NCBI RefSeq assembly: GCF_900188275.1
Contig: NZ_FZNY01000010.1
Coordinates: 1 to 64,000, forward strand
DNA: 64,000 nt
Direction: 5' to 3'
From: Dokdonia pacifica
Lineage (GTDB): Bacteria > Bacteroidota > Bacteroidia > Flavobacteriales > Flavobacteriaceae
Below are positions 1 to 64,000 of this stretch, piece after piece. The position numbers and the translations under genes were made by a program. Every line of letters starts with the position of its first letter. Position 1 is the first letter of the stretch. Below the pieces are notes generated by a model. The model was not told the DNA's origin, ran no database searches, and saw nothing but the letters and a program-made list of their open reading frames with translations.

Positions 1-171
1 AGTGGACTTGCAGGTTTTCAAGTATCAGACAGTATGCTTATAGGTTTAGCCTATGATCGTGAGACAACAGATTTAGGAGATACCACATTTAATGACGGAA
101 GTTTTGAAATATTCTTACGTTTTGAACTATTTAACGAATATGATAGGTTATTAACACCTAGATTCTTCTAA
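1..171 (+). CDS. PorP/SprF family T9SS membrane protein, C-terminal end (partial)
   Basis: The window opens inside this gene; frame 1 is open to a TAA at 169-171. The last 56 residues include SMLIGLAYD, DGSFEIFLRF and an end at LTPRFF, which fits the closing beta-strands of the PorP/SprF outer-membrane family of the type IX secretion and gliding system. A gene for an OmpA/PD40 protein starts 13 bp downstream; this PorP/SprF then OmpA order is common in Flavobacteriia, often behind a very large secreted adhesin. That context supports the call more than the short fragment alone. Confidence 0.75.
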   Translation, partial: SGLAGFQVSDSMLIGLAYDRETTDLGDTTFNDGSFEIFLRFELFNEYDRLLTPRFF

Positions 172-184
172 TATATTAGAACCC

Positions 185-2143
185 ATGAAAAAATACTTTA
201 TTCTCTTATTTATTTTATCTACCCCTGTCATTACAACAGCTCAAGAAAGTAAAATTTCTAAAGGAAATAAAGGCTTTGATAATTATGATTATGTCAATGC
301 TCAAGACATATATCAAAAAGTTGCAGATAAAGGATACGAATCTGCCGACTTGTATAAGAGATTAGGTGATAGTTATTACTTAAATGCGTCCTATGAAAAA
401 GCACAAGTATGGTATGAAAAATTAATTAATACGTATGCTGATGATGTAGAAGCAGAAACATACTTTAGATATGCTATTTCACTTAAAGGAACAAAAAATT
501 ATAAACGTTCTGATGAGATTATGACTCGTTTTAAAGAGTTAAAAGAAAGTGATAAAAGAGCACAACTTTTTAATGATGATCCAGACTATTTAAGAACTAT
601 TGATAGATATAAGGACACTTATAAGGTAACCGAAACATCTATAAATTCTGGATATTCTGATTTTGGAACAGCATTATATAATGATAAGCTTATCTTTTCT
701 TCTGCAAAAGATACTGGCTTTTTTGTCAAAAGAATTCATGCATGGAATGGACAACCTTTCCTAGATCTTTATGAAGTGCCTTTAGAAATGGTTTCTAATG
801 AAGAAGCTACGTATAGAGATGCAAAGAAATTTAATAAAAGTGTAAATAGTCCTTATCACGAAAGCACACCTACATTTACTAAAGATGGGAATACTATCTA
901 TTTTACTAGGAATAATTATAATAATGGTGTGTACAGAGATGATATTAATGGAACTAACAAACTGAAAATTTATAAAGCTACTAAAGATGATAACGGTAAA
1001 TGGAGGGATATAGAAGAACTCCCTTTCTCTAGTGATAATTATACGATAGCTCATCCAGCACTTAGTCCAGACGAAAAAAGATTATATTTCTCTTCAGATA
1101 TGCCAGGTACTTTCGGCGATGCCGATTTATGGTATGTGACAATTATGGATGACGGTACATATAGTGCTCCAGTAAACTTAGGAAATGATATTAATACAGA
1201 AGGGAGAGAATCTTACCCGTTTATTAGTGATGAAAACAATCTGTATTTTGCTTCAAACGGACACCTTGGTTTAGGAGGATTAGATATATTTAGAGCAACC
1301 GTTGGAAATAATGGAGAAGTTTCTGAAATCATAAATCTTGGTGAACCAGTAAATACAACAAGTGATGATTTCTCTTTTATAATTAATACAGCGTCAAATG
1401 TTGGTTTTCTATCATCAAATAGAGGTAATGAAGCAGGGAATGATGATATCTATATGTTAGAGCGTATAAAAACACCTCCGCCACCATGTATTATTACACT
1501 TAAAGGTCTTGTAACTGATAAAGATACAGGAGAAAAGATAGATAATGCTACCGTGACATTGTACGATACAAATAAGAATGTATTTGGAACAGATGTTACT
1601 GATGCTAGTGCAACTTTCTCTTTTGATCCTAGTTGTGATAAGGAAATGCTAGTAAGAGCAGAAAAAGAAGGATATATTCCAGACGAAAAAATAATTACAA
1701 TTCCTGCTACTTCAGCAGAATTAGAAGCTTTATTGCAATTAGAAAAGAAAGACAAGCCGTTAGAACCTGGGAAGGATCTGTCAGATATATTGAACTTAAA
1801 TCCAATATATTTTGATTTTGATCGATTTAATATTCGACCAGACGCTGCCGAAGAGTTAGCAAAAGTATTAGTAGTTATGGAAGAAAATCCAACTATTCGT
1901 ATAGATGTAAGATCACATACAGATAGTAGAGGTAATGATTCTTATAACCAACGATTATCACAAAACAGAAATGATGCTACCATACAATGGCTTGTAGATA
2001 AAGGAATTAACAGATCACGTTTAACAGGAAGAGGATATGGAGAATCAAGTCCTGTAAATGAATGTACAAATAATGTTGCGTGTAGTGAAGCCGCACATCA
2101 AGATAATAGGCGTAGTGAATTTATTATATTGGGGGATAGATAA
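185..2143 (+). CDS. OmpA family protein with TPR and PD40 repeats
   Basis: A 652-residue exported envelope protein. Seen: signal peptide (about 1-19, ending TTAQE); TPR-like helices (about 25-115); PD40/WD40-like beta-propeller segments (about 150-430, e.g. ALSPDEKRLYFSSD); a carboxypeptidase-regulatory-like fold (about 437-515, GLVTDKDTGEKIDNATVTL); and a C-terminal OmpA peptidoglycan-binding domain (about 535-650, YFDFDRFNIRPDA ... HTDSRGNDSYNQRLSQNR). This is the architecture of the PorE-like proteins that anchor T9SS or gliding parts to peptidoglycan. It is probably co-transcribed with the upstream PorP/SprF gene. Whether it serves T9SS itself or one particular PorP/SprF adhesin unit cannot be decided here. 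Confidence 0.88.
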   Translation: MKKYFILLFILSTPVITTAQESKISKGNKGFDNYDYVNAQDIYQKVADKGYESADLYKRLGDSYYLNASYEKAQVWYEKLINTYADDVEAETYFRYAISLKGTKNYKRSDEIMTRFKELKESDKRAQLFNDDPDYLRTIDRYKDTYKVTETSINSGYSDFGTALYNDKLIFSSAKDTGFFVKRIHAWNGQPFLDLYEVPLEMVSNEEATYRDAKKFNKSVNSPYHESTPTFTKDGNTIYFTRNNYNNGVYRDDINGTNKLKIYKATKDDNGKWRDIEELPFSSDNYTIAHPALSPDEKRLYFSSDMPGTFGDADLWYVTIMDDGTYSAPVNLGNDINTEGRESYPFISDENNLYFASNGHLGLGGLDIFRATVGNNGEVSEIINLGEPVNTTSDDFSFIINTASNVGFLSSNRGNEAGNDDIYMLERIKTPPPPCIITLKGLVTDKDTGEKIDNATVTLYDTNKNVFGTDVTDASATFSFDPSCDKEMLVRAEKEGYIPDEKIITIPATSAELEALLQLEKKDKPLEPGKDLSDILNLNPIYFDFDRFNIRPDAAEELAKVLVVMEENPTIRIDVRSHTDSRGNDSYNQRLSQNRNDATIQWLVDKGINRSRLTGRGYGESSPVNECTNNVACSEAAHQDNRRSEFIILGDR

Positions 2144-2164
2144 AGCTTATTCATGCCTATTTTT

Positions 2165-2194
2165 AAAAGCGCTCTTAATAAGAGCGCTTTTTTT
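2165..2194 (+). terminator. Rho-independent terminator after the OmpA/PD40 gene
   Basis: AAAAGCGCTCTT, a short AAT loop, then AAGAGCGCTTTT with a T run. It closes the PorP/SprF-OmpA unit and separates it from idi. Confidence 0.85.
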
Positions 2195-2232
2195 ATATAA
2201 TAAATTCTCTATTTTGTACTTTTACAGAGTAT

Positions 2233-2751
2233 ATGAAAGAAGAACTCGTCATCCTGGTAGATGAACAGGATAATCAAATAGGCTTAATGCCAAAAATGGA
2301 AGCACATGAAAAAGCAATACTACATCGCGCTTTTTCAGTTTTTATATTTAATGATAAAAACGAACTCATGCTTCAACAAAGAGCTTTACATAAATATCAC
2401 TCTCCTGGTTTATGGACTAACACCTGTTGTAGTCATCAACGAGATGGAGAAGATAACATCGCTGCAGGTACTCGAAGATTACAAGAAGAAATGGGATTTG
2501 TTGTACCCTTAAAGGAAACAACATCTTTTATTTATAAAGCTCCTTTTGACAATGGCCTTACCGAACATGAACTAGATCATATTTTAATTGGATCTTATAA
2601 TGGTGAACCCGCTATTAATGAAGATGAAGTTGCCTCTTGGAAATGGATGCCATTAGAACAAGTTAAGGATGATATTCAAGAACATCCAGAACAATATACA
2701 GCTTGGTTCAAAATTATTTTTGAACGATTTTATTCCCATTTAGAATCATGA
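2233..2751 (+). CDS. idi: Isopentenyl-diphosphate delta-isomerase, type I
   Basis: Interconverts isopentenyl and dimethylallyl diphosphate for isoprenoid synthesis (cytoplasm). The 172-residue protein has the type I Idi/Nudix features: HRAFSVFIF near residue 31, the catalytic NTCCSH block at 63-68, the Nudix-like helix RRLQEEMGF and the acidic segment TEHELDHIL. The family usually has SHP after the cysteine; here it reads SHQ. The stop overlaps the next gene by 4 bp (ATGA), implying translational coupling. Confidence 0.93.
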   Translation: MKEELVILVDEQDNQIGLMPKMEAHEKAILHRAFSVFIFNDKNELMLQQRALHKYHSPGLWTNTCCSHQRDGEDNIAAGTRRLQEEMGFVVPLKETTSFIYKAPFDNGLTEHELDHILIGSYNGEPAINEDEVASWKWMPLEQVKDDIQEHPEQYTAWFKIIFERFYSHLES

Positions 2752-3158
2752 GAATAACTGTAAATAGACGTGCACATTTCAACGCAGCCCATAGATTATA
2801 TCGCAAAGAATGGGATGAAGAAACCAATAAGAGTATTTTTGGTAAATGCAGTAACCCTCATTACCATGGCCATAATTATGATCTTATTGTAGGAATTACT
2901 GGAGAAATTGATCCAGAAACGGGCTATTTAATAGACTTGAAGATTGTCAAAGACCTCATCAAATCTGAAGTAGAAGACGCTTTTGATCATAAAAATTTAA
3001 ACTTAGAAGTTCCTGAGTTTAAAAACTTAAATCCAACTGCCGAGAATATAGCGGTTGTGATCTACAATAAAATGAAACCAATGTTAGATCCTAAGTTTGA
3101 TCTTACTATTACACTGTATGAAACCCCTCGTAACTTTGTAATATACAAAGGGGAATGA
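2748..3158 (+). CDS. queD: 6-pyruvoyl-tetrahydropterin synthase / QueD family protein
   Basis: A 136-residue T-fold enzyme acting on dihydroneopterin triphosphate. Zinc ligands of the family are visible: H15 (AAHR), H40 and H42 (YHGHNY), with the catalytic-type cysteine C34 in GKCSNPH. Family members make either 6-carboxytetrahydropterin (QueD, queuosine route) or 6-pyruvoyltetrahydropterin; I cannot separate these from sequence alone, so the symbol is tentative. It overlaps idi by 4 bp. Confidence 0.82.
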   Translation: MRITVNRRAHFNAAHRLYRKEWDEETNKSIFGKCSNPHYHGHNYDLIVGITGEIDPETGYLIDLKIVKDLIKSEVEDAFDHKNLNLEVPEFKNLNPTAENIAVVIYNKMKPMLDPKFDLTITLYETPRNFVIYKGE

Positions 3159-3322
3159 TTAGAAATTAAATGATCGGTGATGATTAATAAATGATGTGGT
3201 ATTTGTTTTTATACATTTAAAAGTATAGATAATCAGCATGTTAACTTACAAGTGTATGTTGGAAAATACCTGATAGTTGTTTATTTTTAACCAAATACTC
3301 CAAATCACTAAACAACAATTTA

Positions 3323-4297
3323 ATGAATGTAACAGATTGGTACCCAATTCAATTTAAACCCATATTAAAAGAAAAAATATGGGGAGGTCAGCAACTTAAG
3401 ACTTTTTTATCTAAAACTGATCAAGATTTGCCTTTCGGCGAAAGCTGGGAAATCGCAGATCTTTCCAATGGACAAAGTATAATCACAAATGGAGCACTTG
3501 AAGGTAAAACATTAGGTGAGGTGATGTCCGCTTTCGCGAAAGCGGTTTTAGGAGCCTCAGTAGTAGAGCGATTTGGAGAAAAATTTCCGTTACTTATCAA
3601 GTATATAGATGCCGCAGACGACTTATCTGTACAGTTACACCCTGACGATATACTTGCTGAACAACTTCATAATGGAAAAGGGAAAACAGAAATGTGGTAT
3701 ATCCTTAAAGCAGAACCCGGAGCACAGCTTATTATTGGCTTTGATGGAGAAATGACACCAGAAAAATTTGATGCATCTGTTGCTAACGGAACTGTAAATG
3801 ACAACCTTCAATACCTAGATGTAAAAGCGGGTGATTCTTTTTTTATAAGCGCAGGTTTGATACATGCGATAGGGAAGGGGATTGTGCTTGCAGAAATCCA
3901 ACAAACATCAGATATCACGTATCGTGTATTTGATTATAACCGAAAACAACCAGATGGTTCTTTGCGTGATTTACATATAGATCATGCCCGTAAGGCATTA
4001 AACTATACAAATCCTGATGACTATATCTTAGAACACAATCCTACTACCATAGGAGCACAAGTTTTAAAACACTGCCCATTTTTTAAAACCGATATTACTT
4101 TATTAGATCATACGCCATATACAATAGACCGTACAGATAGTTTTACGGTACTTATGATGGTAGCTGGTGAAATGGTGTGTACACATCAAGGAGAAGCATA
4201 TCATTTAAGCTTAGGAGAGACCTTATTAATTCCAGCAGATTGTACATCTGTTAGTATAGAAGGTGTTGATGCTAAATTTCTTGAAGTTTATCTGTAA
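3323..4297 (+). CDS. manA: Mannose-6-phosphate isomerase, class I
   Basis: Zinc-dependent interconversion of mannose-6-phosphate and fructose-6-phosphate, feeding GDP-mannose or mannose use. The 324-residue short form starts FKPILKEKIWGG, carries the metal-site motif QLHPDD at 104-109, and has the cupin pattern FISAGLIHAIGKGIVLAEIQQTSD. The genomic palindrome GCTTTCGCGAAAGC lies in frame at 3530-3543 and encodes AFAKA at residues 70-74, in the segment before the metal site. Confidence 0.92.
   Translation: MNVTDWYPIQFKPILKEKIWGGQQLKTFLSKTDQDLPFGESWEIADLSNGQSIITNGALEGKTLGEVMSAFAKAVLGASVVERFGEKFPLLIKYIDAADDLSVQLHPDDILAEQLHNGKGKTEMWYILKAEPGAQLIIGFDGEMTPEKFDASVANGTVNDNLQYLDVKAGDSFFISAGLIHAIGKGIVLAEIQQTSDITYRVFDYNRKQPDGSLRDLHIDHARKALNYTNPDDYILEHNPTTIGAQVLKHCPFFKTDITLLDHTPYTIDRTDSFTVLMMVAGEMVCTHQGEAYHLSLGETLLIPADCTSVSIEGVDAKFLEVYL
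3530..3543. repeat. Palindrome GCTTTCGCGAAAGC, inside manA
   Basis: Exact 14-bp copy, extended to an 18-bp palindrome (CCG...CGG) at 3528-3545. Read in manA as AFAKA. Confidence 0.9.
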
Positions 4298-4314
4298 AAC
4301 GCTTTAAATTATCT

Positions 4315-4322
4315 TAATTTTG
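4315..4322 (+). promoter_or_regulatory. Candidate -7 element upstream of the small conserved protein
   Basis: TAATTTTG fits the Bacteroidota -7 consensus TAnnTTTG and lies 17 bp before the ATG at 4339. The -33 region (TCTG at 4291-4294) is weak. Confidence 0.45.
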
Positions 4323-4338
4323 CACCAAATAATAGATT

Positions 4339-4605
4339 ATGGCAAATATTAGAGATTTAAAGAAAGATATCAATTTTGTATTAGGCGATATCATTGATGC
4401 TGTTTACGTTTGGGAAGCACTTAATCCAGAAGGAGATGCAGCAAAAGGCGAAGCAGTAATTGATGATGCTATAGCGACATTTGACACGCTTATAGAAAAA
4501 GTAAATGATAGAAAAGTAGAAAATAGAAAAAAACATTTAGGAGCGGTTCGTGCTGAGCTTGAAGAGAAAGCAACAGGTCTTGTAGATCGCATCAATAATT
4601 TGTAA
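4339..4605 (+). CDS. Small conserved Flavobacteriia protein of unknown function
   Basis: An 88-residue, mostly helical, acidic soluble protein (starts MANIRDLKKDINFVLGD, ends LVDRINNL), with no signal peptide or membrane segment. I recognise the type as a conserved hypothetical of Flavobacteriaceae but know no function. It stands between manA and tRNA-Thr with its own plausible promoter. Confidence 0.75.
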   Translation: MANIRDLKKDINFVLGDIIDAVYVWEALNPEGDAAKGEAVIDDAIATFDTLIEKVNDRKVENRKKHLGAVRAELEEKATGLVDRINNL

Positions 4606-4623
4606 ATTTTTTTTTAAAAAGTT

Positions 4624-4654
4624 GTTGCAAATATGAGATTCTATTTTATATTTG
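4624..4654 (+). promoter_or_regulatory. Promoter of tRNA-Thr
   Basis: TTG (4625-4627), 19-bp spacer, TATATTTG (4647-4654): a full match to the Bacteroidota vegetative promoter pattern, ending 10 bp before the tRNA. Confidence 0.75.
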
Positions 4655-4664
4655 CAGCCGCAAT

Positions 4665-4738
4665 GCCGATGTAGCTCAGCTGGCTAGAGCAGCTGATTTG
4701 TAATCAGCAGGTCGTGGGTTCGAGTCCCTCCATCGGCT
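4665..4738 (+). tRNA. tRNA-Thr (anticodon TGT)
   Basis: 74 nt. Acceptor GCCGATG pairs with CATCGGC; D-arm GCTCAGCTGGCTAGAGC; anticodon stem GCTGA/TCAGC around loop TTTGTAA, giving TGT; T-arm with GGTTCGAGTCC. CCA is not encoded. The 3' part and the following terminator are repeated at 4845-4899. Confidence 0.95.
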
Positions 4739-4742
4739 CTTC

Positions 4743-4772
4743 AAAAGCTTCTCAGAAATGAGAGGCTTTTTT
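4743..4772 (+). terminator. Terminator of tRNA-Thr
   Basis: AAAAGCTTCTCA, GAAA loop, TGAGAGGCTTTTTT. The stem carries one mismatch that is restored in the duplicated copy at 4866-4895. Confidence 0.85.
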
Positions 4773-4818
4773 GTTTTTAAAATGGTGCATTATTTTCAAA
4801 TAAAATAAGAGGGACGAG

Positions 4819-4843
4819 AAGTTTATCCTGAGCGTAGTCGAAG
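4819..4843. repeat. Short dispersed repeat (TGAGCGTAGTCGAAG type)
   Basis: A 25-bp segment with core CCTGAGCGTAGTCGAAG, 23 of 25 bases identical to 54756-54780. From memory it resembles a short motif scattered in many bacterial genomes. It sits between the two copies of the tRNA-Thr 3' end. Confidence 0.6.
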
Positions 4844-4844
4844 G

Positions 4845-4899
4845 GAGTCCCTCCATCGGCTCTTTAAAAGCTTCTCAGAAATGAGAAGCTTTTTTGTTT
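4845..4899 (+). repeat. Duplicated tRNA-Thr 3' end plus terminator
   Basis: Matches 4722-4776 at 53 of 55 positions: the tRNA 3' end from GAGTCCC through CATCGGC, then the terminator. Direct repeats of a tRNA 3' end are typical attachment-site scars, but no integrase gene or cargo lies between the copies. A local duplication is equally possible. Confidence 0.85.
4866..4895 (+). terminator. Second copy of the tRNA-Thr terminator
   Basis: AAAAGCTTCTCA, GAAA, TGAGAAGCTTTTTT; a perfect stem. Confidence 0.75.
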
Positions 4900-5434
4900 C
4901 CTAGATGTCTCAATACGACCTATATGTGGGTGATCTTGTTTTAAAAAGTGTAGCTTACAGCACACTTTTTAAAACAAGATCGTTCCTACTTAATTTCCAT
5001 GGTTTTTCTTGTAGATATTCTTGTTGTTTAGATAGTCTTTATAGAGACATATAGAACATTTTTTGGAATAGAATTGCTTACTACGATTATCATTGGCTTT
5101 TCCTATAGGTATTTTGTTGTTTGGATCATCTTTAAAAGCACAGATAACACTTTTCAAAAACAAGATCGTTACTCGTATTTTCATGAGCTTTCATATATAC
5201 ATGTAAATTGACTCGGTAATGCTTTCTACAATATACTTTTTAGAAGAAGATCATTATCTACAAGCCGATATAGATTTTACTATACATCTATATGTTTTTA
5301 AGAAAGATTCCGAAAGATCCAAATAGTTTGCAAGTAGTAATTATTAAATAATGCTAATTACTTTCAATAAAGTAATTCTCAAAAGTCATTTTTTTTTCAT
5401 TAATTAGCAATTCTTAAAAAATAGTTAATAATTC
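4900..5434. other. Gene-poor region with degenerate repeats
   Basis: I find no convincing gene here. Besides the inverted repeat at 4932-4981 there are imperfect direct repeats about 94 bp apart (TTGTTGTTTAGATAGTC near 5022 and TTGTTGTTTGGATCATC near 5115). On the minus strand these give a 64-codon open frame (4990-5184) with two similar blocks, ICLYKDYLNNK and ICAFKDDPNNK. It looks like the decayed remains of a repetitive coding sequence. The last 100 bp are AT-rich and probably hold the promoter of the gene at 5435. Confidence 0.45.
4932..4981. repeat. Perfect 20-bp inverted repeat with 10-nt loop
   Basis: GATCTTGTTTTAAAAAGTGT (4932-4951) and its exact complement (4962-4981) around AGCTTACAGC. 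A degenerate copy of the right arm appears at 5147-5168. There is no T run, so this is not a standard terminator. Confidence 0.85.
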
Positions 5435-6061
5435 ATGAAAAAAATAATCGTTGCTTTAGCGTTCTTAGGATGTATTACAATCAATGCACAGCAAAAAGCA
5501 GTTACAGAATTAGGAGAAGAAGTATTATTGTATCAAAATGGTACTTGGAAGTATGCTAATGTAGAAGATGAGATTGCAAAAGATACTCCTGTAAATCCTG
5601 ATCCTTTTGTAAAAGATGAAGACGCAACATTTTTACTAAAAAGTAAAGTAACCAATGTTGGTGTCTGGCTTGATCCAACAGAATGGAGCTTTCAAAAATC
5701 AAAAGATAACCCTGAAGCTGAGTATGAACTTCAACTTAAAGGGGAAGATTTATATGGAATGATTATCACAGAAAAACTAGAAATTCCGATAGAAAATCTG
5801 AAAGAAATTGCATTAGAAAATGGTAGAGATGCAGCACCAGATCTAGAAGTAATACAAGAAGAGTACAGAACTGTAAATGATCAGAAAGTATTATTTTTAC
5901 AACTCAACGGGACCCTTCAAGGTATTAAATTTACATACTACGGATATTATTATTCTAGTCCAACAGGTACTGTACAATTTATCACGTATACTTCGCAAGG
6001 ACTTTTAAAATCCTATATAGAAGATTGTGAAAAAATATTAAATGGATTTGTGAGATTATAA
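5435..6061 (+). CDS. Secreted protein of unknown function
   Basis: 208 residues with a signal peptide (MKKIIVALAFLGCITINAQ, about 1-19). The start of the mature part, VTELGEEVLLYQNGTWKY, resembles the short 'attribute plus value' motif of DUF3157-like proteins. The rest is a soluble alpha/beta domain with GTVQFITYTSQG and a terminal helix. No catalytic motif is evident. It is probably periplasmic and monocistronic, ending at a bidirectional terminator. Confidence 0.75.
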   Translation: MKKIIVALAFLGCITINAQQKAVTELGEEVLLYQNGTWKYANVEDEIAKDTPVNPDPFVKDEDATFLLKSKVTNVGVWLDPTEWSFQKSKDNPEAEYELQLKGEDLYGMIITEKLEIPIENLKEIALENGRDAAPDLEVIQEEYRTVNDQKVLFLQLNGTLQGIKFTYYGYYYSSPTGTVQFITYTSQGLLKSYIEDCEKILNGFVRL

Positions 6062-6107
6062 CAATTACATTTTATAAAGGTAAATAACCAACCTAACCAA
6101 CTAGGTG

Positions 6108-6139
6108 ATTCCCCATCTTAATATAGCTAGATGGGGAAT
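6108..6139. terminator. Bidirectional terminator between convergent genes
   Basis: ATTCCCCATCT and AGATGGGGAAT pair around a 10-nt loop, followed by a T-rich stretch; it lies between the convergent genes at 5435 and 6154. Confidence 0.75.
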
Positions 6140-6153
6140 TTATATTTTAATAT

Positions 6154-7032
6154 CTAATCTAAGTAAAGCGTAAAATCATCTACATTTATAGATATATAAT
6201 TACACCCTACACTTTGATCTCTGTAGGGTCTTGCAATAATCACATTATCAAAAGCAGTGTTAAATGTAGACAATACGGTTGATCCCGCAGGGATATACGA
6301 TTGGCATAATGTGATTTTAGGTTTCCCAGGATACATTCTCCATCCAGGGCCATCAGAAGTTTGAGTAGTTAGAGGATGTGCTCCAGTAGTATATACTGCT
6401 ATATCTTCAAGATCTCCTCCTATACCAGATTGCATAGGGCTATTAGGAGAAGGACCGTAAGTAAGCCCATTTGGAATGTATAATTCTACACAATTCTCAT
6501 TAGTAATTTGATTGATATAGGATACGGTAAAACTTTCTGCCCACTCAAAGTAAGGTACTGAAGTATTAGGAGCTGTTGGAGGAGGAGGATTATCACTTAT
6601 TAAAGCATTATTTGGAGGGCGTTGTACTCCAAAATTTGGTCTGCAATCTCCTATATAGTATTCTAGAAATTTATTTCGAAAAGCTACTTTAAAATTTGGA
6701 TAATTTGATTGAGCACCTAATAACTCCTTAAGAGGAATCACAGAACCATATATTGCAATGGCATTATCCATATCTGTAATGACTGCGGTATGAGGAGCAA
6801 CTTCATTTGATTCTGCAAGTATTTCTGCTGTTATAAACGCTGCCCATTCCATTTGCAATCTAAATATTTCAATATCATCTTCTATAGTTCTTTGTTGTGA
6901 TTGTGTAGGTATTACAGAGTCTTTAGGAGATGTAATGGTTAGGTTTGTTGATGTAAGATGTGTTTCTAGTGTATCTTCTGTTGTACAGGAAATAACTAGT
7001 AAAATCAATATAAAACCAATATACTTTTTCAT
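6154..7032 (-). CDS. Lipoprotein of unknown function, candidate LytTR target
   Basis: A 292-residue lipoprotein; I take the Met at 7032 (MKKYIGFILILLVISC) as start because it begins the signal peptide directly, although an in-frame ATG lies three codons upstream at 7041. The lipobox ISC is followed by TTEDTLE, acidic residues favouring surface or outer-membrane placement. The middle has a proline-rich run (DNPPPPTAPN). No known domain is recognised. It lies downstream of the LytTR response-regulator gene on the same strand, but in its own unit. The 21-bp-spaced direct repeats at 7127-7157, about 95-125 bp upstream, make it a candidate target of that regulator. Confidence 0.75.
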   Translation of the reverse strand: MKKYIGFILILLVISCTTEDTLETHLTSTNLTITSPKDSVIPTQSQQRTIEDDIEIFRLQMEWAAFITAEILAESNEVAPHTAVITDMDNAIAIYGSVIPLKELLGAQSNYPNFKVAFRNKFLEYYIGDCRPNFGVQRPPNNALISDNPPPPTAPNTSVPYFEWAESFTVSYINQITNENCVELYIPNGLTYGPSPNSPMQSGIGGDLEDIAVYTTGAHPLTTQTSDGPGWRMYPGKPKITLCQSYIPAGSTVLSTFNTAFDNVIIARPYRDQSVGCNYISINVDDFTLYLD

Positions 7033-7126
7033 AATTATCATTTTTTATGTGTTGATGATTAATCACTAATGTATTTTATATTTTCAATGTTATGATTGTT
7101 ATTACGTTTACGAAACCTGTTGTTTA

Positions 7127-7157
7127 GTAAGTGCTATGATTGGTTTCGTAAGCGTTT
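7127..7157 (-). promoter_or_regulatory. Candidate LytTR-type operator (two half sites, 21 bp apart)
   Basis: On the + strand GTAAGTGCTA (7127-7136) and GTAAGCGTTT (7148-7157) start exactly 21 bp apart. An inverted third element, TTACGTTTAC, is at 7102-7111 (contains TACGTTTAC, 8 of 9 to the published LytTR half-site pattern [TA][AC][CA]GTTN[AG][TG]). The 12-mer GTTTCGTAARCG recurs here and at 10288-10299. Position: upstream of the lipoprotein gene, partly in the end of the regulator gene. Confidence 0.55.
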
Positions 7158-7893
7158 ACCCAAATAATGTTTTCAATACCTCATTTTTCTTTCTACTAGA
7201 AATAGGAATTTGAATATTGTTTGTAAGAATAAGAAAACCACTTTTGTCATAGCGTTGTACATGATTTCTATTGACAACATAAGATCGGTGACATCGTATA
7301 AAATGAGATTGATCAAAAACAGCGTCATAAAATTTTAGCGTACGCGCTACCATTATAGTTCCTGATACAGTAAAAAACTTAGTGTAATTCCCATCGGCTG
7401 CACAATAGTAAATATCTTCTTGTTGCAGCACATGCATAGCATCACTTGTAGAGACAACAATTTTTTCAATATATTTTTCAGAATAAAATTGAGATGCAAT
7501 TATCCTAGAATCTGGAAGCGAATTTCGAGAAGTAATAGAAGCAATTGCTTTTTGAATACCTTGAATAAACTCTTCTTCATTAATGGGTTTCATTATATAA
7601 TCTAATGCCCCAATCTTAATGGCTTGAATAGCATGCTTGTCATAACCTGTAATGAAAATTAAGGCAAAATCTTGATTCTCAATTTTTTCTAAGAGCTCAA
7701 ATCCTGTCCCATCTCCTAAATTAATATCTAATAATACGAGATTAGGACGATGGGTAGTTATTTCTTTTATTCCCGAAATCATATTATAACCAATCCCAAC
7801 TATAGAAATAACGTCTTTAAAATACGTTTCTAGTATTTGAGAAATATCTGCCCTAAATAAAGGCTCATCTTCTACTAAAACAACTTTAATCAT
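7156..7893 (-). CDS. LytTR family response regulator
   Basis: A 245-residue regulator starting MIKVVLVEDEPLF at 7893; a longer frame to 7935 exists, but the receiver domain begins at this Met. The receiver has acidic pocket E8/D9, phospho-acceptor D56 (LVLLDINLG), T/G at FITGY and K in YIMKPI. The LytTR DNA-binding domain is at about 140-245 (MHVLQQEDIYYCAADGNYTKFF ... RCHRSYVVNRNHV). Its start lies within the last 8 bp of the upstream kinase gene, so the two are coupled. It is the likely binder of the paired repeats on both sides of this locus. Confidence 0.92.
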   Translation of the reverse strand: MIKVVLVEDEPLFRADISQILETYFKDVISIVGIGYNMISGIKEITTHRPNLVLLDINLGDGTGFELLEKIENQDFALIFITGYDKHAIQAIKIGALDYIMKPINEEEFIQGIQKAIASITSRNSLPDSRIIASQFYSEKYIEKIVVSTSDAMHVLQQEDIYYCAADGNYTKFFTVSGTIMVARTLKFYDAVFDQSHFIRCHRSYVVNRNHVQRYDKSGFLILTNNIQIPISSRKKNEVLKTLFG

Positions 7894-9793
7894 TCGTATA
7901 TAATTTATATGGAAGTTGAAACATAACGATAACACCAGTTTTTGATGATGACGCTGTATTTGCTTGTATCGTAACTGCCGTTTTTGTCTTTTTTGAAATA
8001 AAATCTTTGATTAACTGTATGGAAGCAGATTTTTTGGAGCGATTACCCTCTTGTATACCACTACCATTATCTTCTATTATGCAAAAAAGCTTTTTATGCT
8101 TTCGCGAAAGCGTAATTAACAACACGCCCTCATACGTAATATCAGCAAATCCATGTTCGATGGCATTTTCTACAAATGGCTGAATAAGCATAGAAGGGAT
8201 GTCAATACAATCTTCTGGTAATTCATTCTGTATGCTGTATGTAAAACGTTTTGGGAATCGTAATTGCTGTAATTCTATGTACTCCACTATAGATTGTAGT
8301 TCATCTTCTATAGGAACATAATTTGCCATAGAATTTTCCAGTACCGATCGTAATAGTTTTGAAAAATGGTTGAGGTATTTTATAGCAAGCACGCTATCAG
8401 TTTTAATTAAACTTTGAATGGAGTACAGCGCATTAAATGTAAAATGCGGATTCATTTGTGCTCTCAATAGACGTTGCTGCATTAAAAGCTCTTTTTGTTG
8501 TTCTCTATAACGCCTAAACCATACAAACACAAAAATTGCTATTATTGATAGTATCCCAATAGACCATGTGATGGTTTTAAATCTTCTTTTTTCAAATTCT
8601 GCTTGTTGATTTTTAAGAGATAGTTCTTGTTGTTTTTCTTTTGCAGCGGTAAGAGATACAAGTTCCTTTGAAAATTTCTTACGATAGGCTTGATCTTGAT
8701 ATTTTGATAATGTGTCTAGAAGTGCAGTAGTATTTCCATAACGTCCCTCAGAATCTATTTGTAGTCGTAATTGATACTTTAAGATATTACGCTGTAAACT
8801 TTCTTCTAAGGTATGTATTCCCATAGTTGCAAGGGTGTCTAAGTACTTTTTTGCGCTTTCAAATTGCTTTAAGTCTATAAGAACTTCTGCAATATTAGCA
8901 TAGCCTACTGCGATAGTATTTGGGACGTCAAAGGCGTTTTTATCTAGCATTTTCATAGCACTCACTCCCTTTTTATAGAGGGAGAGGCTTTTTTCTTTAT
9001 CTCCTTCATGGTATTGATATACCCCATAATTAGTGTATAATAATTGCGCTGTATTAGGAGTTAAATCTTTAATAGTAATAAGACTATCTAGGGTAGCAAA
9101 AGATTGTTTTTTATCTCTTAAGTATAAGTAGGTGATGTGTGCTTTATCTAATAGTGCTAGCCGTAAACGTTCTTTAAATAAGCTGTTTGTTGAATCTTTG
9201 TCTACTAGTTTTTTAAGGACTTTTATTCTGAGTATATTGTTATTAGATGCTTCTTTGTAATTTCCGTTTGCCTCATTATTACTTTGCTTTAAGTAGTTAA
9301 GATGTACTAATCCAATATCTAGGCTAGGGGAGAGTTGCTCTTCAAAATCTGTAGTGATAGCAATTTGATTTCCTAATTCACCTTTTATTCTATATAAGTC
9401 CCAAAGCTTGTAATATAAGACGGCTTCTTTTTCGGTGTCAATGGGTTGTTTAATATGTGTAAGTTCCTTTTGAAAAAAAACAATTGCAGAGTCGTATTTT
9501 TTTTCAGTTACATACGCATTTGCTAAGTAGTCATAATAAATAGTTTTAGTACTATCTGGTAATGAGCTAATGTCTTTAAAATTGCGTAATGCATATATTC
9601 TATCAATCGCTGGTAATGAATCTATCTGACTAAGAATTGTTGTTAATTTAGCTGAATGAAGAGGTTCTTTTTTGGAATGAGAACAACTTGTATAGATACA
9701 TATGCTAAGTAGGATGAAAAGTTTCTTATACACGAAATAGGGATACGTATATAATTTAAATAAATAATAAACCTTTGTATTGTTTAGGGACAC
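7886..9793 (-). CDS. TPR-containing sensor histidine kinase (LytS/YesM type)
   Basis: 635 residues: an exported TPR-rich sensor region (about 45-390), one membrane helix (about 405-425, TWSIGILSIIAIFVFVWF), then the His_kinase domain with phospho-accepting H in AQMNPHFTFNAL (about 447) and an ATPase domain with the N-box IQPFVENAIEHGF (about 540). An in-frame GTG at 9733 would give MYKKLFILLSICIYTSC, a textbook lipoprotein signal, and may be the true start. The gene overlaps the LytTR regulator by 8 bp. The palindrome at 8098-8111 encodes LSRK within the ATPase domain. Confidence 0.9.
   Translation of the reverse strand: MSLNNTKVYYLFKLYTYPYFVYKKLFILLSICIYTSCSHSKKEPLHSAKLTTILSQIDSLPAIDRIYALRNFKDISSLPDSTKTIYYDYLANAYVTEKKYDSAIVFFQKELTHIKQPIDTEKEAVLYYKLWDLYRIKGELGNQIAITTDFEEQLSPSLDIGLVHLNYLKQSNNEANGNYKEASNNNILRIKVLKKLVDKDSTNSLFKERLRLALLDKAHITYLYLRDKKQSFATLDSLITIKDLTPNTAQLLYTNYGVYQYHEGDKEKSLSLYKKGVSAMKMLDKNAFDVPNTIAVGYANIAEVLIDLKQFESAKKYLDTLATMGIHTLEESLQRNILKYQLRLQIDSEGRYGNTTALLDTLSKYQDQAYRKKFSKELVSLTAAKEKQQELSLKNQQAEFEKRRFKTITWSIGILSIIAIFVFVWFRRYREQQKELLMQQRLLRAQMNPHFTFNALYSIQSLIKTDSVLAIKYLNHFSKLLRSVLENSMANYVPIEDELQSIVEYIELQQLRFPKRFTYSIQNELPEDCIDIPSMLIQPFVENAIEHGFADITYEGVLLITLSRKHKKLFCIIEDNGSGIQEGNRSKKSASIQLIKDFISKKTKTAVTIQANTASSSKTGVIVMFQLPYKLYTND
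8098..8111. repeat. Palindrome GCTTTCGCGAAAGC, inside the histidine kinase
   Basis: Exact copy, read on the minus strand as LSRK between strands of the kinase ATPase domain. Confidence 0.9.
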
Positions 9794-9854
9794 TGATTTT
9801 GCATATTTCCTTCAAAATAAACAAATAATCAATATGTAGAGGTAATACCGATAA

Positions 9855-9894
9855 TAAAGTATAGGCCTAATGAATGATTAGACCTATACATTTT
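9855..9894. terminator. Terminator between peptide gene and kinase gene
   Basis: GTATAGGcCTAAT and ATTAGaCCTATAC pair around a 5-nt loop, with T-rich tails on both strands. It would end the peptide transcript (minus strand) before the kinase promoter. Confidence 0.65.
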
Positions 9895-9900
9895 TTTATT

Positions 9901-10098
9901 TTAAAATGGAATACAGCCATTAGAACCACATCTCCCTGGACAATTACAATTATCTGATGCATAACAACGTGCACCATTACTTAAACCAGCACAGCCTACC
10001 TGACATTCAATGAGAATAGGAATGTTTCCACCTTTTATTTCTTTTTGTTCTTGCGAGCTAAGCGCACTTGCACCTTTAAGTTTCATTAATTTTTTCAT
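9901..10098 (-). CDS. Double-glycine leader, cysteine-rich secreted peptide (bacteriocin- or pheromone-like)
   Basis: 65 residues. The first 24 (MKKLMKLKGASALSSQEQKEIKGG) form a leader ending in GG, the processing signal of C39-peptidase ABC exporters, with the LSxxEQKxIKGG style common in Bacteroidota peptide precursors. The 41-residue core has seven cysteines (ECQVGC, RCY, NCNC, RCG, GCIPF) and many glycines. No modification enzyme or exporter is encoded nearby. The neighbouring LytTR system and the upstream repeats at 10271-10301 suggest regulated, perhaps quorum-like, expression. Function (bacteriocin, pheromone or other) is inferred. Confidence 0.75.
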   Translation of the reverse strand: MKKLMKLKGASALSSQEQKEIKGGNIPILIECQVGCAGLSNGARCYASDNCNCPGRCGSNGCIPF

Positions 10099-10270
10099 AA
10101 TACTAAAATATTAAGTTAATACGTCCTGAATATTTAAAGACATTCAGGTTGCTGTCTTTAATGATGAGCATATTTGTTTAAACTGAAAGTTTTATACATT
10201 ACTCATTATCAAATTACTAGAAATAAATAGTTGGAAATTTGTATAACCTGTAAATGCAAGCGCTTAATGA

Positions 10271-10301
10271 GTAAGCGTATGTCATTGTTTCGTAAACGTA
10301 T
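10271..10301 (-). promoter_or_regulatory. Candidate LytTR-type operator upstream of the GG-leader peptide gene
   Basis: On the + strand GTAAGCGTAT (10271-10280) and GTAAACGTAT (10292-10301) start exactly 21 bp apart. Read on the gene's strand the half sites are TACGTTTAC and TACGCTTAC, 8 and 7 of 9 to the LytTR half-site pattern. They lie 173-203 bp upstream of the peptide start. The same spacing and core occur at 7127-7157. Confidence 0.6.
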
Positions 10302-10329
10302 TATGTAGTGAGTGTAGAGTTTTAGGAAT

Positions 10330-10360
10330 AAAAAATCCCCACTGTAATACAGTAGGGACT
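10330..10360 (-). terminator. Terminator after the DUF4369 lipoprotein gene
   Basis: On the minus strand TCCCTACTGTA pairs with TACAGTGGGGA, followed by TTTTTTATT. Confidence 0.8.
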
Positions 10361-10385
10361 TCAATTTATAAATGTGAGTATATAT

Positions 10386-11093
10386 TTATTCTTGTTCTGC
10401 AGATTTACGCTCTTCGATTAATTTTTTAAGTTGTTTCCCATATTTAGAACGCTTTATCTTATTTGGAAAACGGCTATATAATGTATCTAGATAGGTTATG
10501 TTAGCATCAGGAATTTGACTTAATATAAGAAAAGGAGCCATTTCTAACTCTGAATTTGTCGAGGCAAATTGTCCTGTATATCTATATTTAGATGTAAGTA
10601 AGCGTTGTAATGAATCATCGTATCTTAAAATATCATCTTGTACACCAGAAATTTGAGCTTCATAAGACCCTTTAATAAGATCTAAGTTTTTGTCATTAAA
10701 TTTCTGATTCATTTTTTGGAATTCAGTCCATCTCATTTGATTTTCTGCCCCAATAACCGCTGCAAAACCTTCAAAATTCTTTAGTGAGGTCGTGATATTC
10801 ATTTCTCCTGGTTCAGCAAAAAACATAATACGATCATCATATCCAGATGCATCTACCTTATTTAAGTGTAAATACAAAACTTCTGGTTCTTCTAAATTAA
10901 GTGAAAATTCAAATTCAGGATCACCATCTACTACTAGAGAATCTATGTTAGATAATACCGTATCTTGAATACGTTGTAGATAGAGGGTTCCCTTTTTAAG
11001 GCCTTTTACGGTTCCAGATACAGTAAAGTTTTTTGATTCAGAACAAGAAACAATTACACAAGTCAATAGCAAAAGAGCAAAAAATCTTCTCAT
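10386..11093 (-). CDS. DUF4369 domain-containing lipoprotein
   Basis: 235 residues with lipobox VSC (about 15-17) and an N-terminal beta domain (FTVSGTVKGLKKGTLYLQRIQDT ... VDGDPEFEFSL), as in DUF4369 of Bacteroidota thioredoxin-like lipoproteins. No thioredoxin CxxC domain follows; the C-terminal half is helical and charged, so this is the stand-alone form. Probably a periplasmic-side lipoprotein. It lies 50 bp downstream of the DUF819 gene on the same strand and may be co-transcribed. Confidence 0.82.
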   Translation of the reverse strand: MRRFFALLLLTCVIVSCSESKNFTVSGTVKGLKKGTLYLQRIQDTVLSNIDSLVVDGDPEFEFSLNLEEPEVLYLHLNKVDASGYDDRIMFFAEPGEMNITTSLKNFEGFAAVIGAENQMRWTEFQKMNQKFNDKNLDLIKGSYEAQISGVQDDILRYDDSLQRLLTSKYRYTGQFASTNSELEMAPFLILSQIPDANITYLDTLYSRFPNKIKRSKYGKQLKKLIEERKSAEQE

Positions 11094-11143
11094 TAATTCG
11101 GTTTCAATTAGAGCACAAAGATGCTATTATTTTTATTGAAATA

Positions 11144-12394
11144 CTAGCCCGCGGCTGCCATTTGCATTAAAATTGTACACAATATGGCTCCATAGGTTCC
11201 AACTACATATCCAAAAACAGCCAGTAACACTCCAACACTCGCTAGTGAAGGATGGAACTCTGCCGCTACTACAGGCGCCGAAGCAGCCCCACCTACATTG
11301 GCTTGACTCCCTACTGCAAGAAAGAAATACGGTGCCTTGATAAGTTTTGCAACAATAATTAGTAAAATAGCATGGATAGATATCCAGATAAATCCTATTA
11401 TGATAAGTCCGGGGTTTTCAAAAACACTTCCTAAATCGATACTCATTCCTATAGTAGCTACTAAAATGTATATAAAAACACTTCCTAATTTACTAGCGCC
11501 GGCACCTTCATAATTTTTTGCTTTTGTAAATGATAAACTTACTCCAATGATTGTAGCAATAGTTACAAGCCAGAAAAAGGGCTTTGTAAATGTATATAAT
11601 GTAGAGCTTTTGGGAACATCAGAAAATAATTGTGTAATATGATCTGCTCCAAAATGAGAAATACCCACAGCCCCAAATGCAATCCCTAGGATAATCATTA
11701 AGTCGTTTAATGAAGGATTTCTTTTAACACTATCAGAAAATTCCGAAACCTTACTCTTTAAAGTCTCTATAGAAGAACTATCGGCTTTTAACCATTTATC
11801 TATTCGTTTGGTTTTGCCTATTCCTAATAAAAGAATAGCCATCCATACATTTGCCATAAGCACATCTACCAGCACCATTTTACCAAATTCTACTTTGTCA
11901 TATTCATAAATCTCAAGCATAGCAGCTTGATTTGCTCCTCCACCTATCCAACTTCCAGCAATCGTAGATAAACCTTTCCATACTTCTGTAGGGCCAGATC
12001 CACCAACGGTTTCTGGTGAAAAAATTGAGACAATTAGTATGGCTATAGGACCGCCTATTATAATTCCTATAGTACCAGTAATAAACATAATTAATGCCTT
12101 AGGACCAAGGTTTAGAATACTTTTTAAGTCTACACTTATCGTAAATAATACGATGGCAGCAGGTAATAAATACCTACTTGCTACAAAATATAACTTGGAA
12201 GATTCTCCATCTACAAGTCCAAGTAAGTTTAAAACAGCAGGAAGCATATAGCATAGTAATAATGCTGGTATATATTTATAAAATCCTCCCCAAAAACCTT
12301 CCTTCTTGTTAGAAGTATAAAATACAAATCCTAAAATAATGGCTAGAAGTCCAAAAACAATAGCATCGTTTGTAAAAAAAGCATGTCCCTCCAT
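11144..12394 (-). CDS. DUF819 family membrane protein
   Basis: 416 residues with about 10-12 hydrophobic helices and the family's glycine-rich segments (SWIGGGANQAAMLE, SQANVGGAASAPVVAAEFHPSLASVGVLLAVFGYVVGTYGA). DUF819 proteins (YjcL-like) are inner-membrane proteins of the CPA/AT-like transporter group with no firmly known substrate. The start at 12394 (MEGHAFFTNDAIVFG) precedes the first helix. It follows the DUF5916 gene with a palindrome in the gap. Confidence 0.88.
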   Translation of the reverse strand: MEGHAFFTNDAIVFGLLAIILGFVFYTSNKKEGFWGGFYKYIPALLLCYMLPAVLNLLGLVDGESSKLYFVASRYLLPAAIVLFTISVDLKSILNLGPKALIMFITGTIGIIIGGPIAILIVSIFSPETVGGSGPTEVWKGLSTIAGSWIGGGANQAAMLEIYEYDKVEFGKMVLVDVLMANVWMAILLLGIGKTKRIDKWLKADSSSIETLKSKVSEFSDSVKRNPSLNDLMIILGIAFGAVGISHFGADHITQLFSDVPKSSTLYTFTKPFFWLVTIATIIGVSLSFTKAKNYEGAGASKLGSVFIYILVATIGMSIDLGSVFENPGLIIIGFIWISIHAILLIIVAKLIKAPYFFLAVGSQANVGGAASAPVVAAEFHPSLASVGVLLAVFGYVVGTYGAILCTILMQMAAAG

Positions 12395-12433
12395 AGAGTA
12401 CGAGTAATATTGATGATTTTTAATGATTCTTTA

Positions 12434-12453
12434 TACGCTTTCGCGAAAGCGTA
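12434..12453. repeat. 20-bp palindrome TACGCTTTCGCGAAAGCGTA, intergenic
   Basis: Perfect 20-bp version between the DUF5916 and DUF819 genes. As RNA it could fold into a hairpin between the two cistrons. Confidence 0.9.
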
Positions 12454-12471
12454 CGCAGCACCACAATATAG

Positions 12472-14664
12472 TTATAAATATAACCAATACGTCACTTTAA
12501 GATTAATAGAACGCACTCGCGGAGCAAAAACGTTATCTGTAAAATAGTTGTCATTATACACTAAGAAGAGATCAGAGAGTGGCGCAAAACGCCATTGCAG
12601 CCTTGAGTTAATACCAAGATTGTCTTGTAATGAGCTATATTGAATGAGTGTGTTCCAGAATAAAGATTTATTAAAAGTCACTTCCATACGAGGACTGATC
12701 AACCAGATATCATTATCTGAAAAAGGATCTGGTAAATCAATGCGATCATAACGGGCATTTAATCCAATAACAAAGTGCGGTTGTAGTCTTAAGTTAACAC
12801 CACCTCGTAGTGTAAGTAAATCGCCGTTAAAAAACTCTCCATAAGTTGTATTTACATTATATGAAAAAATACTACGCATGTCTGACCTGTATTCTGCTTC
12901 GACGCTTTCATAATAATACTCTGTACCTGCAGCTAGTTCTAATCCATCAGATCGTGAGGGGTCAAAACCATCAAAAAGTAATGTGTATCGAGAACGTGCC
13001 GTGATACTAAGGTTACTGGTGTTCTTAAACTCTGCTTGCCAGCGAGGTGCAAAAGTGTGATCTGCTTTTTCGAAGTCTAATTCTGGGCGAAAAACAAAGA
13101 ATGTTCCTAATGAGAAAATATGCCTGTTAATCTTTCCGCTTTTTGGAAAAATAAGACGTTCTACTCTATTAAAGGATCTGAAAACATCTTTACGAGGAAT
13201 AAACCCTAAATCAGAATTAAAGTTCTCACCTACAAAAATATTAGAAGTAAGTACACGCCAGTTATTGCGATTGTATTCTAATCGCGCGCCACCAGAAAAG
13301 TCATTGCTAGTGGTGTTTGGTGTAAAAGACTTATGTATAAAAAACTTACCATTCCAGCTATTATCCTTATTTGCTAAGTTATAATCTATACCTATAAGCC
13401 TATTGTACTCTTCATCAGGAGTTACAAAAGCTTCATCACTTGTATTTTGCCTATTTACAAAAATGACTCCGACATTAGAACGACTAAATACTTTGTGTTG
13501 TAGTGCTACAACTGTATTATTATTTCCAGCAATCTCTTGTTCGGCGTCATTTGCTGTTTGTATGTTAAGTAGGCCAATTCTAAAATTGTTATTTAATTTT
13601 CCGCTTAATCGAGCGCCCGCAAGAATATCATTTTGCGTGGTATTTCCATCTATATCTGTTGCAATTCCTATACGTCTAGAGAAGAATGGATTTGCAGCAC
13701 GTGAGTCTCCAAAATCTGCAAATAGATCATTATTTTCAATAAAAAACTGACGTCGTTCAGGTAAGTTTACTTCAAAACGACTCAAATTTGTAATAACATT
13801 ATCTACTTCTACCTGAGAGAAATCTGGATTTATAGTAACATCTAAGTTAAGGCTGTTTCCTATAGTAAATTTTGCATCGCCTCCTACTTTTATATCGGTA
13901 GTCTCTTCGTCTGTTTCAAAATCTTTTCCAGCGAGCCCATTTACATATGGAATAACAGATATAGGACTACGAGGGCTTCCTAATGGTTTTTCAAAAACCA
14001 TATCACCCATATATGCTAGATTAAAAATAAACTGACTCTGCGGAATTTGAATCCACGTGTTTCGTTCATTACCTTGGGTATCAAATTGATAAGAATTAAA
14101 TCGCCATCGGGTTTCGCCTTCTCGAAATTTTAGTGCAGAAAATGGAATAGCCCATTCACATATATAATAACCATCATATTTTTCAGTCTCACCTACCCAT
14201 TTTGTATCCCAACTGGTAGTAAAACCTCTTAGATCAGTACCTCCACCAGAAACTAAAGCTTCTCGTAAGACACCTTCTGGATTTGATCCAAAAAGAAATG
14301 CGTTAGCACCATCATTAAATGTATCAAACATTAAAGTGATGTTATCACTTCCTCCAGCTCTAAAATCACGACGTAAAGATGGAACAATGTAATCATTACC
14401 GGGCGCGTATACTTTAATACCTACATATAGTTTTTGATCGTCATATAAGAACCTGATTTCTGTTTGACTTTTAGCTTGGATTGTATCTGTAGGGAAGTAC
14501 TGCCAGAAGTTTTTTGCAGGTTCTACTTGACTCCATACCTTTTCGTCTAGTTTACCATCTACTGTTATATCTGAATCGATATATTTTACAAAGACTTCTT
14601 TTTCCTGAGAGAAGGATAAAAAAGTTACATGCAAGATGGCTAGCAAGAGTATTTTTTTGCGCAT
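12472..14664 (-). CDS. DUF5916 family outer-membrane-type protein with CBM9-like domain
   Basis: 730 residues: signal peptide (about 1-19), a carbohydrate-binding family 9-like beta domain (about 25-215; VDGKLDEKVW, YDDQKLYVGIKVYAP), then a long region of alternating strands ending in aromatic-rich segments (SINLKVTYWLYL), consistent with a C-terminal beta-barrel. DUF5916 proteins are common in Bacteroidota and have no defined substrate. The M61 peptidase gene is 41 bp upstream on the same strand. Confidence 0.88.
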   Translation of the reverse strand: MRKKILLLAILHVTFLSFSQEKEVFVKYIDSDITVDGKLDEKVWSQVEPAKNFWQYFPTDTIQAKSQTEIRFLYDDQKLYVGIKVYAPGNDYIVPSLRRDFRAGGSDNITLMFDTFNDGANAFLFGSNPEGVLREALVSGGGTDLRGFTTSWDTKWVGETEKYDGYYICEWAIPFSALKFREGETRWRFNSYQFDTQGNERNTWIQIPQSQFIFNLAYMGDMVFEKPLGSPRSPISVIPYVNGLAGKDFETDEETTDIKVGGDAKFTIGNSLNLDVTINPDFSQVEVDNVITNLSRFEVNLPERRQFFIENNDLFADFGDSRAANPFFSRRIGIATDIDGNTTQNDILAGARLSGKLNNNFRIGLLNIQTANDAEQEIAGNNNTVVALQHKVFSRSNVGVIFVNRQNTSDEAFVTPDEEYNRLIGIDYNLANKDNSWNGKFFIHKSFTPNTTSNDFSGGARLEYNRNNWRVLTSNIFVGENFNSDLGFIPRKDVFRSFNRVERLIFPKSGKINRHIFSLGTFFVFRPELDFEKADHTFAPRWQAEFKNTSNLSITARSRYTLLFDGFDPSRSDGLELAAGTEYYYESVEAEYRSDMRSIFSYNVNTTYGEFFNGDLLTLRGGVNLRLQPHFVIGLNARYDRIDLPDPFSDNDIWLISPRMEVTFNKSLFWNTLIQYSSLQDNLGINSRLQWRFAPLSDLFLVYNDNYFTDNVFAPRVRSINLKVTYWLYL

Positions 14665-14705
14665 GACCGCAAATATATACTTAATGAATAGTTAAAATAT
14701 CTATT

Positions 14706-16601
14706 TTAAGAACCTTTTAACCAACTTTGGCGGAGTCTTAATTCTGGACCTTCTACAAAATATTGTAATTCTATAATAGATGCTTTGTTGATTTGTGCTT
14801 TTGTGATTTCTCCTTCTAGTATTATTTCTTGTCCATCTCTATCAACTATGAAAGAAATATTTTCTCCCTCTTTCCAAGTGGTAGATTGCGATATGAGTGC
14901 ATATATATTTGAAAGATCGTATGATGTTCCATTGATTTTCTTTAGAATATCACCTCCTTGCAATCCAATATCCTTAAAAAAGGAGTGAAGTTCAATACCT
15001 TTCCTTATAAAAATGGTATTATCAGCTTGCGACCCATCTATATAGGGAGTGTTTGTAGCCATATCAATAAAATAACCAGTAGGCGCTAGCTCTGTATTAT
15101 ATTCTAAACCTACTTTGTCAAAGAAAGCACTGTAGTTAATAGGTACAGTTCCTATAACGTGTTTTTCAAAAAAATCTCCAATAGCTGGATATGTCATTTC
15201 TGTTATTTGAGGGATAATTGCAGCATCTTCAAATGGACGATTTGGTCCATAACGATCTGTGAGTTCTTTCATTAAGCTTAATAACCCTCTTTCTCCTTTA
15301 CTATTTTCACGCATTAATATATCTAAACACATACCTATAAGAGCTCCTTTCTCATATACATTTCCATAGTTAGATGCATAAGGTTCATCTAAGATGTTTT
15401 GACTCATTTTAGTAAATGATAAGGAGTCATTATAACTTTTTGAATTGGTAATTTTAGTTACGATTGTATTATAAAATTCTGCGTTATTTACCAGTCCTTG
15501 GTGTACTTGAAAGTGTTGTGCAAAATATTCTGTAATTCCTTCATACATCCATAAATGCTGACTCATCTTTGGGTCATTATATCTAAACTTATGAATCTCT
15601 GTAGAATGTAAATTTAAGGGAGTTACAATATGAAAAAATTCATGTGCAACCACATCTATAATAGCCGCGTCCATTGCCTCTTGTGGTAACATTTCTGGTA
15701 AGACAACAACTGTTGATTTATGGTGTTCTAACGCTCCAAAGCCTTGTGCATCTTCAGGTCCAACAGTACTTAAATATAGTAGTATACTATAACGATCTGT
15801 TGTATTCATAGCGCCTAGATAGGTTTTTTGTGCCTTCATCATCTTCTCAATGTTTGGTCTGAGATTTGAAGCTTTTACAACATCATTAGGACTATACACA
15901 CTTACTTCTATGGTAATACCTTGTATGTCAAAAACCTCTTTGTTAGGTGCATTGTACATGATAGGGTTGTCTATAACTTCAAAGTAACGTGTTGCTAGAT
16001 AACTATCTATTTGTTGAGGTTTTTCAAAAGTTGCTTGTGTATATTCTGGCACATTTTGCTTAGATAGGGAAGTTGTAGGTTCTATTTCTGTTGGTCTATT
16101 TATATCAATATTATAGGTGTATTCTTCTTGATTTTGGATGTAACCTACTAAACCATGTAGGTTAAGCATAAATTGCTCATTTTCTTTGAAATTGGTTCCC
16201 GATGGTGAAAAAATATCATGCTCTGCTTCAATATCATAGGTGTCATTTACTTGATATTGAATATATCCAAGATTTATAGCATTATCAATTTGCCAAGTAT
16301 TAGATGAAGTTTTTTCTACTTTAAGTTGAGAACCTGTTTTAGAAAAGACTTCTACATTTTCTATATAATTACCATAATCATCATCAGAATAGGTTCCTGG
16401 TACTGTTTCGGGGACATAAAAAGTTACTTGGTCTGTTGTAATTGTTCCTGGTTGAATACGTACAGAAACTTTATCTTCAACAACATTTGCGATGTCAATA
16501 GCGACTTGTACAGTAGTATTTTTTGATACATTTAGGTTTTGTGTTGAGCCACAAGAAATCAGGAACGCTCCAATAAAAGCGTAAAAAAATATCTTTTTCA
16601 T
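14706..16601 (-). CDS. M61 family (glycyl aminopeptidase-like) metallopeptidase with PDZ domain, lipoprotein
   Basis: 631 residues with lipobox ISC (about residue 17). The N-terminal beta domain is typical of M61; the zinc site HEFFH is at 320-324 (VVAHEFFHIVTPLN) with a downstream glutamate in EGITEYFAQHF. A C-terminal PDZ-like domain is at about 510-600 (GIELHSFFKDIGLQGGDILKKINGTSYDL). The protein would trim peptides in the periplasm or at the outer membrane. Probably co-transcribed with the DUF5916 gene. Confidence 0.9.
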   Translation of the reverse strand: MKKIFFYAFIGAFLISCGSTQNLNVSKNTTVQVAIDIANVVEDKVSVRIQPGTITTDQVTFYVPETVPGTYSDDDYGNYIENVEVFSKTGSQLKVEKTSSNTWQIDNAINLGYIQYQVNDTYDIEAEHDIFSPSGTNFKENEQFMLNLHGLVGYIQNQEEYTYNIDINRPTEIEPTTSLSKQNVPEYTQATFEKPQQIDSYLATRYFEVIDNPIMYNAPNKEVFDIQGITIEVSVYSPNDVVKASNLRPNIEKMMKAQKTYLGAMNTTDRYSILLYLSTVGPEDAQGFGALEHHKSTVVVLPEMLPQEAMDAAIIDVVAHEFFHIVTPLNLHSTEIHKFRYNDPKMSQHLWMYEGITEYFAQHFQVHQGLVNNAEFYNTIVTKITNSKSYNDSLSFTKMSQNILDEPYASNYGNVYEKGALIGMCLDILMRENSKGERGLLSLMKELTDRYGPNRPFEDAAIIPQITEMTYPAIGDFFEKHVIGTVPINYSAFFDKVGLEYNTELAPTGYFIDMATNTPYIDGSQADNTIFIRKGIELHSFFKDIGLQGGDILKKINGTSYDLSNIYALISQSTTWKEGENISFIVDRDGQEIILEGEITKAQINKASIIELQYFVEGPELRLRQSWLKGS

Positions 16602-16673
16602 AAAGGAATTTTCTAAAAATGTAAATGTAAGAAAACAGACGCTTATTTATATAAGCTATAACAAAGTGTTTCG

Positions 16674-17606
16674 TTACTTTGTTACAAAATCTGTGATAGC
16701 ATTTATGAGTTCTTCAGAAATAGGTCGTTTAGGTTCGTTATATGATTTGGTATTTTCTAAAGAATCTGTTCCTTCAATAATACGTAATACATGATTCATG
16801 TTCTCTATGAGTACCAAAGAGGCATCAGATTTTACTTCTTTTAATGAGGTCGCTTCATTTGTATCTACTTGAATATCATTAGTGCCATTTACAATTAAAA
16901 CGGGTATCTGTAATTTTTGGATTTCTACTTTTGGGTCATATTGCATCCAACTTGCCATAAATGGTTGTGTTTCTGGTCTAAAGATAGATGATAAAGCAGG
17001 GCTATACTTTTTAACTTTCCCATTTTCTTTTAGTTGGATAAATGCATCTTTTGCTTTGTCTTTGAGATCAGGCATTTGAAGTTCTATTTGACTTAAAATA
17101 GTTTGATCTATGGTTTGTCCAGGACCTGCTAATGATATAAAGCCAGATATCTCTGACTGTTGAGCAGCAATCATTCCAACTAATGAACCTTGACTGTGAC
17201 CTACAATGTATATATTACGGTATTTATTTCTGCTTGAAAAATAATTGATAGCAGCTACGGCATCATCAACAAAATCATCAAAACGTAATTTTTCTTCTTG
17301 TAATGCCCCTTTCTTTAATAAGGTGAGTACACGTTTGTCATATCTAAAGGTCGCAATTCCAGATGCTGTTAACTTTTCTGCGAGGATTCGCAAAGAGTTA
17401 TTACGTGTTAATTGTTGATTTCCATTTCGATCTGTTGGTCCAGATCCAGGAATGATAATAACTAAATTGTCTGCACCTTCTTTAGGTTGTAATAAGGTAC
17501 CATATACATATGGATTTACCTTTACGTCTCTTTCAATAGAGCTGTTCTGACTATATACAATGTGTGAAGCTAAAAATGCTAGTATAACTAAATGTACGTA
17601 TTTCAT
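16674..17606 (-). CDS. Secreted alpha/beta hydrolase
   Basis: 310 residues with a signal peptide (about 1-19, HIVYSQ). The alpha/beta fold is shown by the oxyanion-loop motif PGSGPTDRNGN (about 53-63), the nucleophile elbow GHSQG (136-140, Ser138), an acidic residue in NGTNDIQVD and a final His in NMNHVLRI. This resembles serine aminopeptidase/acyl-esterase-like hydrolases. Substrate unknown. Divergent from the S1/P1 nuclease gene at 17736. Confidence 0.85.
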   Translation of the reverse strand: MKYVHLVILAFLASHIVYSQNSSIERDVKVNPYVYGTLLQPKEGADNLVIIIPGSGPTDRNGNQQLTRNNSLRILAEKLTASGIATFRYDKRVLTLLKKGALQEEKLRFDDFVDDAVAAINYFSSRNKYRNIYIVGHSQGSLVGMIAAQQSEISGFISLAGPGQTIDQTILSQIELQMPDLKDKAKDAFIQLKENGKVKKYSPALSSIFRPETQPFMASWMQYDPKVEIQKLQIPVLIVNGTNDIQVDTNEATSLKEVKSDASLVLIENMNHVLRIIEGTDSLENTKSYNEPKRPISEELINAITDFVTK

Positions 17607-17735
17607 ATAACTAATGTTAAAACCTAAATCTATATGTAAAGGTAATGATTATGGATTGTTACTGATGAAACTATTCTTATTACTACTATAACAGTTTGTC
17701 TTCAATTTCATTGTATTTTTGAAAAAAAATAAATA

Positions 17736-18512
17736 ATGAAATATATCTTCATCACATTGTTTTTATTAAGCACTACAATTGCACAGGCTGTAGGTTTTGA
17801 ATGGGGAAAAACGGGACACCGTACTACGGGAGCTATCGCTGAACAATATCTTTCGCGAAAAGCAAAAAAAGAAATAAATAAATTATTAGATGGGCAATCC
17901 TTAGCGTTCGTTTCTACTTTTGCTGATGAAATAAAAAGTGATAATCAATATAGATCTTTTGGACCTTGGCATTATGTGAATGTTCCTTTTGATAAGACAT
18001 ATGATACACATTCCAAAAGTGATAGAGGTGATATTATACAAGGAATCACAAAGTGTATTGAAGTCATTAAAAATGAAAATAGCACTAAAGACGAAAAAGC
18101 TTTTTATCTCAAAATGTTAGTCCACTTTATTGGTGATTTACATCAACCATTACATACAGGTATTGGAAAAGATAAAGGAGGGAATGATTTTCAAGTACAA
18201 TGGTTTAGGGATGGTACAAACTTGCATCGAGTATGGGATACACAAATGATAGAACATTATAATATGTCATATTCAGAACTAGCGACTACAATGCCACGTT
18301 TATCAAAAAAACAAGTAGCACTATTACAACAAGGTAGTGTAAGAGATTGGATGGAAGATAGTAGAACGCTTGTAAAGGATATATATGCAAATACTAAGAA
18401 AGGGGAGAAGCTAGGATATAATTATATGTATCAATACTTTAATCCTTTGCGATCACAACTACAAAAAGGAGGTATACGTCTTGCTGGATTACTTAATGAA
18501 CTATTTGGGTAA
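17736..18512 (+). CDS. S1/P1 family nuclease
   Basis: 258 residues, exported (signal about 1-18). Zn-dependent single-strand nuclease fold: the mature N-terminal Trp/His (FEWGKTGHRTTGAIAE), TFADEIKSD, GPWHYVNV, HFIGDLHQPLHTG and NLHRVWD supply the trinuclear zinc ligands. Likely degrades RNA/DNA outside the cell for nucleotide or phosphate use. A degenerate palindrome at 17850-17862 encodes LSRKA. It converges with the AraC gene, stops only 4 bp apart. Confidence 0.93.
   Translation: MKYIFITLFLLSTTIAQAVGFEWGKTGHRTTGAIAEQYLSRKAKKEINKLLDGQSLAFVSTFADEIKSDNQYRSFGPWHYVNVPFDKTYDTHSKSDRGDIIQGITKCIEVIKNENSTKDEKAFYLKMLVHFIGDLHQPLHTGIGKDKGGNDFQVQWFRDGTNLHRVWDTQMIEHYNMSYSELATTMPRLSKKQVALLQQGSVRDWMEDSRTLVKDIYANTKKGEKLGYNYMYQYFNPLRSQLQKGGIRLAGLLNELFG
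17850..17862. repeat. Degenerate palindrome copy in the S1/P1 nuclease gene
   Basis: CTTTCGCGAAAAG: core retained, right arm one base altered; read as LSRKA. Confidence 0.5.
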
Positions 18513-18516
18513 TACT

Positions 18517-19398
18517 TTATACACCTAAAGGATTATTGTTTTCTAGCAATACTTTGTTTTTGTATTGTTTTGGTGTCATATCATTATACTTCTTAAAAAT
18601 ACGTGTGAGATGACTCTCATCAGTAAAACCTAATTGATAGGCAATTTCGGACACTGTAAAATCTGTATTTTTTAATCTATACTTTATAAGATGCAGTTTA
18701 TACATTAAAATATAATGATGTATAGATTCTCCAGTTTTCTTTTTAAAATAGAGACTAATAGCACTATTTGTCATATTAAAATGAGATGCTAATGAGCTTA
18801 CCTTCATCAGGTCTGTTTCATATACGTGTTGTCTTATATATGATAGTATCTGATCTATTGTGGTAGGTACATCTTTATTAGGAATTTCTTTTACAGGCTG
18901 GAAATCTCGAGTAATATTTCTGGCAATAATACTTAAAGTAGTACTTACCATATTAGAGATATTATGCTTAAAAAACTCTTTTTCACTAATATATTCTTGA
19001 TTAATAACATCATGAATATGCCATATAAGCTTTCTATCGTATTTCTCTTTTATAATATCTCCAGGTAATAGATTTGGATGATGTATAATTCGTTCAATGC
19101 GATGTAGCCAGTAGGATCTATCAGGAAGATTCATCTTACTAGAAAAGAGAAGCTCTGTAAATTGGAAGTAGCAAAAAGTAGTTTCTTCTTCTATTTCGAA
19201 GTGATGTTTATCTTCTGGAGCTACCAGAAATATATCTCCTTTTTCATAAGTAACTATAAATTCATTTATATAATGTTTTCCTTTTCCATCTTCTATAAAA
19301 ATAATTTCAAAATAATTTCTAGGTTCAGGATCCCTGTGAAGGCCAATTTTTTTGAACTTTTTTATAAGAAACGTATCATGTAAACTGAAACTTTTCAC
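18517..19398 (-). CDS. AraC family transcriptional regulator
   Basis: 293 residues: N-terminal cupin-like sensing domain (about 10-100; YEKGDIFLVAPEDKHHFEI) and a C-terminal double helix-turn-helix (about 190-288; VSSLASHFNMTNSAISLYFKKKTGES ... VSEIAYQLGFTDESHLTRIFKKYNDMTPKQYK). It is divergent from the membrane protein gene at 19573; an AraC gene next to a divergent gene often controls it, but no operator was identified. Confidence 0.92.
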   Translation of the reverse strand: MKSFSLHDTFLIKKFKKIGLHRDPEPRNYFEIIFIEDGKGKHYINEFIVTYEKGDIFLVAPEDKHHFEIEEETTFCYFQFTELLFSSKMNLPDRSYWLHRIERIIHHPNLLPGDIIKEKYDRKLIWHIHDVINQEYISEKEFFKHNISNMVSTTLSIIARNITRDFQPVKEIPNKDVPTTIDQILSYIRQHVYETDLMKVSSLASHFNMTNSAISLYFKKKTGESIHHYILMYKLHLIKYRLKNTDFTVSEIAYQLGFTDESHLTRIFKKYNDMTPKQYKNKVLLENNNPLGV

Positions 19399-19572
19399 AA
19401 TGGTGTTTTTAATTTTTTACAATTAATTAGAACTTTTTAAGATTAACGAAAACGTTATAGTTAACTTAATTATCAGTAAGTTACGAATTTTGTACAATTT
19501 TTAATAAAAAAAATACAAGAATTGTTATGCGCGCTTAGTATAATTTTGTCCTCGGTTAATAAAGTGATTTTC

Positions 19573-19974
19573 ATGAGATTAGAGGTGCTATCACATATTG
19601 TTATAAAATTCGCATTAGGATTATTTATGTTAGCACAATCATTATATCATATAGTTATATATGGTTCATACATTTCAAAATTAGAAATGTATTTAAGAAG
19701 TACAGAAGTATTGGACAACAATCTTTTTCAGTTGGTAGCACCTCTTTTTCCTTTTTTAGAATTTGCTTTAGGCCTCATGCTCATATTGGAAGTTTATTAT
19801 AAAGAAACAATAATGATGACTGTTGTTATTTTTTGTAGCATAACAATCATATACTTTCTCACAGACTATCAAATGAGCAATTCATTACTCATGTTATTAT
19901 TATCGCTATTATCTATTTGGCTTTTTGTAAATAGATTGTATGGGCATAAATATAAAAAATTGAGCTACTTGTAA
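19573..19974 (+). CDS. MauE/DoxX-like small membrane protein
   Basis: 133 residues from ATG 19573 (MRLEVLSHIVIKFALG); an upstream in-frame TTG at 19522 is less likely. Four hydrophobic helices with conserved-looking LFPFLEFALGLMLILE, as in the MauE/DoxX-like family of small redox-associated membrane proteins. No cysteine pair is present in the loops. The divergent AraC gene may regulate it. Confidence 0.65.
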   Translation: MRLEVLSHIVIKFALGLFMLAQSLYHIVIYGSYISKLEMYLRSTEVLDNNLFQLVAPLFPFLEFALGLMLILEVYYKETIMMTVVIFCSITIIYFLTDYQMSNSLLMLLLSLLSIWLFVNRLYGHKYKKLSYL

Positions 19975-20109
19975 AACAACCCCCAGAGTATATGTTTTGA
20001 TTAGAATGTATACAAAACGATCTGGGACGAACGTTCTCTCAAATAGAATGCCCCCTAATGTTCTATTTACGATACGTCGTTCTAGATCTTTATATAAAAC
20101 GAATGGCTT
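19975..20109. other. Convergent intergenic region with hairpin
   Basis: Holds no gene. AAATAGAA and TTCTATTT form a hairpin at 20041-20068 (12-nt loop), which may serve as the shared terminator. Confidence 0.4.
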
Positions 20110-20712
20110 TCACCCCTTGATTGTTCGGAATGTAAGATTTATTCTCGGTTCCACAAATTTTGAAGTCTTTGGTACTTGATGTTGCCAGTTATGTTGGGTA
20201 GCATCTTTCATAAGTAATAAGCTCCCATGTTCTAAAGACATAGAGTGAACAGAAGATTTAGCCTTTTTATCCCTGAATTTAAATACTCTACTAGCGCCTA
20301 AACTTACAGAGGCGATAGTAGGGTTTTTACCCAATTCTTTTTCATCATCGGCATGCCATCCATTGCTATCTTTTCCATCTCGATACAAGTTGATAAGACA
20401 TGTTGTGAATTCAGTAGTTGTGATGGCTTCTACTTTCTTTTTTATTTCGCTTAAAGCGAAAGTAAACGCTTTTGGATACATGGTTATATTAGAATAAGAA
20501 TAAGGCAAACTATTTGTAGCATATAATGCTGTAAGACGTGGTTGCGGGTATACTTTTCCAAATACCTTTATATCATCCTGTTGCCATTGGGTTTCCTCAT
20601 ATATAGTTTTAAAATAATGAGTAGCTTCTTCTAATGTCAAGAAGTTTGGGTAATAGGTAACGTTTGCTCCTGGAAGTTGTAGTTTTTGAGGTTCTCTAGA
20701 GAATAACTGCAT
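20110..20712 (-). CDS. alkB: AlkB-like 2-oxoglutarate/Fe(II)-dependent dioxygenase
   Basis: I place the start at 20712 (MQLFSREPQKLQLPGANVTYYPNF, 200 residues); an in-frame ATG at 20757 would overlap the upstream gene by 44 bp. Family features: NLYRDGKDSNGWHADDE (iron ligands H and D of HxD), SLGASRVFKFRDK, HGSLLLMKDATQHNWQH (distal iron-ligand His) and EPRINLTFR (2-oxoglutarate-binding Arg). Direct reversal of N-alkyl lesions in nucleic acids. A TTTCGCTTAAAGCGAAA repeat lies inside at 20445-20461. Confidence 0.92.
   Translation of the reverse strand: MQLFSREPQKLQLPGANVTYYPNFLTLEEATHYFKTIYEETQWQQDDIKVFGKVYPQPRLTALYATNSLPYSYSNITMYPKAFTFALSEIKKKVEAITTTEFTTCLINLYRDGKDSNGWHADDEKELGKNPTIASVSLGASRVFKFRDKKAKSSVHSMSLEHGSLLLMKDATQHNWQHQVPKTSKFVEPRINLTFRTIKG
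20445..20461. repeat. 17-bp palindrome TTTCGCTTAAAGCGAAA, inside alkB
   Basis: Second palindrome type (central unpaired A); identical copy at 50807-50823. Confidence 0.75.
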
Positions 20713-20713
20713 A

Positions 20714-21193
20714 TTATCTGGTAGGTTTTTTAGTGAAAACCAATGTTGTATTTGCAATATTTATGGTAATCGTATCAGATCGTAGATTTTTACGTGTGGC
20801 CTTTAATTTATAAACGCTATCAGTTATTGTTTGAGACCAATAATACGTTGCATTACCTTCATATACTCTAGGTTCTCCGGTATTTAAAATACTACCTAAA
20901 CTACTAGATGTGATGCTAATAGCATTTATTTCTTCTTGCGTAAGTAACTTTTCAGGAATCTCTAATTTTGTATAAAGCCCTTTGTTTGGAGGAGCCGATG
21001 CATAACTCTTATAATATCCAGTGGTGATATCTATAATTCTCCCATCTGTAAGTTGTATCGTTGCTTGATGCCAAGAAGTAGCTCGTATACAATTTGCACC
21101 CACATAGTGATAACTATCATAAATTACAGGGGGACAACCTAGAAGAAAAACGCAACAACAAAGCAATACGATTATTGTTATTCTATTTTTCAT
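20714..21193 (-). CDS. Lipoprotein of unknown function
   Basis: 159 residues starting MKNRITIIVLLCCCVFLLGC at 21193, just after the stop of the upstream gene; an earlier in-frame Met at 21256 would overlap it. The lipobox LGC is clear. The mature part, PPVIYDSYHYVGANC ... TIQLTDGRIIDITTGYYKS, is beta-rich with no known domain. It is compactly placed between the DoxX-like gene and alkB, so the three probably form one operon. Confidence 0.7.
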   Translation of the reverse strand: MKNRITIIVLLCCCVFLLGCPPVIYDSYHYVGANCIRATSWHQATIQLTDGRIIDITTGYYKSYASAPPNKGLYTKLEIPEKLLTQEEINAISITSSSLGSILNTGEPRVYEGNATYYWSQTITDSVYKLKATRKNLRSDTITINIANTTLVFTKKPTR

Positions 21194-21198
21194 ACATT

Positions 21199-21552
21199 TT
21201 ATAAATAAAAATAAGCCCAATACATCAAACCAAATTGCAAGAAAAACCGAAACCATAATACAGGTTTTGGAAATTTTTTATGGAACTTCTCATCTGCAAT
21301 CATATGCCAATGCACCAATAGAAAAATAAAAAGCATGATTATAATTCCACATATGGCATAGAATCTAGTTTCCTTAAAACAGAGTGCAATCCCAAGTCCA
21401 ATCTCTACAAATCCACTTATGTATACCATTTTTAGCCCCGCAGGAATATACCTTGGAATGATGCTTAAAAATGCTTTCGGTTTTATAAAATGCATTAGAC
21501 CAATGAATATATACATAGCGGCCATTATATAGAGATGCCAAGGAGTCATCAT
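21199..21552 (-). CDS. DoxX-like membrane protein
   Basis: 117 residues, four hydrophobic helices; IMAAMYIFIGLMHFIKPKAFLSIIPRYIPAG and VEIGLGIALCF are typical of the DoxX/DUF4267-like family. Function not established. The first or second Met (21549) could be the start. First gene of the presumed operon with the lipoprotein gene and alkB. Confidence 0.8.
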   Translation of the reverse strand: MMTPWHLYIMAAMYIFIGLMHFIKPKAFLSIIPRYIPAGLKMVYISGFVEIGLGIALCFKETRFYAICGIIIMLFIFLLVHWHMIADEKFHKKFPKPVLWFRFFLQFGLMYWAYFYL

Positions 21553-21610
21553 AGTTTATTTTTTATATTAAAAACTAAATATATTAAAATTATAAGTGAT
21601 ATGTATGTAT

Positions 21611-21650
21611 AATAAAAAGCCCTGTAACTTTTAATTACAGAGCTTTTATT
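21611..21650 (-). terminator. Terminator after the T9SS cargo gene
   Basis: AAAAGCcCTGTAA and TTACAGaGCTTTT form the stem; A/T-rich tails on both sides. Confidence 0.75.
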
Positions 21651-21670
21651 ATTTAGAGTATCTCTCTTTT

Positions 21671-22606
21671 TTATTGCTTGATTACCTTACGAACAGCAAT
21701 TCCAGCTGATGTTTCTACTTTTAAGATATAGACACCGTTAGCAAGATTACTCATGTTTAATGTATTGTCAGTAATCGATAGCTGTGTGTTTTTACCTGTA
21801 ATATCTATTAAAGACATTTTCTGAACAGAAATATTAGATGGTATGTTAAGCGTTATAAAATTTGTAGTAGGATTCGGGAAAACAGAGATTTCCGATAATA
21901 TTTGATCTTCAATTCCTAAATTACTACAATCTGCTCCAAATAAGAAATTACCAAATAATTCACCACTATCGTTATTTCCTTCTAATTCTACTCTTGAAAT
22001 AGGTTCATTTGCATAAAATCCAAAGAACGTTTGCGTATTAGTAGGTGTATTTGCCATAAATGTTTCGATTAATTCATCTGCATCGTTATAGATTCTGATG
22101 GTTGTAGTAGGATCATTATTTTCCCAAAGATCAAAAGCTATAGCGGTAGGGCCATTATCAAAACTGATGATGGTAAATTCAGCAAAAGTAAAAGCGCCTA
22201 CTAAAGGATCTGCATTTCCTAGCGAACCAGCAGGGATACTTACAACCGCAGCTGGGTTTGCAATTTCAGAAGATGTTACATTAAATCCAGTTTCAATTTC
22301 TCCAGCAGCAAAACAACCATCTCCATCAGAACTTATCGTTTCTCCACAGTTTGTAATACCTCCAGGGCCATTTGAAAAATCTTCTGATGTTAATGTTGCG
22401 TCATTACAATCTCCTAAAGCATCATTAAAATCAGCAAGAGTTGTAAAAGAATCAATAACAGCTCTTGTGCCATTATCAACTCTTGTTATCGTTCCTTCAG
22501 TAACATTATTTGTTGTTGTAGATGGAATCGTATCTGGGCCATATGCTGTTTCTTGAGCAAAGGCTGAGATGCTTAAAAAAGCTAATAGATAAGTAGTTTT
22601 TTTCAT
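21671..22606 (-). CDS. Secreted protein with T9SS type A sorting domain
   Basis: 311 residues: signal peptide (about 1-17, ISAFAQE), a beta-rich body (about 55-230) with acidic loops, and a C-terminal sorting domain (about 238-311) with the signature ISVFPNPTTNFITL, IDITGKN and NGVYILKVET ... RKVIKQ. The type IX system would export it across the outer membrane. Body function unknown; the pattern of aspartates and the segment AIAFDLWENNDPTTTIRIYNDADE suggest a cell-surface beta-sandwich. Confidence 0.88.
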   Translation of the reverse strand: MKKTTYLLAFLSISAFAQETAYGPDTIPSTTTNNVTEGTITRVDNGTRAVIDSFTTLADFNDALGDCNDATLTSEDFSNGPGGITNCGETISSDGDGCFAAGEIETGFNVTSSEIANPAAVVSIPAGSLGNADPLVGAFTFAEFTIISFDNGPTAIAFDLWENNDPTTTIRIYNDADELIETFMANTPTNTQTFFGFYANEPISRVELEGNNDSGELFGNFLFGADCSNLGIEDQILSEISVFPNPTTNFITLNIPSNISVQKMSLIDITGKNTQLSITDNTLNMSNLANGVYILKVETSAGIAVRKVIKQ

Positions 22607-22829
22607 GTGATAAAATTTATGATTGATTAATAACTTCTAAAATAAATAAATTACTTCTATAATTACGTATTATTAATAAAATTTAACGAATCATTTGAGA
22701 ATGCATAAATGTTTGATTATCAGTTTGTATTTAGTTTTGGGACATCATAGACTTTAATGTCATTTCTGTACATATAAGTTTGTAGATTGTTTTTATATAA
22801 TGATGATCGTAAGATTATTTGTTTTAGTC

Positions 22830-22860
22830 TTTGAAAATCAGAAAACAATACGTAATTTTG
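22830..22860 (+). promoter_or_regulatory. Promoter of rpsA
   Basis: TTTG (22830-22833), 19-bp spacer, TAATTTTG (22853-22860). Full fit to the Bacteroidota pattern; transcription would begin near 22867, leaving a leader of about 158 nt. Confidence 0.75.
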
Positions 22861-22948
22861 CACTCCTTTTTGGCAACCTTTGGAAAGCCGTCATTAAAGG
22901 AATATATAAAACAATAAAAACCACTTTTACGGTTTTGAGGTTTAAAGA

Positions 22949-22962
22949 GCTTTCGCGAAAGC
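22949..22962. repeat. Palindrome GCTTTCGCGAAAGC, in the rpsA leader
   Basis: Exact copy 62 bp before the rpsA start codon, inside the predicted 5' untranslated RNA. Confidence 0.9.
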
Positions 22963-23024
22963 GTAAAATACAAAACCCATCAGTAATAGAAAGTTATTTC
23001 TCGTACTGATGTAATTTTTAGCAA

Positions 23025-24854
23025 ATGGCTGAAGAAACTAAAAATCCTGAAGTTCAGGAAGAAGCTGTAAAAGCAGCACCAAAAGTTGAGCAATCTCCTG
23101 CTCAAGCAAATCCAGAACAATTTCTTAAAGACTTTAACTGGGAAAAATACGAAGAAGGTATTGACGTAGTAGACGATGAGCAACTAGAAGAATTTGAAGC
23201 TTTAGTGGCAAAGAATTTTGTTGATACTCTTAATGATGAGGTAGTAGAAGGAACTGTAATTAATATTACTGATCGCGATGCTATTATTGATATCAATGCA
23301 AAGTCTGAAGGTGTAATCTCTCTTAACGAGTTTCGTTACAACCCAGATCTTAAAGAAGGAGATAAAGTAGAAGTACTTATTGATGTACGTGAAGACGCTA
23401 CAGGTCAATTAGTATTATCTCACCGTAAAGCTCGTGTAATTAAAGCATGGGATCGTGTAAATGCAGCTCACGATGAAGGAACTATCGTAAACGGGTTTGT
23501 AAAAGCACGTACTAAAGGAGGAATGATCGTTGACGTTTTTGGAATCGAAGCATTCTTACCAGGATCACAAATAGACGTGAAGCCTATTCGTGATTACGAT
23601 CAATATGTAAATAAAACAATGGAATTCAAGGTTGTAAAAATCAATCACGAATTTAAAAATGTTGTTGTATCTCATAAAGCGCTTATCGAAGCAGATATCG
23701 AAGAGCAGAAAAAAGAGATCATCGGGCAGCTTGAAAAAGGTCAAGTACTTGAAGGAGTTGTTAAGAATGTTACTTCTTACGGAGTATTTGTTGATCTTGG
23801 AGGTGTTGATGGACTTATCCATATTACTGACCTTTCTTGGTCTCGTATCAACCACCCGAATGAGATTGTTGAGCTTGATCAGAAATTAAATGTTGTAATC
23901 CTTGACTTTGATGAGGATAAAACACGTATCCAATTAGGTCTTAAGCAACTTTCTAAGCACCCATGGGATGCATTAAGTGAAACGCTTAAAATTGGAGATA
24001 AAGTAAAAGGTAAAGTAGTTGTTATTGCTGACTACGGTGCATTTATTGAAGTAGAAGAAGGTGTAGAAGGATTAATTCACGTAAGTGAAATGTCTTGGAG
24101 TACACACTTACGTAGTGCGCAAGATTTTGTAAAAGTAGGTGATGAGGTAGAAGCGGTTGTTCTTACATTGGATCGTGAAGATCGTAAGATGAGCCTTGGT
24201 ATCAAGCAACTTGCTCCAGATCCATGGACAGATATTACTTCAAAATACCCAGTTGGTTCACGTCATGAAGGTGTTGTGCGTAACTTCACAAACTTTGGAG
24301 TATTCTTAGAATTAGAAGAAGGTATTGATGGATTAATCTATATCTCTGATCTTTCTTGGACTAAGAAAGTAAAACATCCATCAGAATTCTGTGCTGTAGG
24401 TGACAAACTAGAAGTAGTTGTTCTTGAGCTAGATGTAGAAGGACGTAAATTAAGTCTTGGTCATAAGCAAATAGAAGAGAATCCTTGGGATAAGTATGAA
24501 TCTGATTTCGGAGTTGGTACTAAGCATACTGCTAGTGTTACAGAAATCGTAGATAAAGGAGCTACTGTTATCTTTAATGAAGATATCACTGCTTTTGTTC
24601 CTACACGTCACTTAGAGAAAGAAGATGGTTCTAAACTAGGTAAAGGTGAAGAAGCTCAATTCCAAGTAATAGAGTTTAATAAAGACTTTAAGCGTGTTGT
24701 AGCATCTCATATGGTTATCCATAAGGAAGATGAAGCAAAAATCGTTAAGCAAGCTGCTAAGAAAGCAAAAGCACAAGCAGATGAGGCAAAACCTACATTA
24801 GGTGATGCTAATGATGCTCTTGCAGCTCTTAAAGCAAAAATGGAAGGTAAATAA
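23025..24854 (+). CDS. rpsA: 30S ribosomal protein S1
   Basis: 609 residues with six S1-type OB-fold repeats (e.g. GTVINITDRDAIIDINAKSEG, GVVKNVTSYGVFVDLGGVDGLIHITDLSWSRINHP, GKVVVIADYGAFIEVEEGVEGLIHVSEMSW), the middle ones best conserved. It binds mRNA and unfolds leaders during initiation. The N-terminal extension is acidic and Glu/Ala/Pro-rich; the C-terminus is Ala/Lys-rich. Flanked by its own promoter and a strong terminator. Confidence 0.97.
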   Translation: MAEETKNPEVQEEAVKAAPKVEQSPAQANPEQFLKDFNWEKYEEGIDVVDDEQLEEFEALVAKNFVDTLNDEVVEGTVINITDRDAIIDINAKSEGVISLNEFRYNPDLKEGDKVEVLIDVREDATGQLVLSHRKARVIKAWDRVNAAHDEGTIVNGFVKARTKGGMIVDVFGIEAFLPGSQIDVKPIRDYDQYVNKTMEFKVVKINHEFKNVVVSHKALIEADIEEQKKEIIGQLEKGQVLEGVVKNVTSYGVFVDLGGVDGLIHITDLSWSRINHPNEIVELDQKLNVVILDFDEDKTRIQLGLKQLSKHPWDALSETLKIGDKVKGKVVVIADYGAFIEVEEGVEGLIHVSEMSWSTHLRSAQDFVKVGDEVEAVVLTLDREDRKMSLGIKQLAPDPWTDITSKYPVGSRHEGVVRNFTNFGVFLELEEGIDGLIYISDLSWTKKVKHPSEFCAVGDKLEVVVLELDVEGRKLSLGHKQIEENPWDKYESDFGVGTKHTASVTEIVDKGATVIFNEDITAFVPTRHLEKEDGSKLGKGEEAQFQVIEFNKDFKRVVASHMVIHKEDEAKIVKQAAKKAKAQADEAKPTLGDANDALAALKAKMEGK

Positions 24855-24894
24855 TCTAATTCTCTAGTAGAATAAGGTATTTCCTTATTGATAT

Positions 24895-24928
24895 AAAATC
24901 CCATCATAGATTCTATGATGGGATTTTT
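24895..24928 (+). terminator. Terminator of rpsA
   Basis: AAAATCCCATCATAG, ATT loop, CTATGATGGGATTTTT: a long perfect stem and T run. Confidence 0.92.
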
Positions 24929-25154
24929 GCTTTATATATCTAAAATAAATCTAGTTTTGGTTGATTTGTGTAGAAGGGTATAATGTTTATAGATGATTAG
25001 TTTTAGTGAGAATTATCTACTAAGAAATAGCCTATCATATTTAGTATTAATGCCCAGCACAGGTAATTTTCTTATATGTGATTTAAATAAAGATAAATGA
25101 TAGTACTAAATAGGAGAAGTTGAGGAATGTATATAGGACTGTAAACCTATTGTT
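24929..25154. other. Intergenic, nothing recognised
   Basis: AT-rich, between the rpsA terminator and the convergent gene at 25155. I see no gene or clear signal here. Confidence 0.4.
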
Positions 25155-25874
25155 TTAATTAACCTTCGTCATCTTTTTTTTTATCTCTTCAGAAGATGAA
25201 GATTTTGCTTGTTGATCAACCTCAAATTTAAGTTGTTGGGCTTTAGGAACCCAACGGTCGTTTTTAATACGATCAGGAAAGAATTTAATTAGTTTGGTAA
25301 CAGCGATAATATCTTCTTCAGAGAAGTTGCTTATTTGTTCAAAAGTAAAAATACCTAGATCATTAAGCTTTGTTTCTGTGTAAGGGCCTATGCCTGTTAT
25401 TTTTTGGAGATTGTCTTTAATTTCAGCACTTGCATATCCGATACGTTCAAAATCAATTTTAGCTGTACTAGAAGTGGCGGCAGAGGTGCCTTTAGATAAT
25501 ACATCTTCAGAGAAAGCTCTTTTTTGAAAATTTACCTGCTCGTATTCTTGATCCATTCGGTCTTTACGATAGCTTAGCTTTCGGTTTTGTTGCTCGTTTT
25601 CTTCCTTTAAATCTTGTATTTCCTTTTTGAGAAGATCAATATCACTATCTACTGCTGCTTGTGTTGCTTTACGTTTGTATCGCTCATATAGAGTAGCTCC
25701 AGCATATCCAATTGCAAACGCACCAAACATCATCACAAAAGCTTCTACATAGGCTATGGGGATAGATATAGTTTCTTGGTTTTCAGATATGTTATTAATC
25801 AACAATAATCTCAATTCTATTATTTTTTTTACGGCCCCAGTTACTTGAATTATCTTCAATAGGGCTGGATTCAC
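25155..25874 (-). CDS. Membrane-anchored helix-hairpin-helix protein
   Basis: Up to 239 residues. One membrane helix (VEAFVMMFGAFAIGYAGATLYERYKRK), a coiled-coil (DIDLLKKEIQDLKEENEQQNRKL), then a C-terminal helix-hairpin-helix domain (LQKITGIGPYTETKLNDLGIFTFEQISNFSEEDI), as in the DUF4332/HhH proteins found beside envelope genes. The ATG at 25874 overlaps the OmpA gene by 80 bp; a TTG at 25802, almost at the OmpA stop, would give a small coupled overlap and remains possible. Function unknown; a DNA/RNA-contacting or structural role is inferred from HhH only. Confidence 0.75.
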   Translation of the reverse strand: MNPALLKIIQVTGAVKKIIELRLLLINNISENQETISIPIAYVEAFVMMFGAFAIGYAGATLYERYKRKATQAAVDSDIDLLKKEIQDLKEENEQQNRKLSYRKDRMDQEYEQVNFQKRAFSEDVLSKGTSAATSSTAKIDFERIGYASAEIKDNLQKITGIGPYTETKLNDLGIFTFEQISNFSEEDIIAVTKLIKFFPDRIKNDRWVPKAQQLKFEVDQQAKSSSSEEIKKKMTKVN

Positions 25875-26559
25875 CTCTGGATATAGCAGTTACTCTTGAT
25901 CTTTTAATGCCTCTACGAGCGGTAAGATACCATTTTATTTGCCTTGATTTTTTCAATCCTATCCTAAAGTTATCTTCAGCGTTACCAACATTATCTGTAT
26001 GCCCAATGATAGTCACCTTTTTGTCTGGATTTTCTTTTAATATTTTTTTTAATTCAGTAGCATATGAAATAAGTTCTTTGTCTAAAATAAGATCCGTATT
26101 TGCATATCGAGGATAAAAAGTTTGAGAAGATGCATTTGGATTTTCATTAATAATGCTTTCTCTTTTGTATTCAATAGTGGGTTCATCTTTATCAATATCT
26201 ATAGTGTCACTTATAGCTATTGATTTTTTTATTTCTTCTGCTAGTAATTGAGAATCTACCGATGTATTATCATTTATATATAGATTGTTGTTATTAACCT
26301 CATTGATTGATGTATCAGGAGTTTCAGTTGTATCTATATCGGCATTGTTAATGGTAGTTTCATAACTATTGTTAGTAACCTCAGGTGTTTCTATTTCTAT
26401 GGTTTTTGGAGGAAGAGTGGTGGTCGCTTTTTTTTCTAAAATGCTACTATTGGAGACAGATGTATTTGAGGTATTTTTGTCCTCTTTCGTGTGTATGTAA
26501 TATATTCCGGCCGTAGCCCACAATAGAAATATAAAAAAAGTGCCCCAAAAACCTTTCAT
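25795..26559 (-). CDS. OmpA family protein with N-terminal membrane anchor
   Basis: 254 residues: an uncleaved-looking hydrophobic N-terminus (MKGFWGTFFIFLLWATAGIYY), a long Asn/Thr/Glu-rich linker (about 25-130) and an OmpA C-terminal domain (about 140-254; VTIIGHTDNVGNAEDNFRIGLKKSRQIKWYLTARRGIKRSRV ... KKNNRIEIIVD) that binds peptidoglycan. It probably tethers an inner-membrane assembly to the wall. Overlaps the HhH gene. Confidence 0.88.
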   Translation of the reverse strand: MKGFWGTFFIFLLWATAGIYYIHTKEDKNTSNTSVSNSSILEKKATTTLPPKTIEIETPEVTNNSYETTINNADIDTTETPDTSINEVNNNNLYINDNTSVDSQLLAEEIKKSIAISDTIDIDKDEPTIEYKRESIINENPNASSQTFYPRYANTDLILDKELISYATELKKILKENPDKKVTIIGHTDNVGNAEDNFRIGLKKSRQIKWYLTARRGIKRSRVTAISRGESSPIEDNSSNWGRKKNNRIEIIVD

Positions 26560-26651
26560 TTACTGTTTTTCCCTAAACTGATGTAAGTGATTTCGTATCA
26601 AATCTACTAAAAACTTTTTACTGTTAAGTAAATATTAAATTGTGTTATACA

Positions 26652-26682
26652 CTTGTTTTTAACAAAAAATGCAATACTTTTG
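26652..26682 (+). promoter_or_regulatory. Promoter of the his operon
   Basis: CTTG (26652-26655), 19-bp spacer, TACTTTTG (26675-26682). Transcription would start near 26688, a few bases before or at the leader ATG (26691), so the leader peptide is probably translated from a leaderless or nearly leaderless RNA. Confidence 0.8.
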
Positions 26683-26690
26683 TACCAGTT

Positions 26691-26747
26691 ATGAAAAACA
26701 ACACAATACATCATCATCATTTTACTTCTATCGCTCAAGCGAGGTAA
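26691..26747 (+). CDS. hisL: his operon leader peptide
   Basis: 18 residues: MKNNTIHHHHFTSIAQAR, with four consecutive CAT (His) codons. Too short to be a normal gene. It sits right behind the his promoter and just before an attenuator, which is the standard arrangement of amino-acid operon leader peptides. The ribosome senses charged tRNA-His by pausing at the His run. Confidence 0.9.
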   Translation: MKNNTIHHHHFTSIAQAR

Positions 26748-26807
26748 AGTGATATGCCTGTATTTTACGATATCAAAACCCGTTTGAGTTACTCAAACGG
26801 GTTTTTT
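26734..26807 (+). promoter_or_regulatory. his transcription attenuator (antiterminator/terminator)
   Basis: Terminator: AAAACCCGTTTGAG (26775-26788), TTA loop, CTCAAACGGGTTTT (26792-26805) and T run. Antiterminator: CTCAAGCG (26734-26741, at the leader's end) can pair with CGTTTGAG (26781-26788), the terminator's left arm, with one G-U pair. A competing hairpin is TTTAC/GTAAA plus TCGCT/AGCGA around 26721-26748. Stalling at the His codons would free 26734-26741 and prevent termination. Confidence 0.85.
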
Positions 26808-26843
26808 GTTTTTGGGTGACTCAAGCTATAATTAAAAAGAAAA

Positions 26844-27704
26844 ATGAATACAAAGATTAGAATTGCAGTCCAAAAATCTGGGCGTTTAAATGAGAAGTCG
26901 TTAGCGCTTCTTAAAAGTTGTGGGATTTCTATTGATAACGGTCGAGATCAATTGAAAACAACCGCAAGAGATTTTCCTTTAGAAGTTTTTTACCTACGTA
27001 ATGGGGATATCCCTCAATATCTGAGAGATGGTGTTATAGATATAGCCATACTAGGTGAAAATACTCTTATCGAAAAAGGAACTGATCTTCAAATTATAGA
27101 GCGTTTAGGCTTTTCAAAATGTAGAGTTTCGCTAGCAATACCTAAAAATGATGCATATAGCTCTGTTAAGGATTTTGAAGGAAAACGTATCGCTACTTCA
27201 TATCCAAACACCGTTAAAAATTACCTCAAAGAAAAAGGGGTAGAAGTAGAGCTACATATTATTAATGGTTCTGTAGAGATCGCACCTAATATTGGTTTAG
27301 CGGATGGTATATGTGATATAGTATCTAGTGGAAGCACCTTGTTCAAAAACAATTTAAAAGAGGTAGAGGTGATGTTAACCTCTGAGGCGGTATTGACTGT
27401 TTCTCCAAATATATCTGAAGAACGTAAAGAAATTTTAGAAAAATTACGATTCAGAATCAGAAGTGTTCTGAAAGGGCAAAATAGTCGCTATGTACTAATG
27501 AATGTACCTGATAATAAATTAGATAACGTTATTGATATATTGCCTGGTATGCGAAGTCCTACCGTATTGCCATTGGCAGAAGAAGGGTGGAGTAGTGTGC
27601 ATAGTGTGATCGATAAGAATAGGTTTTGGGATGTTATTGATCAGCTCAAATCTGCTGGTGCTGAAGGTATTTTAGTATGTCCAATTGAAAAAATGGTATT
27701 GTAA
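26844..27704 (+). CDS. hisG: ATP phosphoribosyltransferase (long form)
   Basis: First step of histidine synthesis: ATP plus PRPP to phosphoribosyl-ATP. 286 residues, the long HisG type: a periplasmic-binding-protein-like catalytic part (RIAVQKSGRLNEKSLALLKSCG, PRPP-binding DIVSSGSTL) and a C-terminal regulatory domain (about 210-286; NVPDNKLDNVIDILPGMRSPTVLPLAEEGW), where histidine binds for feedback. The TAA overlaps the hisD ATG by one base (TAATG). Confidence 0.97.
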   Translation: MNTKIRIAVQKSGRLNEKSLALLKSCGISIDNGRDQLKTTARDFPLEVFYLRNGDIPQYLRDGVIDIAILGENTLIEKGTDLQIIERLGFSKCRVSLAIPKNDAYSSVKDFEGKRIATSYPNTVKNYLKEKGVEVELHIINGSVEIAPNIGLADGICDIVSSGSTLFKNNLKEVEVMLTSEAVLTVSPNISEERKEILEKLRFRIRSVLKGQNSRYVLMNVPDNKLDNVIDILPGMRSPTVLPLAEEGWSSVHSVIDKNRFWDVIDQLKSAGAEGILVCPIEKMVL

Positions 27705-28999
27705 TGAATAAAATATATACACCACCACCAAACGATTGGAAAGAAATTCTTAGACGTCCTACACAAACAGTAGAAGATATAGAAGCTACTGTAATTGATA
27801 TTTTTAAAGAAGTAAATCAAAAAGGAGATGCAGCTGTGGCTAAGTACACTTCTATCTTTGACGGTGTTACTTTGAAGTCAAACAGGGTGTCTTCCTTAGA
27901 AATAGATCAAGCAATAGATGCGTTAGATCAAGAAGTGAAAGCGGCAATACAACTTGCAAAAAATAACATTGAAAAATTTCATAAAGCCCAACAAACAGGT
28001 CGTATTACAGTAGAAACTACTCCAGGTGTGTCTTGTTGGCAAGAAAAGCGACCTATTCAAAAAGTAGGTCTTTATATCCCTGGAGGAACCGCTCCATTAT
28101 TCTCAACCATATTAATGCTGGCTATTCCTGCTAAAATTGCAGGTTGCAAGGAGATTGTATTATGTACACCTCCTTCAAAAGAGGGTGCTGTAAACCCTGC
28201 TATTATCTATGCCGCACAAGTATGTGGTGTTACTAGAATTTATAAGGTAGGAGGTATTCAGGCAATTGCAGCTATGACTTTTGGAACCGAAACTATTCCA
28301 CAAGTGTATAAGATATTCGGTCCGGGTAATCAATTTGTAACCGTAGCAAAACAACTCGCTACAAAGTATGGTGTAGCTATCGATATGCCAGCTGGCCCAT
28401 CAGAATTGCTTGTAGTTGCAGATGACACAGCAGATGCAGCTTTCGTAGCCTCCGATTTATTAAGCCAAGCAGAGCACGGAACCGATAGTCAAGTAATCTT
28501 GGTATCTACTTCGCGTAATCTAATTACTGCTGTAGAAAAAGAAATTCAAGAGCAAATGAGTACGCTTTCGCGAAAGCGTATAGCTCAAAAAGCAATAGAT
28601 AATAGTAAACTCATTTATGTAGAAGATGATGCAACAGCACTCGCATTGATAGATGAGTATGGTCCAGAACATTTTATTATTTGCATGGAGAATGAAGATT
28701 TTTATGTGAATGGAATACAAAATGCGGGCTCTGTGTTTATTGGTAACTATACGCCAGAAAGTGCTGGTGATTATGCCTCTGGAACTAATCATACACTCCC
28801 TACAAACGGGTATGCAAAGCAGTATAGTGGCGTAAGCCTAGATAGCTTCTTAAAGAGTATGACATTTCAAAAAATTTCTGAAGAAGGAATTAAAAACATA
28901 GGAAACGCTATAGAGGTGATGGCAGCTGCAGAGGGGCTTGGAGCTCATAAAAACGCCGTCACATTGCGATTAGATAAAATTAAAAAGGCAACTTCTTAA
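27704..28999 (+). CDS. hisD: Histidinol dehydrogenase
   Basis: Last two oxidations from L-histidinol to L-histidine, NAD and zinc dependent. 431 residues with WQEKRPIQKVGLYIPGGTAPLFSTILMLAIPA, GPGNQFVTVAKQLA, the signature block from MPAGPSELLVVADD to SDLLSQAEHGTDSQ and the metal/catalytic His in EYGPEHF. The palindrome at 28564-28577 encodes LSRKR in a surface segment. Confidence 0.97.
   Translation: MNKIYTPPPNDWKEILRRPTQTVEDIEATVIDIFKEVNQKGDAAVAKYTSIFDGVTLKSNRVSSLEIDQAIDALDQEVKAAIQLAKNNIEKFHKAQQTGRITVETTPGVSCWQEKRPIQKVGLYIPGGTAPLFSTILMLAIPAKIAGCKEIVLCTPPSKEGAVNPAIIYAAQVCGVTRIYKVGGIQAIAAMTFGTETIPQVYKIFGPGNQFVTVAKQLATKYGVAIDMPAGPSELLVVADDTADAAFVASDLLSQAEHGTDSQVILVSTSRNLITAVEKEIQEQMSTLSRKRIAQKAIDNSKLIYVEDDATALALIDEYGPEHFIICMENEDFYVNGIQNAGSVFIGNYTPESAGDYASGTNHTLPTNGYAKQYSGVSLDSFLKSMTFQKISEEGIKNIGNAIEVMAAAEGLGAHKNAVTLRLDKIKKATS
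28561..28580. repeat. 20-bp palindrome TACGCTTTCGCGAAAGCGTA, inside hisD
   Basis: Perfect 20-bp copy in frame, read as TLSRKR in HisD. Confidence 0.92.
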
Positions 29000-29004
29000 T
29001 AGGT

Positions 29005-30057
29005 ATGGAAAAGAAATTTGATATCAATAAACTTGTTAGGGCAAATGTTGCAAAAATGAAAGCTTATAGCTCTGCGAGAGATGAGTTTACAGATTTTGAC
29101 AAAGACATGGTGTTTTTAGATGCTAATGAAAACCCTTTTGATAATGGTGTAAATAGATATCCTGATCCGCAACAGGGTACATTACGTAGCATTGTAGCGT
29201 CTCAGAAAGGAATAGCAGAAGATACTATCCTATTTGGAAATGGAAGTGATGAGGTATTAGACCTTATTTTTAGAGCCTTTTGTGTTCCAGGAAAAGATAA
29301 TGTGATTAGTTTGCCACCTACCTATGGGATGTATAACGTATTAGCAAATACAAATGATATTGAAAATAGAGAGGTGTTACTTACGCAAGATTTTCAACCA
29401 GACATTGAAGCAATATTTAAGCAGGTAGATGCATATACAAAATTACTTTTTTTGTGTTCTCCAAATAATCCCACGGGAAATCTTATTGAACAGGATAGGA
29501 TAGAAACGATTCTCAATCGGTTTGATGGGGTAGTGGTTATTGATGAAGCATATATTGATTTTGCTTCTTCTCCAAGTTGGATTACTAAACTAGAAAAGTA
29601 TCCTAATTTAATCATCACACAAACACTTTCTAAAGCGTATGGAATGGCAGGAATTCGGTTAGGGATGACTTTTGCATCTGCAGAAATTATTCAGATTCTT
29701 AAAAAGATAAAACCGCCTTATAATGTGAATGGATTAACCCAAGAAAAAGCTATAAAACATATTACAAAAATAGATAATTTTAATAATGAAATATCCTCTA
29801 TACTAGATAATAAGGGTTATTTATATAAAGCTTTAATTGATGTTAATTTTGTAAATAAAATATTTCCATCAGAAGCAAATTTTTTATTAGTTCAGGTAGA
29901 TGATGCAGGTAAAAGATACCAACAATTAGTAGAAAAAGGAATCGTAGTTCGCAATCGAAGTACACAACCTCTGTGTAAAAATACCTTGCGATTTACGATA
30001 GGAACGACTCAGGAAAACGAACAATTAATAGCGGCTTTAAAAGCTATTTCAAATTAA
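29005..30057 (+). CDS. hisC: Histidinol-phosphate aminotransferase
   Basis: PLP enzyme converting imidazole-acetol phosphate to histidinol phosphate. 350 residues, fold-type [22 protein letters not shown] at the start, [19 protein letters not shown], and the PLP-lysine motif [16 protein letters not shown]. It follows hisD by 5 bp. Confidence 0.97.
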
Positions 30058-30106
30058 AAAAAATACAACGCACTATTGTAAGATTAGTGTCACAATTTAT
30101 ACTACA

Positions 30107-31243
30107 ATGAAGAAGAAAGTTTTATTTATAGATCGCGATGGGACCATCATTAAAGAAACAGCAGATGAGCAAATAGATGCTTTTGAAAAGATGATTTTTT
30201 ACCCCAAAGCATTTACATGGCTTGGTAAAATTGCACAAGAGTTAGATTATGAACTAGTGATGATTACCAATCAAGATGGGTTAGGAACTGATGTTTTTCC
30301 AGAAGATACATTTTGGCCAGTACATAATTTTATTCTAAAGTCTTTTGAAAACGAAGGAGTAGTTTTTGATAAAGTATTTTTAGACCGTACATTTCCGCAT
30401 GAGAATGCAAATACACGTAAACCAGGTACAGGATTACTCACAGCATACTTTTCTGAAGATTATGATCTGGAAAATTCTTTTGTCATTGGCGATCGTCTTA
30501 CAGATATGGAACTTGCTAAAAATCTAGGCTCTAAAGGGATTTTTATTAATGATAATACAAACCTTGGAGAAGGAGAGACTACGGTTTCAGACAAAGAACT
30601 AGATACACACATTGCTTTAGAAAGTAATGATTGGCAAAAAATCTATGAGTTTTTAAAGTTAGAAGATAGAGTACGTACGCTTTCGCGAAAAACAAATGAG
30701 ACCGATATCCAGATTACCCTAAACTTAGACGGTACTGGAAAATCATCTATTCATACAGGAATTGCTTTTTTTGATCATATGCTAGATCAGCTTGCCAGAC
30801 ATGGCGCCATGGATTTGGATATACAAGTAAAAGGAGACTTAGAAGTAGATGAACACCATACCATCGAAGACACTGCGATTGCATTAGGTGAAATCTTTGC
30901 AGACGCACTAGGAAACAAATTAGGAATAGAACGATATGGATTCTGTTTGCCTATGGATGACTGTCTAGCGCAAGCAGCCATAGATTTTGGCGGCCGTAAT
31001 TGGTTAGTATGGGAAGCCGATTTTAAACGAGAAATGATTGGCAAAATGCCTACAGAAATGTTTTATCATTTTTTTAAATCATTTACCGATGGTGCCAAAG
31101 CAAATCTTAATATAAAAGCCGAAGGAACCAATGAACATCATAAGATTGAAGCTATTTTTAAAGCATTTGCTAAGGCAATTAAAGTAGCTATTAAAAGAGA
31201 TCCGGACAAAATGATTTTGCCATCTACAAAAGGAATGTTGTAA
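30107..31243 (+). CDS. hisB: Bifunctional histidinol-phosphatase / imidazoleglycerol-phosphate dehydratase
   Basis: 378 residues. N-terminal HAD phosphatase (about 1-165; [11 protein letters not shown] with the nucleophile Asp, [10 protein letters not shown]) and C-terminal IGP dehydratase (about 195-378; two metal-binding HHxxE motifs, DEHHTIED and NEHHKIEA). A degenerate palindrome at 30676-30690 encodes the start of RTLSRKTNE exactly at the linker between the two domains. The first four-helix-bundle cassette begins right after the stop. Confidence 0.96.
30676..30690. repeat. Partial palindrome at the HisB domain linker
   Basis: TACGCTTTCGCGAAA with the right arm lost; encodes TLSRK between phosphatase and dehydratase domains. 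Confidence 0.6.
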
Positions 31244-31246
31244 ATA

Positions 31247-31281
31247 AAGTACAAAGTACAAGGTCAAAAATAAGAAATAGA
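31247..31281 (+). repeat. Heptad array, left arm of cassette 1
   Basis: Seven-nt periodic run: AAGTACA, AAGTACA, AGGTCAA, AAATAAG, AAATAGA. Its first 15 bases complement 31670-31684 with one mismatch. Confidence 0.75.
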
Positions 31282-31301
31282 AATATTTATAAATTATCAA
31301 A

Positions 31302-31652
31302 ATGCAGGATCTAAAGAAAAGAACTAAACAATTTGCATACGATTGTTGGAATTTTTGTGAAGGAATACCCAAATCTAGAGAATTTAACGCTTGGGTTAAT
31401 CAGTTAATTAGGTCGTCTAGTTCTGTTGGAGCAAACTATAGAGCTTCTCAGAGAGCTAAATCTACAGCAGATTTTATAAATAAACTTAAGATAGTAGAAG
31501 AAGAAACAGATGAAAGTATGTATTGGCTTGAACTTTTTAATATGGCATTACCATCTAAGAATGCACAAATAAAAAAATTACATACAGAAGCAAAAGAATT
31601 ATTAGCAATTACAGTTGCTTCTATAAAGACATCAAGAAAGAACAGCAAATAA
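31302..31652 (+). CDS. Four-helix-bundle protein (23S rRNA IVS-protein/Avd-like), cassette 1
   Basis: 116 residues, MQDLKKRTKQFAYDCW ... [16 protein letters not shown] ... KIVEEETDESMYWLEL, the S23/IVP four-helix-bundle family (PF05635/TIGR02436). Members are known in 23S rRNA intervening sequences, and the Avd accessory protein of diversity-generating retroelements has the same fold. Biochemical role of solitary copies is unknown; basic surface suggests nucleic-acid contact. It lies between hisB and hisH, framed by inverted heptad arrays, and is about 60% identical by eye to the second copy at 33780. Confidence 0.88.
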   Translation: MQDLKKRTKQFAYDCWNFCEGIPKSREFNAWVNQLIRSSSSVGANYRASQRAKSTADFINKLKIVEEETDESMYWLELFNMALPSKNAQIKKLHTEAKELLAITVASIKTSRKNSK

Positions 31653-31669
31653 GATGAAAGAAATAAATT

Positions 31670-31698
31670 TTGTACTTCGTACTTCTAACTTTGTATTT
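31670..31698 (-). repeat. Heptad array, right arm of cassette 1
   Basis: Read on the minus strand: AAATACA, AAGTTAG, AAGTACG, AAGTACA. Inverted relative to the left arm at 31247; ends 5 bp before hisH. Confidence 0.75.
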
Positions 31699-31703
31699 GA
31701 TAT

Positions 31704-32285
31704 ATGAAAATAGTAATCATAGATTATGGAGCTGGGAATATTCAGAGCATTAAGTTTGCTATAGAGCGCTTAGGGTTTACGGCAACTTTAAGTGATAATC
31801 CTGAAGAAATAAGAAATGCAGATAAGGTAATTTTCCCTGGCGTAGGCGAGGCGAGTAGTGCGATGCGTAAGCTTAAAGAAAGTGGTTTGGATAGTTTGAT
31901 TCCTGAATTACAACAACCCGTTTTGGGAATTTGTTTAGGCATGCAGCTTATGTGTAATTATTCAGAAGAAGGCGATACCGAAGGGTTAAAAATTTTTGAT
32001 GTAGATGTGGTACGCTTTCGCGAAAGCGTAAAAATCCCGCAAATCCAATGGAATAGTATTACGAGTCTTAAAGGACCGTTATTTGAAAATGTTGAAAACA
32101 ATGAATTTATATATATGGTGCATAGTTATTATGCGCCAGTGACAGATGAAACCATAGCTGTATGTGAATATGGGATTCCTTATGGAGCCGCTTTCGCGAA
32201 AGCGAACTTCTATGGAACACAATTTCATCCAGAAAAGAGTAGTAGTACGGGAGCACAGATTTTGAAGAATTTTCTTGAATTGTAA
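31704..32285 (+). CDS. hisH: Imidazole glycerol phosphate synthase, glutaminase subunit
   Basis: 193 residues, class I glutamine amidotransferase supplying ammonia to HisF. Catalytic Cys in LGICLGMQLMC, His/Glu in GTQFHPEKSS, and the N-terminal DYGAGNIQS. Two palindrome copies are in frame: 32011-32030 (FRES in VVRFRESVKIPQIQWN) and 32189-32204 (AFAKA in YGAAFAKANFYG). Both lie close to strands conserved in the family. Confidence 0.96.
   Translation: MKIVIIDYGAGNIQSIKFAIERLGFTATLSDNPEEIRNADKVIFPGVGEASSAMRKLKESGLDSLIPELQQPVLGICLGMQLMCNYSEEGDTEGLKIFDVDVVRFRESVKIPQIQWNSITSLKGPLFENVENNEFIYMVHSYYAPVTDETIAVCEYGIPYGAAFAKANFYGTQFHPEKSSSTGAQILKNFLEL
32011..32030. repeat. 20-bp palindrome TACGCTTTCGCGAAAGCGTA, first copy in hisH
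   Basis: Perfect copy, read as RFRESV. Confidence 0.92.
32189..32204. repeat. 16-bp palindrome CGCTTTCGCGAAAGCG, second copy in hisH
   Basis: Exact copy, read as AAFAKA; 160 bp from the first copy in the same gene but in another frame. Confidence 0.92.
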
Positions 32286-32290
32286 AATTC

Positions 32291-32318
32291 AAATACGAAA
32301 TTAGAAAAACGATTAGTA
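32291..32318 (+). repeat. Solo heptad tract between hisH and hisA
   Basis: AAATACG, AAATTAG, AAAAACG, ATTAGTA: the same 7-nt rhythm and similar words as the cassette-1 arms (AAATACA, AAGTTAG), but without a four-helix-bundle gene. Confidence 0.5.
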
Positions 32319-32350
32319 AATAGGTTACACTGCGTTAGCCATTAAAAAGA

Positions 32351-32368
32351 TACCCGCCTTTGCGGGCA
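32351..32368 (+). promoter_or_regulatory. GC-rich hairpin just before the hisA start
   Basis: CCCGC, CTTT loop, GCGGG ends 5-7 bp before the hisA ATG (32373), so it occupies the ribosome-binding position. No T run follows, which argues against a terminator. Confidence 0.5.
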
Positions 32369-32372
32369 TAAA

Positions 32373-33116
32373 ATGAGAATAATACCAGCCATAGATATCA
32401 TAGATGGAAAGTGTGTACGCCTTTCTAAAGGAGATTATGATACCAAAAAAATATATAATGAAAACCCGTTAGAAGTTGCAAAAAACTTTGAAGCACATGG
32501 GATTCAATACCTACATTTAGTTGATTTAGATGGGGCAAAAAGCAAACATATTGTAAATCATAAGATTTTAGAACAAATAGCTTCTAAAACAAGTTTACAG
32601 ATTGATTTTGGAGGTGGTTTAAAGACAGACCAAGATTTGCATATTGCTTTTGAAAGCGGGGCTTCTCAAATTACTGGTGGGAGTATTGCAGTTAAAAAAC
32701 CTGAAGTATTCATAAAATGGCTAAGAAAATATGGTGCCGATAAGATCATATTAGGAGCCGATGCTCATCATAGAAAAATTGCTATTTCTGGATGGTTAGA
32801 AGCATCTGATGATGATGTGGTAGAGTTTATAACCAATTATCAATTAGAAGGAGCTCAATATGTGATTTGTACAGATATTAGTAAAGACGGTATGTTAGAA
32901 GGGCCTAGCTTTGATCTATATAAAGAAATAATAACAGTTTCAGAGGGTATATCAAGTGGTTCTAATATTAAACTGATTGCCTCAGGAGGCATCTCAACAT
33001 TTGATGAATTACCCAAACTAGCTGAATTAGGTTGTGAAGGTACCATTATAGGGAAAGCTATTTATGAGAATCGTATAACTTTGAAACAATTAGAAACCTT
33101 TATCTTAAATCACTAA
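32373..33116 (+). CDS. hisA: Phosphoribosyl-formimino-AICAR phosphate isomerase
   Basis: 247-residue TIM-barrel isomerase (ProFAR to PRFAR). Phosphate loops and catalytic Asp are visible: [19 protein letters not shown] (N-terminal Asp), [35 protein letters not shown] (second Asp) and [18 protein letters not shown]. Starts behind a GC hairpin. Confidence 0.96.
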
Positions 33117-33118
33117 GC

Positions 33119-33628
33119 ATGGAAGCACATTGGGTGACAGATTTTAAAGAAAACACGCTTTATCGTATTGATGAGAGTACGCGTATGATTACTATTGCTT
33201 TTCAGAAAATTGAAGAGACACATGTATGGCAACGTCCTAATCAGTCGAGTAATAGTCTCGGAAATCAAATTTTACACCTATGTGGTAATATGACTCAGTA
33301 TGTCATTTCGAGTGTTGGAGAGCAAGAAGATACTCGTGATAGAGATGCAGAGTTTGATGCCGTAGAAGGATATTCCAAAGAAGCGCTTTTAGAAAAATTA
33401 GCAATTACGGTACAAGAAGTTAAGGATACAATCCAAAATGCGTCAGAAGAGCAATTGCTTAAAAAACGTTATGTACAAGGATTTCATTTTTCAGGAATGG
33501 GATGTGTGATTCATGCAGTAGAGCATTATAGCTATCATACAGGACAAATAGCTTTTTGGGTAAAAACTATACTCAATAGCCCATTAGGATTCTATGATGG
33601 ATTAGATTTGAATACCATGAATGAATAG
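33119..33628 (+). CDS. DinB family protein
   Basis: 169 residues, four-helix DinB/DUF1572-like fold. Candidate metal His residues: H54 region (NQILHLCGNMTQY) and the HAVEHYSYHTGQIAFW block (about 138-152). Family members are metal-binding, some thiol-dependent transferases; this one has no known substrate. It starts 2 bp after hisA and is followed by the second heptad array, so it is co-transcribed with the his genes. Confidence 0.85.
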   Translation: MEAHWVTDFKENTLYRIDESTRMITIAFQKIEETHVWQRPNQSSNSLGNQILHLCGNMTQYVISSVGEQEDTRDRDAEFDAVEGYSKEALLEKLAITVQEVKDTIQNASEEQLLKKRYVQGFHFSGMGCVIHAVEHYSYHTGQIAFWVKTILNSPLGFYDGLDLNTMNE

Positions 33629-33633
33629 ATGTA

Positions 33634-33759
33634 GAATATAGAACGACGAATGACGAATGATGAATAATGAATAATGAAAAACGAATGACGAATGATGAAT
33701 AATGAAAAACGAATGACGAATGACGAATAATGAAAAACGAACAACGAATAAAGAACAAT
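33634..33759 (+). repeat. Heptad array, left arm of cassette 2 (18 units)
   Basis: Eighteen consecutive 7-mers all beginning GAA (GAATATA, GAACGAC, GAATGAC, GAATGAT, GAATAAT, GAAAAAC and so on), with a 28-bp higher-order unit at 33681-33708 and 33709-33736. No interruption of the 7-nt phase across 126 bp. Confidence 0.92.
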
Positions 33760-33779
33760 CAACTTAAAAATTGATGCAT

Positions 33780-34130
33780 ATGCGTGATTTGAAAAAGAGA
33801 ACAAAGAAATTCACGATTGATTGCTGGGAGCTTTGTAAACAGTTTCCAAAATCTAGAGAATTTGATGCCTTTATTCGTCAATTAATAAGATCCTCTAGTT
33901 CAGTGGGTGCTAATTATAGAGCAGCAAATAGAGCAAAGTCAGATCGTGATTTTATACATAAAATGAAGATTGTAGAGGAAGAAGCAGATGAAAGTATGTT
34001 CTGGTTAGAAGTACTTAAAGAAGTGTCAGATGTAAATCCAGAAGAAATAACAAGGCTTATTTCTGAGGCAAATGAATTATTAGCAATTACTGTATCGTCA
34101 ATTAAAACCGTTAGAAAAAGAATTAATTAA
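33780..34130 (+). CDS. Four-helix-bundle protein (23S rRNA IVS-protein/Avd-like), cassette 2
   Basis: 116 residues from ATG 33780 ([16 protein letters not shown]), aligned to the start of the first copy; an in-frame ATG lies two codons upstream at 33774. The core, [21 protein letters not shown] ... [16 protein letters not shown], is the family hallmark. It lies between the DinB-family gene and hisF, with heptad arrays on both sides. Same family and orientation as 31302-31652 but clearly diverged, so not a recent local duplication. Confidence 0.88.
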
Positions 34131-34139
34131 TTATAATTT

Positions 34140-34173
34140 GATGTTCGTCGTTCGTCGTTCATTATTTGTACTT
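34140..34173 (-). repeat. Heptad array, right arm of cassette 2
   Basis: On the minus strand GAACGAC, GAACGAC, GAACATC (34140-34160), inverted relative to the left arm; the word TGTACTT (34167-34173) is the same heptad used in cassette 1. Ends 6 bp before the hisF ATG. Confidence 0.75.
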
Positions 34174-34179
34174 ATAAAC

Positions 34180-34935
34180 ATGATAGTAAAAAGAATCATA
34201 CCCTGTTTAGATATAAAAAACGGAAGAACCGTTAAAGGAACTAATTTTGTAAACCTTAGAGATGCAGGAGATCCAGTAGAGCTTGCTAAAGTATATTCAG
34301 ATACAGGAGCAGATGAGCTTGTTTTTTTAGATATATCTGCTACTGAAGAGCGTAGAAAGACCTTATCTGATCTTGTACTAAGAGTAGCTTCACAAGTAAA
34401 TATTCCATTTACTGTGGGTGGTGGAATCTCTTCTGTAGATGATGTTGATATTTTACTTAAAAATGGCGCTGATAAAGTATCTATCAATTCTAGTGCGGTA
34501 AAACGTCCCGAATTGATTAATGAATTGGCAGCCAAATTTGGCTCACAATGCGTTGTAGTTGCTATAGATGCTAAATATATAGATGGGGAATGGATTGTTC
34601 ATCTAGTGGGCGGGAAAGTGCCCACAACGCTTAATTTATTTGATTGGGCAAAAGAAGTAGAACAACGCGGTGCAGGTGAAATCCTATTTACTTCTATGGA
34701 TAACGATGGGACGAAAGATGGTTTTGCCAATGAAGCATTAGCAAGGCTTTCTGATACGCTGAATATTCCAATTATCGCAAGTGGTGGTGCGGGAAATAAA
34801 CAACACTTTAAAGATGCATTTACTGAAGGAAAGGCAGATGCCGCACTAGCTGCTAGTGTTTTTCACTTTGGAGAAATACCAATACCAGAATTAAAAAAAG
34901 AATTAAAAGCACAGGGAATTTCTGTGCGAATCTAA
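34180..34935 (+). CDS. hisF: Imidazole glycerol phosphate synthase, cyclase subunit
   Basis: 251 residues from ATG 34180 ([20 protein letters not shown]); the frame extends upstream to 34138, but that part lies in the heptad array. TIM barrel with catalytic Asp in PCLDIKNGR and in [12 protein letters not shown], phosphate loops VGGGISS and IASGGAG. Uses ammonia from HisH to give IGP and AICAR. Confidence 0.96.
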
Positions 34936-34952
34936 CCTCAAAATAAAAGAAT

Positions 34953-35555
34953 ATGACAATTGATTTTTCAAAATTTGCAGATGGTTTAGTTCCTGCGATT
35001 GTACAAGACGCAAGAACTAAGAGTGTACTCATGCTTGGATATATGAATGAAGAAGCATACTCAAAAACCTTAGATTCAAAAAGAGTAACATTCTATAGTA
35101 GAAGCAAAGAGCGTCTATGGACAAAAGGGGAGGAGTCTAACAATTATCTTGATCTTATAGATATTAAAATAGATTGTGATCAAGATAGTTTATTGGTACT
35201 CGCAGAACCTACAGGACCTGTATGTCATAAAGGTACTGATACCTGTTGGGGTGAGCGTAATTTACCACAGTATGGATTCTTTTCACATTTAGAAGATGTA
35301 ATACGTGATCGTAAAGATAATCCTGAGGATAATCCTAATTCCTATGTGGCGAGTTTATTTAAAAAAGGAATTAATAAAGTAGCTCAAAAAGTAGGAGAAG
35401 AAGCTGTTGAGGTAGTTATTGAGGCAAAAGATGATAATGATTTATTATTTCTGAATGAAAGTGCAGACTTAATCTTTCATCTCATGGTATTATTGCGAGC
35501 AAAAGGATTTGGTCTTCGTAGTGTAGAGAAAACATTAATTGCTAGGCATAAATAA
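34953..35555 (+). CDS. hisIE: Bifunctional phosphoribosyl-AMP cyclohydrolase / phosphoribosyl-ATP pyrophosphatase
   Basis: 200 residues: HisI part (about 1-105; VLMLGYMNEEAYSKTL, Zn/Mg ligands in DCDQDSLLV and CHKGTDTCWG) and HisE part (about 110-200; RKDNPEDNPNSYVASLFKKGINKVAQKVGEEAVEVVIEAKD). Last gene of the operon, followed by a strong inverted repeat. Confidence 0.96.
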   Translation: MTIDFSKFADGLVPAIVQDARTKSVLMLGYMNEEAYSKTLDSKRVTFYSRSKERLWTKGEESNNYLDLIDIKIDCDQDSLLVLAEPTGPVCHKGTDTCWGERNLPQYGFFSHLEDVIRDRKDNPEDNPNSYVASLFKKGINKVAQKVGEEAVEVVIEAKDDNDLLFLNESADLIFHLMVLLRAKGFGLRSVEKTLIARHK

Positions 35556-35558
35556 AAT

Positions 35559-35593
35559 AACTCCTCTTCAAATAATTTATTTGAAGAGGAGTT
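35559..35593. terminator. Terminator after hisIE
   Basis: AACTCCTCTTCAAAT and ATTTGAAGAGGAGTT form a long perfect stem; it also lies just after the convergent sulfatase gene. The T run is short. Confidence 0.7.
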
Positions 35594-35602
35594 CCGAGCA
35601 AC

Positions 35603-37114
35603 TTAATTTTCTTGAGGCATTAGTGTTTTACGTTTGAGTAAATGCTTTTCTGCTTCTTCTAGTTGATTTGCGAGCCCTTCCTTTATTTTAAGGACTGCTT
35701 TGTCATCACTGTATGCTAGATTATTCATCTCTTTAGGGTCATTGGATAAGTCATATAATTCATATTCTGTTGGATAGCTTCCTAAAGCATGGAAATAATA
35801 TGCATATTTCCAGTTTCTTGTACGAATACACCGTATTCTATTTGCGGCAAGCACAGCAGAAGGAACATCGGCAGAGCTTGCTTTTGTATCGTCAAATGTA
35901 AACATGATAGCCTCTTGAACCTCTGTATTATCTCTCATAATAGGTACTAAGTTTTTGCCTTGTAAAGAACGTGCGGGTTCTTTAATACCTACCAAGGAAG
36001 CAATCGTAGGCATGATGTCAATCAAGGAGGCTAGGTTGTCTGATGATTTGACAACGCTCGTATCGTGTTTAGGGAATAAAATAGGATTTGAAATTACTAT
36101 AGGAACTCTTAGTGTTTCTTCATACACATTAAATGCTTTTTGACGCATCCCGCCATGTGCCATTCCCATTTCTCCATGGTCAGAAAGACGAATTACAATA
36201 GCGTCGTCTGCTAGTTTTTTTCCTTGCGAAGAAACGGCATATAACTCATCTACAAATTCTCCAATTTGACTATCTATTTTTTGAAGTGTATACCCATAAA
36301 AGTTGATATAATTTAATTTATCATCTCTAGTGGGTAATGCACCTAATAACTTCCCTGCGGCTTTCATCGTTTGAAATTGCGCCATTGGTTTTTTGTTTTT
36401 CAATAAATCCTCAGTGACAGATGTTGGTAAATGAATAGCTCTAGAAGACCAATCTTTTTCAGTATACCCATAATCTAGACCATCAGGATATGCTAATACA
36501 TCATGAGGGTTTACTAATGATAAGACCAAGCAAAATGGAACTCGAGCTTTGCCTGATGCTCTTTCATTACGTATTCTTTTTAAATAATCGGTTCCTTGTT
36601 TTATGTACTTCTCATCATGGTTAGCAAAACCACCACCAAAATTTTCTGGTTTTACATCTTCTCCTGCATCAGGTGCAATCCATCCCTGAAAACCTGTAAG
36701 TGCTATTTGTGATGAACTTAAATCATTTTCTGTATCACCTTTACTTAAATGCCACTTTCCTCTGTACTGAACATCATAGCCTTCTTGTTGTAACATTCTA
36801 GCCATATTGAATAGACTAGGATCTAATGTGGTCTCTGCACTTGAGTAGCGACCTCCCCAAGTAAGTGTTTGTGTAACCCCATGTTGTGCAGGATATGTAC
36901 CTGTAAAAAGAGTACTCCTACTGGGAGAACACATGCAAGAATTGCAAAATGCACGATCAAAAGAAAAACCATGTTCCTTTAAAAAGGTCATCGTTTTTAA
37001 ATTTTCAGATTCCCAATTTGGAGGGAAATGTTGGGTTGCTCTCTCTTGATCGGTAATAATAATCACTAAGTCTGGTTGCTCGGGTAACAGAGCACGTCTT
37101 TTAGAATAACTCAT
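35603..37114 (-). CDS. Sulfatase-like hydrolase
   Basis: 503 residues. Metal site residues in VIIITDQER, the formylglycine motif CSPSR (Cys62 as the modified residue, in NSCMCSPSRSTLFTGTYPAQHG), GKWHLSKGD and LSDHGEMG, all typical of arylsulfatases. No signal peptide is present in this frame (starts MSYSKRRALLPEQPD), unlike most Bacteroidota sulfatases, suggesting a cytoplasmic location or an unusual start. No sulfatase-maturing enzyme or polysaccharide locus is nearby. Confidence 0.88.
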   Translation of the reverse strand: MSYSKRRALLPEQPDLVIIITDQERATQHFPPNWESENLKTMTFLKEHGFSFDRAFCNSCMCSPSRSTLFTGTYPAQHGVTQTLTWGGRYSSAETTLDPSLFNMARMLQQEGYDVQYRGKWHLSKGDTENDLSSSQIALTGFQGWIAPDAGEDVKPENFGGGFANHDEKYIKQGTDYLKRIRNERASGKARVPFCLVLSLVNPHDVLAYPDGLDYGYTEKDWSSRAIHLPTSVTEDLLKNKKPMAQFQTMKAAGKLLGALPTRDDKLNYINFYGYTLQKIDSQIGEFVDELYAVSSQGKKLADDAIVIRLSDHGEMGMAHGGMRQKAFNVYEETLRVPIVISNPILFPKHDTSVVKSSDNLASLIDIMPTIASLVGIKEPARSLQGKNLVPIMRDNTEVQEAIMFTFDDTKASSADVPSAVLAANRIRCIRTRNWKYAYYFHALGSYPTEYELYDLSNDPKEMNNLAYSDDKAVLKIKEGLANQLEEAEKHLLKRKTLMPQEN

Positions 37115-37203
37115 CGTTTATTTTTTTATAGTTATTTTTTAAAAGTACTAAAGGTGATATCGTAGAAATAGCGTATTATTACCTGATTGTTAGTGTGTTA
37201 TGT

Positions 37204-37257
37204 TAAAAAAAAGAAGCCATTGCGATTCGAGAAGTCAAACCTCGAATGCAATGGCCT
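37204..37257 (-). terminator. Terminator after the S41-like peptidase gene
   Basis: On the minus strand GCCATTGC and GCAATGGC plus inner ATTCGAG/CTCGAAT pairs, then a run of T. Confidence 0.8.
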
Positions 37258-37276
37258 CCACATTATATATCGATCG

Positions 37277-38533
37277 TTATGGAAGCTGGCCTTCTATGAT
37301 TTCTTGTGTTTGTGTGATCCAATCTCTAGAAAAATCTAGTAAGATTTCTGGTTGTATACCTACCATTTCATATTGAATAAATTTGTGAAAATTCATATCT
37401 GTAGGTTTGAAAGAGAAATTTCCAGTAGGAGAATCATAGCTAGTTCCGTAGTTCATACCGTATGCTATAATTCCATTGGTACGTTGTCCTAAGTGAACCG
37501 AATTTTTTAGCTTCTTTAGTTTTAATGTAAACTGTTCTCCATTACTTCCTGTAAAGTAATTTGTAATTACATATACTTTTGCACCAGATTTCTTTAGTAT
37601 TTTCACAAAAGGATCACTGTATTTAGAATTTCCACCTCCATTATTACGAAGATCTACAATTACATTAGGAGCATTTATCTTGTCTTTGTTTTCGGCATAA
37701 AACTTCTTAAATGCCGCTACATTACTTTTTCTATTTGAAAAAGAGCCAAAATATAAGTACTGTGTATCATCAGTAAGCTGTTTGAATTCCCAATTACTAT
37801 TTTCAGAAGGTGCCTCGACATAGTTGGGACCATTCAACTCCTTTTGAAGTCCCCATAACTTCCCATTATAAGCTAATAGAGACTTCTGAAACCATAGTTT
37901 ACGAGATATAGGATGGTAACGCAATACTTGATATTCATTTCCAGTAATAGCTTTGATATGATATGCAATCTGCCCAGTTCCCCAAAAATCTGATGTTGCT
38001 TCTAAGACCACAGCAATATATTCGCCTTTTGTAGTTGTTTTATACACTCCAATTTCACCTACATATTTATCCGTATAAATACCTTCTATAGCATCAAATG
38101 GAGCTTTAGTCAATTCTTTGCGCAATGCAACAAGGTCTTTGGTAACTCTGGGATGCTCTTTAAAAATAGCAGTTTGTTTAAAATTAGCTCTATAGAGCGT
38201 GTCTGCATATTGCTCATTGGTAACTAAGATATCATTAGAAGAAATGCTTGCATGCTTATCTTTTACAACACTTAATAATGTATTTAGTTTAAATAAGCAA
38301 TCTACTTTACTAATGGGCGATTGCATTTCTTCAGAAAGTGTAGCGTACGTTTTCTGAAATGCTGTAACCTTATCTCCTTTGATTTGTTTTTTATAAGAGA
38401 TCATATCTTGCATTTTAGTAGCAAGAAAATCAAGATCTGTTTTACAATCGCATAATGATGATGTTTGCGCTTTCGCGAAAGCAAATACCATAAGAAATAA
38501 AGCGGTGAGTACTGTAGTTAATTTAGTTTTCAT
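37277..38533 (-). CDS. S41-like (C-terminal processing) peptidase, secreted
   Basis: 418 residues, signal peptide (about 1-22). S41 core at about 255-400: YLYFGSF, NVIVDLRNNGGGNSKYSDPF, VYVITNYFTGSNGEQFTL with the likely nucleophile Ser in GSNGEQ, and VHLGQRTNGI. The palindrome at 38469-38482 encodes AFAKA inside the signal peptide, immediately before the cleavage region. The membrane LytTR gene is 90 bp upstream. Confidence 0.85.
   Translation of the reverse strand: MKTKLTTVLTALFLMVFAFAKAQTSSLCDCKTDLDFLATKMQDMISYKKQIKGDKVTAFQKTYATLSEEMQSPISKVDCLFKLNTLLSVVKDKHASISSNDILVTNEQYADTLYRANFKQTAIFKEHPRVTKDLVALRKELTKAPFDAIEGIYTDKYVGEIGVYKTTTKGEYIAVVLEATSDFWGTGQIAYHIKAITGNEYQVLRYHPISRKLWFQKSLLAYNGKLWGLQKELNGPNYVEAPSENSNWEFKQLTDDTQYLYFGSFSNRKSNVAAFKKFYAENKDKINAPNVIVDLRNNGGGNSKYSDPFVKILKKSGAKVYVITNYFTGSNGEQFTLKLKKLKNSVHLGQRTNGIIAYGMNYGTSYDSPTGNFSFKPTDMNFHKFIQYEMVGIQPEILLDFSRDWITQTQEIIEGQLP
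38469..38482. repeat. Palindrome GCTTTCGCGAAAGC, inside the S41-like signal peptide
   Basis: Exact copy, read as AFAKA; the signal peptide tolerates it because AFA-type residues suit the cleavage site. Confidence 0.9.
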
Positions 38534-38623
38534 AATCGATTTTTTGTGTTTGACTTCTGGTTCAAAAGTATTTCACAAAAATCAACCAGTCTATTATATA
38601 TGAGGCTTTGGGGTGAAATGTAG

Positions 38624-39418
38624 CTAGTTTGTGGTAGAATTTATGGTTGTTTTTACCGCTGTGGCGTAGGTCTTTGATATTGGGATGAAAATAGCATTAG
38701 ATGCTACAATGCCTAGCTTCCCATTTTCGGTTTTCCAAGATTGAAAATGATAAGGATTCATTAAAAATGAACGATGCGTTCGGATAAGTTCAGGGAAGTT
38801 GGTTTCGACAACAGATAGTTTATTTCTGATAAGTTGCTTTTTAAGTGTATTGTTATCCAAAAAAGAAACTTCTACATAATTATCTGAAGATTGTATACAA
38901 ATTAAATCATTGAAGAGTAATCGTAAGCTTTCATAATTCCCTTCTCCTTTTATTTCAATTTTAGATTCTTCTAGACGTTTGTTTTTATATTTTCCTAAGG
39001 CCCATCTTCCTGCTAATACAATAGGCAATATCGTTACAATGGCAGGAATAAAAATACTAGTAGTATAATACCATAGTGTATACGGATTTGATTCTCCATA
39101 TACAATTACATTTATATAATAAACACGCGCCATTACAAATGAAAAAGTAATAAAAGCAAGATTGAATATGATTTCATTCCTTAATGACCATTGTTTCTGA
39201 GAGCGCTTATACAAATAGCTTTGAAGTGGAAGCATAATAATATAGCATAAAGCCCCAATAAGTCCATAAAATGGCAGATATATAAGCTTTTCGCGATCAC
39301 CAAATTCATTTACATCCAAAGGTTCTGTAAAGTATAGGAATATGAAAATCCATATAGCGAGTGCTAGTCCAACTAGTAAATGATGTTTTAAAGAAGCATC
39401 AAAAGGGTATTTTTTCAA
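38624..39418 (-). CDS. Membrane-bound LytTR family transcriptional regulator
   Basis: 264 residues: four membrane helices (about 12-145) and a C-terminal LytTR DNA-binding domain (about 165-255; NDLICIQSSDNYVEVSFLDNN, RTHRSFLMNPYHFQSW). It has no receiver domain, so its signal would be sensed at the membrane. It stands upstream of the S41-like peptidase gene on the same strand; they may be co-transcribed. Targets unknown. Confidence 0.88.
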   Translation of the reverse strand: MKKYPFDASLKHHLLVGLALAIWIFIFLYFTEPLDVNEFGDREKLIYLPFYGLIGALCYIIMLPLQSYLYKRSQKQWSLRNEIIFNLAFITFSFVMARVYYINVIVYGESNPYTLWYYTTSIFIPAIVTILPIVLAGRWALGKYKNKRLEESKIEIKGEGNYESLRLLFNDLICIQSSDNYVEVSFLDNNTLKKQLIRNKLSVVETNFPELIRTHRSFLMNPYHFQSWKTENGKLGIVASNAIFIPISKTYATAVKTTINSTTN

Positions 39419-39463
39419 AAGCTATCTATTTGAAGAATTTGAGTTAAATATACTATTTCTAGT

Positions 39464-40903
39464 TTATTTTAACCTCAATATTTTACCATAGGTAATATAC
39501 TTTTCTGCTTTCAATTGGTCCATTAGTGGCGCATAGTCTTCTTGTTTTAGACAGTTTGCTAAAACAATTGTACTTTGAGTTTCCTCATCATAAAAGCTTG
39601 TTAAGAACGAAGTACTTGGTGATATATTTTTAGGAAGTGTAGGTAGCTTATCTTGTAATATTTGCAAGATATGATCCTGATCTTTATCTATAACGATAAG
39701 CTTTGTTCTATTATTTTCGCGTAAGCGTGTGAATGACTCTTCATGGTCAATAGGGCTAGAAAAATAGGCGGAACGCATTCTAAAACGCTCTCTAACACCT
39801 GCAAAATAGACATCTATTAAAGTTTTGTCTTCTGTTTGTGAGAAGATGTTGAGGTTGTTCATGAGAATATCCAAATCTGTAATTGCTTTTGGAAACGCTT
39901 CTCCAAAAAGAATAATAGCTTTTTCTATAAATGCCTTGTCAATTGTTTTATTTGTATCCATGTATGTTTTTACGAGTGGATATAATTTTTTTCCATAACC
40001 ATTTATATACTCAAAGCTGTACCACTCGCCAGGGTCTAATGCACCGTTAAGTTGCTCATGCGCCCAACCATTACCGACTGCAGTTGCTAATCCTTCATCA
40101 AAAAAGTCATATGCTAAAGCCGCATATGGATTGCTAGAAGTGGTGAACCAAGTGTCAATTTTCTGTTGCAATTCTAAGGGTTGTGCATCAAATAAAATAT
40201 GGTTCATTTCATGAATCGCGATTCCTATAATATCCTCACCTTCTTTCTCTCTTCCTGATAGATATGAACAGATTAAATTATTTCCTTTTGGAATAGCAGT
40301 AGTTCCTCCGCTTTTTAATGGGATAGGGTAGAGCATGATTTTAAACGGAGTGTTTTTAGACCAATTGCTTCCTAAAAATACATTGACTTTATTGAATAAT
40401 AGTTCTATTTGAGGCACATAATTTCCTATAGATTGCTCTAATTGATTTCTTTGCGTAGTAGTTACAGACCAAATGTGTGTTTTGTAATAAGGCAGTACTT
40501 GTTTCATAATGGCAATAAGCTCCGTATGCTCGTTGGGAGATAAGTAGCCTATGGTACGGGTTGCAAAATCATCTATACTTGTTGAATTTGCGCTAGCAAT
40601 CCATAATAAGTCCATGGTACTAGTAAAAGGATGCCTTTTTTCTGGGTACTGTTCTCTATGAATACTGGTCTCTACATCTATAGCACTAAAACGTTTAGTA
40701 AGTGATGTAAAATCGGAGTCGTTACCAACAACATCATTGATATATTTTTGATAAGATGGTGCACTACCTGGCTGATTACTTGCCGTTGCAATAAACGTTA
40801 AGGTACCTAGCACCTCATTATGTTCTACTTTAATAAAATCCTGTTGAGCAAACAGTGAAAGATGGATACAAAAGAAAAAAATGATGAGATATTTGATTTT
40901 CAT
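39464..40903 (-). CDS. Putative secreted zinc metallopeptidase-like protein
   Basis: 479 residues, signal peptide (about 1-20, SLFAQQD). The segment IIGIAIHEMNHILFD carries a zinc-type HEMNH (HExxH) motif and is followed by YDFFDEGLATAVGNGWAHEQLN, whose EG...A pattern is that of gluzincin third ligands. I do not recognise a named family beyond this. Function inferred from the motif only. Confidence 0.7.
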   Translation of the reverse strand: MKIKYLIIFFFCIHLSLFAQQDFIKVEHNEVLGTLTFIATASNQPGSAPSYQKYINDVVGNDSDFTSLTKRFSAIDVETSIHREQYPEKRHPFTSTMDLLWIASANSTSIDDFATRTIGYLSPNEHTELIAIMKQVLPYYKTHIWSVTTTQRNQLEQSIGNYVPQIELLFNKVNVFLGSNWSKNTPFKIMLYPIPLKSGGTTAIPKGNNLICSYLSGREKEGEDIIGIAIHEMNHILFDAQPLELQQKIDTWFTTSSNPYAALAYDFFDEGLATAVGNGWAHEQLNGALDPGEWYSFEYINGYGKKLYPLVKTYMDTNKTIDKAFIEKAIILFGEAFPKAITDLDILMNNLNIFSQTEDKTLIDVYFAGVRERFRMRSAYFSSPIDHEESFTRLRENNRTKLIVIDKDQDHILQILQDKLPTLPKNISPSTSFLTSFYDEETQSTIVLANCLKQEDYAPLMDQLKAEKYITYGKILRLK

Positions 40904-41046
40904 AAGTACTAATGATTGATACTACAAAAGACGAAAAAAATATTGAGATGTTACCTCGTTCAGAAGAATTAAGAAATTATAAGGAAGACATCATTTTTAA
41001 AATATCAAAATTATTAGTATTATTGTGATATCAAAATGATATTATT

Positions 41047-41901
41047 ATGAAAAATGAAATACAAATTAAACCTACAAGTGGATACGTAATGTTACTTGTG
41101 TTCTTTATATTGATTGTTGGTATGATTACAGGCATTGTACTCACAGAAAGTCCTGAATTTGTACTATTTATTCCTATATTAATCTTGATTATAAGAGGAT
41201 TCTTTATTGTAAATCCGAATAGTTCTAAAGTATTAGTTTTATTTGGGGCGTATAAGGGGACAGTGCGAGATAATGGGTTTTTCTGGGCAAACCCTTTTTA
41301 CACAAGGCAGAAAATTTCTTTAAGAGCAAGAAATTTTGATAGTGAACGCGTGAAAGTAAATGATAAGATTGGAAATCCAATTATGATTAATGTGATTTTA
41401 GTTTGGCAAGTAAGCGATACTTATAAGTCTGCTTTTGATGTAGATAATTATGAAGAATTTGTAAGAGTTCAAACAGACGCTGCAGTACGAAAATTGGCAG
41501 GCTCATATCCTTATGATAACTTTGATGATGCACAAGCAGAGCTCACTTTACGATCAGGTATGGATGAGGTAAATGAAGCATTGGAAAACGAAATCACAGA
41601 ACGTTTAGCAATTGCGGGAATAAAAGTAATGGAAGCAAGAATAGGATATTTAGCCTATGCACCAGAAATTGCAAGCGCCATGCTCAAAAGACAACAAGCG
41701 GTTGCTATCGTAGCAGCACGTAAGAAAATAGTAGAAGGCGCTGTAGGAATGGTAGAAGACGCATTGGAACAGTTAGCTAAAGATAATATCATTGAATTTG
41801 ATGATGATAAAAAAGCATCTATGGTAAGTAATTTAATGGTTGTACTTTGCGGAGATAAAGAAGCGATTCCTGTGGTAAATGCAGGAACTCTAAATGCATA
41901 A
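41047..41901 (+). CDS. SPFH domain-containing protein
   Basis: 284 residues with two N-terminal hydrophobic stretches (about 12-52) and a prohibitin/stomatin (SPFH) domain (about 55-230; NSSKVLVLFGAYKGTVRDNGFFWANPF, NVILVWQVSDTYKSAFDV). The C-terminal helix is rich in Ala/Glu. Such proteins scaffold membrane domains. A small Arc-like gene follows 3 bp after the stop. Confidence 0.9.
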   Translation: MKNEIQIKPTSGYVMLLVFFILIVGMITGIVLTESPEFVLFIPILILIIRGFFIVNPNSSKVLVLFGAYKGTVRDNGFFWANPFYTRQKISLRARNFDSERVKVNDKIGNPIMINVILVWQVSDTYKSAFDVDNYEEFVRVQTDAAVRKLAGSYPYDNFDDAQAELTLRSGMDEVNEALENEITERLAIAGIKVMEARIGYLAYAPEIASAMLKRQQAVAIVAARKKIVEGAVGMVEDALEQLAKDNIIEFDDDKKASMVSNLMVVLCGDKEAIPVVNAGTLNA

Positions 41902-41904
41902 TAG

Positions 41905-42081
41905 GTGAGTAAGAGAAAATCATTTGTCCTTCGGATTGACCCAGAGACGTTTAAGCAAATTGAAAAATGGGCAGATGACGAGTTTCGTAGTGTGAATGGA
42001 CAGATTGAATGGATGATGCACAAGGCATTAAAAGAAGCAAAACGACTTCCCAAAAAGTCAAACAAAGAAAAAGAAGAGTAA
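41905..42081 (+). CDS. Arc-like ribbon-helix-helix small DNA-binding protein
   Basis: 58 residues from a GTG start at 41905: SKRKSFVLRIDPETFKQIEKWADDEFRSVNGQIEWMMHKALKEAKRLP, then a basic tail. The FVLRIDPETF strand and SVNGQIEWMM helix match Arc/MetJ-type ribbon-helix-helix domains. It begins 3 bp after the SPFH stop; this SPFH plus Arc pairing is one I associate with Flavobacteriaceae. Probable autoregulator of the pair or partner for its expression. Confidence 0.78.
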   Translation: MSKRKSFVLRIDPETFKQIEKWADDEFRSVNGQIEWMMHKALKEAKRLPKKSNKEKEE

Positions 42082-42113
42082 GAGACTTTGTTGTTTAATA
42101 CACGGTGTTGTTT

Positions 42114-42914
42114 TTACCACCAGACAACAAAACACTTTTCTATAGATCCAACTGGTTTTTTAATCCATATAATGGGAGCTCGTTTTTGTGAGTGTTTTAA
42201 CCTTATTTCTTGCAGCACTTCCAGATGCGAAGACCAAGTTACATCCGGATGTGGTGTGTGAATCCACTCGTATTTATAGGTAATATAATATTCATAAGCA
42301 TTAAAAACCTCCGATTCAAAATCACTCATTCGTATCCAAAAACCTACAATGCATGCCCTGTTTAAGGGGCTAATAGAGGGCGTTTGTGTATGATACGGAG
42401 TAAATAATTGTCCCATAAATAGGACTTGTTGTTCTATTTCAGAAGCATCTATTCCTAGTTTTTTCAAAGCTTGAATGCCTTCTTCTGTATGAAGTAAGGG
42501 TAATTGTTTCTGTTTTGTTTTCTCCAGTTTTGTGAAAAATAGATCCTTTCTATTTGGTCCCATTAATCTATGGATAGGTTCATTGATAGTAGGGTCTAGG
42601 ATATAAAATTTGTAGGTAAGCTCTATGTGGAGGAGTTTTCCGCTTTCGCGAAAGCGTATAATAAAATCTAACTCACCTGTAGTGTCATTTCCCTTTTTTA
42701 TCTGAATATTATGGGCTACAACCTCATAATCCTCTGAATGTGATAGTATCTGGTGGAATATATATTCTATTTGATGTCCTAACCGTAGTTTCTCAGGAAT
42801 GGGTTGTGGTTGGAATGTAGCGAGATCTATACTAGGTATTGTAAACTGTTCAAGTTCAAATTGTGTATTTTCCCACAGGGGAGGAGATGCCAAAAAACCA
42901 TGTATGTGTTTCAC
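42114..42914 (-). CDS. DUF1853 family protein
   Basis: 266 residues. The N-terminal half (GHQIEYIFHQIL ... GELDFIIRF ... LLHIELTYKFYIL) has the spacing of a PD-(D/E)xK nuclease-like core, which DUF1853 is thought to have; this is inference. The palindrome at 42642-42655 encodes FRES within GELDFIIRFRESGKLLHIE, directly between the core strands. It converges with the SPFH/Arc unit. Confidence 0.8.
   Translation of the reverse strand: MKHIHGFLASPPLWENTQFELEQFTIPSIDLATFQPQPIPEKLRLGHQIEYIFHQILSHSEDYEVVAHNIQIKKGNDTTGELDFIIRFRESGKLLHIELTYKFYILDPTINEPIHRLMGPNRKDLFFTKLEKTKQKQLPLLHTEEGIQALKKLGIDASEIEQQVLFMGQLFTPYHTQTPSISPLNRACIVGFWIRMSDFESEVFNAYEYYITYKYEWIHTPHPDVTWSSHLEVLQEIRLKHSQKRAPIIWIKKPVGSIEKCFVVWW
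42641..42656. repeat. 16-bp palindrome CGCTTTCGCGAAAGCG, inside the DUF1853 gene
   Basis: Exact copy, read as RFRES on the minus strand, in the hairpin between two conserved strands. Confidence 0.9.
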
Positions 42915-42943
42915 GACACTAAGATAGCTTATATTAAACTCAA

Positions 42944-43387
42944 TTAATGATTCCTACGTATCCTTGCATGACAATATAGGCCTAGCATTATAAGAAAGGG
43001 GTCTTCTTTTTCTGTTACCTTTATATGACCTCTATATTTTGATGCATCATAGCTATATATACTTTGATTTTGATGATATACATTAAAGTGAAATAAAAAT
43101 AAAGAAGTACGATACGTCATTTTGTATACAGTATTGTTGTATTCAATTTTGGCAGATAAACCCCAAAAGGGAAAAGTAAGTTTTGCAATAGGTGTTTGTT
43201 CTTCATTTTTATAAACTTCATAGACTCTACTCCAAATATTGATTTTTTTAACGGTATAGTTATTCTCTAAAAGTTCGATGTAACTTTTCAAAAATGCCCC
43301 AAAATAAAAGTTTCCAATAATCTTGTCGTCTACGTATAGATCTGTTTCAAGACTTAAAAACTCTTTTTTCCAAGAATATTGAGGCAT
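42944..43387 (-). CDS. Hypothetical protein
   Basis: 147 residues, soluble, rich in aromatic residues (MPQYSWKKEFLSLETDLYVDDKIIGNFYFG ... CHARIRRNH). No domain recognised. It stands 29 bp upstream of DUF1853 on the same strand, so possibly one transcript. Confidence 0.65.
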   Translation of the reverse strand: MPQYSWKKEFLSLETDLYVDDKIIGNFYFGAFLKSYIELLENNYTVKKINIWSRVYEVYKNEEQTPIAKLTFPFWGLSAKIEYNNTVYKMTYRTSLFLFHFNVYHQNQSIYSYDASKYRGHIKVTEKEDPFLIMLGLYCHARIRRNH

Positions 43388-43444
43388 AAAATAAGGTGTA
43401 AGTACTATATAAGTAGCTTACACCTTATTTCTGTTACATCATAT

Positions 43445-43882
43445 TTAGCTCAATACGCCTTTCTGGGCATTGTTTTTACTGTACATATATAAGAAGATTC
43501 CTATTATGATAACGATAATTGGCATTACGTATGCATCTACAGGGCCTAATATATCGCCCCATTTCATCACAAACATGCCATATCCCATTTGAATAATAAT
43601 AGCCAGTAAGGAAAGTAAGAATAGCAATACAGCCCCTTTCTTACGCATTAATAATAAAATACAAGCTAGAACACCGCCTATAGTGGCAATGCCATACACA
43701 ATTACACCCCATGAAGGAGCACTTTCCATTAATTCTAAACGTTCTGGTGGCATAGCAGCTTTTACTTCTTCAGTCATCATAAAGTTTTCTGCTGCCCAAA
43801 AAAATACACCTACTAAATTCCATAAAAGTCCAAGAATAGCGATGATCTTGAACCCTTTTCCAGGTTTGATTGTTTCAGTCAT
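43445..43882 (-). CDS. Four-helix integral membrane protein of unknown function
   Basis: 145 residues from Met 43882 (MTETIKPGKGFKIIAILGLLWNLVGVFFW); an in-frame upstream Met at 43915 is less likely. Four hydrophobic helices, charged loop MMTEEVKAAMPPERLELMES between helices 1 and 2. Conserved in Bacteroidota by my impression; function unknown. Confidence 0.72.
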   Translation of the reverse strand: MTETIKPGKGFKIIAILGLLWNLVGVFFWAAENFMMTEEVKAAMPPERLELMESAPSWGVIVYGIATIGGVLACILLLMRKKGAVLLFLLSLLAIIIQMGYGMFVMKWGDILGPVDAYVMPIIVIIIGIFLYMYSKNNAQKGVLS

Positions 43883-43975
43883 TGTTAGTTTGTTTTTGGT
43901 TGTTAGTACTAACAATGTACAAATTTTTTGATTTTACTAGATTAAATTAAAAAATTCAAAGCTAAATTCGCATCT

Positions 43976-44755
43976 ATGTTTGACAAGCGTTTTTACTACT
44001 TATTAAAAATCCAATACTTAGGATTTAGATACCATGGATGGCAAAAACAACCTGATGTGCTTACAGTAGAGCGCATGGTAGAGCGTACATTATCATACGT
44101 TTTGGAGCATAAAAATTTTAAATTACTAGCTTCAGGAAGAACAGATGCAAAAGTATCTGCAAATGTGGCGTATGTAGAATTATTTTTAAGAGATGCTCCG
44201 CTGCCTGATCAAGGTTTTTTTGAGCTTTTTAATGCAAATTTACCTCAGGATATTCGTTGTCTAGAAATTACAGAAGTAGATAAAGCCTTTAATGTCATGG
44301 ATGCTCCTATAGGAAAGGAATATATTTATCTTTTTTCTCATGGAGAAAAGAATCATCCTTTTGCAGCACCCTATATGGTGAATATCAATACACCATTAGA
44401 TATAGTTCTTATGAAAGAAGCGGCACGTCTTTTTGAAGGAACGCATGATTTTAGAACGTATGCATACAAAGCAAATCCAGAAACCAAAACCATTAGCACC
44501 CTTGATGTAAGCGAGATTATTAAAAACAAACTCTATACCGCTAGTTTTTTTCCAAAGGAAAGCTATATGTTTCGAGTATGTGGAAAAGGGTTTAAAAGGC
44601 ACCAAATACGTTTGATGATGGGCGCTTTATTTGATCTAGGACAAGGTAAAATAAGTATAGATTTTATAAAAGAAACCTTAGTGCCAGGAAATACCATAAA
44701 GCTAGAACATATTGCTCAACCTAGTGGCTTAATGCTTCACAATGTGCAGTTGTAA
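43976..44755 (+). CDS. truA: tRNA pseudouridine synthase A-like protein
   Basis: 259 residues. TruA fold: FYYLLKIQYLGFRYHGWQKQP, the catalytic Asp in ASGRTDAKVSA (family pattern GRTDxGVHA), NLPQDIRCLEI, FEGTHDFRTYA and FRVCGKGFKRHQIRLMMGAL. The catalytic loop reads TDAKVSAN rather than the canonical TDAGVHA, so this may be a paralogous TruA rather than the main enzyme. Assigned by family. Confidence 0.82.
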   Translation: MFDKRFYYLLKIQYLGFRYHGWQKQPDVLTVERMVERTLSYVLEHKNFKLLASGRTDAKVSANVAYVELFLRDAPLPDQGFFELFNANLPQDIRCLEITEVDKAFNVMDAPIGKEYIYLFSHGEKNHPFAAPYMVNINTPLDIVLMKEAARLFEGTHDFRTYAYKANPETKTISTLDVSEIIKNKLYTASFFPKESYMFRVCGKGFKRHQIRLMMGALFDLGQGKISIDFIKETLVPGNTIKLEHIAQPSGLMLHNVQL

Positions 44756-44814
44756 TTTTAATTCAGAATTAGTATAACAAAATAGTATCTTTAGTTCTTT
44801 AAATATCCTAGACT

Positions 44815-45498
44815 ATGAATACGGTACCAACATCATCTTTTACATTTTTAAAATCCCTTCATAAAAACAATCACCGCGATTGGATGACAGAACATAAAAA
44901 AGAGTATCAAGCTAGTGAGAAAGCCTTGAAAGCCTTTTATGCCGATATCCAGTCTGGTCTTAATGAAGATGATGAAATAGAAAAGTTAAAAGTATTTCGG
45001 ATCAATAGGGATGTTCGTTTTAGTAAAGATAAAACACCCTATAATGTACATCGTAGTGTAAGTTTTAGTAGGGCAGGAGCACATCGTAGAGGCGGATATT
45101 ATTTGCGATTAGAACCAGGAGGGAAGTCTGTAGTTGCGGGTGGTTTTTTTAGTCCTGAGCCTAAAGATTTACTACGTATACGCACAGAATTTCAAATGGA
45201 TAGTAGTGACATACGTGATATTCTTGCTGAGTCCGCTTTCGCGAAAGCGTATGGAGGAAAATTTGACGCATGGGATCCTGTAAAAACAGCTCCGAAAGGT
45301 TTTAGTAAAGAAGATCCCAATATTGATTTAATACGTCTTAAAAACTTTGTAGTGACGCATTCATTTACAGATGCTGAGGTACATGCACCAGATTTTGGAG
45401 CGAAAGTAGTACATCATTTTAAACTCTTACGACCCTTTTTTGATTATATGAGTGATGTACTCACCACCGATTTAAACGGCGTTTCATTACTGGAATAA
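44815..45498 (+). CDS. DUF2461 domain-containing protein
   Basis: 227 residues of the TIGR02453/DUF2461 type (FLKSLHKNNHRDWMTEHKKEY, RINRDVRFSKDKTPYN, GGYYLRLEPGGKSVVAGGFF). Function unknown in bacteria; related domains exist in plants. The palindrome at 45235-45248 encodes AFAKA in ILAESAFAKAYGGKFDAW. Confidence 0.88.
   Translation: MNTVPTSSFTFLKSLHKNNHRDWMTEHKKEYQASEKALKAFYADIQSGLNEDDEIEKLKVFRINRDVRFSKDKTPYNVHRSVSFSRAGAHRRGGYYLRLEPGGKSVVAGGFFSPEPKDLLRIRTEFQMDSSDIRDILAESAFAKAYGGKFDAWDPVKTAPKGFSKEDPNIDLIRLKNFVVTHSFTDAEVHAPDFGAKVVHHFKLLRPFFDYMSDVLTTDLNGVSLLE
45234..45249. repeat. 16-bp palindrome CGCTTTCGCGAAAGCG, inside the DUF2461 gene
   Basis: Exact copy, read as AFAKA. Confidence 0.9.
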
Positions 45499-45501
45499 GT
45501 T

Positions 45502-45633
45502 TTATTTTTTACGCTTTCTTCTAGCGACAAAGTATACTACAATTAAGAGTACAGGTAATGCGATAAACACTAGTAGCTCAATCGGAGATGACGGGTCTAT
45601 AGGTGCATTATTTTGATTTTTGGGAATTTGCAT
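45502..45633 (-). CDS. 43-residue single-pass membrane microprotein
   Basis: ATG at 45633, stop at 45502. MQIPKNQNNAPIDPSSP, a hydrophobic helix (IELLVFIALPVLLIVVYFVA), then RRKRKK. Its ATG overlaps the stop of the upstream gene by one base (TAATG), implying coupled translation. From memory, similar small proteins in Flavobacteriia are sometimes misannotated as adenylosuccinate synthetase. Function unknown. Confidence 0.78.
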   Translation of the reverse strand: MQIPKNQNNAPIDPSSPIELLVFIALPVLLIVVYFVARRKRKK

Positions 45634-46052
45634 TAACTCGCTTTTGTTAAAGCAATAGGTCGTTCAAATAATTGAACATTACTAAGAAGACGTTCTTTTG
45701 TAATATTCATCATTCTTTTATTCAGTGCAGATGAGTTTTGAATATATGTAAGATATTCTTCTACAGTAAATTGCCCAATGATAATCCCTTTAAGTCCATT
45801 ACGAAATTTCATGTCTTTATGAATGGCATTTTCGATATAATCAGTTCTTTTCTGTATGGATAAGTCGTAAAATACATTTTTATGCTTAGCAATATAATTA
45901 CGAAAAACTTCAATGAGTAATGGGCTTTGTAATTTGATAATTGGGCGAATGGTTTCGTTTTGAAATCGTTCTTCACTACTCATCTGATCGTGAACTCTTG
46001 CCGATGGAATTTCTGGTCGTATGCGCTTTATGTCATTAGGCCTGTCATTCAT
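45633..46052 (-). CDS. Conserved Flavobacteriia protein of unknown function
   Basis: 139 residues, soluble and helical (ERFQNETIRPIIKLQSPLLIEVFRNYIAKHKNVFYDLSIQKRTDYIENAIHKDMKFRNGLKGIIIGQFTVEEYL). Similar proteins are labelled glyoxalase in some annotations, but I see no glyoxalase metal site. Its stop overlaps the microprotein start by 1 bp. Confidence 0.75.
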   Translation of the reverse strand: MNDRPNDIKRIRPEIPSARVHDQMSSEERFQNETIRPIIKLQSPLLIEVFRNYIAKHKNVFYDLSIQKRTDYIENAIHKDMKFRNGLKGIIIGQFTVEEYLTYIQNSSALNKRMMNITKERLLSNVQLFERPIALTKAS

Positions 46053-46086
46053 AATTTTTGGGTTTTATTAAAAATACGAATACAGA

Positions 46087-46108
46087 GTACGCTTTCGCGA
46101 AAGCGTAC
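46087..46108. repeat. 22-bp palindrome with core GCTTTCGCGAAAGC, intergenic
   Basis: GTAC GCTTTCGCGAAAGC GTAC-type full palindrome, 34 bp upstream of the gene that starts at 46052. Confidence 0.92.
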
Positions 46109-46137
46109 CTAGAGTTTATCAACCAGTTATTAACTAA

Positions 46138-46163
46138 CAAAGCCCCTGTAAAACAGAGGCTTT
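46138..46163 (-). terminator. Probable terminator after the OmpA gene at 46196
   Basis: AAAGCCcCTGT and ACAGaGGCTTT around an AAA loop; T run weak. Confidence 0.55.
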
Positions 46164-46195
46164 GAAAGAATTAACACAAATGTCTATAAAGACTA

Positions 46196-47479
46196 TTATT
46201 TAAGTTTGAAAGTTACTCTACGTACGAGTTGTCTTGCATCTGCGGAAGTCACTCCTGTATCTTCACCAGCTCCTGTAATTGATAATCTGTTTGCATCTAT
46301 ACCAGAAGCTACAAGAATATCAAATACGCGTTTTGCTCTTTTTTCTGAAAGTTGTTGGTTGTATGTAGCGTTTCCTACTTCGTCTGCATATCCTATAAGT
46401 TCTGCATTTTTGCTTGGGTTTGCAGAAAGATATTTGATTAAGTAATTAATTGCATCTAAGCTATATAATTCAGGTTTTGTACTATTAAATTGGAAATATA
46501 CATTCACATATCCATCATTTAATAGTTTTGCAATCACATCATTACTATTTGCAGAAATATTCTTTAAATCACTCTTTTTAGCATACTGAGCCGCTAGTCC
46601 AGCTTCTAACTCATCTGGGATCCCATTTTTATTTACATCTACTGCATATCCTTTCGTATCTACAGCTACTCCAGATACCGTATTCTTTTCGCGATCTAGG
46701 TAATCTGCAACCCCATCTTGATCTGTATCAATAAGATCTGTTTCTACTTTGGCAAGGCGTTCTTCTAACTCGTCTATTTTTTCAGTATCAATAGTTTCCT
46801 CTACATACCAATCTGCATGTACTTGGTTTTTACCTAAAGCAATATGTATTCCTAAAGACCCTGTTATATAGAAACCATCAAACCCTCTTAGGGTTCTATT
46901 TACAACACTTCCGTCAAAAGTTAAGTTTTGTCTTATGTTTCCTACTGCGGTAACATCTCCAAATAGCGATACTCTGTCTGATAAACGCACTTGAGGAGAA
47001 ATTCCTACAATAGCGCTTAATACTTGATCAGCATCTCCGAAGCTTCTATCTACTGGAGTTTTTGAAGTAAGTCTACCGTATCCCATACCTCCATGAGCAA
47101 GAATACTGAAGTCTTGTGTCCATTCTTTAAAATCTAGAACGTTACCTAGGTTAATAACACCTTCAAGAGAAAACGTATATAAGGTACTTTCAAATTCTAC
47201 ATCGGCATCACCTTCATTAAAACTATTGTATCCTAAACCTACTCTTAATCCAGCTTTTGTATTAAACATATAGCGAGCCCCAAAATTTACGCTAAAAGGA
47301 GAAGGGGTGTCTGAAAAAGCACCTGTTACTACAGGTCGTACGGGTTTATTAATTCCTGCACTTATATCTATAGACCACTTGTTATAAAGTGCTTCTGTTG
47401 CCGTATTTTCTTCTTGAGAAAAAGAATTAAAAGAAATGACAATGCCTACTAATAATGTTAAGAGTAATTGTTTCTTCAT
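46196..47479 (-). CDS. OmpA family outer-membrane protein with calcium-binding-type repeats
   Basis: 427 residues from Met 47479 (MKKQLLLTLLVGIVISFNSFSQEE), which starts the signal peptide; the frame extends upstream to 47548. N-terminal eight-strand-type beta-barrel (about 35-210), a coiled stretch (DELEERLAKVETDL), thrombospondin-3-like Asp-rich loops (DTDQDGVADYLD, DVNKNGIPDELE), and a C-terminal OmpA domain (YFQFNSTKPELYSLDAINYLIKYL ... GYADEVGNATYNQQLSEKRAKRV). Major envelope porin-like anchor. Confidence 0.92.
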   Translation of the reverse strand: MKKQLLLTLLVGIVISFNSFSQEENTATEALYNKWSIDISAGINKPVRPVVTGAFSDTPSPFSVNFGARYMFNTKAGLRVGLGYNSFNEGDADVEFESTLYTFSLEGVINLGNVLDFKEWTQDFSILAHGGMGYGRLTSKTPVDRSFGDADQVLSAIVGISPQVRLSDRVSLFGDVTAVGNIRQNLTFDGSVVNRTLRGFDGFYITGSLGIHIALGKNQVHADWYVEETIDTEKIDELEERLAKVETDLIDTDQDGVADYLDREKNTVSGVAVDTKGYAVDVNKNGIPDELEAGLAAQYAKKSDLKNISANSNDVIAKLLNDGYVNVYFQFNSTKPELYSLDAINYLIKYLSANPSKNAELIGYADEVGNATYNQQLSEKRAKRVFDILVASGIDANRLSITGAGEDTGVTSADARQLVRRVTFKLK

Positions 47480-47654
47480 TGAATGTAGTTTTAAAATTTT
47501 AGGCGCGAAAATAGTATCATTTTTCTGATCCCACTTGCTTTTTAACAAGAAAGTTTTGTCTAATATTTAATATAATTACACCTTGAAATGAATGATATTC
47601 AATGAGTTTGATTTAAATTATTTTTTCTGCAATAAAACCGTTAATTAATAAAAA

Positions 47655-47680
47655 AAAAAGCCTCCATTTGGAGGCTTTTT
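47655..47680. terminator. Terminator after the BNR-repeat gene
   Basis: AAAAAGCCTCCA, TT, TGGAGGCTTTTT with A and T runs on both sides, so likely bidirectional. Confidence 0.88.
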
Positions 47681-47701
47681 TACATATTATATAAAAGTGT
47701 A

Positions 47702-50700
47702 TTATGACTTTAAAAAGTCTTCTTTACTTTGTAAATCAAGTGCAGAAAGTCCTGATTTTTCAGCAAACTTTGTAAACTTGCTTAAACGTTTACTTGTAAT
47801 TTGGTCAAAATCAGTTTTTGCTTTTGTATAACGATCTGATAATAATTTAAGATTTTCCAATTGTGCTTGTGATGGCGCTTCAAAATTGGCAGCAACATCA
47901 CTATATAATTGTGCCAATTTCTCTCTTAATTGTGGAGGTGCAGAATCTACATAGTTATCACCAGAAGTAATTACGAGTGTTTCCTTTAAAGCATTTAACT
48001 CATCAATAAGTGGTTGTGCTGTTTTCTTAGCTTTAGCATTGGTCGTTATTGCATTTTCTCCATTTTTAATCATTTCATCCATTTGATAAACCATATAGGC
48101 TAAGTCTTCTTGTAAATCAAATAGTTTTTGAGAAGTATTTTGTTGAGCTTCTCTTTCTTTGGCAGTAATAAATGATTTTGGATCATTTTTGATTTCAAAA
48201 GTAGTCTCGTAGGTATCTTTCCCTTTTTTAATAACAGCTTTATAAGTTCCTGCTTGAGCTCTCATAGGTTGAAATGCTCCAAAACTTAATGTTTTTCCAG
48301 CGGCATTTTTAGGCGCCTTAGTGTTATAATTCCAACGTACAATGTTAATTCCTTTTGACTTCCCAGGAGGAATTGTGGTAATTTTATTACCCTCCATATC
48401 CTGAATTTCTAAGGTCATTTTTCCAAATGTGTGCCTTTTCTTTAGATAATATTTTAATTGTACAGAAGTTCCTGGGTTTGGACCTACAAACTCTAATTCG
48501 GTACTACCACCACCAAAGCCACCTTCTTCTACCATAGTGCCTGGTTTTGTATCAAAAAAGTGTACTTTTTTTGCTAATACCTCTTGGGTTACTTCTCGTA
48601 AGGTGCTAATATCATCTATGATAATTACACCACGTCCATGAGTACCAGCTACTAAGTCATTTGTCTTTTTTTGAAGATCTAGAAAGTGAATCGCTGTATG
48701 TGGGAAGTTATTGGTGAAATGAGACCAGTTTTTACCTCCATTAACCGTGATGTATAAACCATTTTCTGTCCCTAAGAACAGTAAGTCTTCATTCTCATAA
48801 TCTTCTTGGATATTACGAGCAAATAACGGAATGTCATCTGTGACAATACTAGTCCATGTAGCTCCATAATCTTTTGTTTTGTATACATACGGTTTCATAT
48901 CTCCTCGTGCATGTCCATCAAATACAGCATATGCTGTTCCTTTTCCGTGTACACTTGCTTCAATATGGTAAACCCAGGTATTTGCAGGGAGACCTTGAAT
49001 ATTTGCAGTAACATTGGTCCAGTTTTTACCGCCGTCTTTCGTAATTTGTACATTCCCATCATCGGTTCCTACCCATAGTACATTTTCATCCATAGGAGAT
49101 TCAGCAATTGTAAAGATGGTTGTGTGCTTTTCAGCTCCAGAAGTATCATTAGAGAGTCCCCCAGATTTTGTAGGTTGCTTTGCAGGATCATTTGTAGTTA
49201 AATCTGGTGATATAATCTTCCAAGTATCTCCCATATTATCACTCACATGCAAGTATTGACTTCCCATATAAAAACGATCAGGTTGATGAGCACTTACTGC
49301 CATAGGAGCATTCCAGTTAAAACGTAAATCATCATATCCAGTAACAGGAAGTGGTTTTACATTTTTCGTATAGTTACGCTCCATATCATAGCGCCATACA
49401 TTATCAGCACCTTGCATTTCTGAATATAGAATTTCTTTAGTAGGATGTTTTAATACTCTGAATCCGTCACCCACACCTACGCGTACCCAATCACGAGCTT
49501 CTATGCCACCAGGCGAAGAAGATGGACCATACCAAGAACCATTATCTTGTAATCCTCCGTAAATTCTATAAGGCTCTGCATCATCTACACTAATATGGTA
49601 GAATTGAGATAGTGGTAAGTTACTTACTATTTCCATAGTAGTACCTTGATTCCAAGAGCGGTATACACCACCATCGGTTCCTACATGCATCATGTCTGAA
49701 TTATTAATATCAAAGACAATATCATGGATATCTGAGTGCATATTTCCAAGTGGAACAAACGTTTCTCCTCCATCTTTAGAAATAGAACCGCTTAAACCTC
49801 CTTTTACAACGACATCAGAATCTTTAGGATCTACGACGATTCTAGAAAAATAGAATGGACGAACCGTTAAAGAAAAATCACTATTGGTAAGTTCCCATGA
49901 ACCTCCCGCATCATTAGAACGATACAATCCTTTATCTTTTTCAGATTCAATAACAGCATATACTCGATTAGAATCTGAAGGAGAAACAGCAATACCTATA
50001 CGCCCTAAGATCCCTTCTGGAAACCCTTTATGTATCTTATTCCAAGTAGTACCTCCATCTGTAGATTTATATAATGCACTTCCAGGTCCTCCAGAATTAA
50101 AATCCCAGGCAGTACGACGATGTTCCCACATGGCAGCATATAATACGTCAGGATTGTTTGGATCCATCATAAAATCGGCAGCACCCGTATTTTCATCTAC
50201 ATACAAGATATTATTCCATGTTTTTCCGCCATCGGTTGTTTTATAAATTCCACGCTCTGTACTTTCGCTCCAAAGAGATCCTAATACAGCTACATATACT
50301 ACATCACTATTTTTTGGGTGAATTTCAATACCAGAAATACGCTCAGAGTTTTCAAAGCCCATTTTATCCCAGTTTACTCCACCATCTTTAGATCGGTATA
50401 ATCCATCACCTATAGAAACAGAATTACGAGTCCATATTTCACCAGTACCTACCCAAACTGTTTTGTCTGGGTCATTAGGATCTATAGCAACTTGTCCAAT
50501 AGACTGAATGTGTTCTTCAAAAATAGGAGCATAGGTGGCACCTCCATCATTAGATTTCCATACACCACCACCTGCAGTACCCGTATATATAATTTGCGGA
50601 TTGGTTGGGTGCACTTCCATATCGATAATACGACCACTCATTAAAGCAGGCCCTATTTGTCTAGCGGTAATATCTCCAAAAAGTTCTTTTCCTTTTAGAA

Positions 50701-50773
50701 CAATTTCTTGTGCAGTACCCACTAAAGTAAAGGATGCAAAGAGGCATCCTAAAAAAATGTTTTTAGTTTTCAT
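47702..50773 (-). CDS. Large secreted BNR/VPS10-type beta-propeller protein
   Basis: 1023 residues with a signal peptide (about 1-21). Many Asp-box/BNR repeats: WKSNDGGATY, YRSKDGGVNW, YKTTDGGKTW, YKSTDGGTTW, YRSNDAGGSW, ITKDGGKNW, YKTKDYGATW, VNGGKNW; these form two sortilin/glycosyl-hydrolase-like propellers. A C-terminal Ig-like region (LKYYLKKRHTFGKMTLEIQD) and helical tail follow. Often labelled glycosyl hydrolase, but no catalytic pair is evident; I would not claim hydrolase activity. Confidence 0.9.
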   Translation of the reverse strand: MKTKNIFLGCLFASFTLVGTAQEIVLKGKELFGDITARQIGPALMSGRIIDMEVHPTNPQIIYTGTAGGGVWKSNDGGATYAPIFEEHIQSIGQVAIDPNDPDKTVWVGTGEIWTRNSVSIGDGLYRSKDGGVNWDKMGFENSERISGIEIHPKNSDVVYVAVLGSLWSESTERGIYKTTDGGKTWNNILYVDENTGAADFMMDPNNPDVLYAAMWEHRRTAWDFNSGGPGSALYKSTDGGTTWNKIHKGFPEGILGRIGIAVSPSDSNRVYAVIESEKDKGLYRSNDAGGSWELTNSDFSLTVRPFYFSRIVVDPKDSDVVVKGGLSGSISKDGGETFVPLGNMHSDIHDIVFDINNSDMMHVGTDGGVYRSWNQGTTMEIVSNLPLSQFYHISVDDAEPYRIYGGLQDNGSWYGPSSSPGGIEARDWVRVGVGDGFRVLKHPTKEILYSEMQGADNVWRYDMERNYTKNVKPLPVTGYDDLRFNWNAPMAVSAHQPDRFYMGSQYLHVSDNMGDTWKIISPDLTTNDPAKQPTKSGGLSNDTSGAEKHTTIFTIAESPMDENVLWVGTDDGNVQITKDGGKNWTNVTANIQGLPANTWVYHIEASVHGKGTAYAVFDGHARGDMKPYVYKTKDYGATWTSIVTDDIPLFARNIQEDYENEDLLFLGTENGLYITVNGGKNWSHFTNNFPHTAIHFLDLQKKTNDLVAGTHGRGVIIIDDISTLREVTQEVLAKKVHFFDTKPGTMVEEGGFGGGSTELEFVGPNPGTSVQLKYYLKKRHTFGKMTLEIQDMEGNKITTIPPGKSKGINIVRWNYNTKAPKNAAGKTLSFGAFQPMRAQAGTYKAVIKKGKDTYETTFEIKNDPKSFITAKEREAQQNTSQKLFDLQEDLAYMVYQMDEMIKNGENAITTNAKAKKTAQPLIDELNALKETLVITSGDNYVDSAPPQLREKLAQLYSDVAANFEAPSQAQLENLKLLSDRYTKAKTDFDQITSKRLSKFTKFAEKSGLSALDLQSKEDFLKS

Positions 50774-50806
50774 GAGAATTCTGATTGATTAGTATTGGTA
50801 TATTTT

Positions 50807-50823
50807 TTTCGCTTAAAGCGAAA
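50807..50823. repeat. 17-bp palindrome TTTCGCTTAAAGCGAAA, intergenic
   Basis: Identical to the copy in alkB at 20445-20461; next to a terminator hairpin. Confidence 0.75.
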
Positions 50824-50827
50824 TAAA

Positions 50828-50853
50828 AAACCTCAATCTTTACGATTGAGGTT
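50828..50853 (-). terminator. Terminator after the LolA-like gene
   Basis: AAACCTCAATC and GATTGAGGTTT form the stem; the minus strand continues with TTTTTTATTT. Confidence 0.85.
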
Positions 50854-50869
50854 TGTATATAATTTCAAA

Positions 50870-51634
50870 TTATTCCTGAGTTGGAAATGCAAACATCTCG
50901 TCTGTTACTTCTGGATTTAGGTCAATACTTTTAATGTCTAGTGCTTGTCCTCCAAAAACAGTTCTTGACAGTGCAAAGTATAATCCTTCTCCTTCTGACT
51001 GTCCTTTCATTAATACCTCTGTGTAATCACTGTATGTATCTTTAGAGATTAGTCCTTTGCTTGGACCAGATTGTACTTCAGAAGCAGTTTGAATAGGTAC
51101 AAAGTTTTCATCTTCAAAGTAATATGTAACTTTGTTGTCTACCATTTCTCCATCAGCTTTTACAGGGTCCATTGTGATTTCTACTTTATAAGTATTTGTA
51201 CCATCAATAATTTCTTCTCCTAAAAGCTCAATAGTAAATCCTTTTTCTTTATAATTTAAAAATGGACTAGGAAAACTTTTTCCTGCAAGTGATTTAAAAT
51301 TTTCTAAAGTTTCAGAATCTACTTTTTCTGATTTCATAGACTGGAAATTTGTAGTCCATGCTACTTCACCGTCAAAAGCTAATTGTGTAATCTCTTGACC
51401 TTGTAAGTTAATTTTGATCATTTGACGTCCATCCTTCATTTCAATAATAGTAACTGGAATATCAAATCCTTGATTTACCACAGCATTGATCTGAATTCCT
51501 TCTAATTTACCCCAAGCTTCTTCACCACCTGTATTTTCAAAATAATTAGCGATAATCTCATCTGCAGTTTGTGCATGTGTAGGCAAAGCAACAGCTATAA
51601 GTACTACTGCAATTAATAATTTAATCGTTTTCAT
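50870..51634 (-). CDS. LolA-like periplasmic lipoprotein-sorting family protein
   Basis: 254 residues, signal peptide (about 1-21, LPTHAQT). ADEIIANYFENTGGEEAWGKLEGIQINA followed by alternating strands and YYFEDENFVPIQTASEVQSGPSKG fits the outer-membrane lipoprotein-sorting/LolA-like half-barrel. Whether it carries lipoproteins or another lipid is not known. It lies upstream of the BNR gene on the same strand, but behind its own terminator. Confidence 0.82.
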   Translation of the reverse strand: MKTIKLLIAVVLIAVALPTHAQTADEIIANYFENTGGEEAWGKLEGIQINAVVNQGFDIPVTIIEMKDGRQMIKINLQGQEITQLAFDGEVAWTTNFQSMKSEKVDSETLENFKSLAGKSFPSPFLNYKEKGFTIELLGEEIIDGTNTYKVEITMDPVKADGEMVDNKVTYYFEDENFVPIQTASEVQSGPSKGLISKDTYSDYTEVLMKGQSEGEGLYFALSRTVFGGQALDIKSIDLNPEVTDEMFAFPTQE

Positions 51635-51912
51635 AAAAGTATAATTTGTGTATTTATTGTTTGATGTCTAGCCATTAGACTATAGAGCAGAGATTTTGTT
51701 ACAGAATTTTTGATTTTTTTTGAGTTGTTTTTTGAGAATATTTTTTTGTTTACAGAAAACATTTTTGACATTTTATTTGTAAAACCTTCAACAAGATACT
51801 AATACTTCTAGTAAAATGCTTTATTTACGCTAACGTTGTAGTTGATTTTATATCCTAAAACAGGGAAGTAAAGATCGATTCTTTTATCTTTATCATTTTA
51901 CAACGAATCAAC
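51635..51912. other. Divergent intergenic region
   Basis: 278 bp between divergent genes; AT-rich with T/A runs, presumably holding both promoters. I see no strong TAnnTTTG element. Confidence 0.4.
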
Positions 51913-52815
51913 ATGAAATTTGGAAAAGTAGAACAGCCAGAAGCTATAGATTTTACATTACCTCAAGATCATATAGATACAGAAAGAGTGCTAAGTACTC
52001 ATACTACATCAGACCCGCTTCAGGTATATGTAGGCTGTGCAAAATGGAATAAACAAGATTTAAAAAACTTTTACCCACGAGGCACTAAAGATGAATTAGG
52101 CTATTATTCAAATCAGTTTAATTGTATCGAGTTAAATGCTACGTTTTATAGACTTTTTCCAAAAGAACAATACGAAAAGTGGTATCACAAAACCCCAGAA
52201 GGGTTTAAGTTCTTTCCTAAAATCACAAATAATATAAGTCATTTAAAAAGACTTATAGACTCAGAACAGTACATTCCAGAATACATAGATCATACCTTAG
52301 CTTTAAAAGAAAAATTAGGTACGATCTTCTTACAAATGCACAATAATTTCCAACCTAAAAATTTTGATAGGGTAGATAATTTTATCAATAATTGGCCTTC
52401 TCATGTTCCTATTGCGTTAGAGTTTAGACATACAGATTGGTTTAATGACCCTCAAGTGGCTGATCGCTTATATCATGTATTGGAAGAAAATAATATGGCA
52501 AATGTATTGGTAGATACAGCAGGAAGGCGTGATATCATGCATATGCGACTAACAAACAATGAAGCTTTTATTCGCTTTGTAGGAGCTAATCATGAAAGTG
52601 ATTATACACGACTGGATGATTGGGTAATCCGATTACAGAAATGGGTATCTCAAGGATTAAAGAATATACATTTTTTTATTCATCAAAATGTAGAGGTAGA
52701 ATCTCCTTTACTATCTGCCTATTTCATACAGAAACTCAATAGTGCATTGTCTTTAGATTTAAAAATCCCGCAAACGCTCTCTCAAAATAATCCTGACACA
52801 CCTACTTTATTTTAA
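51913..52815 (+). CDS. DUF72 domain-containing protein
   Basis: 300 residues. TIM-barrel DUF72: VYVGCAKWNKQDLKNFYPRGTKDELGYYSNQFNCIELNATFYRLFPKEQYEKWYHKTPEGFKFFPK, IALEFRHTDWF, VLVDTAGRRDIMHMRLTNNEAFIRFVG. Function unknown. Its stop overlaps the gluconokinase start by one base, so the three genes to gntP are one operon. Confidence 0.88.
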   Translation: MKFGKVEQPEAIDFTLPQDHIDTERVLSTHTTSDPLQVYVGCAKWNKQDLKNFYPRGTKDELGYYSNQFNCIELNATFYRLFPKEQYEKWYHKTPEGFKFFPKITNNISHLKRLIDSEQYIPEYIDHTLALKEKLGTIFLQMHNNFQPKNFDRVDNFINNWPSHVPIALEFRHTDWFNDPQVADRLYHVLEENNMANVLVDTAGRRDIMHMRLTNNEAFIRFVGANHESDYTRLDDWVIRLQKWVSQGLKNIHFFIHQNVEVESPLLSAYFIQKLNSALSLDLKIPQTLSQNNPDTPTLF

Positions 52816-53303
52816 TGGCAACAATTTACATAGTAATGGGAGTTTCTGGCGTAGGAAAAACGACACTAGGAAAAACTATAGCGCAACAGCTTGATATTCC
52901 TTTTTATGATGCAGATGATTTTCATCCTCAAGAAAATAAAGATAAAATGGCTTCAGGCATTCCACTTCAAGACGAAGATAGATGGCCTTGGCTAGATCGT
53001 ATTGTAACTCAATATGATCAATGGGAGATAGAAGGAGCTGTTTTAGCTTGTTCGGCACTCAAAGAAAGTTATCGAAAACGCCTTAAAGTGGATCAGTCAA
53101 AGGTAAAGACCATCTATCTTTCGGCTAGTTTTGACAACATAGCACAACGATTATCGGTTCGTAAAAACCATTTTTTTAATCCTAGTTTATTGCAATCTCA
53201 ATTTGATACCTTAGAAGCACCAACATCAGGTATCATTTGTGACGCTAGCTTACAAAAAGATAGATTATTACAACATATTATAAATACGATTACTAAACAA
53301 TAG
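52815..53303 (+). CDS. gntK: Gluconokinase
   Basis: ATP-dependent phosphorylation of gluconate to 6-phosphogluconate. 162 residues with P-loop MGVSGVGKTTLG, the substrate-contacting YDADDFHPQENKDKMASGIPLQDEDRWPWL and VLACSALKESYRKRLK, as in GntK/IdnK. Directly followed by a gluconate permease gene, which supports the assignment. Confidence 0.93.
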   Translation: MATIYIVMGVSGVGKTTLGKTIAQQLDIPFYDADDFHPQENKDKMASGIPLQDEDRWPWLDRIVTQYDQWEIEGAVLACSALKESYRKRLKVDQSKVKTIYLSASFDNIAQRLSVRKNHFFNPSLLQSQFDTLEAPTSGIICDASLQKDRLLQHIINTITKQ

Positions 53304-53358
53304 TAATTATTTTAGAACGAATTATCAATATCTATATAATTACAACTAAGCATACCAT

Positions 53359-54726
53359 ATGGACATACAATTACTAATAGCAGTCACTATAGGCATCAGT
53401 GTCTTATTATTTTTAATACTACGTTTAAAATTTCAAGCATTTATAGCCTTATTGATTACTTGTATTGTTGTAGGGGTTATTGCAGGTATGGATCCAATAG
53501 CTATTCTTGATAGTGTTAAGAATGGAATGGGGGGTACCTTAGGGTTTGTGGCTACAGTTGTGGGACTCGGTGCACTTTTTGGCGCTATACTTGAACGGTC
53601 TGGTGGTGCGCAACAACTGGCGCAATCTATGCTTCAACTCTTTGGAGTAAAAAAAGCACATTGGGCAGTCATGCTTACAGGGTTTTTAGTAGCTATTCCT
53701 GTGTTTTTTGATGTAGCGTTTATCATTCTTGTTCCTTTAATTTATGCGCTTCAGAAACAAACAAAAAAGTCATTGCTTTTATATGCTATTCCTTTACTGG
53801 CTGGATTAGCTATTACACATACATTTATTCCACCTACTCCTGGACCTATTGCGGTAGCAGATATATTAGGAGCCGACTTAGGGTATGTCATTATTTTTGG
53901 TTTTTTAGCGGGATTGCCTGCAGCTATTATAGCGGGGCCCATACTCGCAAAACGTCTTTCTAAGACCATGCATATTGAAACTCCATCAGATATGGTAACC
54001 ACTTCAGAGATTCCTGAAAATGCTCCTTCGGCGGTGACTATTTTATTGATTATCGCTATTCCTATTTTATTAATTGTTTGTAATACCGTTTTGGGGAGTC
54101 CGTTGTTTGGAGAAGATACCTTACCCAAATGGCTTACGTATGCCGCAGGATTGTTGGGACATCCCTTTGTAGCTCTTATTATTGCAAATATTGTAGCTTG
54201 GTATGTATTAGGGATTAATAAAGGATTCTCTAAAGAGCAGCTCTTAGATATTTCTACAAAATCTTTATATCCAGCTGGTGTAATTATATTACTTACAGGA
54301 GCTGGTGGTGCTTTTAAACAAATTCTTATTGATACAGGAGCTGGAGAGATGATCGCTAAAGGCCTTAATACAGATTTTTTCCCTCCTATTATATTTGGAT
54401 TTATTGTTGCTGCAATCATACGCATATTACAAGGGTCTGCTACAGTGGCTATGATTACTGCTGCAGGAATTACATATCCTCTATTAAGCGAAACTATAAA
54501 TGGTGAAGCCGTATTGCTTTTTTCTCAGCCGCAACTCGCAGTGCTCGTGATTGCTATTGCTTCTGGGGCAACTGTATTTTCCCATGTAAATGATAGTGGT
54601 TTTTGGTTAGTAAAACAGTATCTAGGACTTACTGAAAAAGAAACGTTTCGATCATGGACGGTAATGACTACATTAATCGCTCTGATAGGTTTAGTTGTTT
54701 CTGTACTCCTTTGGTATTTGGTCTAA
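53359..54726 (+). CDS. gntP: Gluconate:H+ symporter, GntP family
   Basis: 455 residues, about 12 hydrophobic helices. GntP family landmarks: VVGLGALFGAILERSGGAQQLAQ, PVFFDVAFIILVPL, ITHTFIPPTPGPIAVADILGADLG, LQGSATVAMITAAGI and FSHVNDSGFWLVKQY. It imports gluconate for the adjacent kinase. The interrupted palindrome lies immediately downstream. Confidence 0.93.
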   Translation: MDIQLLIAVTIGISVLLFLILRLKFQAFIALLITCIVVGVIAGMDPIAILDSVKNGMGGTLGFVATVVGLGALFGAILERSGGAQQLAQSMLQLFGVKKAHWAVMLTGFLVAIPVFFDVAFIILVPLIYALQKQTKKSLLLYAIPLLAGLAITHTFIPPTPGPIAVADILGADLGYVIIFGFLAGLPAAIIAGPILAKRLSKTMHIETPSDMVTTSEIPENAPSAVTILLIIAIPILLIVCNTVLGSPLFGEDTLPKWLTYAAGLLGHPFVALIIANIVAWYVLGINKGFSKEQLLDISTKSLYPAGVIILLTGAGGAFKQILIDTGAGEMIAKGLNTDFFPPIIFGFIVAAIIRILQGSATVAMITAAGITYPLLSETINGEAVLLFSQPQLAVLVIAIASGATVFSHVNDSGFWLVKQYLGLTEKETFRSWTVMTTLIALIGLVVSVLLWYLV

Positions 54727-54727
54727 G

Positions 54728-54792
54728 TACGCTTTTAAGGAGCATAGCGACGCAAAAGTTTATGCTGAGCGTAGTTGAAGTACGAAAGCGTA
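54728..54792. repeat. Palindrome apparently split by a dispersed repeat
   Basis: TACGCTTT (54728-54735) and CGAAAGCGTA (54783-54792) are the two halves of the 20-bp palindrome, separated by 47 bp that include the 25-bp repeat (54756-54780) also present at 4819-4843. Confidence 0.6.
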
Positions 54793-54918
54793 TATATTAG
54801 TATAAGATTTTGATATCGTATGCTTGCTATTATTGAAGAATAGTAAATTAAATTTGTAATACATCAATAATTATAGAAGTTAGGTAAGATTTCTGACTTC
54901 TCAGAAATATAAACTATA

Positions 54919-55317
54919 ATGAACTTTCACACACGTAAATGGATAAAACCTGAAGATTTAAACCCTAATGGGACACTTTTTGGAGGTAGACTATTAGAAT
55001 GGATTGATGAAGAAGCGGCGCTGTATGCGATTATCCAACTTGAGAATCCGCGTACGGTGACTAAGTATATGAGTGAAATTGATTTTCGCGCAAGCGCAAA
55101 AAAAGGAGATATCATAGAAATTGGTCTTGAAGTTGTAAAATTTGGAACAGCTTCTTTAACGCTAAAGTGTGAAGTACGTAACAAAATGACACACGAAGTT
55201 ATTATCACCATAGAACGGATTGTAATGGTAGGCCTTGGGGATGATGGGAAAGCAAAACCTCATGGTAAAAAAGAAGTAGAGTACGTAAAAGACCGCCTTG
55301 AAAAATCAAAAGAATAA
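54919..55317 (+). CDS. Acyl-CoA thioesterase, hot-dog fold
   Basis: 132 residues of the YciA/BACH type: PNGTLFGGRLLEWIDEEAALYA, VTKYMSEIDFRASAKKGDIIEIGLEVVKFGTASLTLKCEVRN. It hydrolyses acyl-CoA thioesters in the cytoplasm. Monocistronic, between gntP and the lipoprotein array. Confidence 0.9.
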   Translation: MNFHTRKWIKPEDLNPNGTLFGGRLLEWIDEEAALYAIIQLENPRTVTKYMSEIDFRASAKKGDIIEIGLEVVKFGTASLTLKCEVRNKMTHEVIITIERIVMVGLGDDGKAKPHGKKEVEYVKDRLEKSKE

Positions 55318-55421
55318 TTTACTTTTTGTGAAGTATTAGTGAGGTAATTATTATCGGTTGTGACTTCCTTTTTTAGAATATGCTTTTAATTTAAGCATTA
55401 CTAAACCAACCTTACCAAATT

Positions 55422-56375
55422 ATGTCTTTATTAGTACGATTTTCGATACTCCTATGTTTCTTTATAATTTCTTGTTCTAACGATGATAAAGTAGCGCTTA
55501 CCAACGCTGATGATAGAGAAATTGCCGCATATGTGCGAACTACAGAAACTTTTAATTCTGATTTTTCAATGAATAACCCATCTGATGTTTTTGGTGTAGA
55601 ACTGGAAACTCATGATGAACAGAACGGTGGATTACTTCAAGAAATAGAAGTTTATTTGACATATAAGCAACATGGTGCTTTACCTTCTAATGAGATTTTT
55701 CTAAAAACATTAGAACGTGATGTTTTTGCGATAGGACAGTTTGGAAAACCTAGAACTTCGCTTACTGTTTCTTTTGAGGAAGCCTTAAATGCTTTTAATC
55801 TCACTATGGCAGATATGTCTTGTAAAGACCAGTTTGAGGTTAGAATCAATCTTATACTAAGTGATGGTAGATCGTTTACTGCAGGAGCTGCTAGCTCTAA
55901 AATTTTAGCAGCAGATGATTTTTGGAGTTCTCCATTTTGTTATACAATTAATGTGATAGAACCTATCGCAGAAGATATGTTTACAGGAATTTACCAATTA
56001 GAGAGTGTAGTGGATGGACCTTTAGGTGAAACTTTTGGTGAAACACAATTAGTCGAAGTTTATAAAGGACATTCTACTAATGTACGTGAGATGCGTTTAC
56101 GTCATAGATTGTCTATAGAGCAAGAACAACCTCGTATTTTTAGATTTACAATTGCATGTGATGAAACTGTATTTAGCAAAGATTTATTATCAAGTAAAAT
56201 AGGATTTTGTGGTATTGACCCCGCCATTTTATTAGGACCAGATACTGTAAATGCAACCATAGATCCTAATGATGATACCGTGTTTGAACTTTGGTTTGTA
56301 GAAGGGTATCTTGGTTTTGATGGTAATTGCGGTTTTGGAACTGCTCCTTCTAGAATTAGACTTTCTAAGCAATAA
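55422..56375 (+). CDS. Paralogous surface lipoprotein 1 of 6
   Basis: 317 residues. Lipobox IISC followed by SNDDKVAL; the acidic residues after Cys resemble the surface-export signal of Bacteroidota lipoproteins. Body blocks shared by the array: DMSCKDQFEVRINLILSDGRSF, FWSSPFCYTINVIEPIAEDMFTGIYQLESVVDGP, KGHSTNVREMR, LLGPDTVNATIDPNDDTVFELWFVEGYLGFDG and the terminal SKQ. Closest to members 3 and 4. No enzyme motif; I know of no function. Confidence 0.85.
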   Translation: MSLLVRFSILLCFFIISCSNDDKVALTNADDREIAAYVRTTETFNSDFSMNNPSDVFGVELETHDEQNGGLLQEIEVYLTYKQHGALPSNEIFLKTLERDVFAIGQFGKPRTSLTVSFEEALNAFNLTMADMSCKDQFEVRINLILSDGRSFTAGAASSKILAADDFWSSPFCYTINVIEPIAEDMFTGIYQLESVVDGPLGETFGETQLVEVYKGHSTNVREMRLRHRLSIEQEQPRIFRFTIACDETVFSKDLLSSKIGFCGIDPAILLGPDTVNATIDPNDDTVFELWFVEGYLGFDGNCGFGTAPSRIRLSKQ

Positions 56376-56469
56376 ATTGATTACATTTTTTGAATGCTTA
56401 CATTAAAAATAGTAGCATATCGTGCATATTATTTTTAATAATGATATTTTTAGAGAAAAAACGTTTGCT

Positions 56470-57450
56470 ATGATTAAAAAATACCTGATACTTCTGTGTC
56501 TACTAGTATTCCTGTCGTGTAATGATGATGAAAAAGCTGTAGATATTGTTTTTTCTGATGCTCAAGTAGGAGCCATATTACGAACACAGTCTATAGATAA
56601 TTTGACTTTTGATACATCACAACCAGAAGTTCCTATTCAGTTTTCATTAGAATACCAAGATGGACAAGAAACGGCTTTGCTTTCTGATGTTGAGGTTTTT
56701 ATTTCTTTTGTAGATAATACCCTAGATAATGGTGATAACTCTAGAACCTCTGAAGCCTTTACAATTTTATCTGCTACAGATTTCACACCAGGTGTTAATG
56801 ACTTACCTGTAACAACAGTGACTATTACTACGCAAGAATTATTAGAATTATTAAACCTAAATAACGCTCAAATTAGTTGCACAGACAAGTTTGTCATTGA
56901 TCTAAATCTTAACTTGACAGATGGAAGAAGTTTTTCTAATGAGAATACCAATGGGCCTATTATCGGTTTTGGTAGTGCGTTAAATTCTCCTTTTACATAT
57001 GATGTGATTGTGGTAGAAGGTATTGATGATGATTTATACACTGGAATCTATTCCTATACGAGCTTGGAGGATGGTTTTAATGGACCTACTATTATATCTC
57101 CAGATGTTTTAATGGTAACCAGGACGAGACCTAATGCCAGGAGTTTTGAGATTTTTAGAGATCAGCAGCAAACTATAGTTGGTGGTGTTTTGGTTCGATC
57201 TGAAGTAGAATTTACGGTTGCTTGTGACCAGATTATTTTGACTAGATATGTACGATCTTCTATTGTATGTAGTGCAGAGGTTGAAGGCGATGTACACGTA
57301 TTACTAGGACCAGCCTCCAATTTAAATGGAACTGCAGATCCAAATGATGATACCGTTTTTGATATTCGGTTCCTAGAAGCCTTTGAAGGAAATGATGGAT
57401 TTTGTGGTTGGCCTACAACGCCATCTACCGTCAGATTATCTAAACAATAG
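56470..57450 (+). CDS. Paralogous surface lipoprotein 2 of 6
   Basis: 326 residues from Met 56470 (MIKKYLILLCLLVFLSC); the frame extends upstream to 56422. Lipobox LSC then NDDEKAVD. Same architecture as member 1 (ISCTDKFVIDLNLNLTDGRSF, LNSPFTYDVIVVEGIDDDLYTGIYSYTSLEDG, NDDTVFDIRFLEAFEGNDGFCGW, SKQ end). Lacks the KGHS motif, replaced by TRTRPNARSFE. Confidence 0.85.
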   Translation: MIKKYLILLCLLVFLSCNDDEKAVDIVFSDAQVGAILRTQSIDNLTFDTSQPEVPIQFSLEYQDGQETALLSDVEVFISFVDNTLDNGDNSRTSEAFTILSATDFTPGVNDLPVTTVTITTQELLELLNLNNAQISCTDKFVIDLNLNLTDGRSFSNENTNGPIIGFGSALNSPFTYDVIVVEGIDDDLYTGIYSYTSLEDGFNGPTIISPDVLMVTRTRPNARSFEIFRDQQQTIVGGVLVRSEVEFTVACDQIILTRYVRSSIVCSAEVEGDVHVLLGPASNLNGTADPNDDTVFDIRFLEAFEGNDGFCGWPTTPSTVRLSKQ

Positions 57451-57546
57451 CGTGTTAAAATAGTATCAAAGTTATTAGTTAATTATTATCGGTATATACG
57501 TTTCATATAATAGATAGTCATACTTTTAAGTAAATAACCAACCCGA

Positions 57547-58545
57547 ATGAAAAATAAATACGTATTACTCTTCCTGATAGGAAGTCTATTTTCATGTACC
57601 GATGGCGACAAAGCAATAGAGTTTGTTGTTGAAGAAGTAGAGCGAGGTGCCGTTGTACGAACCTTAGATCTTAGTAATGTCGATTTTGACATTAATGACC
57701 TTCAAAGTACCTTTACTATTAATGTAGAAGAGATGGATATTGAAGAAGGAGATTTACTAGATGAAGTTGAAATCTTAGTACAGTTTAAAGATAATACGCC
57801 TAGTAATGGTAATAGCTCAGTCCCTAATACAATGCTAGCTATTATTCCTGCCGAAGAATGGTCAGTTGGGCCTGCACCAGAAGGATTACCTCGAACCTCT
57901 TTTGTTTATAGTTATGAAGAGCTTTTAACGGCTACTGGACTAACTACAGCAGAAGTTGCGGTTAAAGATCAATTTTTAATAAACCTTAATTTAAAACTTA
58001 CAGATGGGCGTGTTTTTAATGCGTTTAATGCTAGTTCAATTATAATTGCATTTGACACCTTCTTTAGCTCTCCATTTTGTTACACCATTAATATGGTAGA
58101 ACCTATAGCAGAAGATCTTTTTACAGGAATGTACCTTATGGAATCTATATTAGATGGACCCAATGGACAAACATTTGTAGATGAGTTTAGACAACCTTTT
58201 CCAGATGGGACTATCATTGAGGTTGTAAAGGGACATTCATCAAACACAAGAGAATTCAGAGCATTCCATAACTTACATCATGTAGGTTTAGAGCAACCAA
58301 GACGTTGGGAATTCACAGTGGTAGATGATCGTATAGTTATGGGTAAAAACCAATTATCTTCCCCAGAAGGATATTGCTCTTTTAATGCTGCACCTACGTT
58401 ATTAGGACCAGATACAGTATCTGGCCCTGCAAATATTAATGACGATACTGTTTTTGAATTATGGTTTGTAGAAGGGTATTTAGGCTTTGATGGTGAATGT
58501 GGATATCAAACAGCACCTTCTAGATATCGTTTTTCTAAGCAATAG
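57547..58545 (+). CDS. Paralogous surface lipoprotein 3 of 6
   Basis: 332 residues. Lipobox FSC then TDGDKAIE; VERGAVVRTLDL, VKDQFLINLNLKLTDGRVF, FSSPFCYTINMVEPIAEDLFTGMYLMESILDGPNG, KGHSSNTREF, NINDDTVFELWFVEGYLGFDGECGY, end FSKQ. Its stop is followed at once by a 20-bp palindrome (58546-58565). Confidence 0.85.
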   Translation: MKNKYVLLFLIGSLFSCTDGDKAIEFVVEEVERGAVVRTLDLSNVDFDINDLQSTFTINVEEMDIEEGDLLDEVEILVQFKDNTPSNGNSSVPNTMLAIIPAEEWSVGPAPEGLPRTSFVYSYEELLTATGLTTAEVAVKDQFLINLNLKLTDGRVFNAFNASSIIIAFDTFFSSPFCYTINMVEPIAEDLFTGMYLMESILDGPNGQTFVDEFRQPFPDGTIIEVVKGHSSNTREFRAFHNLHHVGLEQPRRWEFTVVDDRIVMGKNQLSSPEGYCSFNAAPTLLGPDTVSGPANINDDTVFELWFVEGYLGFDGECGYQTAPSRYRFSKQ

Positions 58546-58565
58546 TACGCTTTCGCGAAAGCGTA
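58546..58565. repeat. 20-bp palindrome TACGCTTTCGCGAAAGCGTA, intergenic
   Basis: Perfect copy abutting the stop codon of lipoprotein 3; could act as an RNA hairpin. Confidence 0.92.
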
Positions 58566-58666
58566 TAAAGAATATAAATAGGTTGTTATCTTATTTTTTA
58601 GAGCATATATGCGATAATTAAATAGCAGACCTGTTCATTACTAAACTAACCAACAATGTATATCTC

Positions 58667-59629
58667 ATGAAAAAAATTACAATAATTATCCTTAGTCTCT
58701 TTCTATGTATTGCTTGTGATGATGAAGAGAAAGCAATTGAAACAGTTCTCGTAGAAGTAGATAGAGGCGCCGTATTACGAACCTTGCAATTTAATAATGG
58801 AGAATTTGAAATAAATAACCCATCGAGTGTTTTTAGTATCGATATAGAAGAACAAGATATCGAAGAAGGAAGGTTATTAAGTACCGTTGATGTTTTTGTG
58901 ACTTTTATAGATAATACTCCAGCAGGAAATTCAGTTTCCACTCAAAGAATATTATTAGAAACGCTTACTCCAGAAGACTTTGCAACGAGTGATTTTTCTT
59001 TACCAGCAATTACATTAGATTATACGTATGCAGAACTTTTAGATGCGACAGGCTTAACCATTGATCAAACAAATTGTAAAGATCAATTTCGTTTAGATTT
59101 AGATTTAAATTTATCTGACGGGTTAACTTTTAATGTTACAAACTCTGCCGGTACGGTTGTAAATACAACGGGCTTTTTTAAATCACCTTTTACCTACTTA
59201 ATTAATATAGTAGAACCTATATCATCAGATAAATTTACAGGTGTTTATCAATATACAAGTATAGAAGATGGTCTCTTTGGCCCTAGTTTTGGACCAGATA
59301 GATTGTTTACTATTGTTAATGGACATTCTAATAACTTTCGCCAATTTGAATTTGGATCCGGTGTAAATAGGGTTTTGATTGAATTTAGTATAGTGTGTGA
59401 CGCCGCAGTCGTTACTCGTTATCAAAAATTAGCATTTACCTGTACAGGAGCCAATGCGTTTGCAGATCCTAGTGATCGTGTATTAATAGGACCAGATATA
59501 ATACCAGCAACTATTGATCCTAATGATGATACTGTTTTTGAGCTACATTTCCTAGAAGCTTTTGAGGGGTTTGATGCATTTTGTGATTATGCAAATTTTC
59601 CATCTAAAGTTAGATTTTCTAAACAGTAA
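58667..59629 (+). CDS. Paralogous surface lipoprotein 4 of 6
   Basis: 320 residues. Lipobox IAC then DDEEKAIE; VDRGAVLRTLQF, NCKDQFRLDLDLNLSDGLTF, FFKSPFTYLINIVEPISSDKFTGVYQYTSIEDG, NGHSNNFRQFE, DPNDDTVFELHFLEAFEGFDAFCDY, end FSKQ. Followed by member 5 after 18 bp. Confidence 0.85.
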   Translation: MKKITIIILSLFLCIACDDEEKAIETVLVEVDRGAVLRTLQFNNGEFEINNPSSVFSIDIEEQDIEEGRLLSTVDVFVTFIDNTPAGNSVSTQRILLETLTPEDFATSDFSLPAITLDYTYAELLDATGLTIDQTNCKDQFRLDLDLNLSDGLTFNVTNSAGTVVNTTGFFKSPFTYLINIVEPISSDKFTGVYQYTSIEDGLFGPSFGPDRLFTIVNGHSNNFRQFEFGSGVNRVLIEFSIVCDAAVVTRYQKLAFTCTGANAFADPSDRVLIGPDIIPATIDPNDDTVFELHFLEAFEGFDAFCDYANFPSKVRFSKQ

Positions 59630-59647
59630 ACATAAACTATTAATAGG

Positions 59648-60607
59648 ATGAGATTATCAAGAGTATTATCTACACTGTTTTTTATTTCTATAGTTTCTTG
59701 TACTGATGGAGACAAAGCTATTGAAGAAGTATTTGCAGAGACAGAACGCGGTACTATATTGCGTAATATTAATAGGGTAAGTAAGGACTTTATACATACT
59801 GATTTTGAAAGTGTTTTTGAACTTGAAATAGAAGAACAAGATATAGAAGGTGGAAATCTTCTTGATTTTGTTCGTTTGCATATAGAGTTTAGAGATCGTA
59901 CAATTGATGGTAGTGACAATAGTACACAGGAAGTTATTTTAAAAGATATCCCTTCTAATGCATTTATAATTGGACCAGATGCTTTTCCAAGAACGACCAT
60001 TCTAGTGAGCTATCAAGAGGTTGTAGATGCTCTTGCTATAAATACGGGACTTATTGAACCTGGTGATCAATTTGGTTTACGTTTGGAAACTCATCTTACT
60101 GATGGTCGTATTTTTAGTACGCTAGATACGAGTGCTTCTGTGCTTACAGATGCTTGTTTTTTTAAGTCTCCATTTAGATATGAAATAAACGTGATAGAAG
60201 TTATTCCAGAAGATTTATTTACAGGAACGTATTCTTATGAAATAGTGTCAGATGTAATTAATCCTAGTTTTGGAATTCAAGAGGAGGGTATTGTATCAAT
60301 AATGGCAGGTGATCTTCCTAATGTTAGAACTACTGGAATTATAGGAGAGGGACTAGAGTTTACAATAGCAGGAGCGTATGTGTATCCAAAGATTTATCAA
60401 TCAGTAAACCTCTTTTGTATAGAATCGGGACCTCATATTTTATCGGGACCTAATGATACAAATTTTGGCACTATTGATCTTAATGACGATACCGTTTTTT
60501 TCTTAGATATCGATATTGGATTTGAAGGATGGGACGGGACATTAGATAATGGAGATGACGCTATTGGTGTTTCTACATTATATACATTTAAATTTACTAA
60601 ACAATAA
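59648..60607 (+). CDS. Paralogous surface lipoprotein 5 of 6
   Basis: 319 residues. Lipobox VSC then TDGDKAIE; TERGTILRNINRVSKDF, PGDQFGLRLETHLTDGRIF, DACFFKSPFRYEINVIEVIPEDLFTGTYSYEIV, LNDDTVFFLDIDIGFEGWDG, end FTKQ. Most similar to member 6; both share ILRNI and the EGLEFTIAG block. Confidence 0.85.
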   Translation: MRLSRVLSTLFFISIVSCTDGDKAIEEVFAETERGTILRNINRVSKDFIHTDFESVFELEIEEQDIEGGNLLDFVRLHIEFRDRTIDGSDNSTQEVILKDIPSNAFIIGPDAFPRTTILVSYQEVVDALAINTGLIEPGDQFGLRLETHLTDGRIFSTLDTSASVLTDACFFKSPFRYEINVIEVIPEDLFTGTYSYEIVSDVINPSFGIQEEGIVSIMAGDLPNVRTTGIIGEGLEFTIAGAYVYPKIYQSVNLFCIESGPHILSGPNDTNFGTIDLNDDTVFFLDIDIGFEGWDGTLDNGDDAIGVSTLYTFKFTKQ

Positions 60608-60616
60608 AATAGAACT

Positions 60617-61564
60617 ATGATAAAATTATATCGATTGGCATTTGTAGCAGTATTTATGTTTACTATGTCTTGTAGTGAAGATGATAAAGCAATAGATACA
60701 GTGGTAGAACAAATAGAACGCGGTGCTATATTACGTAATATAGACAGAGTTTCTCCAAATTTTGAACGTACAGAGCTTCAAAGTGCTTTTACAGTGGTTC
60801 TAGAAGAACAAGATCTTGAAGAAGGGGGGATTTTTGATTTTGTAAGATTGTATCTCCAATATTTAGATAGAACCCCAAGTAACGGAAATAATAGTCAGGC
60901 TGAGATTGTATTGAAAGATGTTCCTAGCTCCGATTTTCAACCAGGCGGTAATGGATTGCCTGTAGGTACTATTGAAGTCATATATCAAGATGCGATAGAT
61001 GCATTTAATCTTGATTCAAATTCCATTTTGGCGGGAGATCAATTTGAATTAAGAGCAGAAATACATCTTACAGATGGGCGTACTTTTAGTACTGAAAATG
61101 GAAGTTCCTCTATACTTACGGATGCTTGTTTCTTTAAATCACCTTATAGATATGTTATTAATGTGATAGACACTATTGATAATGATTTATATACGGGAAC
61201 CTATTCTTATGAAATCATTTCAGGACCAAATGGCTCTTTTTTTAATTTAGGAGAGCAGGGAATTGTATCTATCACAGCAGGAAATACACCTAACGTAAGA
61301 AATACTGGACTTATAGCAGAAGGTCTAGAATTTACAATAGCTGGTACAAATGTGTATCCAAAAATATACCAATCTGTAAATCTCTTTTGTCGAGACTCTG
61401 CATTTAATGCGTTAACAGGACCAGATGAAGAAAATTTTGGAATCGTAGATCTTGCAGATGATACTGTTTTTGAATTAGATTTAGTTTTTGCTTATGAAGG
61501 TTGGGGAGGAAGCGGCGACCTTACAACCCCTCAGTCATATCGTTTTCGTTTTTCTAAACAATAG
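60617..61564 (+). CDS. Paralogous surface lipoprotein 6 of 6
   Basis: 315 residues. Lipobox MSC then SEDDKAID; IERGAILRNIDRVSPNF, AGDQFELRAEIHLTDGRTF, DACFFKSPYRYVINVIDTIDNDLYTGTYSYEII, ADDTVFELDLVFAYEGWGG, end FSKQ. It starts 9 bp after member 5, so 4-5-6 form a compact operon. The metalloprotease gene follows 105 bp later. Confidence 0.85.
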   Translation: MIKLYRLAFVAVFMFTMSCSEDDKAIDTVVEQIERGAILRNIDRVSPNFERTELQSAFTVVLEEQDLEEGGIFDFVRLYLQYLDRTPSNGNNSQAEIVLKDVPSSDFQPGGNGLPVGTIEVIYQDAIDAFNLDSNSILAGDQFELRAEIHLTDGRTFSTENGSSSILTDACFFKSPYRYVINVIDTIDNDLYTGTYSYEIISGPNGSFFNLGEQGIVSITAGNTPNVRNTGLIAEGLEFTIAGTNVYPKIYQSVNLFCRDSAFNALTGPDEENFGIVDLADDTVFELDLVFAYEGWGGSGDLTTPQSYRFRFSKQ

Positions 61565-61669
61565 CCCTAAAAACTTATTAAAATGTTAATGTTCTTCTAA
61601 GTTATTGTTAAGTATTTTGTTATTCTTATTTTGTGTGGTGCATAATATCATCAACCAATACGTTTATCA

Positions 61670-64000
61670 ATGAAGAGAATTTTAGCACTTTGCTTACTAT
61701 GTGTATTCTGCGTTACTAGTACTACACATGCTCAGAAAAGGAACAAAAGAAAAAAGAAAGGAGTTCCTGAAAAAGTAGAAAAAACCGAAAACAAAGAAAA
61801 AAAGGATAAAAAGGACATCAAAGACTATAAAGATGTAGTCACTAAAGAAGCTGTTACTGATAGTGGTCTCTTTCAGGTACATCGTGTCAAAAAAACATAT
61901 CTCTATGAAATTCCTTTTAATGTCTTAGAAAAAGACATGCTTTGGGTAAGTCGTATAGCGCAAATTCCTTCTGGATTAGGAGGAGGTTTCTTTAATGCTG
62001 GTACCAAAACAAATGAACAAGTAGTTCACTGGCAACGTTTTCAAAATAAAATTTTACTGAAAGTAAAATCATATAGAAATGTAGCAGATAGTACAAAGGC
62101 AATTAGTAATTCTGTACGTGTTAATAATTACGAACCTACTCTATATGCTTTTGATATTAAAGCCTTTAATGAAGATTCTACGGCTGTGGTTGTAGATGTT
62201 ACAAAACTGTTTTCTACAGATGTAAAAGCCATTAGTGGGTTACCTTCATTCTTACGTAAACAATATAAAGTAAAGCGATTAGATGCTTCTCGTAGTTTTA
62301 TTAATAGTGTAAAAAGCTATCCATTGAATATAGAAGTAAAACAAGACTTTACCTATGATGCTTCAGAACCACCTACAGCTCGAAGTACAGAGTCTATTAG
62401 TCTTCAAATGAATCAATCTATGATTCTATTACCTGAAGAGCCTATGCAACCTAGGATTTCAGATCCACGTGTAGGGTTTTTTACAGTAAGTCAATATGAC
62501 TATGGGAGTGATGCTTTAAAAGCTGATGAGAAGACGTATATAGAAAGATGGCGTTTAGAGCCTAAAGATCCAGAAGCATATGCGAGAGGAGAGCTTGTAG
62601 AACCAGTAAAACCTATTGTATATTATTTAGACCCTGGTACTCCTGAAAATTTACAAAAGTATATCAAACAAGGTATTGAAGATTGGCAAAAACCTTTTGA
62701 AACTGCTGGATTTAAAAATGCAATTATAGCAAAAGATGCTCCTTCGCCAGAAGAAGATCCTGAATTTAGTCCTGAAGATATACGGTATTCTGTTGTACGT
62801 TATGTAGCAAGTACTACACGTAATGCAGTAGGACCTAGTGTTTCTGATCCACGTAGTGGCGAGATTATAGAAAGTGATATTATATGGTATCATAACCACT
62901 TGCGTAGTTATAGAAATCGGTATCTATTAGAAACAGGAGCAGCAAACCCAAGCGCTCGTACTTTAAATACTCCTGATGAAGAAATAGGAGAGATGATGCG
63001 TATGGTAATTGCACATGAGGTTGGACATGCCCTCGGATTCCCTCATAATATGGCTGCTAGTTATGCCTATGATGTAGAATCCTATAGAGATGGGGCTTTT
63101 ACTCAAGAAAATGGAATTGCCGCAAGTTTAATGGATTATGCACGATATAATTACATTGCACAGCCAGGAGATCAAAACATTCGCTTTGTTCGTCAAATGG
63201 GGCCTTATGATCATTATGCAGTAAATTGGGGATATAGATGGTTACCTAATGCTAAAACACCAGAAGCAGAACTAGCTACACTCAATAAGTGGATTGTAGA
63301 AAAAGCAGATAATCCTGTCTATAAATACGGTCGTCAGTCTAGTCGTTTTGATCCACAATCACAAACAGAAGGGATAGGGAATGATCCTATTAAAGCAAGT
63401 ACATATGGACTTAAAAACTTAAGATATGTAGCTCAAAATTTACCAGCTTGGACTTCTGATCAAACCAATAACTATCAAGATTTAGAAGAACTATATGGAG
63501 AATTACTAGGGGTGTATAGTAGGTATGTAGGTCATGTTGTAACCAATATAGGAGGGGTATATGAAAACCTTAAAAACCCTGATCAATCTGGAGTTGTGTA
63601 TACACACTTAGACAAAAATGCACAGCAAGAATCTATGCAATGGTTACAAGAAAATCTATTTAAAACTCAGGATTGGCTAGCTGATGCTTCAATATTGCAG
63701 AACATAGACCATGCTGGTTACTTTGAACGTATGCGTAGGGTACAATCTCGCTATTTAAATGGTCTTTTAAGTTTTGATCGTATAGGACGATTAATAGATG
63801 CCGAAACCATTAATCAAGAGTATTACAGTGCTTATGAGATGTTATCTCAATTACGTAAGGGATTATGGTCTGAAGCTTCGCGTGGTCAAAGTGTAGACAT
63901 TTATAGACGTAACTTACAGAAGTCGTATGTAGATAGAATGCAGTTTTTAATGACAGACGATGGACCTCCAAGAAGAAGAGGAAGGCCTGGTTTTGAAAGT
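61670..64000 (+). CDS. DUF5117/DUF5118-type zinc-dependent metalloprotease (partial, runs off window)
   Basis: Starts at ATG 61670 with a signal peptide (MKRILALCLLCVFCVTSTTHAQ) and stays open through 777 codons to the window end. A basic Lys-rich linker follows, then the DUF5118/DUF5117 beta domain and the zincin site HEVGHALGFPHN (about 452-463; M10-like HExxHxxGxxH), with DYARYNYIAQPGDQ as the Met-turn-like follow-up. Family: large Bacteroidota secreted metalloproteases. Last residues visible are GRPGFES. Stop lies beyond the window. Confidence 0.9.
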   Translation, partial: MKRILALCLLCVFCVTSTTHAQKRNKRKKKGVPEKVEKTENKEKKDKKDIKDYKDVVTKEAVTDSGLFQVHRVKKTYLYEIPFNVLEKDMLWVSRIAQIPSGLGGGFFNAGTKTNEQVVHWQRFQNKILLKVKSYRNVADSTKAISNSVRVNNYEPTLYAFDIKAFNEDSTAVVVDVTKLFSTDVKAISGLPSFLRKQYKVKRLDASRSFINSVKSYPLNIEVKQDFTYDASEPPTARSTESISLQMNQSMILLPEEPMQPRISDPRVGFFTVSQYDYGSDALKADEKTYIERWRLEPKDPEAYARGELVEPVKPIVYYLDPGTPENLQKYIKQGIEDWQKPFETAGFKNAIIAKDAPSPEEDPEFSPEDIRYSVVRYVASTTRNAVGPSVSDPRSGEIIESDIIWYHNHLRSYRNRYLLETGAANPSARTLNTPDEEIGEMMRMVIAHEVGHALGFPHNMAASYAYDVESYRDGAFTQENGIAASLMDYARYNYIAQPGDQNIRFVRQMGPYDHYAVNWGYRWLPNAKTPEAELATLNKWIVEKADNPVYKYGRQSSRFDPQSQTEGIGNDPIKASTYGLKNLRYVAQNLPAWTSDQTNNYQDLEELYGELLGVYSRYVGHVVTNIGGVYENLKNPDQSGVVYTHLDKNAQQESMQWLQENLFKTQDWLADASILQNIDHAGYFERMRRVQSRYLNGLLSFDRIGRLIDAETINQEYYSAYEMLSQLRKGLWSEASRGQSVDIYRRNLQKSYVDRMQFLMTDDGPPRRRGRPGFES

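Follow-up and report, generated by a model that had tools for sequence, protein, structure and literature searches.

The systems closest to the locus described here are 23S rRNA intervening sequences (IVSs) that encode S23 proteins. The accessible part of one report describes an IVS with S23, terminal inverted repeats (28-bp stem) and tandem heptamers upstream of the ORF, with the RNase III cut falling where the first repeat begins (PMC4990558). The same part presents the S23 protein structure as a homopentamer forming a toroid, lists the S23 family as without known function, and calls its S23p ORF expendable. In the open PMC literature, which largely excludes subscription papers and preprints, S23 and heptamers are joined only in that report, for a single rRNA IVS. 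Heptamer repeats themselves have been described elsewhere. Available sections of the sources record GGGAATC in Xanthomonas and GGGGA(C/T)T in Nostoc, with 70 and 75 convergent heptamer pairs in two Xanthomonas strains (PMC4692102), and TAACTGA heptamers in Beggiatoaceae, cyanobacteria and Bacteroidetes (PMC4679880). Neither text, as far as accessible, mentions S23, IVS, 23S, intervening, four helix or helix bundle. PF05635, the S23 profile, is said in the accessible text of PMC10053308 to resemble Avd of diversity-generating retroelements.

The window, a stretch of 64,000 nucleotides from Dokdonia pacifica, contains two S23 genes, each lying between word arrays (Table 1). The initial annotation had identified both as S23/Avd-like genes located between his cistrons on the same strand, and profile searches agree: S23a and S23b scored 53.4 and 66.3 bits for PF05635 (curated cut-off 33.8) and 78 and 86.3 bits for TIGR02436 (cut-off 24), and their flanking genes are on the + strand like both cassettes. 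PF05635 was the only Pfam match of either protein at E 0.01. S23b has a PDB relative, 2rld (E 9.5e-14), which has 5 chains. Matches in PADLOC and PHROGs were no more than weak (E 0.017 and above), and the sole Rfam match at gathering score in the window was a tRNA at 4665-4738, with no rRNA at the cassettes. Words of the form GTAGAAAAACGAA, by eye resembling the array at the hisH-hisA junction, occur at this junction in two other genomes, around an S23 gene (G002) and around a fragment of one (G014).

Table 1. Features of the two cassettes and their surroundings in the window (his names, and all other gene names except S23 and DinB-type, were assigned by eye)
Feature	Position	Strand	Evidence or remarks
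Left arm of cassette 1 and spacer	31244-31301	+	Words AAAGTAC, AAAGTAC, AAGGTCA ...; first base directly after hisB stop codon
S23a, S23/four-helix-bundle protein, 116 aa	31302-31652	+	PF05635, TIGR02436
Right arm of cassette 1	31663-31698	+	Inverted words TGTACTT, CGTACTT, CTAACTT, TGTATTT (by eye); stops just short of hisH start
Possible S23-less remnant array	32290-32320	+	hisH-hisA junction; TACGAAATTAGAAAAACGATTAG; by eye, unscored
DUF1572/DinB-type gene	33119-33628		Pfam
Left arm of cassette 2	33634-33759	+	18 GAA-headed heptads; superimposed 28-nt higher-order repeat
S23b, S23/four-helix-bundle protein, 116 aa	33780-34130	+	Longest ORF begins at TTG 33771
Right arm of cassette 2	34133-34166	+	Inverted words GTTCGTC, GTTCGTC, GTTCATT

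The arms of both cassettes are periodic and match each other in inverted orientation. Tandem Repeats Finder reported five period-7 rows in the window, three of them inside cassette arms; in the left arm of cassette 1 the period-7 row covers 31246-31261, and the best match to the right arm spans 31254-31290. GAA heads all 18 heptads of the left arm of cassette 2, as had been claimed (runs reached at most 3 in 200 shuffled 10-kb sequences), and the inverted GAACGAC words noticed at 34140-34160 read GAACGAC GAACGAC GAACATC in reverse. A pairing over 15 nt with one mismatch, proposed earlier for cassette 1, was found by eye (AAGTACAAAGTACAA against AAGTACGAAGTACAA). Arm-to-arm alignment scores were 17 for cassette 1 and 18 for cassette 2, equalled by 1/1000 and 0/1000 shuffles, respectively. 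The flanking of both genes by inverted arrays of 7-nt words is confirmed. Each cassette ranked its own partner arm first among 31 loci, a ranking used only for these two plus-strand cassettes, with some minus-strand loci compared in the wrong orientation. As IVS-type complementary termini, the arms match in both cassettes, and the RNA fold is clear for cassette 2 (arms paired in the minimum-energy and centroid folds, enclosing the gene; z -2.58) and weak for cassette 1 (arms paired partly in the minimum-energy fold and unpaired in the centroid; z -0.35). The window's genome has eight S23 genes; arms are visible by eye at all eight, and z exceeds 3 in only four (z 2.0-8.4).

S23 genes elsewhere have the same anatomy. 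In the window's phylum, left flanks of 152 S23 genes scored a mean of 17.2 against their own inverted right flank and 9.5 against those of others; 86/152 own pairs reached 16, compared with 1.5% of cross pairs. Control ORFs (n=192) had a mean of 10.0, and 2.6% reached 16. Other record collections supplied 79 S23 genes representing about a dozen phyla, with means of 21.4 (own) and 9.5 (cross); 54/79 own pairs but 4.0% of cross pairs reached 16, the own partner ranked first in 35/79 rows, and z exceeded 3 in 64/79 genes (44/53 when Bacteroidota-like labels were excluded). Heptad flanks are thus strongly enriched at other PF05635/TIGR02436 loci, which the initial annotation had named as a test of its cassette idea, and its view that different arm sequences share one design was borne out, with words varying by locus and the inverted arm match recurring across phyla. 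An S23 gene and inverted 7-nt (in a minority 8-nt) word arrays form one unit that is widespread in Bacteria, and S23/PF05635 is present in 75/99 sampled genomes of the window's phylum. Cassette arms in that phylum almost abut the stop codon upstream and the start codon downstream, and the cassettes are mostly sense and between codirectional genes. S23 shared the strand of both neighbors in 113/143 cases compared to 112/192 control ORFs (p 6e-5); within codirectional gene pairs, the sense orientation was no more frequent for S23 (113:11) than for ordinary ORFs (112:20; p 0.13). Other cassette hosts recognized by eye are suf, groES-groEL and fad operons.

Both arms are alike down to their period. 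A period scan of 247 S23 genes assigned period 7 to 163 flanks on the left and 139 on the right, and period 8 to 28 and 27, respectively, while periods 5, 6 and 9-12 occurred at most 9 times. Both flanks were periodic in 133 of the genes, with 116 combinations of 7/7, 15 of 8/8 and 2 mixed. The left array has a median length of 34.5 nt, about five heptads, at 120 loci with both arrays (10-90% range 26-71 nt). Across 133 left arrays there is a weak common word core, T-N-A-G (2.18 vs 1.75-1.79 in the column-permuted null). The order of variant words is weakly mirrored between arms (20.1 against 19.0 after block shuffling, p 7e-4; 12/104 loci individually), according to the unbiased version of the test; two other versions were biased because the segment was picked by its match, and they were discarded. 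The idea that the left arm insulates by means of stop codons was rejected, as stops barely exceed the column-permuted null and do so at least equally on the other strand. The idea that the target site seeds the words was not supported: in 54 loci, resemblance to the array phase is mainly confined to the base beside the stop codon (0.58 vs 0.33), with weaker excesses at -8 and -10.

Empty sites exist in the his operons of relatives, where the initial annotation had suggested looking for them; neither of the two outcomes that it had named as fatal to its idea was therefore observed. By coordinates, the hisB-hisH gap is 3 nt in 7/14 congeneric hisA loci, and the empty junction is TAATG in 5/5 loci with sequence inspected. 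A tblastn comparison with S23a and S23b gave no match at 29 hisA loci of the family's other genera, a subset of the 51 that had a hisA match. When hisB-hisH sites with and without the cassette were aligned by eye in diverged species, no clear target-site duplication stood out, and no transposition or excision was seen. An S23a orthologue occupies the same site in G009 (81-82% amino acid identity, dN/dS 0.09), and a copy of S23b at the same site in G015 is 95% identical with one in-frame TAG. Between the window and G015 the right arms are 98% identical and the left arms 81% with 46 gapped positions; arms thus diverge over a short time scale. For 10 S23 pairs, dN/dS was 0.07-0.12 in seven and 0.26 in one, and two were saturated; hisA in the same genomes had 0.08-0.09. 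The S23 gene is therefore mostly under purifying selection. Because dN/dS in 7/10 pairs resembles that of hisA, the earlier phrase that cassettes are kept harmless in an operon is too weak.

Cassette divergence is close to that of the neighboring genes in most cases compared, as if the cassettes had been inherited vertically. At a fadJ/fadI-type site (named by eye), S23 genes of seven genomes had own scores of 12, 21, 23, 23, 10, 15 and 22, with a cross mean of 9.5 and a cross maximum of 23, which came from a near-identical pair; 6/7 of these S23 proteins fall in one supported clade. Over eight syntenic groups, the own-versus-cross contrast was clear in A and B, slight in D, F and S23a, and absent in C, E and S23b, where the S23b row is unreliable because the G015 copy is cut at its in-frame stop.

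The earlier comparison with 23S rRNA IVSs was strengthened by the S23 gene, terminal inverted repeats and tandem heptamers in the accessible description of one such IVS (PMC4990558). That description shares with the cassettes an S23 ORF, complementary termini, heptamers, variable heptamer number and sporadic distribution. Unlike the IVS, the window cassettes lie between his cistrons and not inside an rRNA gene; LSU rRNA was matched at the Rfam gathering score in 0/80 related loci. Cassettes also differ in carrying word arrays on both sides of S23, and their S23 gene is mostly under purifying selection, in contrast to the expendable S23p ORF. RAYT/REPIN systems, as characterized in the accessible part of PMC3116915, resemble the cassettes in having a protein gene flanked by short repeats that elsewhere occur alone and as inverted pairs, several gene/repeat flavors per genome, and a gene phylogeny largely congruent with species. 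However, S23 is not a Y1/HUH transposase (Pfam finds PF05635 only), and the repeats beside it consist of 7/8-nt words in tandem instead of REP palindromes; repeats lying away from the gene, alone and in inverted pairs, were observed for the class as a whole. Heptamer simple sequence repeats, in the available portions of PMC4692102 and PMC4679880, are likewise 7-nt tandem words and mainly intergenic. The cassettes differ from diversity-generating retroelements in that the window's genome (G000) had 0 matches to the reverse transcriptase profile PF00078 at E 0.001, which argues against an obligatory reverse transcriptase partner of the PF00078 family. Such a partner was rejected, with 9/16 S23-bearing genomes of the genus showing none.

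Arrays without S23 also occur. Array density adjoining S23 was 47 in 64.6 kb compared to 35 in about 585 kb, roughly 12-fold per bp. Among 46 S23-less arrays, 18 match the arms of the local S23 gene at the top-5% level, and an inverted partner accompanies 19 (a raw count with no control set). S23-less arrays with related words, alone or with an inverted partner, are found near S23 genes and, in two of three cyanobacteria tested, at many genomic locations: a cyanobacterial word had 550 overlapping matches in G175 (6 S23 genes) and 84 in G176 (7), whereas its reversed control had 0. In G177, with three S23 genes, this word had 0 matches, but the arms of those genes bear other words, so the pattern is uninformative for that genome. 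Period-7 intergenic arrays numbered 2 per 800 kb of S23-free genomes and 21 per 800 kb of S23-bearing genomes, a comparison confounded by kinship and GC (4/5 S23-free genomes have GC 0.46-0.64) and in which a single genome supplies 12 of the 21 arrays.

With moderate confidence, we regard the cassettes as IVS-type elements outside rRNA that are organized like RAYT/REPIN, with S23 recognizing word arrays and keeping or spreading them. They would be non-rRNA members of the element type of S23-coding 23S rRNA IVSs. The S23 toroid may recognize the array as a hairpin or single strand, and may keep and spread arrays both in cis, as the cassette, and in trans, as S23-less arrays. Co-transcription of the cassette with its host operon is probable, and in the transcript the arms can fold into a stem enclosing the S23 gene. 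S23 is not known to have a catalytic domain, which counts against this reading. So do the 15/79 S23 genes below z 3, the only four of eight above it in the window's genome, the syntenic groups with slight (three) or absent (three) contrast, the weak mirroring of word order and the divergence of arms between the window and G015. A broader proposition, possible though tentative, is that S23 and inverted 7/8-nt arrays constitute an undescribed, transposase-free, bacteria-wide mobile repeat system. S23 would make, copy or maintain arrays in cis and seed S23-less arrays in trans, and the system would be a common source of the orphan heptamers in cyanobacteria, xanthomonads and Bacteroidetes, with 23S rRNA IVSs as its rRNA branch.

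If the cassettes were purely mRNA intervening sequences, the arms would act only in RNA, as a stem cut by RNase III, and S23 would leave with the excised piece while the flanking cistrons stay functional. In 152 genes, with four cross partners for each, own arms gave stronger RNA duplexes (-30.2 kcal/mol) than cross pairs did (-19.3), the cassette 2 fold encloses its gene, 113/143 S23 genes share the strand of both neighbors, and RNase III cutting is described for the S23-bearing 23S rRNA IVS with its 28-bp stem and heptamers (accessible part of PMC4990558). However, G-U mismatches in arm pairs showed no significant excess over A-C (168 vs 148, p 0.29), and the sense strand had no advantage in duplex energy (p 0.35); these tests lend no support to selection for an RNA stem. 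Moreover, the cassette 1 centroid lacks an arm stem, and 30/143 S23 genes do not share the strand of both neighbors. We consider this explanation unlikely. The IVS-like cassette idea of the initial annotation is partly supported: it gains from S23, inverted repeats, heptamers and empty sites, and its RNA-stem component is unsupported by the mismatch and energy tests.

TRAP, which binds spaced triplets, is the model for a different reading, in which S23 is a domesticated autoregulator. Its toroid would bind its own leader at AG/TNAG words spaced 7 nt apart, the right arm would be an anti-array, and the cassette would tune the operon. The weak T-N-A-G core, purifying selection on S23, and a left array of about five heptads alongside a homopentamer (PMC4990558, accessible part) and the five chains of 2rld are consistent with this, but S23 relatives at a single site have different words, array lengths span a wide range and arrays exist without S23, and we judge it improbable. 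Passive slippage, by which heptamer microsatellites arise in intergenic DNA where S23 genes merely happen to lie, fits the 28-nt slippage units in the left arm of cassette 2 and the heptamer arrays of Xanthomonas, Nostoc and other genomes described with no S23 mention in the accessible texts (PMC4692102, PMC4679880). It leaves unexplained the inverse match between the two arms of one gene, the concordance of periods 7 and 8 with dominance of period 7, and the array enrichment next to S23; it is already disfavored and very improbable. A/T-rich words are common, but chance or an artefact of low-complexity DNA is refuted by cross pairs, dinucleotide shuffles and control ORFs, which all score at background, and its probability is negligible.

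The S23 family and heptamer repeats, which have been described repeatedly without a cause, are tied together by one anatomy across many phyla, with locus-specific words and both arms alike down to the period. The purpose of S23 and the origin of heptamer arrays become open to direct experiment. Housekeeping operons host cassettes (his, with suf, groES-groEL and fad recognized by eye), which therefore bear on the tolerance of operons to insertions. The recurrence of this design suggests a type of mobile or regulatory element that has been overlooked.

The window is part of contig 20 in a genome of 5.5 Mb. Its his operon contains two S23/four-helix-bundle genes (S23a and S23b), and arrays of 7-nt words (arms) border both genes, with the words of the left array inverted in the right array. 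This arrangement, described in the initial annotation, is confirmed. Of the eight S23 genes in this genome, every one shows arms by eye, with words that vary from gene to gene, and the arm score reaches z > 3 at only four of them. The palindrome CTTTCGCGAAAG occurs at 12 places in the 64-kb window, compared to 0.01 expected from shuffles, and sequences resembling the GC-rich hairpin CCCGCCTTTGCGGG recur at the his junctions of loci L148, L157, and L158.

S23 genes and neighboring sequence features in the window's his operon
Feature	Position	Location
S23a	31302-31652	between hisB and hisH (his names by eye)
S23b	33780-34130	between DUF1572/DinB-type gene and hisF (hisF name by eye)
Palindrome CTTTCGCGAAAG	32015-32026	within hisH ORF
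Palindrome CTTTCGCGAAAG	32191-32202	within hisH ORF
GC-rich hairpin CCCGCCTTTGCGGG	32353-32366	directly upstream of hisA start codon

S23 genes were collected at two levels: the genus, where 16 of 18 genomes have them, and the phylum (taken as Bacteroidota), where 75 of a sample of 99 genomes do. The 146 loci analysed (66 direct from searches and 80 of the further matches) contained 161 S23 ORFs; removing duplicates, fragments, and genes with short flanks left 152. The left flank of every gene was compared by alignment with reverse-complemented right flanks, both that of the same gene (own pair) and those of other genes (cross pairs). Mean arm score was 17.2 for own pairs and 9.5 for both cross pairs and dinucleotide shuffles; 86 of the 152 own pairs scored at least 16, compared to 1.5% of cross pairs. 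Control ORFs from the same loci (n = 192) averaged 10.0, and 2.6% reached 16. Autocorrelation peaked at lags 7, 14, and 21 in left and right flanks alike. The predicted enrichment of inverted heptad flanks at other S23 loci was found.

Inverted word arrays around S23 genes are confirmed as general across Bacteria. A wider set was taken as the best 80 of at least 581 relatives among genome contigs, and 79 were analysed (L231 was left out). Among these 79, own pairs averaged 21.4 and cross pairs 9.5, and scores of at least 16 were reached by 54 own pairs and by 4.0% of cross pairs. Against mononucleotide shuffles, z exceeded 3 in 64 of the 79 and was below this in 15. By label within these best 80, z exceeded 3 in 17/23 Bacteroidota, 10/13 Proteobacteria, 8/9 Acidobacteriota, 6/7 Clostridia, 5/5 Chloroflexota, 5/5 Planctomycetota, 3/3 Cyanobacteria, and 10/14 of the remaining labels. 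Two archaeal loci are among the best 80 of at least 581; one, L200 from a Methanophagales MAG, has an S23 gene with inverted words, possibly through contig misassignment.

Arm shape was scanned in 247 unique genes (the phylum set, the wider set, and 30 further loci, duplicates removed). Among left flanks, 163 had period 7 and 28 had period 8; among right flanks, the counts were 139 and 27. Periods 5, 6, and 9–12 reached at most nine flanks each. Both flanks were periodic in 133 genes, and the two sides then agree in period (116 with 7/7, 15 with 8/8, and two mixed, with 7 left and 8 right). A minority of cassettes, including L007 (window's genome, by eye) and L025, use 8-nt words, usually in both arms. 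On the sense strand, left arms are rich in G, with G/(G+C) of 0.755 across the aligned arms of 106 genes, and the words share a weak T-N-A-G core. In 71 cassettes with codirectional neighbors, gaps of at most 160 nt, and arm scores of at least 14, the median start of the left arm is 1 nt before the upstream stop codon ends, and the median end of the right arm is 7 nt ahead of the following start codon (taken from the longest ORF); therefore, the cassette fills the spacer.

Empty sites in relatives' his operons, expected if the cassettes are mobile, were found: hisB and hisH lie no more than 3 nt apart in 7 of the genus's 14 hisA loci, and the junction reads TAATG in all five loci inspected by letters. 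Genome G009 has an S23a ortholog at the same site with pS of 0.66. The value for hisA is 0.67, consistent with vertical descent of the ortholog. Its arm words have drifted on either side of the gene (AAAGTAC in the window, GAGGTAC in G009). G015 lacks S23a and has S23b (95% identical, one in-frame TAG) at 94% DNA identity, somewhat above the neighbors' 86–88%. At the dinB-hisF junction, G012 and G013 have heptad words but no S23 (by eye). Fifty-one other genomes had a hisA match, and tblastn with S23a and S23b gave no S23 in the 29 loci examined among them, all in other genera of the family. By eye, the hisH-hisA interval of L170 contains a degenerate sequence that reads like S23, and a different inverted-repeat insert of about 139–153 nt occupies the hisB-hisH junction, where the window has S23a, in L148 (G015), L157 (G013), and L158 (G012), its right end seemingly read as the hisH start. 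In L157 the insert reads CCCTAGCCCCCAAAGGGGG ... CCCCCTTTGGGGGCTAGGGGG.

A fadJ/fadI-type site carries S23 in seven genomes, with mean arm scores of 18 (own) and 9.5 (cross). Six of the seven proteins, along with L036 of G002, group in a single supported clade. L012, the G002 gene at this site, falls outside the clade, and its neighbor L036 falls inside, which may reflect replacement or a local move; the two cassettes are about 1.7 kb apart on contig 34. Two congeners (L009, L011) have a cassette between groES-like and groEL-like genes (by eye). Among ten S23 pairs, dN/dS was 0.07–0.12 in seven, 0.26 in one, and saturated in two, compared to 0.08–0.09 for hisA and 0.04 for hisF.

S23-less period-7 arrays also exist. 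Across 80 loci, most of them 8 kb long, 47 arrays lay no more than 160 nt from S23 and 35 lay farther away, an approximately 12-fold enrichment per bp beside S23. At a lower threshold, 46 arrays were more than 200 nt from S23; 18 matched the local S23's arms better than those of 95% of other loci, and 19 had an inverted partner, a count that stands without a control. In cyanobacterial G175, an arm word of one S23 gene has 550 genome-wide matches; the count in G176 is 84. Both numbers are of overlapping matches rather than separate arrays. G177 has none, and its S23 arms carry other words. In small samples of unlike GC, 800 kb from five S23-free genomes held two intergenic arrays of period 7 (both from one genome in the window's genus), and 800 kb from five S23-bearing genomes held 21 (12 from one genome).

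The arms may act in RNA, DNA, or both. Predicted RNA duplexes averaged -30.2 kcal/mol for own pairs and -19.3 for cross pairs, and S23 genes share the strand of both neighbors more often than control ORFs (113/143 compared to 112/192, p 6e-5). Long-standing RNA stems usually favor G-U; in the arms, G-U mismatches were not significantly more common than A-C (168 and 148). The antisense strand pairs as well as the sense strand, and within codirectional pairs S23 was not more often sense (113:11, control 112:20, p 0.13).

Among described elements, the closest is the 23S rRNA IVS that encodes S23, with a 28-bp terminal stem and tandem GACAGAT heptamers, variable in number, ahead of the S23 start; RNase III cuts where the first repeat begins (PMC4990558). 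The available text of that paper does not generalize these heptamers. Heptamer repeats are already known in themselves, and the S23-related terms looked for are absent from the texts of both reports (PMC4692102, PMC4679880). In the open PMC literature, nothing was found that ties inverted word arrays to S23 genes located outside rRNA. RAYT/REPIN, as presented in the available part of PMC3116915, has a similar layout: a gene accompanied by repeats, further repeats dispersed elsewhere, and gene inheritance that is mostly vertical; S23 cassettes lack its transposase. The IVS-like reading of the initial annotation is supported by anatomy and by gain and loss, but not as to mechanism. These results support S23 cassettes as IVS-type elements outside rRNA, and there is a real chance that they are a repeat system of their own.
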